This document shows, piece by piece, positions 1 to 43,731 of a stretch of 43,731 bases of DNA. The stretch is from positions 1-43,731 of the forward strand of contig NZ_JAPHUF010000005.1 of assembly GCF_026196735.1 (NCBI RefSeq), read 5' to 3'. The position numbers and the translations under genes are program-made. The stretch's first letter is position 1. Each line of letters starts with the position of its first letter. Below the pieces are notes generated by a model. It made no database searches. It was not told where the DNA came from and saw only the letters and a program-made list of their open reading frames with translations. The stretch comes from Sulfurimonas sp. Lineage in GTDB: Bacteria; Campylobacterota; Campylobacteria; Campylobacterales; Sulfurimonadaceae.

Positions 1-42
1 ACTTAAGTCCTAAACATTAGGTCTCTGTGTTTGTGGATGGGA

Positions 43-71
43 ATTATAGACAAATCAACCTTTGATGTCAA
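43..71 (-). promoter_or_regulatory. Near-consensus sigma70 promoter reading out of the window
   Basis: On the minus strand the -35 box TTGACA (66-71) and the -10 box TATAAT (43-48) are both perfect and 17 bp apart. The DNA just upstream of the -35 is A/T-rich (CTTTAAAAAACTA), like an UP element. It lies about 60 bp past the mnmA stop and fires leftward, so its gene is outside the window. Such strong promoters usually serve stable RNA operons or highly expressed genes; that assignment is inference. Positions 1-133 hold no convincing gene. Confidence 0.75.
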
Positions 72-133
72 TAGTTTTTTAAAGGAATTTTGGAAGTTTT
101 TTCTCTTTGAGGTGTTTTGGGGAGATTGTGCAA

Positions 134-1174
134 TTAATTTTCTTCTATCCAACCACCACCAATTAATTTATTATCATCATAAAATACTGCAGCTTGACCT
201 GTTGCAACTCCAAATACACTCTCTTTTAATGTGACAAATGCTTTATCATCTTTTACAACTACATGACAAGCAACTGCTTTAGTTCTGTATCTTAATTTAA
301 CTGTTGTATCAAACTCTTTTTCATCACTATATAGATTTAAATTATTAAGAACTACACTATTACATTCTAACTCTTCTTTTTTACCTACTATGATTTGATT
401 CTTTTTCGCATCAATATCAACTACATAATGTGGCTCATGTGCACCTTTTACAGTAAAGCCTTTTCTTTTGCCAATTGTGTAGTGCATATAACCTTTATGT
501 TCGCCCACTACATTTCCGTCTTTATCTAAAACTTCACCAACTTTATCTACTTCAACATAATCTTTTAAAAGATCTGTGTATGTAGTCTCTACAAAACAGA
601 TTTCACTTGATTCACCTTGAGATGCAAAAGATTCTAAGCCGTCAATAGATGCAGCTAACTCTTTTATATCGCTTTTTTTTCTTTCACCTAACGGAAATAG
701 AAGTCTTGGCAAAATATCTTTATGTACATAAAATAAAAAATAACTTTGATCTTTTGTATCATCATCAGCTTCATAAAAATATTTTCCATCAGTTTTAATA
801 TAATGTCCAGTAGCTAAAAAATCTGCTCCTATCTTATCTGCATATTTAATCATTTCACCAAATTTCAAACTTCTATTACAGAGTGCGCATGGATTTGGTG
901 TTCTGCCATCTGCATAAGTATCTATAAATGGCTGAAACACTTTTCTGTTAAATGTTTCTTGAAGATCTAATACATGTAGTTTCATTCCGACAAAATCGGC
1001 TGCCTTTTGAGCACGGGCAAGATGAATTTCATGATAGCCGGGTTTTGAATGCAGCTTCATATATAAACCCTCTATCTCATAACCCTCTTCTTTTAATAAT
1101 AATGCTGACATTGTAGAATCAACACCACCGCTCATGCCAACTAAAACTTTTTTACGATTTATCATATTTTTCAT
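134..1174 (-). CDS. mnmA: tRNA-uridine 2-sulfurtransferase MnmA
   Basis: This enzyme thiolates U34 at the wobble position of tRNA-Lys, -Glu and -Gln in the cytoplasm, using ATP and a persulfide sulfur donor. The 346-residue protein has the usual family length. The PP-loop SGGVDS is at residues 15-20. The two catalytic cysteines are visible as C96 in NPCALCN and C193 in SSEICFV. The GHY motif near 123 and the C-terminal beta-barrel region are present. The start overlaps the stop of the upstream LOG gene by 4 bp, which implies translational coupling; a second Met three codons in is an alternative start. It is the last gene of the flagellar/housekeeping operon. An A8 run lies around codons 166-168, with the frame intact. 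Confidence 0.96.
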   Translation of the reverse strand: MKNMINRKKVLVGMSGGVDSTMSALLLKEEGYEIEGLYMKLHSKPGYHEIHLARAQKAADFVGMKLHVLDLQETFNRKVFQPFIDTYADGRTPNPCALCNRSLKFGEMIKYADKIGADFLATGHYIKTDGKYFYEADDDTKDQSYFLFYVHKDILPRLLFPLGERKKSDIKELAASIDGLESFASQGESSEICFVETTYTDLLKDYVEVDKVGEVLDKDGNVVGEHKGYMHYTIGKRKGFTVKGAHEPHYVVDIDAKKNQIIVGKKEELECNSVVLNNLNLYSDEKEFDTTVKLRYRTKAVACHVVVKDDKAFVTLKESVFGVATGQAAVFYDDNKLIGGGWIEEN

Positions 1175-1956
1175 TTGTCTTCATTTTTTACTGAATCTAT
1201 ATCTTGCGAGAAATTTGATAAGGATTTATAGTATTTAGTATCAGTTAAACCAACTTCTTCCAAGAGCTCAATCTGTGTTAACAAAGATTCTTCAATCTCT
1301 CTAACAACACAATCTAAATCATCAGTCAATCTTATGATTTCAAGGTCGACATCATCTATCATGCCGCTTTTATGTAATTTTTCTTCTATAAACTGTAAAA
1401 GTGGTTTATAAAAATCAATACCGATAACAAAGATTTTAACACCTGTCACTTTTCTTGTTTGAACTAAAGTCAAAGATTCAAATAATTCATCTAATGTACC
1501 GTATCCGCCAGGAAAAATAACATATGCTATAGAATATTTTACCAACATTACTTTTCTGGAAAAAAAGTAATCAAAATTTAGCTGTTTTGTAGTGTATTTA
1601 TTTGCTACTTGCTCAAACGAAAGATCAATATTTAAACCGACTGATTCAACATGAGAATGCTCTTTTGCACCTTTATTTGAAGCTTCCATAATTCCAGGGC
1701 CGCCACCTGTTATTATATTAAAACCTCTTTCTCCCAACATCGAAGCAAGCTTAGAGGCTTTTTCATAGTATTTATCACTAACATCTGTTCTAGCACTACC
1801 AAAAACTGTAACAGATGGCCCAAGATCACCTAATTCTTCGAAGCCTTTAACAAAATCGGCAATTATTTTGAATACGCTCCAAATATCAGCTGATTTTATA
1901 TCTTGAACATATCTTTTTGCTAATTCATTTCTTCGATCTTGTTTTCTATTTTGCAC
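1171..1956 (-). CDS. LOG family Rossmann-fold protein (TIGR00730 type)
   Basis: The protein belongs to the LOG/lysine-decarboxylase-like family. Tested members are phosphoribohydrolases that cleave nucleoside 5'-monophosphates, for example cytokinin riboside monophosphates or AMP. The diagnostic motifs are GGGPGIME at residues 84-91 and PGGYGTLDE at 149-157, which bind phosphate and hold the catalytic Glu. At 261 residues it is longer than the roughly 190-residue plant-type LOG proteins, with a charged N-terminal extension of about 45 residues. It sits between fliY (1 bp gap) and mnmA (4 bp overlap). Nothing links it to motility beyond its place in the operon, and the physiological substrate cannot be read from the sequence. 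Confidence 0.85.
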   Translation of the reverse strand: MQNRKQDRRNELAKRYVQDIKSADIWSVFKIIADFVKGFEELGDLGPSVTVFGSARTDVSDKYYEKASKLASMLGERGFNIITGGGPGIMEASNKGAKEHSHVESVGLNIDLSFEQVANKYTTKQLNFDYFFSRKVMLVKYSIAYVIFPGGYGTLDELFESLTLVQTRKVTGVKIFVIGIDFYKPLLQFIEEKLHKSGMIDDVDLEIIRLTDDLDCVVREIEESLLTQIELLEEVGLTDTKYYKSLSNFSQDIDSVKNEDK

Positions 1957-1957
1957 T

Positions 1958-2818
1958 TTAAGCCTTAAGTTGAGCCAATCTTTCTCTTTTTGTACCGATT
2001 GATGTTATCTGAACACCGAAGTTTCCATCAACAATCACGACCTCACCCTCAGCTATTATATGATCATCAACTAAAATTTCAAGAGGATCATTTGCCAACT
2101 GATTAAGTTCAATAACCGAACCAATATCCATATTTAACACATCTTTAAGTAGCATTTTTTTCTTTCCAATTCTAACTTTAACTGGAAGCTTAACATCCAT
2201 AATTAAAGATATGTTATTCATTTCAGCACTACCAAGTGAAGCTTCTGTATTGTTATTGTCATTACTGCTTTCATCAACTATAGTTTCGGTTGCGGCATCA
2301 TCAGGAGTACCAAATATAGTCTTTTCGAAATTATCATCCATAATAAACATAAAAAGAGATTTAACAGTTGCAATATTAAAATTATAAACAAACATTTTAG
2401 TAAAGTTCTCTAGTGTTACATCTTCATTTTCACCAATATACTCAGCACTTTCAACATTAAACGATAAAACAGGCATCTCTTTTTGAGCAGATAAACTAGT
2501 TCCTATAGCTCCAAAAATATTTGATGTGATTTCTTTAGCTGCATCCAAATCATCATCACTAATATCTTCTCTGTCACTCTCTTCATCGCCCATCATCATA
2601 TCCGATAGTGAAGCTACTAGATTTGGTGTTAAAGCTACCATCGCTGAAGCATCTACTGCACCACTAACATTTATTTTCAAGACCACGATAGGAGGGATTA
2701 TATTTGATACGATGCTTAAACTTTGTTCTTCTTTTAAATCAAGTGTGGGAGCTTGTCCGATTAGTGCCTCTATAGTAGCAATTGTTTCACTTTCAAATAG
2801 CTTCATAAAATCACTCAT
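1958..2818 (-). CDS. fliY: Flagellar motor switch protein FliY (FliN/CheC-like)
   Basis: FliY is a C-ring component that works with FliM and FliG, and often FliN, to set flagellar rotation direction. The first ~170 residues resemble the CheC/FliM middle-domain fold (acidic MMMGDEESDRED stretch, then NIFGAIGTSL). The last ~80 residues form the SpoA (FliN) domain, beginning near IMDVKLPVKVRIG and ending in VQITSI. The region between (about 175-200) is a Ser/Asn-rich linker. The 286-residue length fits campylobacterial FliY. It starts 3 bp after the fliM stop, as part of the fliA-fliM-fliY block. Whether the CheC-like half is an active CheY-P phosphatase cannot be judged safely here. Confidence 0.92.
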   Translation of the reverse strand: MSDFMKLFESETIATIEALIGQAPTLDLKEEQSLSIVSNIIPPIVVLKINVSGAVDASAMVALTPNLVASLSDMMMGDEESDREDISDDDLDAAKEITSNIFGAIGTSLSAQKEMPVLSFNVESAEYIGENEDVTLENFTKMFVYNFNIATVKSLFMFIMDDNFEKTIFGTPDDAATETIVDESSNDNNNTEASLGSAEMNNISLIMDVKLPVKVRIGKKKMLLKDVLNMDIGSVIELNQLANDPLEILVDDHIIAEGEVVIVDGNFGVQITSIGTKRERLAQLKA

Positions 2819-2821
2819 TAC

Positions 2822-3922
2822 TTACTCCTCATCTTCAATATTATTTTCATTTTGTTCCTGTTGAATAATATCTTTTACACCAGATATTTTATCTCGTCTT
2901 GATGTCTCAAAATTCTCTAATGCTCTTTTGACTGCATCTTTTTCTGTATCTATTATATCAGTAATTTGTATCGATTTTCTAAATCGTTTTAATCCTATCT
3001 TACCGAGAAATCTATCTTTGCCATCGACACAAAGTCTGACAATATCATCAGCAGGATTCTCAAGTCTAACTACATCACCCTTTTGTAAATCCAAAACTTC
3101 TCTCAATGTAAGTTCTGCATCACCCAACATTGCTTCTATGCCAACTTTTGCGCCACCTAAAAGAACTTGAAGTTCATTATTTCTACTCTTTTTTGTACTT
3201 GTTTCGTTAAGCATCAAATCTCTACTGGCTAACTTTGGCAAAACAGGCTCAAGTGCTATAACAGGATAACAAACATTCATCATACCCGAACTCTGACCAA
3301 TAATTATCTCCATTACAACCATCACAACAATTTCATTTTGTGCAACAATTTGAACAACATTTGGACTTGACTCTTTAGACTCAACTGTTGGATAAATATC
3401 CATAACAGGAGCCCATGCTTCTTTGAGAGTACTCATCATAACTCTCAGTATTGTCTCAAATAAGTTAAGTTCTATATCTGAAAATTCACGGCTTGCATCA
3501 AATGGCTCACCCTTACCTCCAAGAAGACGATCAAGCATAGGAAAAGCAATAGAAGGATTTATCTCTATAACTCCACTTCCCTCTAATGGCTTAATTGAAA
3601 AAACATTAAAACTAGTTGGATTTGGCAGGGACATAAGAAATTCGCCATATGTCATCTGATCAACTGAATGAAGTTGAATCTCAACAATAGAACGCATTAT
3701 AGAAGATATCTGAGAAGCTAGTGATCGTGCCATCTTATCATGAATACCACGAAATGCACGCAGCTGCTCTTTTGAAACTCTGTTTGGTCTCTTAAAGTCG
3801 TAAAGTGTTACTTGCCTCTGTGAAAAAGCACCGGAATCATCTCCATCAAAAATTTCCTCACCTTCATCTTCAACGACATCTAAAAGAGCATCTATTTCTT
3901 CTTGTGAAAGTATATCTGCCAT
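2822..3922 (-). CDS. fliM: Flagellar motor switch protein FliM
   Basis: FliM is the C-ring protein that binds phosphorylated CheY and passes the signal to FliG. The N-terminal CheY-binding motif LSQEEIDALL is at residues 5-14, followed by an acidic linker. The middle CheC-like domain carries the family signature around RFRGIHDKMARSL-like residues (here LRAFRGIHDKMARSLA). The C-terminal SpoA domain spans roughly 250-330 (VLLGGAKVGIEAMLGDAELT). Length is 366 residues, with an acidic tail after 340 that is a little longer than in enteric FliM. fliM lies between fliA and fliY with 1 and 3 bp gaps, so the three are almost certainly one transcript. Confidence 0.96.
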   Translation of the reverse strand: MADILSQEEIDALLDVVEDEGEEIFDGDDSGAFSQRQVTLYDFKRPNRVSKEQLRAFRGIHDKMARSLASQISSIMRSIVEIQLHSVDQMTYGEFLMSLPNPTSFNVFSIKPLEGSGVIEINPSIAFPMLDRLLGGKGEPFDASREFSDIELNLFETILRVMMSTLKEAWAPVMDIYPTVESKESSPNVVQIVAQNEIVVMVVMEIIIGQSSGMMNVCYPVIALEPVLPKLASRDLMLNETSTKKSRNNELQVLLGGAKVGIEAMLGDAELTLREVLDLQKGDVVRLENPADDIVRLCVDGKDRFLGKIGLKRFRKSIQITDIIDTEKDAVKRALENFETSRRDKISGVKDIIQQEQNENNIEDEE

Positions 3923-3923
3923 A

Positions 3924-4607
3924 TTATGCTCCTATACTCTCTTTGATTTTATGAATAACTGATTTATGAATTTGTGATATTCTAGATTCTGTTATATTTA
4001 AAATCTCACTTATCTCTTTAAGTGTCAGTTCTTCAAAGTAGTAAAACTGTATTACAAGCTGTTCTCTCTCAACAAAATCTCCAAGAACTTTCTTGATAAC
4101 ATTAATTAATTCTTCTTTCTCTATTTGAGCAAGTGCTGCACCCTCGTCACCAACCTGTAGTTGATCATGAAGAGGCATAACCGTGTATATAGTTGAAGCG
4201 ATTCTCGCATCATGTACTTTTTCAATACTCTCATCTAAGAGTATAGCCAACTCTTCATCTGTCGGCTCTTCTTCATGTGTCACTCTGTACTCTTCGATAG
4301 CATAATCAATTGCTTTAACCAGTTTTCTGCTGGCACGAGAGAGTATATCTAAGCTTCTTAGATAATCAAGCATAGCACCATAAACTCTTTTTTTTGCATA
4401 ACCCCAAAAAGAGTCATTAAGTTTTTCATCATATCTTCTGGCTAATTTTATAAGCTCTTCGGTTCCAATTGCAGATAAGTCCATATAGTCAATAGAACTT
4501 GGCAGTCTCTCTTTAAGTCGAAATGCCATTGCTTTAACAGCAGGCAAATATTGGATAGCAAGTTCATCTTCTTTGTGCTTGATATCTTGTGTGTAAGCCT
4601 CAATCAT
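3924..4607 (-). CDS. fliA: RNA polymerase sigma-28 factor FliA
   Basis: FliA is the alternative sigma factor for late flagellar genes and is normally held by the anti-sigma factor FlgM until the hook is complete. The 227-residue protein has sigma region 2 (about 15-90, including FWGYAKKRVYGAMLDYLRS), region 3, and a C-terminal region 4 helix-turn-helix (about 190-222, LTLKEISEILNITESRISQ). It overlaps the upstream small membrane protein gene by 4 bp and is 1 bp from fliM. In Campylobacterota its promoters resemble TAAA-N15-CGATAT/A. A site of this type is found in this same window before a pilin gene (33858-33884). Confidence 0.95.
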   Translation of the reverse strand: MIEAYTQDIKHKEDELAIQYLPAVKAMAFRLKERLPSSIDYMDLSAIGTEELIKLARRYDEKLNDSFWGYAKKRVYGAMLDYLRSLDILSRASRKLVKAIDYAIEEYRVTHEEEPTDEELAILLDESIEKVHDARIASTIYTVMPLHDQLQVGDEGAALAQIEKEELINVIKKVLGDFVEREQLVIQFYYFEELTLKEISEILNITESRISQIHKSVIHKIKESIGA

Positions 4608-4951
4608 GATTTCTTTCCATTATCTTCTGCATTCATTTTAACCGCCGCGTCTGCGATTTTCACAGCTGAATCTATCAGTTTTTCTCTTTTATTTATTTCA
4701 GTCACAAATAAATCAAGTTGTTTTTCGTGTAATATTTTAGGAAAAAAATAAACTTTTCCTGTTACGGTTTTGTAATAAAGGGCAGTTATAACATGAGAAA
4801 ACAGATAAAAGAATATTGTAATAAACAAAGTATATACTAGCAGACCTTCTGCATCAAATGATTTTAATATGCCGAATATTATTCCCATAAAAAAACCTTG
4901 AACAGTAAAAAAGTATACAAAATTTTCACCTAACATATATGCTTGCCCCAA
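4604..4951 (-). CDS. Small conserved membrane protein between flhG and fliA
   Basis: The 115-residue protein has two hydrophobic segments, about 10-30 (FVYFFTVQGFFMGIIFGIL) and 37-60 (GLLVYTLFITIFFYLFSHVITAL). A basic, charged C-terminal tail of about 50 residues follows and is probably cytoplasmic. I recognise no domain. From memory, a small membrane protein holds the same place between flhG and fliA in Campylobacter jejuni (Cj0062c) and Helicobacter pylori (HP1033). It overlaps fliA by 4 bp and follows flhG by 7 bp. A role in flagellar assembly or polar placement is a guess based only on this conserved position. Confidence 0.8.
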   Translation of the reverse strand: MGQAYMLGENFVYFFTVQGFFMGIIFGILKSFDAEGLLVYTLFITIFFYLFSHVITALYYKTVTGKVYFFPKILHEKQLDLFVTEINKREKLIDSAVKIADAAVKMNAEDNGKKS

Positions 4952-4958
4952 ATTTGAG

Positions 4959-5834
4959 TTAGAAATGCTTAACTAGACGCTTAAAAAGCCCCGATAATCC
5001 GCTTTCACTAGGAGTAACTAGCACATTTCGTTCCAAATTATTGTTTATTTTATTTGCAATTCCTTCTATATCTTTATACACCCCAGAAGATGGGTGAACA
5101 GCACTAAAGAGTGCTCTTTGTTTCACACAAGAAGATACTTTTGCATCATTATTGATTTTTCCCATAAATTTCAAATCTAAATCACCGCCAATATTTGCCA
5201 ATGCTACTTTTTTTATCTTTTCATACACTGCCAATGCTTCTTTTTCACTTTTTACCTGATTCATAACTAGGTTAATATCATCTCTAAAAGTTGCTATCGA
5301 TTTTATGGTAGCATAAGCATCTGTTATTGCGGCTGGGTCCGGCACAGTAACAACTATGACATCATCTGCCACATCAACAAACATTTTGATATGTTCACCT
5401 ATACCTGCTCCTGTATCAATAATCATTACATCAAGCTTGTCTAACACCTCAGCTTCACTCATAAACCTATCAAAAAGAGCTTTATCAGAGTACTTGAGTA
5501 TCTCATCACCGCTCTCACCTGGAATCAATATAAGATTTCTAGTAACAGGGATTAATATATCAGCAACAGTAGCCTCACCTTTTAGTACATGTAATATGTT
5601 TTTTTTGATCTTTACATTAAACATAACATCTAAATTTGCCAGACCGATATCAGCATCAAATATACCTACATTAAGTCCACTTAAAGATAAAACATAAGCC
5701 AGATTAGAACTTATTGTGCTTTTTCCAACACCACCTTTTCCACTTGTTATTGCTATAAAACGAGTCTTTTTAGATTTCTTTTTTTCATTTGATGCTACGA
5801 GTTCTTCTAGTTTTTTAGCCTGATTCCCAATCAT
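4959..5834 (-). CDS. flhG: Flagellar number regulator FlhG (MinD-like ATPase)
   Basis: FlhG (also FleN or YlxH) is a ParA/MinD-family ATPase that limits flagellar number and works against FlhF at the pole. In campylobacters it also affects cell division placement. The deviant Walker A motif GKGGVGKST is at residues 32-40. Switch regions appear as FDADIGLANLD (about 59-69) and IIDTGAGIG (about 138-146). The C-terminal amphipathic segment LSGLFKRLVKHF matches a MinD-type membrane-targeting helix. Length is 291 residues. The start overlaps the end of flhF by 4 bp, coupling the two antagonists. Confidence 0.95.
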   Translation of the reverse strand: MIGNQAKKLEELVASNEKKKSKKTRFIAITSGKGGVGKSTISSNLAYVLSLSGLNVGIFDADIGLANLDVMFNVKIKKNILHVLKGEATVADILIPVTRNLILIPGESGDEILKYSDKALFDRFMSEAEVLDKLDVMIIDTGAGIGEHIKMFVDVADDVIVVTVPDPAAITDAYATIKSIATFRDDINLVMNQVKSEKEALAVYEKIKKVALANIGGDLDLKFMGKINNDAKVSSCVKQRALFSAVHPSSGVYKDIEGIANKINNNLERNVLVTPSESGLSGLFKRLVKHF

Positions 5835-7105
5835 GCTTTACTCCTATTAAAACCGTTAAGCAAACACTCAATCAAGAAATCACTGCTGGCACAAACTAAA
5901 TCTTCAGGGACTTCTTGACCAACAGAAAAATAACTTATTGGTTTTTTTGTCTCGTATGACAAAGAGAATATATTTCCAAAACCTCTTGTTTCATCTAACT
6001 TGGTAAACATAAGAGTATCAATACTGAGAGATGAAAAATTATCATATGTTGCTTTTAAATCTTCATATTTTATAGAGCTTGGCATCACAAGAACTACATC
6101 TATATTATATTTAACATCATTTCCATCCAAGCACTCATATATCTTTTCTATTTTGTCTTTATCATAAGGGCTAGAACCCATAGTATCAATTAGAATATAG
6201 TCACAATACTTCAGCGAATCAAGTGCAGATGCAAAATCTACAGGATCTACAACTGTCTCAATCCCAAGCTTCATCATTCTTGCATACTGCATCAACTGTT
6301 CAACTGCACCTATGCGATATGTATCTAAAACTACCAAACCTACTTTGTATTTTTTCTGCATAAGATACGAATATCTTGCCGCTAATTTCGCTACTGATGT
6401 CGTTTTACCCACACCAGTAGGACCGACTAACATAATAACTTTTTTATTTCCTACAGAGGGAGTACTCTCAAGTCTAACAGGTACCATCTTTCTAAGAAGA
6501 GTTTGAAAATATCTTTTAACCGTAGATGAGTTTTCTCTCATTTTAAAAGGCATATGCTCCAATGTAGTTCTCATAATACCGTCTAAGTGCTCTTTATTCA
6601 TTCCACTTTGAGAAGCTAAGCGATATATTTCAGCAAATTCTGCCGGAATATGATTTTCTAAGTTAGGTGCTTTCTCATCCCAAAACATATTTTGGATAAG
6701 TTTAACTTTATCACCTAACTTGGAGATTTCTGATTTGATTTCTTTTAACTCTTTTGGCTCAAAAGAAGCATTGGGTGGCTTGATATCCTGATAACCGTAA
6801 AGAGGGTCTTTAACATCTGCGATTTTTGAAATCTGCTTTGCAGCATTTGAGATATCATACAAGACATCAGCGCTTTTTTGAGTTAGCGGTCTCTCATCTC
6901 TTGGAGTAGATGAAGCTTTTTGATAAGTGGTATGTTCTAACTCTTTTTCTATGCCCATAACTATTTCATAAATAGCTTCACGACCCAATGCTTTTTTTTG
7001 AATCTCTTTTGTATCAATATGAAACATCTGGTCATAATTTTCATCCATTTTGGCTTTTTTTAAAGCCTCAGATGGTGTTCGTCCAGTAAAAGTCAGTATC
7101 TTCAT
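5831..7105 (-). CDS. flhF: Flagellar biosynthesis GTPase FlhF (SRP family)
   Basis: FlhF is an SRP-type GTPase that places the flagellum at the pole and, in Campylobacter, is needed for full expression of sigma54-dependent flagellar genes. Order of parts: a basic N-terminal region; a linker with a coiled stretch near 115-140; then the NG domain. The P-loop GPTGVGKTT is at 228-236, DTYRIGAVEQ near 261, DTMGSSPYD near 308 (G3) and TKLDETRGFG near 369. Length is 424 residues. It overlaps folK upstream and flhG downstream by 4 bp each. An A8 run lies near the 5' end (QKKALG) with the frame intact. Confidence 0.96.
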   Translation of the reverse strand: MKILTFTGRTPSEALKKAKMDENYDQMFHIDTKEIQKKALGREAIYEIVMGIEKELEHTTYQKASSTPRDERPLTQKSADVLYDISNAAKQISKIADVKDPLYGYQDIKPPNASFEPKELKEIKSEISKLGDKVKLIQNMFWDEKAPNLENHIPAEFAEIYRLASQSGMNKEHLDGIMRTTLEHMPFKMRENSSTVKRYFQTLLRKMVPVRLESTPSVGNKKVIMLVGPTGVGKTTSVAKLAARYSYLMQKKYKVGLVVLDTYRIGAVEQLMQYARMMKLGIETVVDPVDFASALDSLKYCDYILIDTMGSSPYDKDKIEKIYECLDGNDVKYNIDVVLVMPSSIKYEDLKATYDNFSSLSIDTLMFTKLDETRGFGNIFSLSYETKKPISYFSVGQEVPEDLVCASSDFLIECLLNGFNRSKA

Positions 7106-7590
7106 CTATTTAAATCCATTAACGGTATCAACACACTCTCTCGTTTAAACCACTGTGGATGTGGAATTTGTAATTTCGGTTTTCTAACAACTCTGTTATC
7201 AAAAAAAATAATATCCAAATCTAGCGTCCTTGGAGCGTTTGCAAAACTTCTTTTGCGTGCAAATTTTTTTTCTAATCTCATCAAATAATTTAAAAAAAGT
7301 ATGGGTTGCATACTAGTTTTCAAAACAATTATTGAATTAAAAAAATCATCCTGGTCTACAAAACCAAAAGGAGGATTTTTCAAAATCAATGATGTTTTCA
7401 ATAGTTCAACTCTTTTGTCTCTTCTTAGATAATTAAAAAGGTGTTCAAACCTTCGTTTGACATCCCCAACATTTCCACCTATCCCGACAGTTACACTGTA
7501 ACGATGGGAACTTTTTTCTTTACATGTGATACCAAAATGCAAGCCTTTGATAGTCGTTAAACTATCACTTAGCTTACGCTTTAAATACAT
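7102..7590 (-). CDS. folK: HPPK: 6-hydroxymethyl-7,8-dihydropterin pyrophosphokinase
   Basis: FolK transfers pyrophosphate from ATP to 6-hydroxymethyl-7,8-dihydropterin in folate synthesis. The protein has VGIGGNVGDVKRRF (substrate-binding start of the fold), the conserved DDFFNSIIVL segment, and the diagnostic metal/ATP-binding stretch APRTLDLDIIFFDN followed by IPHPQWFKRESVLIPLMDL. The 162 residues are typical, with about 30 extra N-terminal residues compared with E. coli. It overlaps flhF by 4 bp and follows aroQ by 3 bp. The folate and aromatic genes at the head of the flagellar operon are a recurring campylobacterial arrangement. Confidence 0.94.
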   Translation of the reverse strand: MYLKRKLSDSLTTIKGLHFGITCKEKSSHRYSVTVGIGGNVGDVKRRFEHLFNYLRRDKRVELLKTSLILKNPPFGFVDQDDFFNSIIVLKTSMQPILFLNYLMRLEKKFARKRSFANAPRTLDLDIIFFDNRVVRKPKLQIPHPQWFKRESVLIPLMDLNR

Positions 7591-7593
7591 ATA

Positions 7594-8073
7594 TTATTTA
7601 GCCTCTGCAGCTTGTTTTTGAGCTGCTTGTACTGCTTGAACTTCACTCATGATTTGCAACATACCTATCATTGCCATATGGTAACCAAAAGGACCAAAAC
7701 CAACAACAGATGATGTACAAACCGGTGCAATCATATTTGTTTTTCTAAACTCTTCACGACGGTGAATATTTGAAATATGAACTTCAATAGTTGGAAGATT
7801 AACAGCAGAGATTGCATCACGGATAGCTATAGAAGTGTGAGTATATGCAGCAGCATTGATAATAATACCATTTGCCTCACCATAACACTCTTGAATTTTA
7901 TCTACAATTTCACCCTCAAGGTTACTTTGAAAAAACTCTATTTCCATCTTGTTTTGATCAGCAACATCTTTCATTTGAGCATGTATCTGCTCTAACTTCA
8001 TTGGACCATATATATTTTGTTCTCTAACACCCAACATATTTAAGTTTGGTCCTTGAATTACTACTATCTTCAT
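7594..8073 (-). CDS. aroQ: Type II 3-dehydroquinate dehydratase
   Basis: This enzyme dehydrates 3-dehydroquinate to 3-dehydroshikimate in the shikimate pathway and normally forms dodecamers. Type II signatures are [10 protein letters not shown] at 6-15, the catalytic Tyr22 in [15 protein letters not shown] near 73-82, and [15 protein letters not shown] with the catalytic His near 102. Length is 159 residues, about 10 longer than usual because of an Ala/Gln-rich tail. It is the first gene of the leftward operon; AAGG lies seven bases before its ATG. A tyrA gene later in the window belongs to the same aromatic route. Confidence 0.96.
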
Positions 8074-8161
8074 CTTCTGCCTTTTTATTAAATAGTTTAA
8101 ACTTTTAAGGAGTTATTTTAGCAAAAGTAATATTAAAAAAGAGTTGCAATGTAAAAAAGTG

Positions 8162-8167
8162 TATAAT
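8162..8167 (+). promoter_or_regulatory. -10 box for the aminofutalosine-deaminase-like gene
   Basis: A perfect TATAAT lies 38 bp before the ATG at 8205 in the divergent gap between aroQ and this gene. No good -35 box is found 16-18 bp upstream; A-runs and T-runs occupy that space. This is common in Campylobacterota, whose housekeeping promoters often lack a recognisable -35. The aroQ side of the gap shows only weak candidates. Confidence 0.5.
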
Positions 8168-8204
8168 CCCACTTATATTTACAAATTTAATTTTAGAGAA
8201 AAAA

Positions 8205-9425
8205 ATGCAGATAATATCACCAAACTACATACTTACACCCGAAGAATTACTTTGCGACATGTCAATTGCTTTTGATAATACAATCAAAAAAATAGCACCG
8301 ATTGAAGAACTGATAAAAGAGTTTGCTGATGCTAAAGTAACAACACTTAAAACAAATTCACTGCTAATGCCCGGTCTTATAAATGCACATGTACATGTAG
8401 AGTTTAGCGCCAACAAAACTGATCTTAGTTACGGTGACTTTATGAGCTGGCTTTACAGTGTTATAGAGAATCGTGAAGATCTTATAAGCGGGTGCAACAA
8501 AGAGTGTATGAGCAAAGCAATCGATGTGATGCTCGAGTCTGGAATCACTACTTTTGGAGCGGTAAGTTCACATGCTATGGATTTAGAAGCTTGTGCAAAC
8601 GCTGCACAAAATGTTGTCTTTTTCAATGAACTCATAGGGTCTCAAGCGACTATGGCTGATGCACTTTTTACTGATTTTTTATCAAGATTAGATGCTTCAA
8701 AAAGTGTACAAAGGGATGGCTTTTACCCTGCTGTTGCAATTCATTCTCCTTACTCTGTTCACCCAGTTTTAATAAAAAAAGCACTAGAAATTGTTAAAAA
8801 TGAAAAGCTTAAACTAACTGCACACTTTATGGAGAGTCAAGCGGAGAGAGACTGGCTAGATAACAATGATGGTGATTTTAAAGAATTTTTTGAGACTTTA
8901 CTCAAACAAAAAAGTGCCGTTAGTGATTCTAAAGAGTTTTTAAAGTACTTTGATGAGCATAAAACACTACTGACACATGTAGTTAAAGCAAATGATGATG
9001 AGCTTAAGAGTATTTCATCTAACAAACATACCATTATCCACTGTCCCATATCCAACAGACTTTTGGGAAACGGCGCTATTGATTTAACAAAACTTGACGA
9101 GCAAAATATCGACTGGGTTACAGCTACTGACGGTCTTAGCTCAAACTATAAACTTGATCTTTTTGAAGAGATGAAAGTTGCACTTTTTATGCACTCAGAA
9201 CTGCCTCTATTGGACTTAGCAAAAAAACTTATAAACAGTGTAACAAAAAATGCGGCAGATGCTCTTGGACTAAATACAGGAGAAATAGCAGAAGGTAAAA
9301 ATGCTGACATGCTTGTACTAGATTTAGATAAAGAACCTAATGATGAGTTAGCCATTCATTTAATACTTCATAGATATAATATATCTAAGATTTACATTAA
9401 TGGTAAATTGCAAAAGGACAACTAG
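8205..9425 (+). CDS. Amidohydrolase, probable aminofutalosine deaminase
   Basis: A metal-dependent amidohydrolase of the Atz/Trz/SsnA group. In Helicobacter and Campylobacter the homologue deaminates 6-amino-6-deoxyfutalosine in the futalosine route to menaquinone. Metal ligands are visible: HVH at 62-64 (NAHVHVEF), a His in TAHFMESQAE, a His in HTIIHCPISN, and the Asp in TATDGLSSNY. The C-terminal beta-sandwich motif GEIAEGKNADMLVLDL is complete. Length is 406 residues. The same gene faces aroQ and precedes sppA in C. jejuni (Cj0067, from memory). The menG homologue at 12190 fits a menaquinone-based respiratory chain. The exact substrate is inferred from the family, not proved here. Confidence 0.82.
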   Translation: MQIISPNYILTPEELLCDMSIAFDNTIKKIAPIEELIKEFADAKVTTLKTNSLLMPGLINAHVHVEFSANKTDLSYGDFMSWLYSVIENREDLISGCNKECMSKAIDVMLESGITTFGAVSSHAMDLEACANAAQNVVFFNELIGSQATMADALFTDFLSRLDASKSVQRDGFYPAVAIHSPYSVHPVLIKKALEIVKNEKLKLTAHFMESQAERDWLDNNDGDFKEFFETLLKQKSAVSDSKEFLKYFDEHKTLLTHVVKANDDELKSISSNKHTIIHCPISNRLLGNGAIDLTKLDEQNIDWVTATDGLSSNYKLDLFEEMKVALFMHSELPLLDLAKKLINSVTKNAADALGLNTGEIAEGKNADMLVLDLDKEPNDELAIHLILHRYNISKIYINGKLQKDN

Positions 9426-9426
9426 T

Positions 9427-10296
9427 ATGGAATTTATAAAAAAATTATTTTCACCTATAACAGCGACAATGAGTTTTATTCAAAACCACTTCAAGGCTAT
9501 GATATTTCTCCTTATACTTTTTCTGATTTTTGCACCAAAAGATGATGTAGACTTTACTCCAAACAACCTTCAACAAATCAACATAACGGGGCCTATTATC
9601 ATGGCTGCAGATGTTATAAAACAAATTGACGATGCAGCATCAGAAAAGTCAATAAAAGGTGTAATGATAGTTATAGACTCTCCTGGCGGTGCTGTTGCCC
9701 CATCTATTGAAATTGCTTATGCAATAAAAAGATTAAAAGCTAAAAAACCGGTAGTTGTATATGCAAGCGGGACTCTTGCTAGTGGAGGCTACTATGCAAG
9801 TATATGGGCAGATGAAATCATAGCAAATCCTGGCTCAATGGTCGGTAGCATAGGTGTTATTATGCAAGGTGCTGATCTAAGTGAACTTATGAGTAAAATA
9901 GGCATAAAAACTCAAAGTGTTCAAGCCGGAAAATATAAAAAAGTAGGTACCGGAGATAGACAATGGACCACATATGAAGTCAATGAGCTAAATAAAGTCA
10001 TCAATGGAACTTATGACTTATTTGTCAGCGATGTTGCAAACGCAAGAGGTTTAGATATAAACAAAAGAGATATGTACGCTAATGCTCACATATTTACGGC
10101 ACATCAAGCTCAAAAAGTTGGTTTGGTTGATAAAATTGGTGTTTCTTATGACGCTAAACAAAGAGTAATTGAACTAAGCGGAGTAAGCAAACCTCTATGG
10201 AATCAAGAAGATAAATTTGACAAACTTTTGAAAAAGCTCTCGGCTACTACAGCCACTACACTTTATACCTATTTTCCAAATTTAGTATTAAAATAA
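9427..10296 (+). CDS. sppA: Signal peptide peptidase SppA (short form)
   Basis: A membrane-anchored serine/lysine protease that degrades cleaved signal peptides. The start chosen is the ATG at 9427, which follows an AAAGGA ribosome site; an in-frame start 27 bp upstream would overlap the previous gene and lacks such a site. An N-terminal transmembrane segment spans about 24-36 (AMIFLLILFLIFA). The ClpP-like core shows DSPGGAV at 84-90 and the nucleophile Ser119 in LASGGYYAS. The general-base Lys is near 171 in AGKYKKVGTGD. At 289 residues it is the single-domain form found in most bacteria other than enterics. Confidence 0.93.
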   Translation: MEFIKKLFSPITATMSFIQNHFKAMIFLLILFLIFAPKDDVDFTPNNLQQINITGPIIMAADVIKQIDDAASEKSIKGVMIVIDSPGGAVAPSIEIAYAIKRLKAKKPVVVYASGTLASGGYYASIWADEIIANPGSMVGSIGVIMQGADLSELMSKIGIKTQSVQAGKYKKVGTGDRQWTTYEVNELNKVINGTYDLFVSDVANARGLDINKRDMYANAHIFTAHQAQKVGLVDKIGVSYDAKQRVIELSGVSKPLWNQEDKFDKLLKKLSATTATTLYTYFPNLVLK

Positions 10297-10319
10297 AACA
10301 GCAGAGGTTTTAAACCTCT
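10290..10319 (-). terminator. Rho-independent terminator after the FmdE-like gene
   Basis: On the minus strand AGAGGTTT (10312-10319) pairs with AAACCTCT (10303-10310) around a very short loop, so the inner pairs probably open. It is followed closely by a T-rich tail, GTTTTATTTTA, at 10290-10300. The stem includes the stop codon of the minus-strand gene. It also lies just after the sppA stop, but on the plus strand no T-tract follows, so it should act mainly leftward. Confidence 0.6.
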
Positions 10320-10909
10320 ACTACTCTAATAACTCTGTTTGTATTTTCAAAAATTCTTTTTACTCTATCTTGCCAAAGTTTACCAAACTCTTTTATTTCA
10401 CTAGGCTCTGCATGGCCGCCCATCATTTTTTGCATTAATGGACCCATATTTTGATCAGGAGCAATTGAAGATGGATCATAATATACATCTACACTTTTAC
10501 CGGAATCAACTCTAGTAAACCTTGCAGAAGAGTTAATATTTGCACTAAAATCCATAAGAGAGTGACGAGCAAACTTTCCAGCCAATCCTTTAAAACCACT
10601 CTCATCTGTAGCACCTGTTATTTGAGAAACAACATTACTGATAACACCCGTCACACCCTCTTGCATCGGCTCTTTAAACTCAACCTTAATATTTCCACGC
10701 ACAGCCAATTCACCTGGATATAGTGCCTTTAAAGCTTCAGCTGTAATTAGGTATGCTCCGGCAACAGTTGGACAACTATGTCCAGCTGATTTAACAACAT
10801 CTAAAAAATTAAACTCATATTTTCCCATCTCAAACGCACCTAAAACATTTGATAGCGGGTCTACTACCTTTATAACTTCTATCTTCTCGAAAAACTCTGG
10901 ATAATTCAT
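10310..10909 (-). CDS. FmdE-like protein of unknown function
   Basis: The 199-residue protein resembles the FmdE family, named after the E subunit linked to molybdenum formylmethanofuran dehydrogenase. The conserved GHSCPTVAGAYL motif lies at 43-54, with H44 and C46 as probable metal ligands. No signal peptide or membrane segment is seen. No formylmethanofuran or methanogenesis gene is near, so the name reflects fold only. A good ribosome site (TAGGAG) precedes the ATG. It is followed by a hairpin terminator and preceded by xseA in the same direction. The second half (MGPLMQKMMGGHAEP) is less typical and I cannot assign it. Confidence 0.7.
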   Translation of the reverse strand: MNYPEFFEKIEVIKVVDPLSNVLGAFEMGKYEFNFLDVVKSAGHSCPTVAGAYLITAEALKALYPGELAVRGNIKVEFKEPMQEGVTGVISNVVSQITGATDESGFKGLAGKFARHSLMDFSANINSSARFTRVDSGKSVDVYYDPSSIAPDQNMGPLMQKMMGGHAEPSEIKEFGKLWQDRVKRIFENTNRVIRVVEV

Positions 10910-10917
10910 ATAAACTC

Positions 10918-12168
10918 CTATATATTATTTCTTTTAATCACTTTTGCACTTATGCTGACTTTATCACTCTGCGCCTCAAAAATATCATCTACATGTAGAG
11001 ATGAAATATCAATAACTCTTGAGTCTTTTGATATTTGCGCAAAACCTTTTTTACTCTTTAGTTTTGGATTGTTTGATTCTAACATCTTTTGCAAAGTTAT
11101 AACTTGATTTTGGGCAATATTAATCTTGGAGTCTATAACATGAGGAAATCTAGTTTTAATATTTTCAAGCTCTTTTGAAAAGCTTTGGATTTTAAAAGAA
11201 ACAGTTTGTGCAAATGACTCTTTTATCTGTTTAATTTCTTGAAGTTTTTGTGTTATTTTCTTTTCAATAGAGTGCCGAGAATAAGAATTTGAAATATGTA
11301 CAAGTTCTTGTTTTGCGTTAAAAGTTTTTTGCAACACTGTTTGTGTCAATTGGGCTGATAGGGCGTCAATATATTGATAAAGTTCGTTCGTATCGGGTAG
11401 ACACATCTGCATTGCAGCACTTGGTGTCGGAGACCGTAAATCTGCTACAAAATCACTTATAACCCAGTCTATTTCATGACCTACTGCAGAAATTATAGGT
11501 GTAACAGCTTTAAATACCGCATCTGCTACTATCTCTTCGTTAAATGCCCACAAATCTTCTATGCTGCCGCCACCACGACCAATTACAATGATGTCATAAT
11601 CTTTAGTATCACTTACAGCTATGGCATTTGCTATTGACAAAGCAGCACTATCACCTTGAACTAAGACATCATAGACATCTATCTCTACAGCTCTGTATCT
11701 GCTGTTTGCAACACGAAGCATATCCTGCAAGGCTGCTCCGGTAGCAGATGTAATGAGTGCAATTTTTTTTGGAAACTTTGGAAGTTGTTTTTTAATCTCT
11801 GGAGCAAAATATCCTTTATCAGATAGTTTTTGTTTTAATTGCTCATACGCCAAAGCCAAAGCACCCTGACCTGATGGCTGAATACAAAAGCAGTTTATCT
11901 GATACTCTCCGCGAGGTTTATAGAGTGTAATAGCACCGTCAAGGATAACTTTTTGTCCCTCTTGAAGTTGGAACTTTAATTTTGAGGCATTGCCTTTAAA
12001 CATTACAGCTTTTAAAGTTGAAGTAGAGTCTTTTAGTGTAAAGTAGATGTGTCCGCTGTTGTGAAAAGTTATGCGAGAGAGTTCTCCCTCGACTAAAACT
12101 CTAGAAAATGTGGTCTCTAAAAGAGTCTTTATCTGTTCGTTTAGTGATGAAACACTTAAAACATTCAA
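10918..12168 (-). CDS. xseA: Exodeoxyribonuclease VII large subunit
   Basis: XseA is the catalytic subunit of ExoVII, which degrades single-stranded DNA from both ends together with XseB (not in this window). The N-terminal OB domain is visible (LVEGELSRITFHNSGHIYFTL). The catalytic region contains ITSATGAALQDML, IVIGRGGGSIEDLWAFNEE and ISAVGHEIDWVISDFVADL. A long helical, coiled-coil-rich region follows (about 255-350), with a short C-terminal segment. Length is 416 residues, slightly shorter than E. coli. AAAAGGATG provides the ribosome site. It lies in a run of minus-strand housekeeping genes. Confidence 0.95.
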   Translation of the reverse strand: MNVLSVSSLNEQIKTLLETTFSRVLVEGELSRITFHNSGHIYFTLKDSTSTLKAVMFKGNASKLKFQLQEGQKVILDGAITLYKPRGEYQINCFCIQPSGQGALALAYEQLKQKLSDKGYFAPEIKKQLPKFPKKIALITSATGAALQDMLRVANSRYRAVEIDVYDVLVQGDSAALSIANAIAVSDTKDYDIIVIGRGGGSIEDLWAFNEEIVADAVFKAVTPIISAVGHEIDWVISDFVADLRSPTPSAAMQMCLPDTNELYQYIDALSAQLTQTVLQKTFNAKQELVHISNSYSRHSIEKKITQKLQEIKQIKESFAQTVSFKIQSFSKELENIKTRFPHVIDSKINIAQNQVITLQKMLESNNPKLKSKKGFAQISKDSRVIDISSLHVDDIFEAQSDKVSISAKVIKRNNI

Positions 12169-12189
12169 AGTTTCATCCTTTTTTGAAGA

Positions 12190-12900
12190 TTATTTTTTTC
12201 TTGCTATTAAAAGAGTTGATATATCCATTGAAAAACTTTTTGTGTAAAGCATCTCAAATCCAGCATTTACTAATTCATTTTGCATATTTTCTACTGTAGA
12301 AAAATCTTCTATAGAGTTAGGCAGATACTCGTAAGCTTCTAGATTTTTAGAGATAAAACCGCCAACTTTTGGCAAAATTCTATTCATATAAAAGTCTCTT
12401 ATTTTTCCAAGAGTAGATGGGTTTTCATTTCTCATAAATTCTAAAATTACTACAAGTCCATCTTTTTTTAGAACTCTATTGAACTCATCAAGTGCTTCTT
12501 TTCTCTCAACAACATTTCTAATACCGTATGTGATACTTAAAATGTCAGCACTTGAATCTTCAATAGGAATTTCTGTCGCTTTTGAAATATGATAATTGAA
12601 TTTAGGGTATTTTTCTCTCGCAACATCAACCATACCATTTGATGGGTCAACTCCAACAATCTCACCAATTGCGATACCGTTAACTTCTGCTCTAGTTTTC
12701 CAAAAGTTCATCATATCACCGGTTCCACATGCCACATCAACTATTCTATCAAGAGAATCTTGCCCATAGAACTCATAAGCCAAATCACAAGCTTTTCGTC
12801 TCCAGCTCTTATCTACACCCATACTCATAACACGATTTGCAGTGTCGTATGTTGGTGCGATATTATCAAACATTGATACGATTTTTTCTTGCTTATTCAT
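12190..12900 (-). CDS. menG: Demethylmenaquinone C-methyltransferase (UbiE/MenG)
   Basis: An S-adenosylmethionine-dependent methyltransferase that carries out the final ring methylation in menaquinone synthesis. The N-terminal family signature is IAPTYDTANRVMSMGVDKSW (about 14-33). The SAM-binding motif I is VDVACGTGDM, and the conserved ITYGIRNVVERKEALDEF is also present. Length is 236 residues. No ubiquinone genes are seen and Campylobacterota use menaquinone, so menG function is favoured over ubiE. It follows ribD by 3 bp on the same strand. The putative aminofutalosine deaminase at 8205 belongs to the same pathway. Confidence 0.93.
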   Translation of the reverse strand: MNKQEKIVSMFDNIAPTYDTANRVMSMGVDKSWRRKACDLAYEFYGQDSLDRIVDVACGTGDMMNFWKTRAEVNGIAIGEIVGVDPSNGMVDVAREKYPKFNYHISKATEIPIEDSSADILSITYGIRNVVERKEALDEFNRVLKKDGLVVILEFMRNENPSTLGKIRDFYMNRILPKVGGFISKNLEAYEYLPNSIEDFSTVENMQNELVNAGFEMLYTKSFSMDISTLLIARKK

Positions 12901-12903
12901 AAT

Positions 12904-13941
12904 TTATATTTCCCTTTTCATCCACATTATTATATCTTGCTCTTCTTTTTGTATATTTAAAATTTCAAATTTGTCATCTATTTTGTTAAAACTGCTATTT
13001 CCACCAAATGTTGGAGCTAAAAAACATAAATAATAATCAGTAATATTACGAGTAAGCTCAAACATATTTGAGCTTCCCTCAATCATTATATTTTTATAAT
13101 TGTCCAAGCTTGATAAATTATCAGAGATTATCACTTTTCTGTTTTTTACATTAAATAGAGCAATACTCTTGTCAAACTCTGTAGAATTTGACAAGATTAA
13201 TATATCTGGAGCTTTTCCATCTACCAATCTTGCATCAAGAGTTGGCCTATCCGTCCTAACTGTGTTTCCACCAATTACTAGCAAATCACATACATCTCTC
13301 ATGGCATGTGTTATTGTTCTCGACTCTTTGGAACTTATAATTCCATCATCAGTAGTGCCATTAAGTCTTTGTGCCCATTTAAAAAAGACAAATCTTTTTT
13401 GACTCCACTTATTAAATGGTTTTAGTAACGCTTCACACTCTTTTGCTAATATACCAGTCTCTACATGCGCCCCGGAGGAAGTGCCCTTGGGGTATAAATC
13501 TGCATTGCGCACTACTTCATTGCCGCCTGATGCTTCTACATTTAAGTCATTTGAACCGACAAAAAGTTTTTTAATCCCCAAAGAAGCGATAAGAGTTGCA
13601 CAAGATGGTGTTTTTCCAATATGTGAACATGGCTCTAAAGTCGTATAAAGTGATATATTTTTAAAACAATTATTGTGATTTTGCAAAAGAAATGTGTGGA
13701 TATCAGCAGATAAAGTAAGTTCTAAAATTTTTTCATCATTTGTAAGTTTAAAATAGGCAGATTTGAGAGCTTGAACTTCTGCATGAGGCCCGCCTGCGCG
13801 TTTATGAGCTTCAACAGCTAAAACTTCGCCATTTATCCCAACAACGGTGCAGCCCACAGCGGGATTTGGATATGTTAAACCTTGATATTTCCAAGCCTCT
13901 TTAAGGGCGAGGTTCATATAAAAGTTGTTATCTACTACCAT
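12904..13941 (-). CDS. ribD: Bifunctional riboflavin deaminase/reductase RibD with an inserted repeat
   Basis: RibD deaminates the first pyrimidine intermediate of riboflavin synthesis and then reduces its ribose side chain. The zinc deaminase domain shows H53 in PHAEVQAL and C105/C114 in TLEPCSHIGKTPSC. The reductase domain begins near 185 (RFVFFKWAQRLNGTT). The deaminase C-terminus carries about nine extra residues, DLYPKGTSS at 148-156, between VVRNA and GAHVETGI. Compared with E. coli RibD this is a local insertion. Its DNA (13467-13492) is a repeat also present in inverted orientation just upstream of the gene. An in-frame TAG at 13951-13953 bounds the start, and AGGA lies seven bases before the ATG. 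Length is 345 residues. Confidence 0.93.
   Translation of the reverse strand: MVVDNNFYMNLALKEAWKYQGLTYPNPAVGCTVVGINGEVLAVEAHKRAGGPHAEVQALKSAYFKLTNDEKILELTLSADIHTFLLQNHNNCFKNISLYTTLEPCSHIGKTPSCATLIASLGIKKLFVGSNDLNVEASGGNEVVRNADLYPKGTSSGAHVETGILAKECEALLKPFNKWSQKRFVFFKWAQRLNGTTDDGIISSKESRTITHAMRDVCDLLVIGGNTVRTDRPTLDARLVDGKAPDILILSNSTEFDKSIALFNVKNRKVIISDNLSSLDNYKNIMIEGSSNMFELTRNITDYYLCFLAPTFGGNSSFNKIDDKFEILNIQKEEQDIIMWMKREI
13467..13492 (-). repeat. Palindromic repeat copy inserted in the ribD reading frame
   Basis: On the minus strand this 26-bp unit starts CCCCAAGGGCAC and ends CCGGGGCGC. It matches the plus-strand sequence 14020-14045 at 22 of 26 positions, and all four differences are C/T transitions. 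The first CCCC can pair with the later GGGG. It encodes P151-A158 of RibD, in frame, and lies within a local insertion relative to other RibD proteins. The pattern resembles palindromic elements that enter coding genes without breaking the frame, as known in Rickettsia; the analogy is inference. Confidence 0.65.
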
Positions 13942-13949
13942 TACATTGT

Positions 13950-14065
13950 CCTACACGGATAAGGAGCAAAGCCCCTCATCCTGCATTAACACTAGGTTTT
14001 CTTCGGCAGAAAGCCCATGCCCCAAGGGCATTTCTTTTGGGGCGCGCACAGTAAGCCGTGCTATA
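13950..14065 (-). repeat. Hairpin-rich intergenic element upstream of ribD
   Basis: About 115 bp between rimP and ribD, visibly more G/C-rich than its surroundings, with several stacked palindromes. On the minus strand: GCAC/GTGC (14046-14061); ATGCCC-CTTG-type hairpin at 14017-14031; TTTCT/AGAAA around 13999-14015; and an 11-bp stem GGATGAGGGGC / GCTCCTTATCC with a TTT loop and two G-T pairs at 13957-13981. The outer ends are roughly inverted (CACGG near 13954, CCGTG near 14056). It contains the 26-bp repeat also found in ribD. No T-run follows the last stem, so it is not a simple terminator. It looks like a small non-autonomous mobile or REP-type element. Confidence 0.6.
14020..14045 (+). 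repeat. Palindromic repeat copy in the rimP-ribD gap
   Basis: Plus-strand copy of the 26-bp repeat (CCCCAAGGGCAT ... TTGGGGCGC), inverted relative to the copy in ribD about 530 bp away. It can fold in two ways: ATGCCC-CAA-GGGCAT (14017-14031) or GCCCC with GGGGC (14019-14023 and 14039-14043). I found no further copies in the window by eye. Confidence 0.65.
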
Positions 14066-14527
14066 TTACCATTCAAAGTATGTTCTAGCTTTTGAAATTT
14101 CTCCATAATCTACAGAGACCTCTTCGCCATCAACTTCTACAAATATTTTAGAGTCTTCAACTTTTTTAAGTGTTCCTCTGAGTTTATCTCTAACTTTGTC
14201 TACAGCTTTTAGATTTAAAGAAACTTTTTCTCCGACACTCATAGCAAATTGCTTTAAAGAAGTTAATTTTCTCTCGATTCCAGGACTACCGACTTCAAGT
14301 CTATAATCTCCAGAAACCGGAGGTGTAACATCAAGAAGTGGTGATATAAGATGAGTTAAGTCGACGCAAGCATCAAGACTGATAGGTTTTCTTTTTCCAT
14401 TTTCTACTTCTGTTGAAAGTACACTTACTCTATATATTGTCTCATCACCTTCGCTTACAATTGAAGTATCAAAAAGCTCTAAATCAACAGACTTTACTAA
14501 TGAATTAATATCACTCTCTAAACTCAT
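14066..14527 (-). CDS. rimP: Ribosome maturation factor RimP
   Basis: RimP helps 30S subunit maturation. The 153-residue protein has the N-terminal alpha/beta domain and a C-terminal SH3-like barrel. Recognisable motifs are LDACVDLTHLISPLLD, the highly conserved YRLEVGSPGIERKL, and the barrel segment DKLRGTLKKVEDSKIFVEVDGEEVSVDYGEISKA. It follows rbfA by 2 bp, and rimP-rbfA-infB is a classic translation operon. The gene is followed downstream by the hairpin-rich element at 13950-14065. Confidence 0.94.
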   Translation of the reverse strand: MSLESDINSLVKSVDLELFDTSIVSEGDETIYRVSVLSTEVENGKRKPISLDACVDLTHLISPLLDVTPPVSGDYRLEVGSPGIERKLTSLKQFAMSVGEKVSLNLKAVDKVRDKLRGTLKKVEDSKIFVEVDGEEVSVDYGEISKARTYFEW

Positions 14528-14529
14528 TT

Positions 14530-14880
14530 TTAATCCTTAGCTATTTTTTTAAAAAGTTCTTCAAGATTTTGAGACTTTTTAAGTTGCTCGTCAAATTCAA
14601 ATGTTAACTTTGGAGAACGAAACCAGCCCTGATCTTTCAAACAAAAAGATTCTATAATAGGACGAGCTTTGCGAAGTAGTTTAAGATAGTCTCTTTTTTC
14701 TTGATCACTAAAAGAAGCCGGATCAAGAAAAACTTTTGCATCACTTTTTCCACGAGAACATTTAACTTCGATTACATTTATCTCATGTAATCTTTTGTCA
14801 TTTAAACTGCCAAGAGCTTCTGGAATCAATTCTAAAAGAATCGACTCTGTTCGCTTTAGTTTAATCTCAGCTTCTGTCAC
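14530..14880 (-). CDS. rbfA: 30S ribosome-binding factor RbfA
   Basis: RbfA is a KH-like cold-shock factor needed for 16S rRNA 5'-end processing on the 30S subunit. The 116 residues show the family core: [19 protein letters not shown] in the first strand-helix unit, [16 protein letters not shown], and the closing [16 protein letters not shown]. It overlaps infB by 4 bp upstream and precedes rimP by 2 bp. The name rests on fold and context together, since RbfA sequences diverge widely. Confidence 0.9.
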
Positions 14881-17468
14881 AGAGAAACTTTTTGCTCAAC
14901 TTTTTTGAATGTTTCTATTACATCACCAGCTATAATATCATCGTAACCTTTTATACCAACACCACATTCGTAGCCGTTTCCAACTTCTTCTACATCGTCT
15001 TTGAAGCGTTTAAGAGAAGTAAGTTCACCTTCGTGAATAACAACACCGTCACGGATAACACGAACAAGACCGCCACGGATTAGTTTACCATCAACAACAA
15101 TACAACCCGCAATCATGCCTTTAGGTGTTTTAAATGTTTCTTTTACATCTGCTTGACCGGTATTTTCTTCGTTATATTTTGGAGCCATCATACCAGTTAG
15201 CATACCTGTAACATCATCAAGAAGTTGGTAAATAATAGAGTAGTTTCTAATCTCTATTCCTCTTTGTTTAGCAAGTGCTTTAACTGCACCCGTTGGACGA
15301 ATGTTAAATCCAAGAAGTACACAGTTTTCACTTGCACTAGCCAACTCTACATCATTTTCAGTAATCCCGCCAACTCCAGTAGAGATAACTTCAACTTTTA
15401 CCTCGTCATTTCTAAGTTCATTGAGTGAAGACTTAAGTGCTTCAAGTGAACCGTGAACATCCGCTTTAAGAACGATTTTAAGAGATTTAAGGTTACCCTC
15501 TGCAATCATTGAAGTCATATCTTCTAAAGTTGACTTTTTAGAGTGTGAAAGCTCTTTGTGCCTGTCATACTCATGTCTTTTTTGAGCATACTCTTTAGCT
15601 TCTTTATCACTGCCCATTGCAGTCATAATTTCACCGGATGCCGGAACTTCATTTAAACCAACAACTTGTGCCGTATGACTTGGCAATAAAAATTTTACCT
15701 GCTTGTTGTTTTCATCAATAAGAGCTTTTACACGCCCATGAGCACTACCACAAACAACATAGTCTCCAACTTTTAGTGTACCATTTTGAACAATTACTGT
15801 AGCAACCGGTCCACGACCTTTTTCTACTGAAGATTCAACAACAGCAGCTTTTGCCATAGCATTTTCATTAGCTTTTAGCTCTAGTACATCTGCAGTAAGA
15901 AGAATATTTTCAAGTAAATCATCGATACCCATCCCACTTTTTGCAGATACAGGAACGAACTCTATATCTCCACCCCAATCAGCCGGATTAATGCCGCGCT
16001 CAGCCATCTGACCTTTAACCAAGTCCGGTTGTGCTGTCTCTTTGTCCATTTTATTCAATGCAACAATAATCGGCACACCTGACTCTTTAGCCAGTTTTAT
16101 AACCTCTTCAGTTTGAGGTTTAACACCATCATCGGCTGCAACAACAATAATAATAATATCTGTAATATCGGTACCTCGTTGACGCATATGTGAGAATGCC
16201 GCGTGACCAGGAGTATCTAAAAATGTAATAGGTTTACCATGCTGCTCAATCGTATAAGCACCAATATGCTGAGTAATTCCACCAGCTTCGCCTTCAGAAA
16301 CTTTAGCATTTCTAATTGCATCCAAAAGTGAAGTCTTACCATGATCAACATGACCCATAATAGTAATTACAGGAGGTCTCTCAGTAGCATCTGGATCTTC
16401 TTCAATGTTTTCCTCTGCATGAGTGAACTCATCTTTTGGATCAATAATTGTAACTTCAACACCAAATTCTTCAGAAAGTATCTCAATCTCGTCACTGCCT
16501 AAGAAATCATTTTTAGTCATCATCATACCAAGATCAAAAAGAACTTTTATGATATCTGACATTGGACGGTTGAGTTTTTCAGCAAACTCATATACACGAA
16601 TATCTTCAGGAATTTCTACATGAGTTATAATTTCATCTTCTTGAGCAGATTTAGTATATTTTTTTCTCTTATCACGAGAAACTTTTCTACCTCTAGGAGC
16701 TGCTTTTTTATTTGCATTTCTTCCAGCCGGTTTAGGCACTCTTGGCTTTTTAGGCTGTTCAGGCATCATTTCACGGCGCTCTGTAGAGTTTAAATCAAGT
16801 AGGGTAACTTGTTCACCCATATCCATTGATACATCTGACATAGAACCGCCAAAGATATCTATCTTTATTCCTTGTTCTTGTTTTTTTGCAGCTGCAGTTA
16901 CTTTAGCTTTTTTCTTAGTTGCTAGCTCTTCTAGAGCTTCCGCACTCATTTTGCCATATGATGATACCGAAGCTTGTTTTGCAGGAGTACTATAAGCTAC
17001 TTCTTCAACTTTTGGTTTTTTCTTTTTAACAATTTTAAGACCAGATCTTTTAATCACAGTTTTTGCAGGCTCAACTACAGCTTCAGGAGCTTCTTTGCTC
17101 TCATGATCAGTCGTCTCTTTTTTAGTTTCTATTTTTTCCACTTCAGGTTTAGTATCTTCTTTAGGCTCTATTTTTTCTTTTAGCTCAGAAGTTTTTTTCT
17201 CTTCTTTGGGAGTAGTTTGTTCAGGAGTTTTTTCTTCTTTTATAGGAGTATCACTTTTTACTTTTTTTGGAGCTTTTACTTCCGGTTTTGCTGCTTCTAC
17301 AGTCTCACCATTAATAATAAAATTTGCTAGTTCTTCAGCTTGTTCCATTGTTACTGAGCTTTGTGCTGACTTTACTTCTATGTCCATCTCTAAAGCTTTT
17401 TTAATTACATCTTTTGAAGCTATTCCTAACTCTTTTGCAATTTCGTGTACTTTAACTTTTTCTGTCAT
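14877..17468 (-). CDS. infB: Translation initiation factor IF-2
   Basis: IF-2 is the GTPase that brings initiator fMet-tRNA to the 30S subunit and promotes subunit joining. The 863-residue protein has the N-terminal IF2-N helix domain (about 1-55) and a long, Lys/Glu-rich low-complexity region (about 60-275). A second IF2-N segment follows (about 285-340). The G domain has G1 GHVDHGKT at 372-379, DTPGHAAF and NKMD. Beta-barrel domains and the C-terminal fMet-tRNA-binding domain complete it. A ribosome site AAGGAG precedes the ATG, which lies inside the end of ylxR (17 bp overlap). The charged linker is standard for IF-2. Confidence 0.97.
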
Positions 17469-17715
17469 CAGTGATGATCTCCTTTAGTATATTCGAAAAC
17501 TTATCTTTTTCGTTACTTTTGCATTGACGCATAAGTGCTTTTAAAACCTTTTTCTGGTCTTTAAGACAAAATTCACATAAATAAAAACTTCTACCAGTAC
17601 CTCTAAAAAGACTAAGCTGTGAATTTTCACATTGAAGTCTAAGAAGTTTATTCTGTGTATCTCTTTGCCTACAAGATATACACATTCTAAGAGGTTGATT
17701 AAATTTTTTCGCCAT
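17452..17715 (-). CDS. YlxR/DUF448 family RNA-binding protein
   Basis: A small basic protein (87 residues) of the YlxR family, usually encoded just before infB and thought to bind RNA. The conserved opening [18 protein letters not shown] is present, with CISC and a second CEFC pair. This gives a four-cysteine arrangement compatible with zinc binding. AAGGAAG lies 11 bases before the start. The 3' end overlaps infB by 17 bp, a tight coupling. In Gram-positive bacteria YlxR has been linked to RnpB/RNase P and to gene regulation; whether that applies here is unknown. Confidence 0.88.
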
Positions 17716-17757
17716 TGTATCTAAAACTTCCTTGATTTAATAGAAGATAGTCTTAAC

Positions 17758-18639
17758 TTATCTATCTATAATTAGTCCGTCATTATCAAAATCCAATACT
17801 TTAACCGTAAAATCTGGAAACTTTTGACTTAGTTTATTTGCAATCATTAATGAATCTTCATCATAAGCCATTGAAAAAAATGTAGAACCGCTCCCTGAGA
17901 GCGTACTCATTAGTGCCCCGCTCTCATACGCAACTTTTTGCACACTAAAAAGCTCTGGCAGAGTTTTCATTCTTGCTTTTTGATGAAATCTATCTTGTGA
18001 TGCCAGTTTTAGTATCTCCCAGTCTTCATTAAAAAATGCAGCAACACTTAGTGCAGTATGTGAAAGGTTATAAACAGCATTCTCTTTTGAGTAAGATTTT
18101 GGCAGCAGTGTTCTTGCTCTTGATGTACTTATTGGTTTGTTTGGTATAACTACAACAGCCTTTATATAATTTGGCAAATGTTTTTTTTGAGAAAACACTT
18201 TACCTTTTTCTACAGTAGCAACATTAAAGCCGCCCATTACTGCCGGAGTTATATTATCTGGGTGTGATTCATAAACTAATGCGTGGTTAAGTATTCTTCT
18301 TTTAGAGACTCTTATGCCTGCAGCTTCATGAGCACTTGCGATTGCGGAAACTATAACTGCTGATGAGCTTCCAAGTCCTCTTGACATCGGTATTTGATTA
18401 TAAAAAGTAAATTTGAAATTCTGTCTTTTTTTAGTTAATCTATTGTAGTGTTCATTAAAGATACTAACAAAAAGGTTGTTGCCTTTAAGTCTAGGATTAT
18501 TTTCACCCTCACCTTTTATGCTAACACTGAAAAATTTAGAGGCATGAAATTCAACTCTGTTTCTTAAATCAACTGCTAAACCTAAAGAATCAAACCCTGG
18601 ACCAAGATTTGCACTAGTTGCGGGTACGCTTATTGTCAC
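17758..18639 (-). CDS. thrB: Homoserine kinase
   Basis: ThrB is the GHMP kinase that phosphorylates homoserine for threonine synthesis. I place the start at GTG 18639: AAAGGA lies five bases before it, and homologues begin at this point ([20 protein letters not shown]). An in-frame ATG 45 bp upstream would add 15 unrelated residues. Motifs are the N-terminal [17 protein letters not shown], the GHMP ATP loop [16 protein letters not shown], and the C-terminal [13 protein letters not shown]. Length from the GTG is 293 residues. thrB lies between tsaB and ylxR, as in C. jejuni. Confidence 0.93.
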
Positions 18640-18707
18640 ATTTATCCTTTTTGACAACATCTCATATAATTTCAACAAAGTCAAAATTATATTTATTCAC
18701 TAAAGCT

Positions 18708-18737
18708 TTGCCTTTGGCAATAAGAAGTTTTAACTTC
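18708..18737 (-). promoter_or_regulatory. Two small hairpins between tsaB and thrB
   Basis: The minus strand shows GAAGTT-AA-AACTTC (18724-18737), overlapping the tsaB stop codon, then TTGCC-AAA-GGCAA (18708-18720). Neither is followed by a real T-run, so they look more like an RNA-processing or attenuating structure than a terminator. Downstream lies a TATAAT at about 18688-18693 that could be a -10 box for thrB, but no matching -35 is seen. Confidence 0.3.
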
Positions 18738-19194
18738 CCACAGCTCCAATGCCGTAAATAGGTGAAGATGTTGTATTAAACTCACTATAATCAAGCACAT
18801 CAGGAAGTCTAAAATTGGCATCCGGTGCTATTTCTAATTTTTGAGTTTTTATTTCTGATGAAATTTTAACAAAAAATAGCTTTCCAATCGCTTTTATTGG
18901 TTGATTTTCATTAAAATAAAATGCATCTGTTGCAAAAAGTGGTATTTTTTTTAAAATACTAATAGATTTTAGAAAAATATATGCGATTTTTATAGCCATA
19001 AAACTGCCTGGGCCATTAGCAAAAAAAAGTTTTTTGATTTCATATTTATTTGAGAGCTCGCTGTATAGTTTAGGCAAAATATCTGAGCTTTTTTCTTTAC
19101 TTACAATAGAGTCTATCAACTTGTTATCTTCGTATATTCCAATTTGAATAGGAGAACAAAGAGTTATAAAAACTAAGTCAACACTCTTAGGCAT
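18730..19194 (-). CDS. tsaB: Divergent, short TsaB-like protein
   Basis: TsaB is the scaffold subunit that joins TsaD and TsaE to make the t6A37 modification on tRNA. The 154-residue protein keeps the ASKHA-like N-terminal pattern: [20 protein letters not shown], then [23 protein letters not shown], which matches the conserved GPGSFTGLR region of TsaB. It is shorter than the roughly 230 residues of E. coli TsaB and lacks most of the second lobe, as is usual in Campylobacterota. The gene overlaps lpxC by 8 bp. The assignment rests on the GPGSF region and on synteny (thrB-tsaB-lpxC), so it is fairly but not fully secure. Confidence 0.7.
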
Positions 19195-20071
19195 ACGCTT
19201 TTTCTAGCTCTTTTGTTTTTTCGCCAATTAGTTCTACAACTTCATAATTGTCTGTATTTTTTAATAGTTCAAGTGTAAGTTTATGATTAAGATCGTGACT
19301 TCCAGCCATCGCCTCATAATTACCGACAAAATTCATCCCGATAAGTGCCATATCGCCAATGGCATCTAAAATCTTATGTCTTACAAATTCATCTGGAAAT
19401 CTAAGCCCCTCAGGATTTAAAACTTTTTTCTCGTCTAGTACGACAGCATTTTCCAGTGAACCTCCAAGTGCCAGACCTTTTGAACGAAGGTATTGTACTT
19501 CATGCAAAAAACCAAAAGTTCTCGCTCTAGAAATTTCATCTTTATAGCTTTGTTTATTGAAATGTAAAACATACTCTTGCTTTTGTATAACCGGATGAGG
19601 AAACTTAATAGTAAAATTATATTTTAAATCAGGTGATGGAGATAATTTTACATATTTATCTCCTTCTTGCACTATTACATCTTTTTTAATACGCATAACT
19701 TTTTTAGGTGCACTAAGTTCTTGAGTGCCGGCTTCATCCAAGAGCATACAAAAACTTGCACTGCTCCCGTCCATAACAGGAATCTCATCCGCATCAACAA
19801 TAATTCTGAGATTGTCAATTCCATAGGCATAAATAGCTGAGAGCATATGTTCAATAGTTGATATAACATAGCCGTCTTTTCCTATAACGGTAGCCATTTT
19901 TGTATCTACTACATTTTCTGGAATTAACGGAATAGCAACATCTACATCATTGCGGTAAAATATTATTCCGCTATTTTCTTCTAGCGGTTCAAGTTTTAAT
20001 TTTACTGCAGAGCCTTTATGAAGACCTATTCCGACTAACTCGACAGTTTTTTTTATAGTAGTTTGATACAT
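19187..20071 (-). CDS. lpxC: UDP-3-O-acyl-N-acetylglucosamine deacetylase LpxC
   Basis: LpxC is the zinc deacetylase that commits to lipid A synthesis, in the cytoplasm. I choose the ATG at 20071 ([20 protein letters not shown]): a strong AAAGGAG lies nine bases upstream and the protein start matches the family. An ATG 21 bp further up is less likely. Zinc and catalytic motifs are visible: [18 protein letters not shown], the MDGSSASF loop, RARTFGFL, and [19 protein letters not shown] with the second and third ligands. Length is 294 residues. It follows the M23 peptidase gene and a possible 27-codon leader ORF. Confidence 0.95.
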
Positions 20072-20072
20072 A

Positions 20073-20156
20073 TTATTTGTCTCCTTTATCAAAGAAGTTA
20101 ATTCTTTGACAAACTCCTCTCACTGAAGTTACACCTGTCGGTGAAAAAAATTTCAT
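20073..20156 (-). CDS. Possible 27-residue leader ORF before lpxC
   Basis: A short frame, [18 protein letters not shown] then INFFDKGDK, starts at an ATG five bases after AGAGGA. That site overlaps the M23 peptidase stop, so translation could re-initiate there. Its TAA stop is one base before the lpxC ATG, and the lpxC ribosome site is inside its last codons. The layout suggests translational coupling from the peptidase gene to lpxC. I know no homologue. It could also be chance coding in an 87-bp gap. Confidence 0.4.
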
Positions 20157-20158
20157 TT

Positions 20159-21526
20159 TTATCCTCTGTCTATAATCTCTTTGGCGCTTTTAATTACATC
20201 GCCAATATTTAGCTTCATCCAAGTACTGTCCATCCACTCTGCCGGGCGAACTTCAATACCTTGAATAAGAACACCAAAATGTAAATGATCTCCCATAGCA
20301 TATCCGCTTTTACCTGTGTTTGCCATATGTGTTCCAGCTATAATAGAATCTCCTCTATTTACATTAAGCGTTGAACAGTGCCCATAGAGTGTATATAATC
20401 CTAAGCCATGATGAACAATCGGCATATTTCCATATAGTCCATTATAGTCTGAAAATACAACTTCACCATCATTTTGCGGCTTAATTTTTGCCATTGCATT
20501 ACTAGCCATATCTAATCCCAAATGATATGACTCGCTTATATATTCACTGTTATAAGTATATTTTCTATGATCTCCAAAATGAGCTACAACAGCAGCATTT
20601 TTAAGAGGATACATCTTATTTAGCTTAAAGTCACTAATCATCTCATCAGAGACCTTGGATGTTATTTCATGAATCAGGTTTTCATTTTTTTCTCTGATGT
20701 CTTCATTTATAATTTTAAATTGCTCTATAGAATCTGTTACTCCTTGAGTTTCCATAAACTCTTCAGCAAGCTGGGCAATTTTTCCATTTAAAAACTTATC
20801 AGTAATTTTAATATTTGACACTCTGTATTTTTTATCTTTTAAATATAAAGGCACTGAAGTTTTTGCACTATTGTTTGCATAATCTTTTGCAATGATTGTA
20901 GCACTGAAATTTGTCTGAGTAATCGGCCATGCCAATAAGGATATATAATACCCTTCTTTATAAAATGGCTGTGGCTTAAATTTTTTATCAAAATTTGTTT
21001 GAATATAAATCTCTTTTAAATTTTCATCACTTGCCTGGAATATAACAAGAGCCGCTCCACCCTTTTTAATCTTATATGAATTAGCTATAACACCAAGTTG
21101 TGGTCGCTTTTTATCGACCTTTAATTTATACTCTTTTAAAGTGCTATTTCCGTTTAAAAAGTTCCATTTACTAGCATCATTTGCCTCTATTACGATCCTA
21201 ATTTCGTCATCTTTCATCGCATAAGCACTTTTTGGTGGTTCTACTTTAAGATTTATTGATTTTTTTATCTCAAGGAATTGTTCAGAGTGTAGAGTTGTAG
21301 CACCGCCGCTTGTTTTTAAAACAACTTTATATGATTTCAATCCACTCTTATCTTCGATTGAAACATCAAGTGGTGTTTTTAGATTCCAATAACCATTATT
21401 TTCCATTGTAATTTTTGGCATATCTCTTTCAAACATTGCAGAAGTGTACACATAAAAAGCTCCTATTATTACTACCGCAATTAAAAACATCACACCATAT
21501 GAAGATTTATTTTTTTTTCTCATCAA
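20159..21526 (-). CDS. M23 family murein endopeptidase, membrane anchored
   Basis: A zinc metallopeptidase expected to cut peptidoglycan cross-links in the periplasm. One N-terminal membrane segment (about 12-30, GVMFLIAVVIIGAFYVYTSAM) anchors it. A long extracytoplasmic region with Ig-like strands follows (about 40-290). The C-terminal LytM domain carries SYHLGLDMAS (HxxxD zinc ligands), the conserved GLYTLYGHCSTL and GDHLHFGV (HxH). All M23 ligands are present, so it should be active. Length is 455 residues. Linkage to lpxC and the translation genes is the same in C. jejuni (from memory, Cj0131). Related proteins shape helical cells in Helicobacter and Campylobacter; such a role here is inference. 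Confidence 0.88.
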   Translation of the reverse strand: MMRKKNKSSYGVMFLIAVVIIGAFYVYTSAMFERDMPKITMENNGYWNLKTPLDVSIEDKSGLKSYKVVLKTSGGATTLHSEQFLEIKKSINLKVEPPKSAYAMKDDEIRIVIEANDASKWNFLNGNSTLKEYKLKVDKKRPQLGVIANSYKIKKGGAALVIFQASDENLKEIYIQTNFDKKFKPQPFYKEGYYISLLAWPITQTNFSATIIAKDYANNSAKTSVPLYLKDKKYRVSNIKITDKFLNGKIAQLAEEFMETQGVTDSIEQFKIINEDIREKNENLIHEITSKVSDEMISDFKLNKMYPLKNAAVVAHFGDHRKYTYNSEYISESYHLGLDMASNAMAKIKPQNDGEVVFSDYNGLYGNMPIVHHGLGLYTLYGHCSTLNVNRGDSIIAGTHMANTGKSGYAMGDHLHFGVLIQGIEVRPAEWMDSTWMKLNIGDVIKSAKEIIDRG

Positions 21527-21527
21527 A

Positions 21528-22466
21528 CTACATTTCCTTATTAATTAAATTTAAAACTTCTGTTTTTGCATCTTCTAAAGTTACATCAGAACTAATATTA
21601 AAGCCTGCTCTGCTTGCATGACCTCCACCGCCAAAAACTGATGCTATTTTTGAAGCATCAACATCACCGTTTGAGCGTATAGAACCTTTTATACTAAAGT
21701 CACTGTTTTGTCTTACTAACATAGCAGTCTCTACATGTGGAAGATAAAGAGACTCTTCTAAAGCACTCTCACAATCCGTGCCAAGCGCTCCGGTTGATTT
21801 CATATCTTCATCACTAATACAAAAAATGGCAACTCTTGCGTCACCTACTAGAGTCATGTTGGTAAACATAACTCCTTTAAGTCTTAAAGCTGCAAGAGAC
21901 ATACTTTTGACTATGTTTTTGTTGCAGGTTTTAAACTCTGCTCCACACTCTATTAACTCCCTAACAACAGCAAATGTTGTGCCATCGACTTGCTCATCCA
22001 TAAAAGCATTTGAGTCATCTAAAATTCCGCTATAAATAGCAGTTGCCATTTTTTTATTTATTTTTATATTGTTTTGTTTAAAAAAGTCATATAAAACCAT
22101 CGATGTGCTAATCGCACTTTTATCAACAAGATTTAGTGCTGCAAAATTGTTATTACTTTCATGATGATCTATGTTTATCAAATCACACTCTAGCTCAACA
22201 CCTACTCTCTTTATATCGCCACAATCTAATGAAATTGCCAAATCTGCAGAGCTTGGAAATGAATTTCGTATCTTTTCAAACCACGGCATAAACGACAACT
22301 TGGTATCAATATTTTTAGTTTTGCAATACCATGATACTTTTTTATGTTTTTGAAGCAGATATGTATACATAGCACTCGCACTACCTATCGAGTCAGCATC
22401 AGGATTTACATGTGAAATTACAACAATATGCTTGGCGCTATCTATTTTACTTAATATCTCATTCAA
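21528..22466 (-). CDS. DHH/DHHA1 phosphoesterase, NrnA-like
   Basis: The protein belongs to the DHH phosphoesterases that degrade short RNA oligonucleotides and/or 3'-phosphoadenosine 5'-phosphate (NrnA type). The metal motifs are HVNPDADSIGSASA (19-32), DCGDIKRVG and NIDHHESN, which is the name-giving DHH. The C-terminal DHHA1 domain ends in VFGGGGHASRAGFNI. Length is 312 residues, standard for NrnA. It ends 1 bp before the M23 peptidase gene begins, so the two are probably co-transcribed. Activity on c-di-AMP breakdown products is possible but there is no sign of that pathway here. Confidence 0.88.
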   Translation of the reverse strand: MNEILSKIDSAKHIVVISHVNPDADSIGSASAMYTYLLQKHKKVSWYCKTKNIDTKLSFMPWFEKIRNSFPSSADLAISLDCGDIKRVGVELECDLINIDHHESNNNFAALNLVDKSAISTSMVLYDFFKQNNIKINKKMATAIYSGILDDSNAFMDEQVDGTTFAVVRELIECGAEFKTCNKNIVKSMSLAALRLKGVMFTNMTLVGDARVAIFCISDEDMKSTGALGTDCESALEESLYLPHVETAMLVRQNSDFSIKGSIRSNGDVDASKIASVFGGGGHASRAGFNISSDVTLEDAKTEVLNLINKEM

Positions 22467-22492
22467 ACTTATATCTTTTTCGAGATTATATA

Positions 22493-23545
22493 CTATTTTT
22501 TATTCATTTTATAAACATAAGCCAATACTTCTGCTACAGCAGCAAAAAGTTCATTAGGTATTGGTTTGTCTATATCTACCTGAGCGTACAGACTTCTAGC
22601 TAATGGAGGATTTTGAACTACATGTACATTGTTTTCGCGAGCAATTTTTTTAATTTGTTGAGCGATATTATCCATACCTTTTGCTACAACAATCGGAGCA
22701 TGTGATTTTGCTTCATCGTATTTTATAGCCACGGCGTAGTGAGTTGGATTTGTTATAACAACATCTGCATTTGGAACTTCAGACATCATTCTTTTTCTTG
22801 ATGATTCCATTTGAATTTGACGAATTTTGGCTTTTATCATCGGATCTCCATCCATGTTCTTCATCTCATCTTTAATCTCTTGCTTACTCATTTTTAGTCC
22901 ATCAAAATACTGTTTTCGCACTATTACAATATCTATCATCGCAAAAACAAAAATAATCAAAAGCATAACAAAAGCAATTATCAACATTTTATCTTTGAGC
23001 CAATCTAGCTGATCACCAAGACCAAAAAGAGCCACTGTTGGAAGCTCTATAATAAAAATAAAGAAAAATACGAAACCAATCCCTAGAGTTGTAAAAGATT
23101 TAAAGGTTACCTTTACTCCCTCTATAATCTTTTTCATTGAAAAAAGATTTTTAGAGCCCTTTATTGGGTCTATTTTTTTAAAATCAGGCACAATTGCTTT
23201 TGTCGTAAAAAGAAACCCAAATTGAGCTAAAGCAGCAACAACACCTGCAATAGCTACTGCTATTGTCAAAGGCATTATAATAAACAAGAATTCTCTGACG
23301 GTGATTAGGGCTATATCAATCATCAATGCTTTATCAAGATGCATGCCTATAAGTGAGAAGTAATATTTAAACAGAAAAACCATATGAGAACTCATATATG
23401 GAAAGAGTAATAAAAAAGATAAAATTGCAACAAAAAGAGTTATTACTCCAGAAGTGTCTTGGGATTTGGGAACATTGCCTTCTTTTCTGGCATCCTCTAT
23501 CTTTTTGGGGGTGGGTTCTTCGGTTTTTTCCTGATCATCTGCCAT
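22493..23545 (-). CDS. flhB: Flagellar type III export switch protein FlhB
   Basis: FlhB sits in the flagellar export gate and switches export specificity from rod/hook to filament proteins after self-cleavage. The start chosen is ATG 23545, preceded by AGGAG at six bases; a TTG one codon upstream is less likely. Four hydrophobic segments lie at about 34-50, 80-112, 150-175 and 185-210. The cytoplasmic domain has the autocleavage motif NPTH at 266-269 (ITNPTHYAVAIKYD), followed by LARSLYAQVDIDKPIP. Length is 350 residues. It stands apart from other flagellar genes, next to nadC. The first nine codons are duplicated in an unusual upstream ORF (23555-23719), which is in the same frame. Confidence 0.95.
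   Translation of the reverse strand: MADDQEKTEEPTPKKIEDARKEGNVPKSQDTSGVITLFVAILSFLLLFPYMSSHMVFLFKYYFSLIGMHLDKALMIDIALITVREFLFIIMPLTIAVAIAGVVAALAQFGFLFTTKAIVPDFKKIDPIKGSKNLFSMKKIIEGVKVTFKSFTTLGIGFVFFFIFIIELPTVALFGLGDQLDWLKDKMLIIAFVMLLIIFVFAMIDIVIVRKQYFDGLKMSKQEIKDEMKNMDGDPMIKAKIRQIQMESSRKRMMSEVPNADVVITNPTHYAVAIKYDEAKSHAPIVVAKGMDNIAQQIKKIARENNVHVVQNPPLARSLYAQVDIDKPIPNELFAAVAEVLAYVYKMNKK
23517..23545 (-). repeat. Direct repeat, copy in flhB start
   Basis: The first 29 bases of flhB match 23691-23719 at 27 of 29 positions. Both differences are synonymous (GCA/GCT, GAT/GAC), so both copies encode MADDQEKTE. The two starts are exactly 174 bp (58 codons) apart. Confidence 0.8.
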
Positions 23546-23554
23546 CAAAATCTC

Positions 23555-23719
23555 CTAGAAGAACACAATTAAATCTTGAAAAGATTTTACTTTTGGGAAT
23601 GCTAACCAATGGCATTCTCCATTATAAGTAGCCATAGCGGCTTTAGCGTAGAAAAAGAGACGAGTTTCTTTTTCGTTCAAAACAGTGTAATCTTCGGTTT
23701 TTTCCTGATCGTCAGCCAT
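23555..23719 (-). CDS. 54-residue ORF sharing FlhB's N-terminus
   Basis: This small frame starts MADDQEKTEDYTVLNEKETR and ends FPKVKSFQDLIVFF before a TAG. Its first nine residues equal those of FlhB; the rest shows no FlhB similarity and contains FFYAKAAMATYNGECHWLAF. AGGA lies nine bases before the ATG, inside the nadC stop region. The TAG is followed by GAG ATT TTG and the flhB ATG in the same frame, so readthrough would fuse the two. Its size, ribosome site and balanced composition suggest a real gene. It could be a partial duplication of the flhB start joined to a small separate protein. No function is known to me. Confidence 0.6.
   Translation of the reverse strand: MADDQEKTEDYTVLNEKETRLFFYAKAAMATYNGECHWLAFPKVKSFQDLIVFF
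23691..23719 (-). repeat. Direct repeat, copy in the small ORF upstream of flhB
   Basis: Partner of 23517-23545; 27 of 29 bases match. The similarity stops sharply after codon 9, where the small ORF continues with DYTVLN and FlhB with EPTPKK. Confidence 0.8.
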
Positions 23720-23730
23720 AAGAATTTATC

Positions 23731-24546
23731 CTATGACATTTTCATCGATATATCAATCCAATTTGCTTGATGGATAAGAGAACCGCAGCTTATTGCATCA
23801 ACTCCACTTTTAGCATAAGACTCTATAGTTTCAAGTGATATATTTCCACTAGCTTCTACAAGTACATGTGAAAAATTTTCATCCCTATAAGCTACAATTT
23901 CTTCAATTTGACTTGGAGTCATATTATCGCACATTACTATATCACAGCCGGAAGCAAAAGCCTCTTTTGCCATTTTGAAAGTTTCTGCTTCAACTTCTAT
24001 TTTTGAAGTAAAAGGAATCTGCTCTCTTGCTTTAGTAATATAGCTCTTTAAATCTTTAATAGTTTTTAGATGAGTATCTTTTATCATCAATGAATCATCA
24101 AGACCCATACGGTGGTTGACCGCACCGCCGCATCTAGTAGCGTACTTCTCAAATACTCTTAAAAGAGGTCTTGTTTTTCTGGTATCTAAAAGTTTAACAC
24201 CATAAGGCTCTACAATTTGTGCATATTTTTTTGTAAGTGTCGCGATAGAACTAGCATGAAGAACCATATTTAAAAGTGTTCTCTCGATTTTAAGAACTGT
24301 ATGAGAATCACCGCGAATGATTGCTAAGATGTCATGCTCTTTAAAAGCTTCACCGTCTTTTTTGCCCCAAACAACTTCAAAGCCTTCCAACTCGGCTAAA
24401 ACATCTACATATTTTTGCCCGGCAAATATACCATCGCTCTTTGCAATAATGTCGGCCTTAGCATCTACACTTGGCTCAACCAATGCATACAAATCGCCAC
24501 GACCGACATCCTGAGCCAGAGTATCTTTTACAAAACTTTCTATCAT
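23731..24546 (-). CDS. nadC: Nicotinate-nucleotide pyrophosphorylase (carboxylating)
   Basis: NadC (quinolinate phosphoribosyltransferase) makes nicotinate mononucleotide from quinolinate and PRPP in de novo NAD synthesis. The 271-residue protein shows the family features: ERTLLNMVLHASSIATLT, LLDTRKTRPLLRVFEKYA with the PRPP/quinolinate-binding Arg residues, GGAVNHRMGLDDSLMIKDTH, and the C-terminal VEASGNISLETI and GVDAISCGSLIHQ. It overlaps nadA by 4 bp, forming a two-gene NAD module. The small ORF before flhB starts 12 bp past its end. Confidence 0.96.
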   Translation of the reverse strand: MIESFVKDTLAQDVGRGDLYALVEPSVDAKADIIAKSDGIFAGQKYVDVLAELEGFEVVWGKKDGEAFKEHDILAIIRGDSHTVLKIERTLLNMVLHASSIATLTKKYAQIVEPYGVKLLDTRKTRPLLRVFEKYATRCGGAVNHRMGLDDSLMIKDTHLKTIKDLKSYITKAREQIPFTSKIEVEAETFKMAKEAFASGCDIVMCDNMTPSQIEEIVAYRDENFSHVLVEASGNISLETIESYAKSGVDAISCGSLIHQANWIDISMKMS

Positions 24547-25541
24547 AACGCCAGCATTCTATCTAATGCAATTTTTGCCCACTTTTGAGTATGTTCATCT
24601 ATTTGTATTTCATTTAGAGGCTCGTCCTCATCAATGGATTTTAATATGTCATAAACATCTTGCAAAGTTGTCTCATTCATAGTCGGACACTCCGGTTTTG
24701 TAGAAGAGAGAACATAAGTATTTTTTGGACGAAGACGATTAACAAGATTAAACTCTGTTCCAACGGCAACTTTTTGGTCTTCTGGCAACCCTTTGATGTA
24801 CCTAATAAGCTGAGAAGTGGAACCGACAAAGTCTGATGCTGCACAGATGGCAGGGTCGCACTCAGGATGAACAGCTATCAAAATACCCGGAAATTTTTTA
24901 CGATAAAACTTTATGTCATCTACTGTAAAAAGCTGATGAACAGAACAAAAACCGTTAAAACAGATGATATCAGCATCAGCCGGGTTTGTGCCATCGCCGA
25001 GAACGCTAGACTTAAGTCCCATTTGATTTGCAATATTTTGCCCTAAACATCTGTCCGGAACAAAAAGAATCTTTTTGCCCTCTTTTAGAGCTGTTGTAAT
25101 AATTTTTTTGGCATTTGAACTTGTACAGACCATACCGCCCATTTCAGCCACTTTTGCTTTTACTTCTGCATTTGAATTTATGTATGTAATCGGTAAAATA
25201 TTCTCGTTTGTTATGCCAGCTTCATTAAGTGCTTTTACAGATTTATCAAACTGAACACCGTCAATCATAGTCGCCATTGCACAACACGCAACTTTTGGCA
25301 TAACTACGCGTTTATGAGGTGAGAGAACTTTAACACTTTGTCCCATAAATCCTACACCGCAAAATACGACAAACTTAGAGTCATCAGCCATTGTTTTTTG
25401 TGCTAATTCAAGTGAGTCTCCTGTAATGTCGCCAACCTCAAAAACTTCGTCTCTTTGGTAAAAGTGTGCAACAACTGTTACATCCAACTTTTTTTTGTAT
25501 TCGTTAATTTTTTCTTTTAATTGTTCAGTTGTAAGCTGCAA
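24543..25541 (-). CDS. nadA: Quinolinate synthase A
   Basis: NadA condenses iminoaspartate with dihydroxyacetone phosphate to quinolinate using an oxygen-sensitive [4Fe-4S] cluster. The start is a TTG at 25541 with AAGGA seven bases upstream; no nearby ATG gives the conserved N-terminus. Visible motifs are VVAHFYQRDEV, VFCGVGFMGQSVKVL, the first cluster Cys region ACCAMATMIDG, TYINSNAEVKA, VCTSSNAKKI (second Cys), VHPECDPAICAASDFVGST and KPECPTMNETTLQ (third Cys). Length is 332 residues. Together with nadC this covers the last two steps to NaMN; nadB is not in the window. Confidence 0.96.
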   Translation of the reverse strand: MQLTTEQLKEKINEYKKKLDVTVVAHFYQRDEVFEVGDITGDSLELAQKTMADDSKFVVFCGVGFMGQSVKVLSPHKRVVMPKVACCAMATMIDGVQFDKSVKALNEAGITNENILPITYINSNAEVKAKVAEMGGMVCTSSNAKKIITTALKEGKKILFVPDRCLGQNIANQMGLKSSVLGDGTNPADADIICFNGFCSVHQLFTVDDIKFYRKKFPGILIAVHPECDPAICAASDFVGSTSQLIRYIKGLPEDQKVAVGTEFNLVNRLRPKNTYVLSSTKPECPTMNETTLQDVYDILKSIDEDEPLNEIQIDEHTQKWAKIALDRMLAL

Positions 25542-25571
25542 AAAAATATCCTTGTATTTATTAGTCGCGTT

Positions 25572-25580
25572 ATTATAGCA
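25572..25580 (-). promoter_or_regulatory. Extended -10 promoter for nadA-nadC
   Basis: The minus strand carries TGCTATAAT, a perfect -10 box with the TG extension, 30-40 bp upstream of the nadA TTG. No clear -35 is present, which the TG extension can replace. It is placed in the 152-bp divergent gap between nadA and plsY. Confidence 0.55.
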
Positions 25581-25605
25581 AAAATAAAAAATTAGATTAT
25601 TTATT

Positions 25606-25635
25606 TTGACATGTATAACTGAAATAATTTATATT
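25606..25635 (+). promoter_or_regulatory. Probable sigma70 promoter for plsY-folB
   Basis: A perfect -35 TTGACA (25606-25611) is followed after 18 bp by TATATT (25630-25635), one base off the -10 consensus. It lies about 60 bp before the plsY ATG at 25694. A further AT-rich stretch, TAGAAT near 25662, is a weaker alternative -10. Confidence 0.5.
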
Positions 25636-25693
25636 TTATATGCTTGTAACCATATAAAAGGTAGAATATCACAAATATTTCACAAGGTAATAA

Positions 25694-26308
25694 ATGGATT
25701 TTTTATTTAACACAAATGTTCAGTTTTTTATAGCTGCCTATCTTGTAGGCGGTATTCCTTTTGGTCTGCTTTTAGCTAAAAAATTTGCCGGAGTAGATGT
25801 AAAGGCTAGCGGCTCTGGAAGTATTGGTGCGACGAATGTCTTAAGAGTTGTAAAAGAAACTGACCCGGCACTGGCAAAAAAACTAGGCGCTGCGACTTTG
25901 GCATTAGACGCCATGAAAGGTATAGCAGTTTTAACTGTTGCATATTTTGTCGGGCTGAGTGAAGCTACACTCTGGGGCATAGCAGTTTTAGCTGTTTTAG
26001 GTCACTGTTTTTCACCTTACTTGAACTTTGAAGGTGGAAAAGGTGTTGCAACAGGCATGGGTGTAATGATGTTTATGCTTCCTTTTGAGACTATTATTGC
26101 TCTTGTTGTATGGGCTGTCGGTGCTAAAGTTATCCGTATCTCTTCACTTTCATCACTTACTGCACTTGGAGCACTTATAATTGCAAGTTTTGTTATTCAT
26201 CCGGATATGGCTCATGCTCCTGTTATTATAATAGGTTTTATTCTTTTTTATAAACATATTCCAAATATTATCCGCCTTGTCAAAGGTGAAGAAAAAAGAG
26301 TGGTTTAG
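25694..26308 (+). CDS. plsY: Acyl-phosphate:glycerol-3-phosphate acyltransferase PlsY
   Basis: PlsY is the integral membrane enzyme that acylates glycerol-3-phosphate from acyl-phosphate, the first step of phospholipid synthesis. The three PlsY motifs are clear: GGIPFGLLLAKKFAGVDVKASGSG-type motif I (SGSGSIGATN), motif II GHCFSPYLNFEGGKGVATGMG, and motif III near FKH-like FYKHIPNIIRLVKGEE. Five or so hydrophobic segments are spread through the 204 residues, as expected. AAGG precedes the ATG. folB follows after 8 bp, so they are probably one transcript. Confidence 0.95.
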   Translation: MDFLFNTNVQFFIAAYLVGGIPFGLLLAKKFAGVDVKASGSGSIGATNVLRVVKETDPALAKKLGAATLALDAMKGIAVLTVAYFVGLSEATLWGIAVLAVLGHCFSPYLNFEGGKGVATGMGVMMFMLPFETIIALVVWAVGAKVIRISSLSSLTALGALIIASFVIHPDMAHAPVIIIGFILFYKHIPNIIRLVKGEEKRVV

Positions 26309-26316
26309 TAATTATT

Positions 26317-26646
26317 ATGATTATACATGTAGAAGATTTAAAGTTTCAGTGCATTATTGGAATTTTAGATTTTGAAAGACTAAAACCACAGGATGTTATT
26401 GTAAATCTGACAATTGATTATAACAATGAAAACGGCTTCATAAATTATGCTGATATCGTGGAAATTATTAAAGAAAATATGATAAAAAGTGAGTTTTTGC
26501 TCATTGAAAATGCTTTAGATAACCTAAATTTAAAGTTAACTAAAGCATATCCGTCCATAAAAAGCCTCGATTTAAAGATAACAAAACCTTCCATTTTACT
26601 CGACTGCAAGGTAAGTGTAAGCAATCGCTACAATTCCCAATCTTAA
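26317..26646 (+). CDS. folB: Dihydroneopterin aldolase, short form
   Basis: FolB splits dihydroneopterin to 6-hydroxymethyl-dihydropterin in folate synthesis, feeding the FolK encoded at 7102. The 109-residue protein has the tunnel-fold pattern: VEDLKFQCIIGILDFERLKPQDVIVNLTIDY, which includes the conserved GxxxxER substrate region, then DYADIVEIIKEN-type residues (here INYADIVEIIKENM), and a C-terminal strand LDLKITKPSIL. The catalytic Glu/Lys region is recognisable, but the sequence is divergent and a little shorter than E. coli FolB. It follows plsY by 8 bp. Epimerase activity of the same fold cannot be excluded. Confidence 0.82.
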   Translation: MIIHVEDLKFQCIIGILDFERLKPQDVIVNLTIDYNNENGFINYADIVEIIKENMIKSEFLLIENALDNLNLKLTKAYPSIKSLDLKITKPSILLDCKVSVSNRYNSQS

Positions 26647-26746
26647 TTGTAAGTTAAAAATTTATTAAAAAAAATTGAATTTTTCTTTAAAGTTAGCTAA
26701 AATTATGATATCATTCCGCCAAATATTTACATATAGGACATAATAA

Positions 26747-27421
26747 ATGCGTATTCTTATTATAGAAGATGAAGTAACATTAAACAAAATGCTTGCTGAA
26801 GGACTAAAAGAGTTTGGTTATCAAAGTGATGTAGTAGAGACCCTAAAAGATGGAGAATACTACCTAGACATTCGTAACTACGATTTAGTACTAATGGACT
26901 GGATGCTTCCAGACGGAAATTCAGTTGATATTATTGGTGACATTAAAACTAATACTCCTAAAACTGTTGTAGTTGTTCTATCTGCTAGAGATGATAACGA
27001 GAGTGAAATCGAAGCTCTAAGAAGTGGTGCTGATGACTATATCAGAAAACCATTCGACTTTGATGTTCTAGTTGCTCGTCTTGACGCTCGTCTTCGTTTT
27101 GGTGGAAGCAACATCATTGAAATCGAAGATTTAATAATCAATCCAGAAGAAGAAAAAATCACTTATAAAGAGCAAGATATAGAACTTAAAGGTAAACCTT
27201 TTGAAGTTCTTACTCACTTAGCTCGTCACCGTGACCAAATCGTTTCTAAAGAGCAACTTCTTGATGCAATCTGGGAAGAGCCTGAACTAGTTACTCCAAA
27301 TGTTATTGAGGTAGCTATTAACCAAATTCGTCAAAAAATGGATAAACCATTAGGAATCACTACTATCGAGACTGTTCGTCGTCGTGGTTACCGTTTTTGT
27401 TTTCCAAAAGAAATTAACTAG
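26747..27421 (+). CDS. hsrA: OmpR-family response regulator, HsrA/CosR homologue
   Basis: The C-terminal half matches Helicobacter HsrA (HP1043) and Campylobacter CosR closely: KGKPFEVLTHLARHRDQIVS, LDAIWEEPELVTPNVIEVA and TVRRRGYRFC, a winged-helix DNA-binding domain. In those species the protein is an essential orphan regulator of growth, oxidative stress and transcription. The N-terminal receiver here is complete: E7/D8 acidic pair, D51 in LMDWMLPDG, S79, and K101 in RKPF. HP1043 lacks the aspartate, so this version may still be phosphorylated. Arginine is mostly coded CGT, unlike neighbouring genes that prefer AGA, which suggests high expression. Length is 224 residues. A histidine kinase gene follows after 104 bp. 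Confidence 0.9.
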   Translation: MRILIIEDEVTLNKMLAEGLKEFGYQSDVVETLKDGEYYLDIRNYDLVLMDWMLPDGNSVDIIGDIKTNTPKTVVVVLSARDDNESEIEALRSGADDYIRKPFDFDVLVARLDARLRFGGSNIIEIEDLIINPEEEKITYKEQDIELKGKPFEVLTHLARHRDQIVSKEQLLDAIWEEPELVTPNVIEVAINQIRQKMDKPLGITTIETVRRRGYRFCFPKEIN

Positions 27422-27431
27422 ATTATTCCCA

Positions 27432-27451
27432 ATAAGGGAGTAATCCCTTAT
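27432..27451 (+). terminator. Hairpin between the response regulator and kinase genes
   Basis: ATAAGGGA and TCCCTTAT form a perfect 8-bp stem with loop GTAA, ten bases after the response-regulator stop. The following sequence is CTCCTCTTATCC, only partly T-rich, so termination may be incomplete. This would separate highly expressed hsrA from a weaker kinase transcript. A TATACT at 27492-27497 could be the -10 box of a kinase promoter. Confidence 0.45.
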
Positions 27452-27525
27452 CTCCTCTTATCCATCAAAAACTTTTTTATTTTAAATTAGCTATACTTTC
27501 AAATATTTGTTTTATAGGTTAAATA

Positions 27526-28830
27526 ATGTTCTCATTTTCAACAAGAAGTATTAGACAAAGCTTTTTAATCCAGCTTATATTTGCTTCAGCTTCATTAATA
27601 TTTATATTTTCATCTCTTCTTTATTTTTACATTGAACGCTCTATCTTTGAAGAAAAACATCAAGAACTTTTGAGTTTTGCTAAAAATATTGCACAAAATG
27701 AATCTATATACGGTTCAGGCATAGTATCTCCTGAAATATACTTAGGTGTAAATGTTGAAATCATATATCTTAAAAAAATTCACCAAAGCGGTGATTTATA
27801 TGAGACAACAAAAGATGAAAAAACTCACCTTACAATTGTATATCCATTTAATTTAGATGAGTTGAGTTATCTAAAAATAACAAAAGAAATAACAGGCACC
27901 AAAAAATTATTAGAAAAAATACTTAACTACCTTTTTATCATAAATATAGCCGGTTTCTTACTTGTAATTATTTATGCGATTGGTTTATCTAAAATGCTTG
28001 TATCTCCTGTTAAAACACTAAGCAAAAAATTATCCAATATGAATGAACATTTAATGAAACCGATAAAAGTTGAGAAACTTCCCGAAGAGTTTGAGCCTCT
28101 AGGAGAAACTATAAACCACCTTATAGCAAGAATACAAAACTTTGTTAAATACCAAAAAGAGCTCTTTATCGGTACAGCACATGAGCTTAAAACTCCTCTT
28201 GCGGTAATAAAACTAAAAAACCAAGTTACATTGATAAAAAAAAGATCTCCTGAAGAGTACATAGAAGCAATAAACATCACAAACAAAACAATTGATGAGA
28301 TGAATATTGTAGTATCAAATATACTCAATATAGGTCGTCAAGAGGGCGCACAACTTGAAAAACCGACTGAAGTAGATATAATAAAAGTTCTCCGTGAAAA
28401 AGCAGATGATTTTAAGCTCCTTGCTGCAAATGAAGGAAAAGAACTTCACATGAGTTTTGAACCTTCTGGATTTATGGCCATACTTCAGGTTAGTTTACTA
28501 AATCAAATAGTTCAAAACTTTTTACAAAACTCCTTAAAATTTACTCCCAAAGATGGCCGTGTAACACTTAAAAGCTCACAAAACAGCTATGGACTTCTTA
28601 TAGAAGTCATCGATGAAGGATGTGGCGTAGATGAGAGTGTTGACCTTTTTGCTCCATTTAAAAGACAAGGAAATAAACAAGGTGTCGGCTTGGGACTTTT
28701 TTTAGCTAAAAGCGCAGCAGATGCTTTAGGTGCAAAAATAAGTATAAAAAACAGAACTGATGGCATCAAAGGAACTGTTGCTTCTCTTAACTTAAACTCT
28801 AAACTTTCTTGTATATTACCAAGAAGTTAA
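27526..28830 (+). CDS. Sensor histidine kinase, probable partner of the HsrA homologue
   Basis: A 434-residue membrane kinase. Transmembrane segments are at about 13-36 and 136-156, enclosing a periplasmic sensor of about 100 residues with no recognised domain. A HAMP-like linker follows (about 157-208). The phospho-acceptor His219 is in GTAHELKTPLAVIK. The ATPase domain has the N box QIVQNFLQNSLKFTP, the G1 box DEGCGV and the G2 box GVGLGLFLAKSAA. All catalytic boxes are intact. The gene follows an OmpR-type regulator in the same direction, the usual order for a two-component pair, although a hairpin and a possible separate promoter lie between them. The signal sensed is unknown. Confidence 0.88.
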   Translation: MFSFSTRSIRQSFLIQLIFASASLIFIFSSLLYFYIERSIFEEKHQELLSFAKNIAQNESIYGSGIVSPEIYLGVNVEIIYLKKIHQSGDLYETTKDEKTHLTIVYPFNLDELSYLKITKEITGTKKLLEKILNYLFIINIAGFLLVIIYAIGLSKMLVSPVKTLSKKLSNMNEHLMKPIKVEKLPEEFEPLGETINHLIARIQNFVKYQKELFIGTAHELKTPLAVIKLKNQVTLIKKRSPEEYIEAINITNKTIDEMNIVVSNILNIGRQEGAQLEKPTEVDIIKVLREKADDFKLLAANEGKELHMSFEPSGFMAILQVSLLNQIVQNFLQNSLKFTPKDGRVTLKSSQNSYGLLIEVIDEGCGVDESVDLFAPFKRQGNKQGVGLGLFLAKSAADALGAKISIKNRTDGIKGTVASLNLNSKLSCILPRS

Positions 28831-28886
28831 ACAAATAAGATAATTTAAAAAATAATAAAGCTTTATTCTGATATAAATCGGGCACA

Positions 28887-28892
28887 TATAAT
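28887..28892 (+). promoter_or_regulatory. Possible -10 box for the ferredoxin-ppx genes
   Basis: TATAAT lies 51 bp before the ferredoxin ATG. The spacer side has no good -35. Just downstream is a tandem pair of ATATATTAAAAA units. Upstream, AATAAAGCTTTATT near 28854 is a loop-less palindrome between the kinase gene and this promoter. Confidence 0.4.
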
Positions 28893-28942
28893 ATATATTA
28901 AAAAATATATTAAAAACCAACTAATAACTATAAGGTATTTTA

Positions 28943-29194
28943 ATGGCTTTACTAATAAATGATGAATGTATTGCGTGTGATGCATGTCGCGAAGAGTGCC
29001 CTACTTTAGCTATTGAAGAGGGAGACCCAGTTTACTATATAGATCCAGACAGATGTATAGAATGCGTTAGTATCTATGACGAACCGGCATGTATTTCTGT
29101 ATGTCCTGTTGATTGTATTATTCCAGATAAAGACAATGTAGAATCAATTGCTGAACTCCAATTTAAATATAAGCACCTACAAGAAGAAGAATAA
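28943..29194 (+). CDS. 2[4Fe-4S] ferredoxin (YfhL/Alvin type)
   Basis: The 83-residue protein has two cluster motifs. The first is C-x2-C-x2-C-x3-C (CIACDACREECP). The second has the longer spacing C-x2-C-x8-C-x3-C (CIECVSIYDEPACISVCP), which defines the Allochromatium vinosum/YfhL type with low-potential clusters. A charged C-terminal helix (ESIAELQFKYKHLQEEE) also fits. Such ferredoxins are used by Campylobacterota as soluble electron carriers, for example with pyruvate or 2-oxoglutarate oxidoreductases. AAGG lies ten bases before the ATG. The ppx gene follows 3 bp after the stop, so the two are co-transcribed, as also reported for other Campylobacterota from memory. Confidence 0.92.
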   Translation: MALLINDECIACDACREECPTLAIEEGDPVYYIDPDRCIECVSIYDEPACISVCPVDCIIPDKDNVESIAELQFKYKHLQEEE

Positions 29195-29197
29195 ATT

Positions 29198-30664
29198 TTG
29201 GCAAAGCGAGTAGCAGTCATAGACATAGGTTCTAACTCTGTTAGAATGGTCGTCTATGAGAGAACTTCTCGATTTGCATTTCATATACTCCACGAGAGCA
29301 AAAGCAGAGTTAGGCTATCTGAAAATGCTTATCAAAATGGTGGCAATCTTCAAGAAATTGCTATGCAAAGAACTTTTGATGCCCTTGAAAACTTCCTATC
29401 AATAATAACATCATACAAAGCTAGAAAAACTCTATGCGTTGCCACTTCAGCACTTAGAGATGCCCCCAATAAAAAAGATTTTATTCTTAGGGTCAGAAAT
29501 TCTCTCGGCCTTAATATAAAAGTAATAGACGGACAAAGAGAGTCTTATCTTGGAGCCATCGCCTGTGCTAATCTTCTACCGGAACAAAATAATGCTCTGA
29601 GTATTGATATTGGTGGCGGATCAACTGAGTTTTCACTTATTAACAAAAAAAATATCGATAATAATATCTCTCTCAATTTGGGAACAGTAAGATTAAAAGA
29701 ACTTTTTTTTGATAATAATGACTTAGATGGTGCTAAAGAGTACATAGATACTCAGCTTTTAAAATTAGACTCTATTCATGCCTTAAGTATTGTTGGAATC
29801 GGTGGAACATTTAGAGCTATCTCATCTGCATTGATAAGCAGCAGCAACTACCCGATAAAAAAACTACACGCTTATGAATCTAACTATAAAGAGTTTAGTG
29901 AGTTTTTGAAACAAATTTTAGACTCTGATGAAGATCAATTAAAAAAGTTGGGAATCAAAAAAGATAGATTTGATGTTATAAAACCTGGTGCTTTGATATT
30001 AGATAGGATTTTAAATAAATTTGAAATCAAAAACCTTATAACAAGCGGTGTGGGCGTCAGAGAAGGAGTGTTCTTATCGGATTTACTTAGAAATTCAAAA
30101 GACAAACTCCCTGCAAACTATAACACATCGGTAAGATATATACTTGATTCACATGTAGATAATACTGCTTACTCAAACCAACTAAATAAAGTTGCAAAAT
30201 CACTTTTTGATATGACTTATGAAGCGTTTGATATAGATAAAACACATCGCTATGAGCTGGCAATTGCATCTAAACTATGCATGAGCGGCAGCAATACACA
30301 TTTTTACTCACAGTATAAACATAGTTACCATCTTATTCAAAATGTATTAGAGTTTGGTTTTACTCACAAACAAATTACCCTTATTGCTACACTGGTAAAG
30401 TATGCAGGAAGAAAACTTCCCTCATCATCACATATACAAAAATACAAAGAATTGCTTCCAAACACTCAGCAACTAAATTATCTTAGCAATATATTATCTC
30501 TTAGCATCGCTCTATTGAGTCATAGACCTAGAAATATCAACTTTACTCTTAGCTTTAAAAACAATGAACTCACGGTAACATCAAAAGACAATCTCTATTT
30601 AGCAAAAGATAGCGTAAAGAAACTAGATTCAACAAAAAGCTTCTCTATAAAATTCTTATCTTAA
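29198..30664 (+). CDS. ppx: Exopolyphosphatase / (p)ppGpp phosphohydrolase (Ppx/GppA)
   Basis: An ASKHA-fold phosphatase that hydrolyses inorganic polyphosphate and/or the 5' phosphate of pppGpp. The start is TTG 29198, giving MAKRVAVIDIGSNSVRMVVY, the phosphate-1 motif at the very N-terminus. Further motifs are CVATSALRDAPNK, IDIGGGSTEFSL (phosphate-2) and SIVGIGGTFRAIS. About 180 residues after the catalytic core (about 310-488) form a helical HD-like domain as in longer Ppx proteins. Length is 488. Which substrate dominates cannot be told from the sequence. It shares a transcript with the upstream ferredoxin. Confidence 0.92.
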   Translation: MAKRVAVIDIGSNSVRMVVYERTSRFAFHILHESKSRVRLSENAYQNGGNLQEIAMQRTFDALENFLSIITSYKARKTLCVATSALRDAPNKKDFILRVRNSLGLNIKVIDGQRESYLGAIACANLLPEQNNALSIDIGGGSTEFSLINKKNIDNNISLNLGTVRLKELFFDNNDLDGAKEYIDTQLLKLDSIHALSIVGIGGTFRAISSALISSSNYPIKKLHAYESNYKEFSEFLKQILDSDEDQLKKLGIKKDRFDVIKPGALILDRILNKFEIKNLITSGVGVREGVFLSDLLRNSKDKLPANYNTSVRYILDSHVDNTAYSNQLNKVAKSLFDMTYEAFDIDKTHRYELAIASKLCMSGSNTHFYSQYKHSYHLIQNVLEFGFTHKQITLIATLVKYAGRKLPSSSHIQKYKELLPNTQQLNYLSNILSLSIALLSHRPRNINFTLSFKNNELTVTSKDNLYLAKDSVKKLDSTKSFSIKFLS

Positions 30665-30696
30665 TATTTTTTATTTAATTAATCCTGTAATAATAT

Positions 30697-30712
30697 TGGC
30701 ACAGTATATGCT
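30697..30712 (+). promoter_or_regulatory. Sigma54 (RpoN)-type promoter for the pilus operon
   Basis: TTGGCACAGTATATGCTTA contains TGGCAC (30697-30702), five bases, then ATGCT (30708-30712), against the consensus TGGCAC-N5-TTGCW. The invariant GG and GC are exactly ten bases apart. Only the first T of the -12 element is replaced. Transcription would begin about 30722, leaving a short leader with AAAGG eight bases before the ATG at 30747. In Campylobacterota sigma54 is used for rod, hook and other middle flagellar genes. No bound activator site can be recognised. Confidence 0.72.
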
Positions 30713-30746
30713 TATATAAGACAATTCATCTAGAAAGGTTTTATAA

Positions 30747-31142
30747 ATGCGTCAAACATTTGTAATATTTTTTATATTACCGACATTTATTTATGCTGCA
30801 TATAACCCTTTCTTTAGCGACACCAGTGTACCAAAACAAAAAGAACCAGAAGTAAAAATAATTTATAAAGAACCTAAGCCAAAACCAAAAAGAACTGATA
30901 TAAAAATAAGTTATTTTGGGTTTATTGAAAGCAACAAAGGTAAATTTGCATTGGTAAATATAAAAGGTAAAAATATAGTCTTAAAACAAAAAGACTCTGT
31001 ATACATTGGAGAACAAGTAGTAAAGGTTGTTAAACTTTCAAGTAATTATATAGTTTTAAAAGACGGTTATAACACTCCACAAACAATATACTTTAGCTCT
31101 AAATTACCAGATAGAAATACGGAGTATAATAATGCTAGGTAA
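30747..31142 (+). CDS. PilP/GspC-like periplasmic pilus assembly protein
   Basis: The 131-residue protein has a signal peptide (about 1-18, ending FIYAA). A Lys/Pro-rich linker follows (about 28-50, with KEPKPKPKR). A small all-beta domain is last (about 52-118: YFGFIESNKGKFALVNIKGK ... YIGEQVVKVVKL ... IVLKDG). This pattern matches the homology-region domain of PilP/GspC/MshK proteins, which link the inner-membrane complex to the secretin. It is the first gene of the operon and overlaps the secretin gene by 11 bp. In Campylobacter the gene before the secretin is ctsR, required for transformation; equivalence is likely by position only. Confidence 0.65.
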   Translation: MRQTFVIFFILPTFIYAAYNPFFSDTSVPKQKEPEVKIIYKEPKPKPKRTDIKISYFGFIESNKGKFALVNIKGKNIVLKQKDSVYIGEQVVKVVKLSSNYIVLKDGYNTPQTIYFSSKLPDRNTEYNNAR

Positions 31143-32640
31143 ATCTACTCTATTTATTTTTTTAATAGTAGCTTTATTTATACACGGTTGTTCTAATGAT
31201 TATAAAAAAGAAGTACTCAAAAAAGAGTTAAAAAAAGAATTTGATGACTTAACAAAAAAAGTGCCACAAGAATCAGCAATAAAAACAATAGAAGTTAGTG
31301 CTGAAAACTTCAAAGTTACTAAAAATATAATACCTGACAATGAGCAGATAAAGCGTATTAAAATTTTGGGTGCACCACTAGATGATGTAATTGCACTTCT
31401 TAGTGAAGCAACGGATCAAGATATTATTTTTCAAACTCAATCTCAAAATGATTCTAACCAAATCAGCAATAATAATTATAATAACAACAATACTGGTCTG
31501 CGTACAAATAGTGTTAGAACTTATAACTATAATAATAATAACAATAATAATCAATCACATGACAATAACCTAGAAGTTGGAAATCAAGATACGGGTACAG
31601 CTAATGTTTTCTTATCAGCATCAAATATTGGATTTGGAAAACTACTAAAGAAAACTGTAGGTGATAAACTTAGTATCAATTATGATGATGGAACTTATTA
31701 TCTTGGGTATGTTAAAACTGTGACTTTAAAGATACCATCTATCACTGAGTTGGCTGAACAGATGAAAAATACATTAACAACTCTTGGCGCACTCAATGTT
31801 GTTCAAGACTCTGTTACATCTACAGTTACATTTTCTGCAAGAGAAAAAGAGTATCAAGATATTATGAAATATCTTACAATACTTAGAAACAACCTTTATG
31901 TCATAGAGTATGATATAGCTATTTATGATGTAGACCTTAATGATAACTATAGCCTTGGCATTGACTGGAGTCTTGTTCCAACCGGTGCTAAAGACTTAGA
32001 GTTTACTTCTCAGACTTCTTCATCATTTGGAGCAGCCGGTACTGTAGCTACATCTGCAGTATTTGGAACTTTGCTAAACAACGAATATTTTTCTGCATCA
32101 ATGATAGGAGAAGCACTAACTAAATTTGGAACTGTTGAGAGTATTCAAAAACCAAAACTGCTTGGTATTGCCGGAACAGATGTAACACTTATTGATGGTG
32201 AATCAGAACAATACATATCAGGTTTAACTTCAACTGCAGTTGGAGACACAGGCATACAGACAACTACTCAAAATGCAACTGCACAGAGTGGTTTACAAAT
32301 AACACTAAACTCAAATATAATGGATGGAACCGTTATAACAGACATCAACTTAGTGGTTAATGATATTGTAGGTTATAGTGACTTTAGTGTTGGAGATACA
32401 TCTTATGCTCAACCAAAAGTGCGCACTAAGACTATTACAAACAACATAAGAGTTCAGCCGGGAGTACCTATTGTTATATCCGGTCTTTTTAGACACAAAA
32501 AAGACAAAGGATATAAAGGAATACCTGGCTTAGCTCAAACTGATGCGCGTATTTTAGGTGGCAGTGAATACACTTCTATGTCCAAAAGTGAAATGGTTAT
32601 CATTGTAACTCCAAGAGTTATCAAGTATGTAATGAAGTGA
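31132..32640 (+). CDS. Secretin (PilQ/MshL/CtsD type)
   Basis: Outer-membrane pore protein for a type IV pilus or related DNA-uptake system. A lipoprotein-type signal ends IHGC with Cys20. N-terminal periplasmic domains include the secretin N0/STN-like segment RIKILGAPLDDVIALLSEAT (75-94). An Asn-rich insertion follows at 106-151. Further N-domains lead to the C-terminal secretin domain (about 320-500), with SIQKPKLLGIAGTDVTLIDG, VRTKTITNNIRVQPGVPIVI and the closing SEMVIIVTPRVI. Length is 502 residues. It overlaps the upstream gene by 11 bp. The overall form is closest to MSHA-type MshL or Campylobacter CtsD. Confidence 0.9.
   Translation: MLGKSTLFIFLIVALFIHGCSNDYKKEVLKKELKKEFDDLTKKVPQESAIKTIEVSAENFKVTKNIIPDNEQIKRIKILGAPLDDVIALLSEATDQDIIFQTQSQNDSNQISNNNYNNNNTGLRTNSVRTYNYNNNNNNNQSHDNNLEVGNQDTGTANVFLSASNIGFGKLLKKTVGDKLSINYDDGTYYLGYVKTVTLKIPSITELAEQMKNTLTTLGALNVVQDSVTSTVTFSAREKEYQDIMKYLTILRNNLYVIEYDIAIYDVDLNDNYSLGIDWSLVPTGAKDLEFTSQTSSSFGAAGTVATSAVFGTLLNNEYFSASMIGEALTKFGTVESIQKPKLLGIAGTDVTLIDGESEQYISGLTSTAVGDTGIQTTTQNATAQSGLQITLNSNIMDGTVITDINLVVNDIVGYSDFSVGDTSYAQPKVRTKTITNNIRVQPGVPIVISGLFRHKKDKGYKGIPGLAQTDARILGGSEYTSMSKSEMVIIVTPRVIKYVMK
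31447..31584 (+). repeat. Asn-rich AAT/AAC tract inside the secretin gene
   Basis: Codons 106-151 are dominated by AAT and AAC (for example NNNYNNNN and YNYNNNNNNN). The runs are triplet-based, so slippage would change the length without breaking the frame. It separates the first periplasmic domain from the next and is probably a flexible linker. Confidence 0.8.
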
Positions 32641-32649
32641 TGGCATAAG

Positions 32650-33444
32650 ATGGCAATATTTACAGCAGGATGTATTGAAACTACTAACAACTCTAGCGAG
32701 ATAAGAAATAGTGTATATGAATTAGCAAGACATGATCTTGACTCTCCTGCTATGAAAATATCTGTTAGAAAATCTCCCACATGTATAAACTTCATAGCTT
32801 TTTTACCCAAAGACAAAATCATACAAGAAAACATTCTAAAAAAAGTTTCAGAATGTGAGAGCCGCACAGTAATAGTTTTTGAGCTTGATTATAAGTATGT
32901 CGGTGTTGTATGTGAATACAGACGAATCATAGATTATATTTTAGACAAACCAAAAGAGTTTGCGCAGGAACGAGGTTACGAGACAGTATTTGTTGATAAC
33001 GCTGATGGTGTAAAACTTGTCTCCTTTAATTTAGATGAAAATAATCGTAGAGCAAAGGCTGGATTTATATCCTTAGGATTTACGATTTTATTGACAACTA
33101 CTATCTTTTATAGTGGTTTTTATTATATGCAAGATACACAAATCAATAAAGGAAATAAGGACTCTTTAGAAAAACAATATAAAAATATTGTAAAAAATGA
33201 GTTTAAAAAATCTGAAAAAATTATAAAAAAAGTTGATATGGTTGAGGCTATCGAAGGTATTGAAAAATTAACAAAAGCTACTGAGTCAAGACTATCACAA
33301 ATTACATATAGTAAAAACAATATATGTGTCAAGATAGAGACTCCACAGGTTGAAACATTTGTAGGTATGCTTCCTAAAAATATTAAAATAAACCATAAAG
33401 ATATCATAAAAGGTGAGGTGCAATACTGTTATGAAACAATATAA
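32650..33444 (+). CDS. Pilus assembly protein with one membrane segment (PilN/GspL-like?)
   Basis: A 264-residue protein I cannot name firmly. Residues 1-130 are soluble and contain mixed alpha/beta sequence (FIAFLPKDKIIQENILKKV, TVIVFELDYKYVGVV). A single transmembrane helix is at about 137-160 (AGFISLGFTILLTTTIFYSG). A C-terminal extracytoplasmic part follows, with a Lys-rich coiled stretch and a short beta region. A cytoplasmic domain, one membrane helix and a small periplasmic domain is the plan of GspL or fused PilM-PilN proteins, which fits its place between the secretin and the next small membrane protein. No Walker motif is seen. The next gene overlaps its end by 14 bp. Confidence 0.6.
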   Translation: MAIFTAGCIETTNNSSEIRNSVYELARHDLDSPAMKISVRKSPTCINFIAFLPKDKIIQENILKKVSECESRTVIVFELDYKYVGVVCEYRRIIDYILDKPKEFAQERGYETVFVDNADGVKLVSFNLDENNRRAKAGFISLGFTILLTTTIFYSGFYYMQDTQINKGNKDSLEKQYKNIVKNEFKKSEKIIKKVDMVEAIEGIEKLTKATESRLSQITYSKNNICVKIETPQVETFVGMLPKNIKINHKDIIKGEVQYCYETI

Positions 33445-33871
33445 CCTAATCATCCTTTTTATTCTTATACTAGTCACTATAAGTGTCTCAAGCTATTTCT
33501 TTTACTTAGACATAATTTATAAAGACAAACTTGTAAAAACAGATGTAAAGTCACTGTACGATTTAAAGCGTATTGCAGGAAAGCCCATAGTGCAGTACGC
33601 TAATCCCACTGAATTGGAGGAGAAGATTGTTGAGTATAATCAGATTATACTTGAACTAAATATTGACGCTATTGCTGAAATAGAAAACAATATTATAGTA
33701 ATTCGTGGAGCTATTCATAATAGCTTTTCGTATATATTACTAAAAAGACTACTAGATATCGTGAAAAACGATGAAGTAAATTTGAATACAACTTGTATTG
33801 GAAAGGAGTGCACTGAAGATAACTTTGGGTTTTTAATAAAAATTAGGCCGTACTTATTAAAGTTAAAATAG
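33431..33871 (+). CDS. Small single-span membrane protein of the pilus operon (PilO/MshJ-like?)
   Basis: A 146-residue protein with an N-terminal transmembrane segment (about 5-27, NLIILFILILVTISVSSYFF) and an extracytoplasmic domain of about 115 residues. The domain has PilO-like alternation: LEEKIVEYNQIILELNIDAIAEIENNIIVIRGAI, then SYILLKRLLDI. Two cysteines (CIGKEC) could form a short disulfide loop. The start chosen is ATG 33431; a GTG 18 bp upstream is possible. It overlaps the previous gene by 14 bp. Position after a PilN-like gene supports a PilO role, but similarity is weak. The sigma28-type promoter of the next gene begins 11 bp before its stop. Confidence 0.6.
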   Translation: MKQYNLIILFILILVTISVSSYFFYLDIIYKDKLVKTDVKSLYDLKRIAGKPIVQYANPTELEEKIVEYNQIILELNIDAIAEIENNIIVIRGAIHNSFSYILLKRLLDIVKNDEVNLNTTCIGKECTEDNFGFLIKIRPYLLKLK

Positions 33872-33884
33872 CAGTTGCCGATAT
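33858..33884 (+). promoter_or_regulatory. Sigma28 (FliA)-type promoter for the main prepilin gene
   Basis: TAAAGTTA (33858-33865), eleven bases, then GCCGATAT (33877-33884). Against the enteric sigma28 consensus TAAAGTTT-N11-GCCGATAA this is 7/8 plus 7/8 with exact spacing. CGATAT is also the form seen in campylobacterial flagellin promoters. Transcription should start near 33891, giving a leader of about 26 bases with AAAAAAGGA before the ATG at 33917. The site spans the end of the preceding gene and the 45-bp gap. Confidence 0.78.
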
Positions 33885-33916
33885 ACAGGTTAACTTACAA
33901 AAAAAAGGAATTAAAC

Positions 33917-34585
33917 ATGAAACAAGGAAGTAACATGACTGTAAGTCATAAAGGAATGAGAAAAGGTATCTCTTTAATGGAGATGTTAGTTGCAATTATC
34001 TTGCTAGGTATTTTATCGTCAGTTGGTTTTACTTACTACAAAAACTACTATAGTACAGCACTTGCTGCAAAACAGATTAAAGTTGCAATTTTACTTGATC
34101 AAGCTGCACAGCTGAAAAATGGCTTAGAGTTATACGCTGTTAAAACTGGTGTAGATGCTAACTCATCTGTTGCAGATCCAGCAGATGCTAACAACGGTTT
34201 AGGTCTACTTGTAGCACAAAGAATTATTACATCTATACCTGCAACAATTCCGGATATGTCTGATCAAGGTTGGTTCGTATCAACTAATACTGTAGATATT
34301 GATAGTACTTTTATTCAAACTCAGGGTGGTACAACACTGAATGAACAATTTCTTACTTATGATTTGAATGGTACAGCGGTAGGTTCTGACAGACAAGACT
34401 ACTGTAATGCTCTTAATAACATCGCTTCTAACGGTGCATTAAGTTATGATGTTGTTGAAGCTGGCTTAGGTGCTGATATCAATGCATCAGCTGAATTAGC
34501 TAACAATACTTTCTTCTGTTGGGATTCTGATACTGGTACAGCTGATTCTGGTCAGCAGTTAGTATTCTTAACAAAGATTCAATAA
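33917..34585 (+). CDS. Type IV-like prepilin, probably the major pilin
   Basis: A prepilin of 222 residues from ATG 33917, which has AAGGA at a proper distance; ATG 33935 (after AAGGAAG) and ATG 33956 are alternatives. An upstream in-frame ATG at 33875 lies inside the promoter and is unlikely. The cleavage site is RKG|ISLMEML, with Ile at +1 and the conserved Glu5, followed by a hydrophobic helix AIILLGILSSVGFTYY. The C-terminal part has two cysteines (DYCNAL and FFCWD), compatible with the pilin disulfide loop. Codon use (GGT, GTT, GCA, few rare codons) looks like a highly expressed gene, and it has its own sigma28-type promoter. These point to the main pilus subunit. Confidence 0.85.
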   Translation: MKQGSNMTVSHKGMRKGISLMEMLVAIILLGILSSVGFTYYKNYYSTALAAKQIKVAILLDQAAQLKNGLELYAVKTGVDANSSVADPADANNGLGLLVAQRIITSIPATIPDMSDQGWFVSTNTVDIDSTFIQTQGGTTLNEQFLTYDLNGTAVGSDRQDYCNALNNIASNGALSYDVVEAGLGADINASAELANNTFFCWDSDTGTADSGQQLVFLTKIQ

Positions 34586-35074
34586 TTGCGTCAAGCGTTT
34601 TCACTGCTTGAACTATTACTTGCTATAGCCCTTGCGGGGGTTATGGCATACACTGCATCTTTTTATCTAGACATTGATTCAATATCCAAACAAAATGTCA
34701 AAACTCAGCTTCAATCTCACTTTAATATTATTACATCGGTAATTTTACAATGTAAAGAGCATAGTAATGTTTTCCCAATTCAAAGTAACGGTTCACTAGC
34801 TTCTGGCACTCTTTTAAGTACCCTAGAATGTAATACGACAACCCCATATCAACTAGATGGCGGCAAAGGCAGTTTTATACCTCCTGCACTCGATAATTTT
34901 ACAGCTTATACAGCTACACAAAACGGCAGTGAATTTTACTTCTCCACAACTACCGCTATAAACTCAGTAAATGATGAAGTTTTACTAGAGTTAAATACTA
35001 CATACTCTCCAAATCAATACGAACTTACTCACGATGCTACAACAGCTTTTTTAAACTTTTATCTATCTCGTTAA
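34586..35074 (+). CDS. Second prepilin/pseudopilin with atypical leader
   Basis: The TTG start at 34586 follows the pilin stop directly and gives MRQAFSLLELLLAIALAGVM. The mature N-terminus FSLLELLLAI with Glu5 is classic, but the residue before the cleavage site is Ala instead of the usual Gly. Prepilin peptidases accept Ala less well. The leader is only four residues. Length is 162. The body has two cysteines (LQCKEH and LECNTT). No ribosome site is evident, so translation probably depends on coupling to the upstream pilin gene. It is most likely a minor pilin. Confidence 0.8.
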   Translation: MRQAFSLLELLLAIALAGVMAYTASFYLDIDSISKQNVKTQLQSHFNIITSVILQCKEHSNVFPIQSNGSLASGTLLSTLECNTTTPYQLDGGKGSFIPPALDNFTAYTATQNGSEFYFSTTTAINSVNDEVLLELNTTYSPNQYELTHDATTAFLNFYLSR

Positions 35075-35090
35075 TTATAATGGTATAATT
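35073..35090 (+). terminator. AT-rich hairpin between prepilin genes and the ATPase gene
   Basis: AATTATA and TATAATT form a 7-bp stem with loop ATGG, beginning at the stop codon of the second prepilin gene and followed by ATTTAAAAAA. A weak hairpin like this may lower transcription from the pilin genes into the ATPase gene. The same bases contain two TATAAT boxes (35076-35081 and 35084-35089) that could instead be -10 elements. Confidence 0.35.
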
Positions 35091-35104
35091 ATTTAAAAAA
35101 TAAT

Positions 35105-36685
35105 ATGAACCAAAAAAATAATATGAATTTAAAAAAAATATTAACGCCAAAACAAATAGAAGTATGTAAAGAAGAAAAATCATATTACCAGCGTATAGGC
35201 ATTAATAAAAATATATTACAAATAGCTATTGAACATAATTTTATTAAAAAGAAAGAAAAAAACAACCCTCACTCTCTAGAACTGCTTAAAAAATATGAAA
35301 TAATAATTGCCGACGAAAATGAAAACAGTTTTTACATTGAAAGCAAAGAACTTCTTGGTCCAAACAGATTAAAAGAACTAAAAGAGCTGCTACAAAAAAA
35401 TGTAATTCAAAAAACAATTCCAGTACGAGAATTTAACGAAAAATTTGATCTTATTCTTAGCATAGACCCGGATATTATTGAAAAGAAAATAAAACAGTTT
35501 AATGCATTTGACTCGGATGATACAGAGATACTAGCTCTTTTAAGAATGATATTAAAACATGCTATTAAAAACAGTGTAAGTGATATTCATATAAATGCCT
35601 ACGAAGAATTTTCTTGGTTAAGATATAGACAAAATGGCATAATTCAAGCAAAACATCTTCTAAACAAAGAACTGGCACAAAGGTTCTCATTGATTTTAAA
35701 AGAAAAATCACGCATAGATCTCATAGATGTAAAATCCCCGCAAAGTGGAGGATTTACAGAAGAATTTGATAATGGTGTAGTAGATTTTCGTATAGAAATC
35801 GCACCATCAATTTTTGGTGAGAATATTGTTGTTCGTATTCTTGATAAATCAAATAATTTAAAATCTCTTGAACAACTTTTTCCAAAAGACCATCCCATGG
35901 GTGAACATCTTTTTCGTTTTGTAAATGAAAAAAATGGTTTCTTTCTTGCAGTTGGACCAACCGGTAGCGGTAAAACAACAACATTAAATGCCATACTAAC
36001 GCAAAGAGACAGGTTACATGAAGTAATATACACAGTTGAAGATCCAATTGAGTACAAGATTGATTTTATTACGCAATATCAAGTAAACGAAGCTGTTGGA
36101 TTTAACTTTGATACGGCTATGAAGTCTATAATGCGTCAGGATCCAGATGTTATTGTTATTGGAGAGATGAGGGATAAACTAAGTATTCAAATTGCTCTAA
36201 AGGCTTCTCATAGTGGGCATATGGTATTTTCTACCCTTCATACAACAAATGCCTACATGGCACTAGAGCGTATTCGAGATGAAGGCGGAGACCTTTTTAT
36301 ATTAGCCTACTCATTAAGCGGTGTAGTTGCTCAAAGACTTGTGCCAAAACTGTGTGAGTGCAAAAAAGAATCTACGCAAAAGAACGGACAAGAGTATTTT
36401 AAATCAGATGTTATGGGATTTGAAAAAAATGGATGCATTAAGTGTAATTTTACCGGCTATTACAGTAGAGCGTTGCTTACTGACATCGTATTTATACCAC
36501 CGGACATGAAAACAAGATATACATTTTATATGGCACTTAAAAACAGCTCAGTTTTGCAAGCTTGGGATAATCTTATAACATTTAGTTATTACCAATCAGC
36601 ACAATATCTATATAATAAAGGATTATGTGACTACGAAACGCTTAAATCAGAGCTCTTTTCACTTGGATATGTAGATGAAGATTGA
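35105..36685 (+). CDS. Type II/IV secretion ATPase (GspE/PilB/CtsE family)
   Basis: The assembly ATPase that powers pilus extension or DNA-uptake pseudopilus building. An N-terminal MshEN-like region (about 10-110) precedes the N2 domain and the RecA-like core. Walker A GPTGSGKT is at 284-291, the Asp box is VIYTVEDPIEYKI, Walker B DVIVIGEMRD is at 348-357, and the His box is GHMVFSTLHTTNA. The tetracysteine metal-binding motif is present (LCECKKES ... GCIKCNFTGY). Length is 526 residues. No ribosome site precedes the ATG; an in-frame Met at codon 7 is possible. It overlaps the GspF gene by 11 bp. No retraction ATPase (PilT) is encoded in this locus. Confidence 0.93.
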   Translation: MNQKNNMNLKKILTPKQIEVCKEEKSYYQRIGINKNILQIAIEHNFIKKKEKNNPHSLELLKKYEIIIADENENSFYIESKELLGPNRLKELKELLQKNVIQKTIPVREFNEKFDLILSIDPDIIEKKIKQFNAFDSDDTEILALLRMILKHAIKNSVSDIHINAYEEFSWLRYRQNGIIQAKHLLNKELAQRFSLILKEKSRIDLIDVKSPQSGGFTEEFDNGVVDFRIEIAPSIFGENIVVRILDKSNNLKSLEQLFPKDHPMGEHLFRFVNEKNGFFLAVGPTGSGKTTTLNAILTQRDRLHEVIYTVEDPIEYKIDFITQYQVNEAVGFNFDTAMKSIMRQDPDVIVIGEMRDKLSIQIALKASHSGHMVFSTLHTTNAYMALERIRDEGGDLFILAYSLSGVVAQRLVPKLCECKKESTQKNGQEYFKSDVMGFEKNGCIKCNFTGYYSRALLTDIVFIPPDMKTRYTFYMALKNSSVLQAWDNLITFSYYQSAQYLYNKGLCDYETLKSELFSLGYVDED

Positions 36686-37724
36686 TGCCTATACCATGCT
36701 AAAGACCCTGCATTTTACTATTAAAAACGGTAAGAGCATATCTAGTGCTATGAATTTACTCGCCAACACTGCAAAAACAAAACAAGAAAAAAAAATATAT
36801 ACTAAAATCTATGATGATATAAAAAATGGCTATAGTTTCTCTAAAGCACTATTTCAACATAAAATAGCTTCATTAGATGTCATAAACTTTATAAACCTTG
36901 CTGAAAAAGGTGCTAATTTTCGCATTGCCTTAGAAAAAATTATTCACTATATTGAAGTAAAAGATGAGTTTGAGAGAGAATCAAATGCAAAAACCACTCT
37001 TCCAATCATCTACTTCGGTATCGCATCACTAATTGTACTTGGGGTGAAGTTTTTTGCTGTTCCATATCAAATGGCTGAAGTTGCCAGCTACAATCAAATA
37101 GTAAAAGATTTAGTAGCTGACCACTTAGAGTTAGCACAGTTAATGACGGATATACTGTTCATCAGTCTTGTCCTAATAGCTAGTTATTTTTTTATTTTAC
37201 TGGCTGCACTATTTAGTCAATCAAGAACCATGCAAGCAGGTGCCAAACAATTGGCATTAATTCTTCCTTTTACATCATCTATTGTAATGAAGTTTGAAAA
37301 ATTTATGCTTTTTAGTATGCTTGGAGAGATGCTGCAAAGCGGAATATCCTTTCAAAAAGCCATGAATTCAGCTATACCCACTACAACTGTTAAGAAGTTT
37401 AAAAAAGCTATTAGAAGCACTTTAGATATTATAAAACATGATGGTAAATTCACTTTGCATCCTGATTTGTATGATGATTTGGAACAAGGCCTTCTTTCAG
37501 GTGTTGGTACATCTAAACAGATTGGTTCTGTTATGCTAGAAATAAGCGACAGAGCTAGAACTGATGCGTTAAAACTGAGTACAAAGTTTTTTCGTCTAAT
37601 CACCATACTATCGATTTTCTTAATGGCTTTTGCAGTATTTATTGAGTATTACACAATTGTTTTAACACAAATAATCATACAAAAAGGCTTTATAGATGCT
37701 TCAAAAACAGGAGTTTTCAACTAA
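36675..37724 (+). CDS. Inner-membrane platform protein (GspF/PilC/CtsF family)
   Basis: The cytoplasmic-membrane platform on which the ATPase acts. The 349-residue protein has two repeated GspF domains: residues about 10-130, starting TLHFTIKNGKSISSAMNLLA, and about 210-330, with MLFSMLGEMLQSGISFQKAM. Three hydrophobic segments are at about 108-128, 158-178 and 310-335 (LITILSIFLMAFAVFIEYYT). The order ATPase then GspF with overlapping reading frames is standard for type II/IV systems and for Campylobacter ctsE-ctsF. The last base of its stop codon is the first base of the next start. Confidence 0.9.
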   Translation: MKIDAYTMLKTLHFTIKNGKSISSAMNLLANTAKTKQEKKIYTKIYDDIKNGYSFSKALFQHKIASLDVINFINLAEKGANFRIALEKIIHYIEVKDEFERESNAKTTLPIIYFGIASLIVLGVKFFAVPYQMAEVASYNQIVKDLVADHLELAQLMTDILFISLVLIASYFFILLAALFSQSRTMQAGAKQLALILPFTSSIVMKFEKFMLFSMLGEMLQSGISFQKAMNSAIPTTTVKKFKKAIRSTLDIIKHDGKFTLHPDLYDDLEQGLLSGVGTSKQIGSVMLEISDRARTDALKLSTKFFRLITILSIFLMAFAVFIEYYTIVLTQIIIQKGFIDASKTGVFN

Positions 37725-38380
37725 TGCGTAGTGGTTATTTTTTAGTTGAAGCTATGATAGCTATTATCATTACAGGTATTGTAGCCGGTGCTTTTACCAT
37801 GATGAACTATTACACAAGTATCCAATCAGATATATTAAAGCAGCAAAACACTAAAACAATTCTAGAAATTGTTCGAAGCAGGTTAATCAGCCTAGCCACA
37901 GACCCTGATTCTGACTCATATTTTGAATTACCCAAAGAGGATGCGAACAATACTCTGCCTGTTAGCATTGGTGTTGGTACAGATGCTTGGGGCAAATTAA
38001 TATACTACTCTACTATAGACCTTGGAATACCCAATGTTGTGGACGGAAATTATTCAGATACAAATACTTCCATATCACCAAACAACAATATTGCAGGTCG
38101 TTTAATCAGCTATGGTGAGGATATGATACTTAGCACAGATTCTAATCATAGCACTGCACAAGGTGATGATATAATGCTTGAAATTGGTCTTGGAGAACTG
38201 AACCATTTTAAACTTTATGGTAGTTCTGAGATTAGTACAGAAACACGCGGTTACAATAGTGCTATAGTCTCTGCATCTGAACCGGCTACTCCCATAAACG
38301 GTGCTCTATGGTATGACACAGTAACTTCTAAACTAAAAATATACTCCCAAACTGATTCTAATTGGACTATTTTAAATTAA
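37724..38380 (+). CDS. Third prepilin-like protein (minor pilin)
   Basis: The N-terminus MRSGYFLVEAMIAIIITGIVAG has the prepilin pattern: a short basic leader, Gly before the cleavage point, Glu5 in YFLVE, then a hydrophobic helix. Tyr at +1 is unusual. The 218-residue body is larger than most pseudopilins. It contains ALWYDTVTSKLKIYSQTD near the C-terminus, which resembles a short motif common in phage tail and surface proteins (GALWYDT), perhaps a binding face. The start overlaps the GspF stop by one base. A tip-like or minor pilin role is inferred from its size and single copy. Confidence 0.78.
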   Translation: MRSGYFLVEAMIAIIITGIVAGAFTMMNYYTSIQSDILKQQNTKTILEIVRSRLISLATDPDSDSYFELPKEDANNTLPVSIGVGTDAWGKLIYYSTIDLGIPNVVDGNYSDTNTSISPNNNIAGRLISYGEDMILSTDSNHSTAQGDDIMLEIGLGELNHFKLYGSSEISTETRGYNSAIVSASEPATPINGALWYDTVTSKLKIYSQTDSNWTILN

Positions 38381-38395
38381 ACACAAGGAAGGATT

Positions 38396-38806
38396 ATGAC
38401 TTTTTCAAAAATAGGTATATTAACATTACCTGCAATATTATTTATCGGCTGCAGTAGCACACCAAAAGATGCCGTTGCTAATATGTATGACGCGCTTAAA
38501 GAAGGCGATGTGGTAAAACTTGCCAACAATACCGCTGAGACTATGAGTATATCGTTAATGTCTGAGTCACTAAAAGATTGCAGTATTGATAAAAAAAACT
38601 ATAAAGATCAAATTAATCTAACTAATGACTGTTTAAAAGAGAAGTATAAAAATATAAGCTATAAAGATATAAAAATAACCGATGTGTCTAAAAACAAGGC
38701 CTATGCTGAAGTAGCAGTTATTCAAAATAACAATGAAATATTGATTACATTTGCAGTAGAGAAAATTGACGGAAAGTGGATGGTCTCAGGTCGTAAAAGG
38801 CAGTAA
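38396..38806 (+). CDS. Predicted lipoprotein, DUF4878-like
   Basis: A 136-residue protein with an N-terminal lipoprotein signal ending FIGC (Cys19). The mature domain begins STPKDAVANMYDALKEGDVVKLANNT and ends AVEKIDGKWMVSGRKRQ, the cystatin-like/NTF2-like layout of DUF4878 lipoproteins. Two more cysteines (DCSIDK, DCLKEK) could form a disulfide. AAGGAAGG supplies a strong ribosome site. It follows the last prepilin gene by 15 bp and precedes a strong terminator, so it is the last gene of the pilus transcript. A role as a pilotin-like or accessory factor is only a suggestion. Confidence 0.75.
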   Translation: MTFSKIGILTLPAILFIGCSSTPKDAVANMYDALKEGDVVKLANNTAETMSISLMSESLKDCSIDKKNYKDQINLTNDCLKEKYKNISYKDIKITDVSKNKAYAEVAVIQNNNEILITFAVEKIDGKWMVSGRKRQ

Positions 38807-38822
38807 AATACTACCTTTTTTT
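38795..38822 (+). terminator. Bidirectional terminator between the pilus operon and bamA
   Basis: AAAAGG-C-AGTA, loop AAA, TACT-A-CCTTTT, then more T: a ten-pair stem with one mismatch. It spans the lipoprotein stop and reaches the bamA stop. On the minus strand it also ends in a T-run (CCTTTTA). It cleanly ends both convergent transcripts. Confidence 0.75.
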
Positions 38823-41100
38823 AGAACCTCTGTCCCATAGTAAACTCAAATACTGCTGTTTTATCATCCTCTTCTTCTCCAAGTGGTTGAGAGAACATTA
38901 GCTGGATTGGTCCAACAGGTGAGAACCACTCTAGCCCGACACCATAACCACCACGGGTTATATTATTTGCAATATATGGGGTAGTAGTGCCGCTGCTACT
39001 CTCTAGCTCATTACCAGAAGCACCTATATAGCCATAGTCTACGAATGTAACCATACGCATTTTAGCTTTTGGGACAAGTGGAAAACTGAGCTCAAAACTA
39101 TTTGAAGCTGTGAGTTCTCCACCCACTCTTCTGTCTTCAGTAGCATTCACATCTGTGTTTACAATTGTTGGTGATAAAGAGTATGATTCATATCCTCTTA
39201 CGCTTCCGATACCGCCCATATAAAATCTTTCAGCAACCGGCAAATATCCATTCTCTTTTACATAGTTGATTCTAGCTTTATATCTGGCAATAACATCAAA
39301 TCCAAACCATGAAGCTAAACCTTTATATGCAGAAAAAGTTGTTCTACTCTTAAAAAATTCTGCATCTCCACCCAATCCGGAAACCTCGAAACTTTGACTT
39401 GCACTGATACCTTTTCTAGGAAGATAATAGTCATCAGTATCATCATACTTTACACTTACAGTAATAGAGCTTTTTGCATAATCCTCAAAGAAATATGTAT
39501 CAAGTGTTGTATTTGTATCATCAAATTCATAACTATTGCTTGAATAACCATAACCTATGTATCCACTAATATATCTGGTAAATCTATGTCCCAGTCCAGT
39601 CGTAAATCCATTTGAAATAGTAGTATAATCATTGTACTCATAGTCTGATGTATAAATTGAAAAGTTACCGCTAAAGTCACTATCGTTAAGTCTTGGATTT
39701 GATATATTGAATGAATAGTTCGATGTCAATGAAGATCTCTCAGCTTTTACACCTACATTTATACCTGAACCCCAAATATTTCTATCATCAACTGCAACAC
39801 TTACAAGTAATCCTCCATAACTTCCATATCCACCGCCCAGTTGAATATTTCCTGTTGGAGCTTCAGTTACCTTTACAATTAAGTCCATCGTATTGTTGTC
39901 AACTCTTTTTTCTTCAATTGTATTTGCGTCAAAAAAACCAAGTCGCCCAAGTGCACTTCTAGAGTCTGTCAAGTCTGTTAAAGAGTACATATCTCCAGGC
40001 CCAAGATATAGCTCTCTTCTAACAACTCTATCTAATGTTCTACTGTTTCCGGAGATGATTACATTTCTTATTTTTACTCTTTCCCCAGGCATAACTTTAA
40101 ATACAACTTCTACCGTACGATTTTCTTTATCTTTTTTCAAGTCTGGAACAACCTGAACAAATGCATAACTTTTATCTGCTATTAAAGTTTTGATTCTCTC
40201 TGAATCCTCTCGAAAAGTTTTAACATTAAAAGGTTCGCCTATCTCAAGTTTTATCAGCTCTTTAATAAGCTCATCATCAACTACATGTTTAGCTTGATTT
40301 ATAGTTATTGCACTGATAGTATAAACATTACCCTCTTCAATCTGGTAACTCATATCTGCTGTATAGTTGTCAAAATTTACTTTCACAAAAGGTGCATCAA
40401 CTTCAGAGTCCAAATATCCATGCTGCATGTATAAGTCACGGATTCTTAGAGGGTCGTAAGCTAAATCGTTAAGTCTCATCTTTCCATCATTGCGCCCCCA
40501 GAACCAACCCATAAAGTCTCTCTCTTTATTTGCTATAAGGTCATCCCAGTCATCGCTCTCAAGCCCTGACAAACCACTGTATTGTAGATTTTCAATTATA
40601 ATCTCTTCGCCTTCATTAACCACAAAAGTAACTTTGTAACTTCCATTTTCCAAAAGTTCTTTTTCAATCTCAACAACACTGTCTATTTTCGCATCTTGAT
40701 TTATTGCTTCAATAATTCTTTTTTTTGCAGCTTCAAGTTTTTTCTCATCATACAAAGAACCTCTTTTAATCTGGATGATGGCATCTTTTACCTCTGTATC
40801 ACCCTCTTTCCAACCTTTTAGCTCTATCTGTGATATAAGCGGTTTCTCTTTAAAGTAAAATGTTAATTCCCCATCTTTTACTTCAGCCCAAGCGTCTTCA
40901 AAATACCCCTGTTTATAGTAGGTCTTTATAGACTCATCAATAATTTTATCATCGATAGTATCACCAATATCAAAATTAAGCATTCTAAGCGCTACTGACT
41001 CTGATATATGAACCATTCCGTTATATTTAATAGATTTAATTGTATAGGCTGAGGCGTTTATTGCCGCTAGAGTTAGTAAGATTGCTAAAAATATTCTCAT
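38821..41100 (-). CDS. bamA: Outer membrane protein assembly factor BamA
   Basis: BamA (Omp85) inserts beta-barrel proteins into the outer membrane. The 759-residue precursor has a signal peptide (MRIFLAILLTLAAINASA). Five POTRA domains follow over about 19-345, each with the usual pattern, for example TIKSIKYNGMVHISES and VKIRNVIISGNSRTLDRVVR. The 16-strand barrel carries the L6-loop motif VRGYE in GGIGSVRGYESYSL and ends in F (FTMGQRF), the barrel-assembly signal. It is transcribed leftward from a gap shared with tyrA. Genes of other Bam subunits are not in the window. Confidence 0.96.
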   Translation of the reverse strand: MRIFLAILLTLAAINASAYTIKSIKYNGMVHISESVALRMLNFDIGDTIDDKIIDESIKTYYKQGYFEDAWAEVKDGELTFYFKEKPLISQIELKGWKEGDTEVKDAIIQIKRGSLYDEKKLEAAKKRIIEAINQDAKIDSVVEIEKELLENGSYKVTFVVNEGEEIIIENLQYSGLSGLESDDWDDLIANKERDFMGWFWGRNDGKMRLNDLAYDPLRIRDLYMQHGYLDSEVDAPFVKVNFDNYTADMSYQIEEGNVYTISAITINQAKHVVDDELIKELIKLEIGEPFNVKTFREDSERIKTLIADKSYAFVQVVPDLKKDKENRTVEVVFKVMPGERVKIRNVIISGNSRTLDRVVRRELYLGPGDMYSLTDLTDSRSALGRLGFFDANTIEEKRVDNNTMDLIVKVTEAPTGNIQLGGGYGSYGGLLVSVAVDDRNIWGSGINVGVKAERSSLTSNYSFNISNPRLNDSDFSGNFSIYTSDYEYNDYTTISNGFTTGLGHRFTRYISGYIGYGYSSNSYEFDDTNTTLDTYFFEDYAKSSITVSVKYDDTDDYYLPRKGISASQSFEVSGLGGDAEFFKSRTTFSAYKGLASWFGFDVIARYKARINYVKENGYLPVAERFYMGGIGSVRGYESYSLSPTIVNTDVNATEDRRVGGELTASNSFELSFPLVPKAKMRMVTFVDYGYIGASGNELESSSGTTTPYIANNITRGGYGVGLEWFSPVGPIQLMFSQPLGEEEDDKTAVFEFTMGQRF

Positions 41101-41131
41101 TTATTTCCCGTAGTTCTAAAATTTAAAAGAG

Positions 41132-41159
41132 ATTTTACCTTTTATGAGGTTAATGTTAA
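41132..41159 (-). promoter_or_regulatory. Probable promoter of bamA
   Basis: On the minus strand TTAACA (41154-41159) and TAAAAT (41132-41137) are 16 bp apart, each one base off consensus. They lie about 32-60 bp before the bamA ATG in the 101-bp divergent gap. Confidence 0.45.
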
Positions 41160-41169
41160 GTAAACTTTG

Positions 41170-41175
41170 TATAAT
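41170..41175 (+). promoter_or_regulatory. -10 box for tyrA
   Basis: A perfect TATAAT preceded by CTTTG lies 26 bp before the tyrA ATG. No matching -35 is visible 16-18 bp upstream, where the bamA promoter lies. The short distance gives a leader of about 20 bases. Confidence 0.5.
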
Positions 41176-41201
41176 TTGATAAATTAACTTGAGAGTATGA
41201 T

Positions 41202-42032
41202 ATGAATGTAGCAATAATCGGTTTAGGACTCATGGGCGGGTCACTTGCTAAGAGTCTAAGAAGATTAGATTTTATCAGCACTATTGTTGGAAGTGACCAC
41301 AACAAAATACATCAAAAACAGGCGATTGAGCTTAATTTAGTCGATAAAATTGTAGAGTATGATGAACTTAAAAACTGTGATGTAATTTTTTTGGCTATTC
41401 CTGTAGATGGGATTATATCAGCACTTAAAAATTTAACAGATGTAAATGAGAAAACAACTATCATAGACCTTGGAAGTACAAAAGCCAAAATTGTTTCATC
41501 TGTGCCACTGGCTATAAGAAAAAACTTTGTCGCAGCCCATCCGATGACCGGAACAGAGAACTTTGGTCCAACAGCTGCAGTTGATGGTCTTTATGAAAAT
41601 CAAGTTGTAGTTTTATGTGATTTAGAGCACAGTGGAGAGAAACAGACAGAAGTTTCTAAAAAAATATTTAAAGCTCTTGGAATGAAAAAGTATTTCATGA
41701 AAGCATCTGAGCACGATCGCCATGCTGCTTTTATATCTCATATGCCCCATGCCATCTCTTACTCTTTAGCAAACACTGTTATGAATCAAGAGAATAAAAA
41801 CAACATTTTAGCCCTTGCAGCCGGTGGTTTTCGTTCTATGAGCCGTTTGGCAAAGAGTTCTGCAAATATGTGGGAAGATATCTTTAGACAAAACAAATCA
41901 AATCTGCTTGAAGCGATAGAGCTTTTTGAAGATGAACTGAAACTTCTTAAACAAAATATCAAAGAAGAAAATTGGGAAGAGGTGCATAAAAACATTGAAG
42001 CCGGAAAACGACTTCACGATATTTTAGACTAG
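41202..42032 (+). CDS. tyrA: Prephenate dehydrogenase
   Basis: TyrA oxidatively decarboxylates prephenate to 4-hydroxyphenylpyruvate in tyrosine synthesis. The NAD-binding motif GLGLMGGSLAKSL is at 7-19. Catalytic-region motifs include VAAHPMTGTENFGPTAA with the conserved His, and HDRHAAFISHMPHAISYSLA in the helical dimer domain. The 276-residue length is that of a monofunctional enzyme without chorismate mutase or ACT domains. It is divergent from bamA and convergent with batD, whose stop codon overlaps its own by three bases. AroQ at 7594 acts earlier in the same pathway. Confidence 0.95.
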   Translation: MNVAIIGLGLMGGSLAKSLRRLDFISTIVGSDHNKIHQKQAIELNLVDKIVEYDELKNCDVIFLAIPVDGIISALKNLTDVNEKTTIIDLGSTKAKIVSSVPLAIRKNFVAAHPMTGTENFGPTAAVDGLYENQVVVLCDLEHSGEKQTEVSKKIFKALGMKKYFMKASEHDRHAAFISHMPHAISYSLANTVMNQENKNNILALAAGGFRSMSRLAKSSANMWEDIFRQNKSNLLEAIELFEDELKLLKQNIKEENWEEVHKNIEAGKRLHDILD

Positions 42033-43438
42033 TCTATTTTATATTTTTTCAAAATCTCTTTTAAAGCTTTTTTATCAAGTTCGAGCTTCTGGCCAGAGTA
42101 GATACTCTTTTCCAACAAATCTATAATATTTTTGACCTCTTCATCATCTTTAAAAGGGAACAGTTTTACTAGGAGCACCTTTGGCTCCTTGAGTGAACTT
42201 TTCTTCTCTTTTTTAAGTCTTTTGAGCGGTTTTATCATCATGATTAAGATTCCACATGTCAAACCGATTATAAAAGCAATAACAAGTGTTAACTTATCAA
42301 ATTCACCGCTAGATACATCAACTTTAGCTTGAGGCGTTTCTCTCTTGATAGTCAGCTCTTCTTTGACTTTTGCATTTTTAACTTTTATATCTATCTCTTT
42401 TGATGAGATGGTTTTTATTTTTTTAGTCTCTGTGTCAAAATACTTCAAACTAAATGCCGGTATCTTAAAGTCTCTCTCTGCTACAAAAGCTATCTTTTGA
42501 GTCAGTAAAGTGTCCTCTATGGCAATCTTTTCATCAAAAACGCTTACTCCGTCTATATATGGCTTGAAGGTTTTTATATCCTCTAGATTACCGACTCCAG
42601 TAACTTCTACGGTAACATTGACGGCTTCATTTACATTTATCTCTTTTTTGTCAACCTTTGCCTCTATGGTAAAATCACCCACCAATGTTACTCCGGATGG
42701 AAGAGCCTTAACATTTATATCCAACTCATTTGAGAAGTAAGTTTTCCATCTAATTGTTGGTATCCATGAACCCCAACTATCTGCTCTATTGCTTCTTGAA
42801 GCTATTCTCATCTTAGCTTTTGTAATTTTTAAGCTTCCTTCTCGTTGTGGTGCCATAGTATAGATAACTTTTGTTACTGTATAATCTCCATCTCTAGAGC
42901 TTATAGGTTGAGACTTGTTTTTAATCCAAAAACCCTTTAATTCGGGGGCGATAAACTCACTGTCAACTGCCTGCGAGTCTATTTTTTGCTTAAATGTCAA
43001 AAGCAAGTCAAATGTTTCGCCGACAAAAAGCTCCTTTTTATCGGTGCTGAGAGTTAGTTCAAAGTTTTTGTCTTTTGCACCTGTAACTGGTTTTACTTCT
43101 ATCTCTACAGGATTACTAAGCTCAGTTTTCCCACCTATATCTACTTCTATTGGTTCAATCGTACAACTTTTTTGCGGTACAAACTTATAGCTTAAGATGT
43201 AACTTTTTGTAATATTTCCATTTACTATCTGCACGCTTGTTTGAGAACTTGTAGATATAACATCAGTGTCACATAACCTCTGTATATTTGGTCTTGTGAT
43301 ATCTTCTCCTGATATGTTTAAAGAGTATGTAACCATTTCTCCAAGTTCTACAGTCTTATAATCAACTTTAGCTGTAACACTTGCATAAATAACATGTGGT
43401 ATTATCAATAAAAATAGTAGCTTAAAATATCTGTTCAT
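42029..43438 (-). CDS. batD: BatD/oxygen-tolerance family protein
   Basis: A 469-residue BatD-like protein of the Bacteroides aerotolerance family, normally encoded with a MoxR ATPase and BatA/BatB/BatC. It has a signal peptide (about 1-19, ending VIYAS). Several Ig-like beta domains follow over the periplasmic region, with motifs such as ELFVGETFDLLLTFKQKI and KEINVNEAVNVTVEVTGVGN. A transmembrane segment lies at about 383-403 (LVIAFIIGLTCGILIMMI), and a basic cytoplasmic tail of about 65 residues closes the protein. Its role in the complex is poorly known. It follows a BatC-like gene by 21 bp on the same strand. Confidence 0.85.
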   Translation of the reverse strand: MNRYFKLLFLLIIPHVIYASVTAKVDYKTVELGEMVTYSLNISGEDITRPNIQRLCDTDVISTSSQTSVQIVNGNITKSYILSYKFVPQKSCTIEPIEVDIGGKTELSNPVEIEVKPVTGAKDKNFELTLSTDKKELFVGETFDLLLTFKQKIDSQAVDSEFIAPELKGFWIKNKSQPISSRDGDYTVTKVIYTMAPQREGSLKITKAKMRIASRSNRADSWGSWIPTIRWKTYFSNELDINVKALPSGVTLVGDFTIEAKVDKKEINVNEAVNVTVEVTGVGNLEDIKTFKPYIDGVSVFDEKIAIEDTLLTQKIAFVAERDFKIPAFSLKYFDTETKKIKTISSKEIDIKVKNAKVKEELTIKRETPQAKVDVSSGEFDKLTLVIAFIIGLTCGILIMMIKPLKRLKKEKKSSLKEPKVLLVKLFPFKDDEEVKNIIDLLEKSIYSGQKLELDKKALKEILKKYKID

Positions 43439-43459
43439 TTTTTTCCTTTATATCTATAC

Positions 43460-43731
43460 TTACCATGGTTTTTCATCTGAGTTTTCTCTCTTAGGTTTTG
43501 AGTCATTAAGTTGATACATGTATGTATTGCTCTCACTATTAAGCTCTCCAAGCCATTTCTCTTCTTCTGCGTCACTCATTTTTTGTTCTTGTAATTCTTT
43601 TGATGGTGCAGATGATTTCTCTTTCTTATCATCTTTTTTTAGCTCTTTTAAATCATCTTTTTTCTTTTTTTCTTCTTTGGCATTTTCTTTTTTTTTTTCT
43701 TGTTCTTCTTTTTCTTTTTTACTCTTCATAT
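43460..43731 (-). CDS. BatC-like (TPR) protein, C-terminal part, cut by the window edge
   Basis: Only the last ~89 residues are in view; the ATG at 43729 is probably internal because the frame runs to the edge. The visible part is a very charged Lys/Glu stretch (KEKEEQEKKKENAKEEKKK). It ends in MSDAEEEKWLGELNSESNTY and a short tail, which matches the C-terminus usual in BatC-type TPR proteins. An A11 run (T11 on the plus strand, 43688-43698) lies in the KKK codons. Its place before batD supports the name. A BatB/C fusion cannot be ruled out without the upstream sequence. Confidence 0.6.
   Translation of the reverse strand, partial: MKSKKEKEEQEKKKENAKEEKKKKDDLKELKKDDKKEKSSAPSKELQEQKMSDAEEEKWLGELNSESNTYMYQLNDSKPKRENSDEKPW
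43688..43698 (-). repeat. A11 homopolymer tract in the BatC-like gene
   Basis: Eleven consecutive A on the coding strand, within a Glu-Lys-Lys-Lys-Glu stretch. Loss or gain of one base would shift the frame about 75 residues before the end. It is the longest single-base run I noticed in the window. Confidence 0.8.

Follow-up and report, generated by a model that had tools for sequence, protein, structure and literature searches.

A promoter for the flagellar sigma factor FliA (sigma28) very likely precedes a type IV prepilin gene of Sulfurimonas sp., as an earlier note on this DNA had proposed. The predicted promoter is located at positions 33858-33884 of the window, i.e. the whole analysed stretch of 43,731 nucleotides, inside a type IV filament cluster. 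We regard it as highly probable that it drives the pilin together with flagellin and FlaG, which would possibly link it to completion of the flagellar hook. This reading is supported by the conservation of the site in all 13 loci of the genus that could be read, by its association with particular pilin copies in Sulfuricurvum, by the same type of site in front of flagellin and FlaG-like genes, and by the presence of genes for FliA and FlgM.

Predicted promoter and surrounding filament cluster

The E. coli sigma28 consensus is TAAAGTTT-N11-GCCGATAA. The site in the window reads TAAAGTTA-N11-GCCGATAT on the forward strand, and the fit of 14 out of 16 positions with exact spacing, previously stated for it, was confirmed against this consensus (spacer 11). 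It also agrees with the sigma28 pattern TAAAGTTW, 11-base spacer, GCCGATAW or CGATWT core. The earlier note had placed the whole site in the small gap in front of the prepilin gene. This holds for the -10 box but not for the -35 box, which is formed by the last codons of the upstream gene, nor for the spacer, which contains its stop codon; the gap comprises 45 bp (33872-33916), and of the two promoter boxes only the -10 box lies inside it. The ribosome site and the ATG are indeed found just downstream, with 32 bp between the -10 box and the ATG. For C. jejuni the sigma28 element is described as CGATwt 6-8 nt upstream of the start site (PMC3847290), and the transcription start in the window was placed according to this spacing (Table 1).

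Table 1. Positions of the predicted promoter elements, the filament cluster and fliA in the window
Feature	Position	Strand	Basis or remark
fliA, sigma28 factor expected to read the site	3924..4607	-	TIGR02479 over cut-off; PRK06986 262 bits vs cut-off 201
131-aa protein, first gene of the cluster	30747..31142	+	without Pfam/NCBIfam family match
Secretin	31132..32640	+	PF00263; nearest NCBIfam model MshL (TIGR02519), below cut-off
264-aa protein	32650..33444	+	PilM/PilN or GspL-like fold suggested by low-confidence model
146-aa protein, CtsX/PilO/GspM-like (upstream gene)	33431..33871	+	position and size only; end encodes part of the promoter
-35 element TAAAGTTA of predicted sigma28 (FliA) promoter	33858..33865	+	overlaps codons 143-145 of the 146-aa gene
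11-base spacer	33866..33876	+	holds last Lys codon and stop (33869-33871) of the 146-aa gene
-10 element GCCGATAT	33877..33884	+	core CGATAT 33879-33884
Predicted transcription start	33890..33892	+	from the 6-8 nt spacing in C. jejuni (PMC3847290)
Ribosome binding site AAGGA	33905..33909	+	read directly
Type IV prepilin, 222 aa, leader ...MRKG/ISLMEM	33917..34585	+	PF07963 and TIGR02532 over cut-off
Second prepilin, directly behind the first	34586..35074	+	TIGR02532 over cut-off
Assembly ATPase, GspE/PilB type	35105..36685	+	PF00437 over cut-off; TIGR02533/TIGR02538 best, below cut-off
GspF/PilC-type protein	36675..37724	+	PF00482 over cut-off
Third prepilin-like protein	37724..38380	+	N_methyl, below cut-off

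The cluster is located about 29 kb from the flagellar block containing fliA. It encodes a prepilin leader with Glu5, an assembly ATPase, a GspF/PilC-type protein and a secretin, and can be assigned to the type IV filaments (pilus or type II secretion) on this basis. Two PilT-family genes over cut-off are present on other contigs of the genome and may or may not serve this system. The 222-aa prepilin, which we infer to be the major subunit, contains two cysteines that are invariant in an alignment of 19 sequences. A Foldseek search with its structural model (pLDDT 72, pTM 0.64) had no match at E 0.001; C. difficile PilA1 was the best chain (E 0.42). The model of the 264-aa protein (pLDDT 68, pTM 0.40) hit two PilM chains below E 0.001, though the TM scores were poor, so that a PilM-like nature may serve as a lead. 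Sequence searches of solved structures yielded nothing strong, and the 146-aa protein had no match to Pfam or NCBIfam at E 0.01.

A terminator-like hairpin is present where the second pilin gene begins (34591-34611); it might favour the mRNA of the first pilin. Furthermore, the pilin of the window is 95% identical to that of genome G032 (L008 / L112), whereas the neighbouring 146-aa proteins share just 77%. Between G032 and G062, in turn, the 146-aa genes are 95% identical, but the pilins are further apart than those of the window and G032. This mismatch between pilin and neighbouring gene suggests an exchange of pilin alleles between species.

Conservation and specificity of the site

Of 135 genomes of the genus, 14 carry the gene for the 146-aa protein (6 of the 79 good-quality genomes), and the cluster is thus patchily distributed. 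In 13 of the 14 the sequence is readable beyond the end of this gene; locus L035, whose contig ends inside the gene, was left out of all counts. All 13 keep the site in the same place with an invariant CGAT, matching at 14-16 of the 16 positions (with A and T both accepted at the final base of each half) and always with a spacing of 11. The earlier note had named the absence of the motif from related species as an argument against its reading; instead, every readable orthologous locus contains it.

At the DNA level, the 146-aa gene is 66-95% identical between genomes (median 71%). When the gap is aligned from the stop codon, the columns TGCCGATAT are identical in 12-14 of 14 rows, compared to 6-9 of 14 for the preceding four columns and 4-10 of 14 for the following seven; farther downstream, in the A-rich stretch of the ribosome site, identity rises again to 8-13 of 14. 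These rows comprise 12 genomes of the genus as well as L124 and L127, the stop codon of the latter lying off the aligned place; L023 could not be included because of an insertion. The site is a phylogenetic footprint.

The -35 box lies within codons for the C-terminus LKLK of the 146-aa protein, which is invariant in 13 of 13 sequences, so part of its conservation is due to protein coding. It might even be that the region is conserved only as code for this protein end and resembles a sigma28 promoter by chance, but this explanation has next to no probability. The best-conserved stretch of the gap, the -10 box, lies downstream of the stop codon. Moreover, the synonymous positions of the -35 box are fixed as well: Lys144 is encoded by AAG in 13 of 13 cases (22% of the Lys codons in the remainder of the gene), Leu145 by TTA in 12 of 13 (22% elsewhere) and Leu143 by TTA or CTA in 13 of 13 (44% elsewhere). 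The binomial values for this bias ignore kinship and are indicative only; the pattern points to constraint on the synonymous positions, with the motif being kept by selection. In L023 about 64 extra bp separate the stop codon of the 146-aa gene from the -10 box, and a second TAAAGTTA is found at the right spacing outside the frame, i.e. the promoter unit exists here apart from the reading frame. In Sulfuricurvum the unit even occurs in front of later pilin copies, where no CtsX-like gene ends. Protein-coding constraint alone was ruled out by L023, the codon constraint and the gap columns. The insertion of about 64 bp between stop and promoter, observed in L023 (G104) and also in L118, is flanked by copies of TAAAGTTAAAATAA.

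A scan of the window allowing up to 3 mismatches found the pilin site, with 0 mismatches, as the only match. Shuffled windows contained on average 0.64 such matches, and 49 of 100 shuffles held at least one, so that the window taken by itself tests this only weakly. The pilin site is the sole exact match in the 2.19 Mb genome. Up to 3 mismatches there are 73 sites, compared to 50 for the reversed control, and weight was therefore given only to strong sites. With one mismatch, three more sites were detected in this genome: two of them precede a flagellin gene and a FlaG-like gene, respectively, and the third is internal to an unrelated reading frame. The 14 genomes with the 146-aa gene contain 26 sites that deviate at no more than one position (reversed control: 2), spread over 12 of the 14 genomes. 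Twelve precede this pilin, 6 flagellin and 7 FlaG-like genes (flagellin and FlaG-like genes named by eye), and one is intragenic. The two genomes without such a site are G154, with a truncated pilin region, and G008, with two mismatches at its pilin site. Apart from the pilin, strong sites in these genomes are almost confined to the regions in front of flagellin and FlaG-like genes.

With a weight matrix derived from 13 flagellar sites, the window site scored 25.8 bits, within the flagellar range of 22.0-26.3 bits. This matrix is not fully independent, since its training sites were found with the pilin's own pattern, but the gene downstream of each training site played no part in finding it. 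The second pilin and four further pilins that N_methyl detected in the genome lack a sigma28 site, their best matrix score being 3.4. The only other window site of at least 9 bits, at 30187 (12.9 bits), is intragenic and has no CGAT; accordingly, the third prepilin-like gene has no sigma28 site either. A chance match was ruled out by the uniqueness of the site in the genome, the sites with at most one mismatch in the 14 genomes and the scan of 26 loci given below.

Sulfuricurvum, the sister genus and other families

A profile search with the 146-aa protein in 398 genomes of the order gave 9 matches, of which 3 belong to the genus, 4 to the sister genus and 1 to another family; the ninth (L106, E 5.8e-4) is marginal and lies outside the loci read. 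The 264-aa profile yielded 26 named loci, assigned to Sulfurimonas, Sulfuricurvum and others named to family level or above, with no Campylobacter-named locus among them. In these 26 loci (354 kb) we detected 25 sites of at least 14.5 bits: 21 before the pilin (in 20 loci), 3 before flagellin and 1 elsewhere. Ten first-order random controls contained 0-5 sites (mean 1.6). Among the six other loci, five break off before a judgement is possible (L120, L129, L130, L135, L143); in L129, L130 and L135 only a first pilin, without site, is in view. The sixth, L111/L139, has GCCGATAT with a -35 box at spacing 10, under the threshold of 14.5 bits.

The -10 box lies 28-37 bp from the ATG of the leader at all 21 pilin sites, and 57 bp from it in the sub-threshold L139. 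A sigma28 transcript serving mainly as a leader or small RNA, or made for the second pilin and the assembly genes rather than for the first pilin, is difficult to reconcile with this short distance, with the ribosome site in between and with a leader that is unconserved save for its A-rich stretch. Sigma28-dependent non-coding RNAs have reportedly been found in Campylobacter, and even so we consider such a transcript very improbable.

Seven Sulfuricurvum loci carry two or three tandem copies of the major pilin each. In the pilin tree the site precedes all members of one paralog clade (7 of 7, support 100/100) and one other copy (L138). The other 10 copies of these loci in the tree, the first pilin among them, have no site; the eleventh row without site is L139. 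On the whole pilin tree the site label changes 3 times, compared to 9.4 times when shuffled. The first pilin of L134 is mostly masked, yet was kept in the tree. L119 is not part of it, because its leader is not in the same frame as the remainder of the pilin in this metagenome assembly. L140, also named Sulfuricurvum, carries a single such pilin; here the site immediately follows the CtsX-like gene. In the sister genus, CCGATCT is found behind the CtsX-like gene in three of four loci read (L102-L104, but not L101); this may be the remnant of a -10 box. Within the DNA covered, 3 of the 7 duplicated-pilin loci (L134, L137, L138) have a flagellin gene immediately after the pilin cluster, preceded by a sigma28 site of its own. 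The same arrangement was observed in L108 of the sister genus.

That the site goes with particular pilin copies after duplication also bears on how much it contributes. From 30747 onward the cluster runs without interruption on one strand, the pilin being in its middle. Promoters farther upstream in it could also transcribe the pilin. It is conceivable, though unlikely, that a vegetative promoter upstream provides most of the pilin mRNA and FliA only a small or conditional share. Sigma70-like matches do occur in the cluster, but with 38 matches compared to 39.9 in shuffles this consensus scan is uninformative. Against such a minor role stand the association with certain copies, the strength of the site, which equals that of flagellin sites, and its retention at every one of the 13 readable loci in the genus.

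An order-wide search for the motif in 90 genomes gave matches in 42, with 92 sites compared to 72 in the reversed control. Family f7 (genomes G042, G159, G175, G188, G200, G212 and G225) accounts for 42 strict sigma28 sites versus 4 in the control; outside f7 there is no excess (50 versus 68). According to inspection by eye, the targets in f7 include pilins, PAS-domain-like proteins, likely exported proteins or lipoproteins and a cytochrome c-like gene, perhaps indicating an enlarged FliA regulon. Of the 92 sites 89 were read, the three others being sites of the own genome already known; the stretches L214, L217 and L223 end at contig ends. Five sites precede unrelated type IV pilins, four of them in f7 (L182, L186, L203, L222) and one in f10 (L174). 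The f7 pilins are of a different type IV kind (FTMIEL...). L182 is the only site of its genome, and the control of the same genome also contains one. The four f7 sites seem to deserve some weight, the f10 site little; the former may be taken as a lead, not as proof, that the connection of FliA with pilins arose more than once.

A wider reading would be that FliA control of pilins is general and repeatedly re-acquired in Campylobacterota, making swimmers piliated by design. In Sulfuricurvum the promoter would then have gone with one duplicated copy, leaving an apparent relic behind the CtsX-like gene in some loci, and at least one further family of the order (f7) would have brought unrelated type IV pilins under like control. 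We put this forward tentatively, as possible rather than probable.

Proposed regulation and comparison with known systems

The own genome encodes FliA and FlgM, and FlgM was found in 9 of 9 genomes tested. The FliA model scored over cut-off in 11 of the 14 genomes and just under it in G093; in the incomplete genomes, G008 has a fragment at a contig end and G154 no clear hit. According to the mechanism we propose, FliA holoenzyme would read the site, start near 33891 and transcribe the pilin as well as the second pilin, the transcript possibly continuing into the assembly ATPase, the platform gene and the third pilin. The pilin mRNA would then rise in step with the flagellin and FlaG mRNAs, which are expected from the same promoter type in the same genome. 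Transcription by FliA at this site is inferred from the promoter sequence. Since both FliA and its anti-sigma factor FlgM are encoded, a link of pilin supply to hook completion is possible: FlgM would hold FliA until the hook is finished, and FliA activity, hence pilin supply, should rise afterwards. Cells turning into swimmers would thus also become piliated.

Swimming by flagella and holding on by pili are often viewed as opposed states under opposed control. In Sulfurimonas and Sulfuricurvum, the sigma factor that serves flagellin also seems to direct production of a pilus-like filament's subunit. Motile cells are predicted to be piliated, and this would be relevant to surface finding, attachment or DNA uptake; the filament could be used for surface contact in swimming cells or for DNA uptake. 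A literature search of mostly open papers (main texts) showed no FliA-controlled pilin in Campylobacterota among the best-ranked matches.

The promoter resembles the FliA-dependent promoters of flagellin and flaG; the same bipartite element occurs with the same spacing and strength in the same genomes. The distance from the -10 box to the ATG is 66-80 bp for 8 flagellins and 36-53 bp for 6 FlaG-like genes, compared to 28-37 bp for the pilins. A group 3 sigma factor controlling a type IV pilin is also found in Synechocystis, where pilA1 reportedly depends on SigF; SigF, however, is not FliA, and cyanobacteria are not known to have flagella. The cluster shares with MSHA pili that the best NCBIfam match of its secretin is MshL, but this match reaches 92.9 bits compared to a cut-off of 250.2 bits, and no other Msh-named NCBIfam match was found.

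In C. jejuni the gene for the GspF-type CtsF comes next after that for CtsE. The Cts genes preceding it are described in the order CtsD secretin (cj1474c), CtsP (cj1473c), CtsX (cj1472c) and CtsE ATPase (cj1471c) (PMC8308473). In gene order, the filament cluster agrees with this natural transformation system; in the description consulted, FliA control of cts genes is not mentioned. It differs from the published arrangement (PMC8308473) by pilin genes between the CtsX-like gene and the ATPase, and the CtsP- and CtsX-like proteins have 264 and 146 aa here compared to 202 and 195 aa in C. jejuni. Another tie between type IV pili and flagella is the C. jejuni motor. According to a 2025 preprint, PilMNOPQF type IV pilus components were taken into the ancestral Campylobacterota flagellar motor, and the motor scaffold genes examined there were not under control of RpoN or FliA (PMC11870540). 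As far as described there, this is a structural link, distinct from the promoter link predicted here.

The closest known case of regulation is Bdellovibrio. For B. bacteriovorus and B. exovorus, FliA control of the Tad/Flp (type IVb) pilins flp1-flp2 is reported on the basis of a heterologous E. coli reporter (PMC5430801), so that regulation of a pilin by the flagellar sigma factor has a precedent. In this predator FliA is reported to be essential and is said to control about 77% of the attack-phase genes (PMC5430801). As with flp1-flp2, the pilin would be co-regulated with flagellin by the flagellar sigma factor, which is predicted here from sequence. Unlike the Bdellovibrio Tad operon, the Sulfurimonas cluster encodes a secretin, a GspE/PilB-type ATPase and a GspF-type protein; its ATPase reaches 37.4 bits with the TadA-type model TIGR03819 (cut-off 373.15 bits) and fits GspE/PilB best. 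The present case differs from Bdellovibrio in the class of filament, in the phylum (Campylobacterota) and in a predicted promoter inside the cluster which goes with particular pilin copies after duplication.
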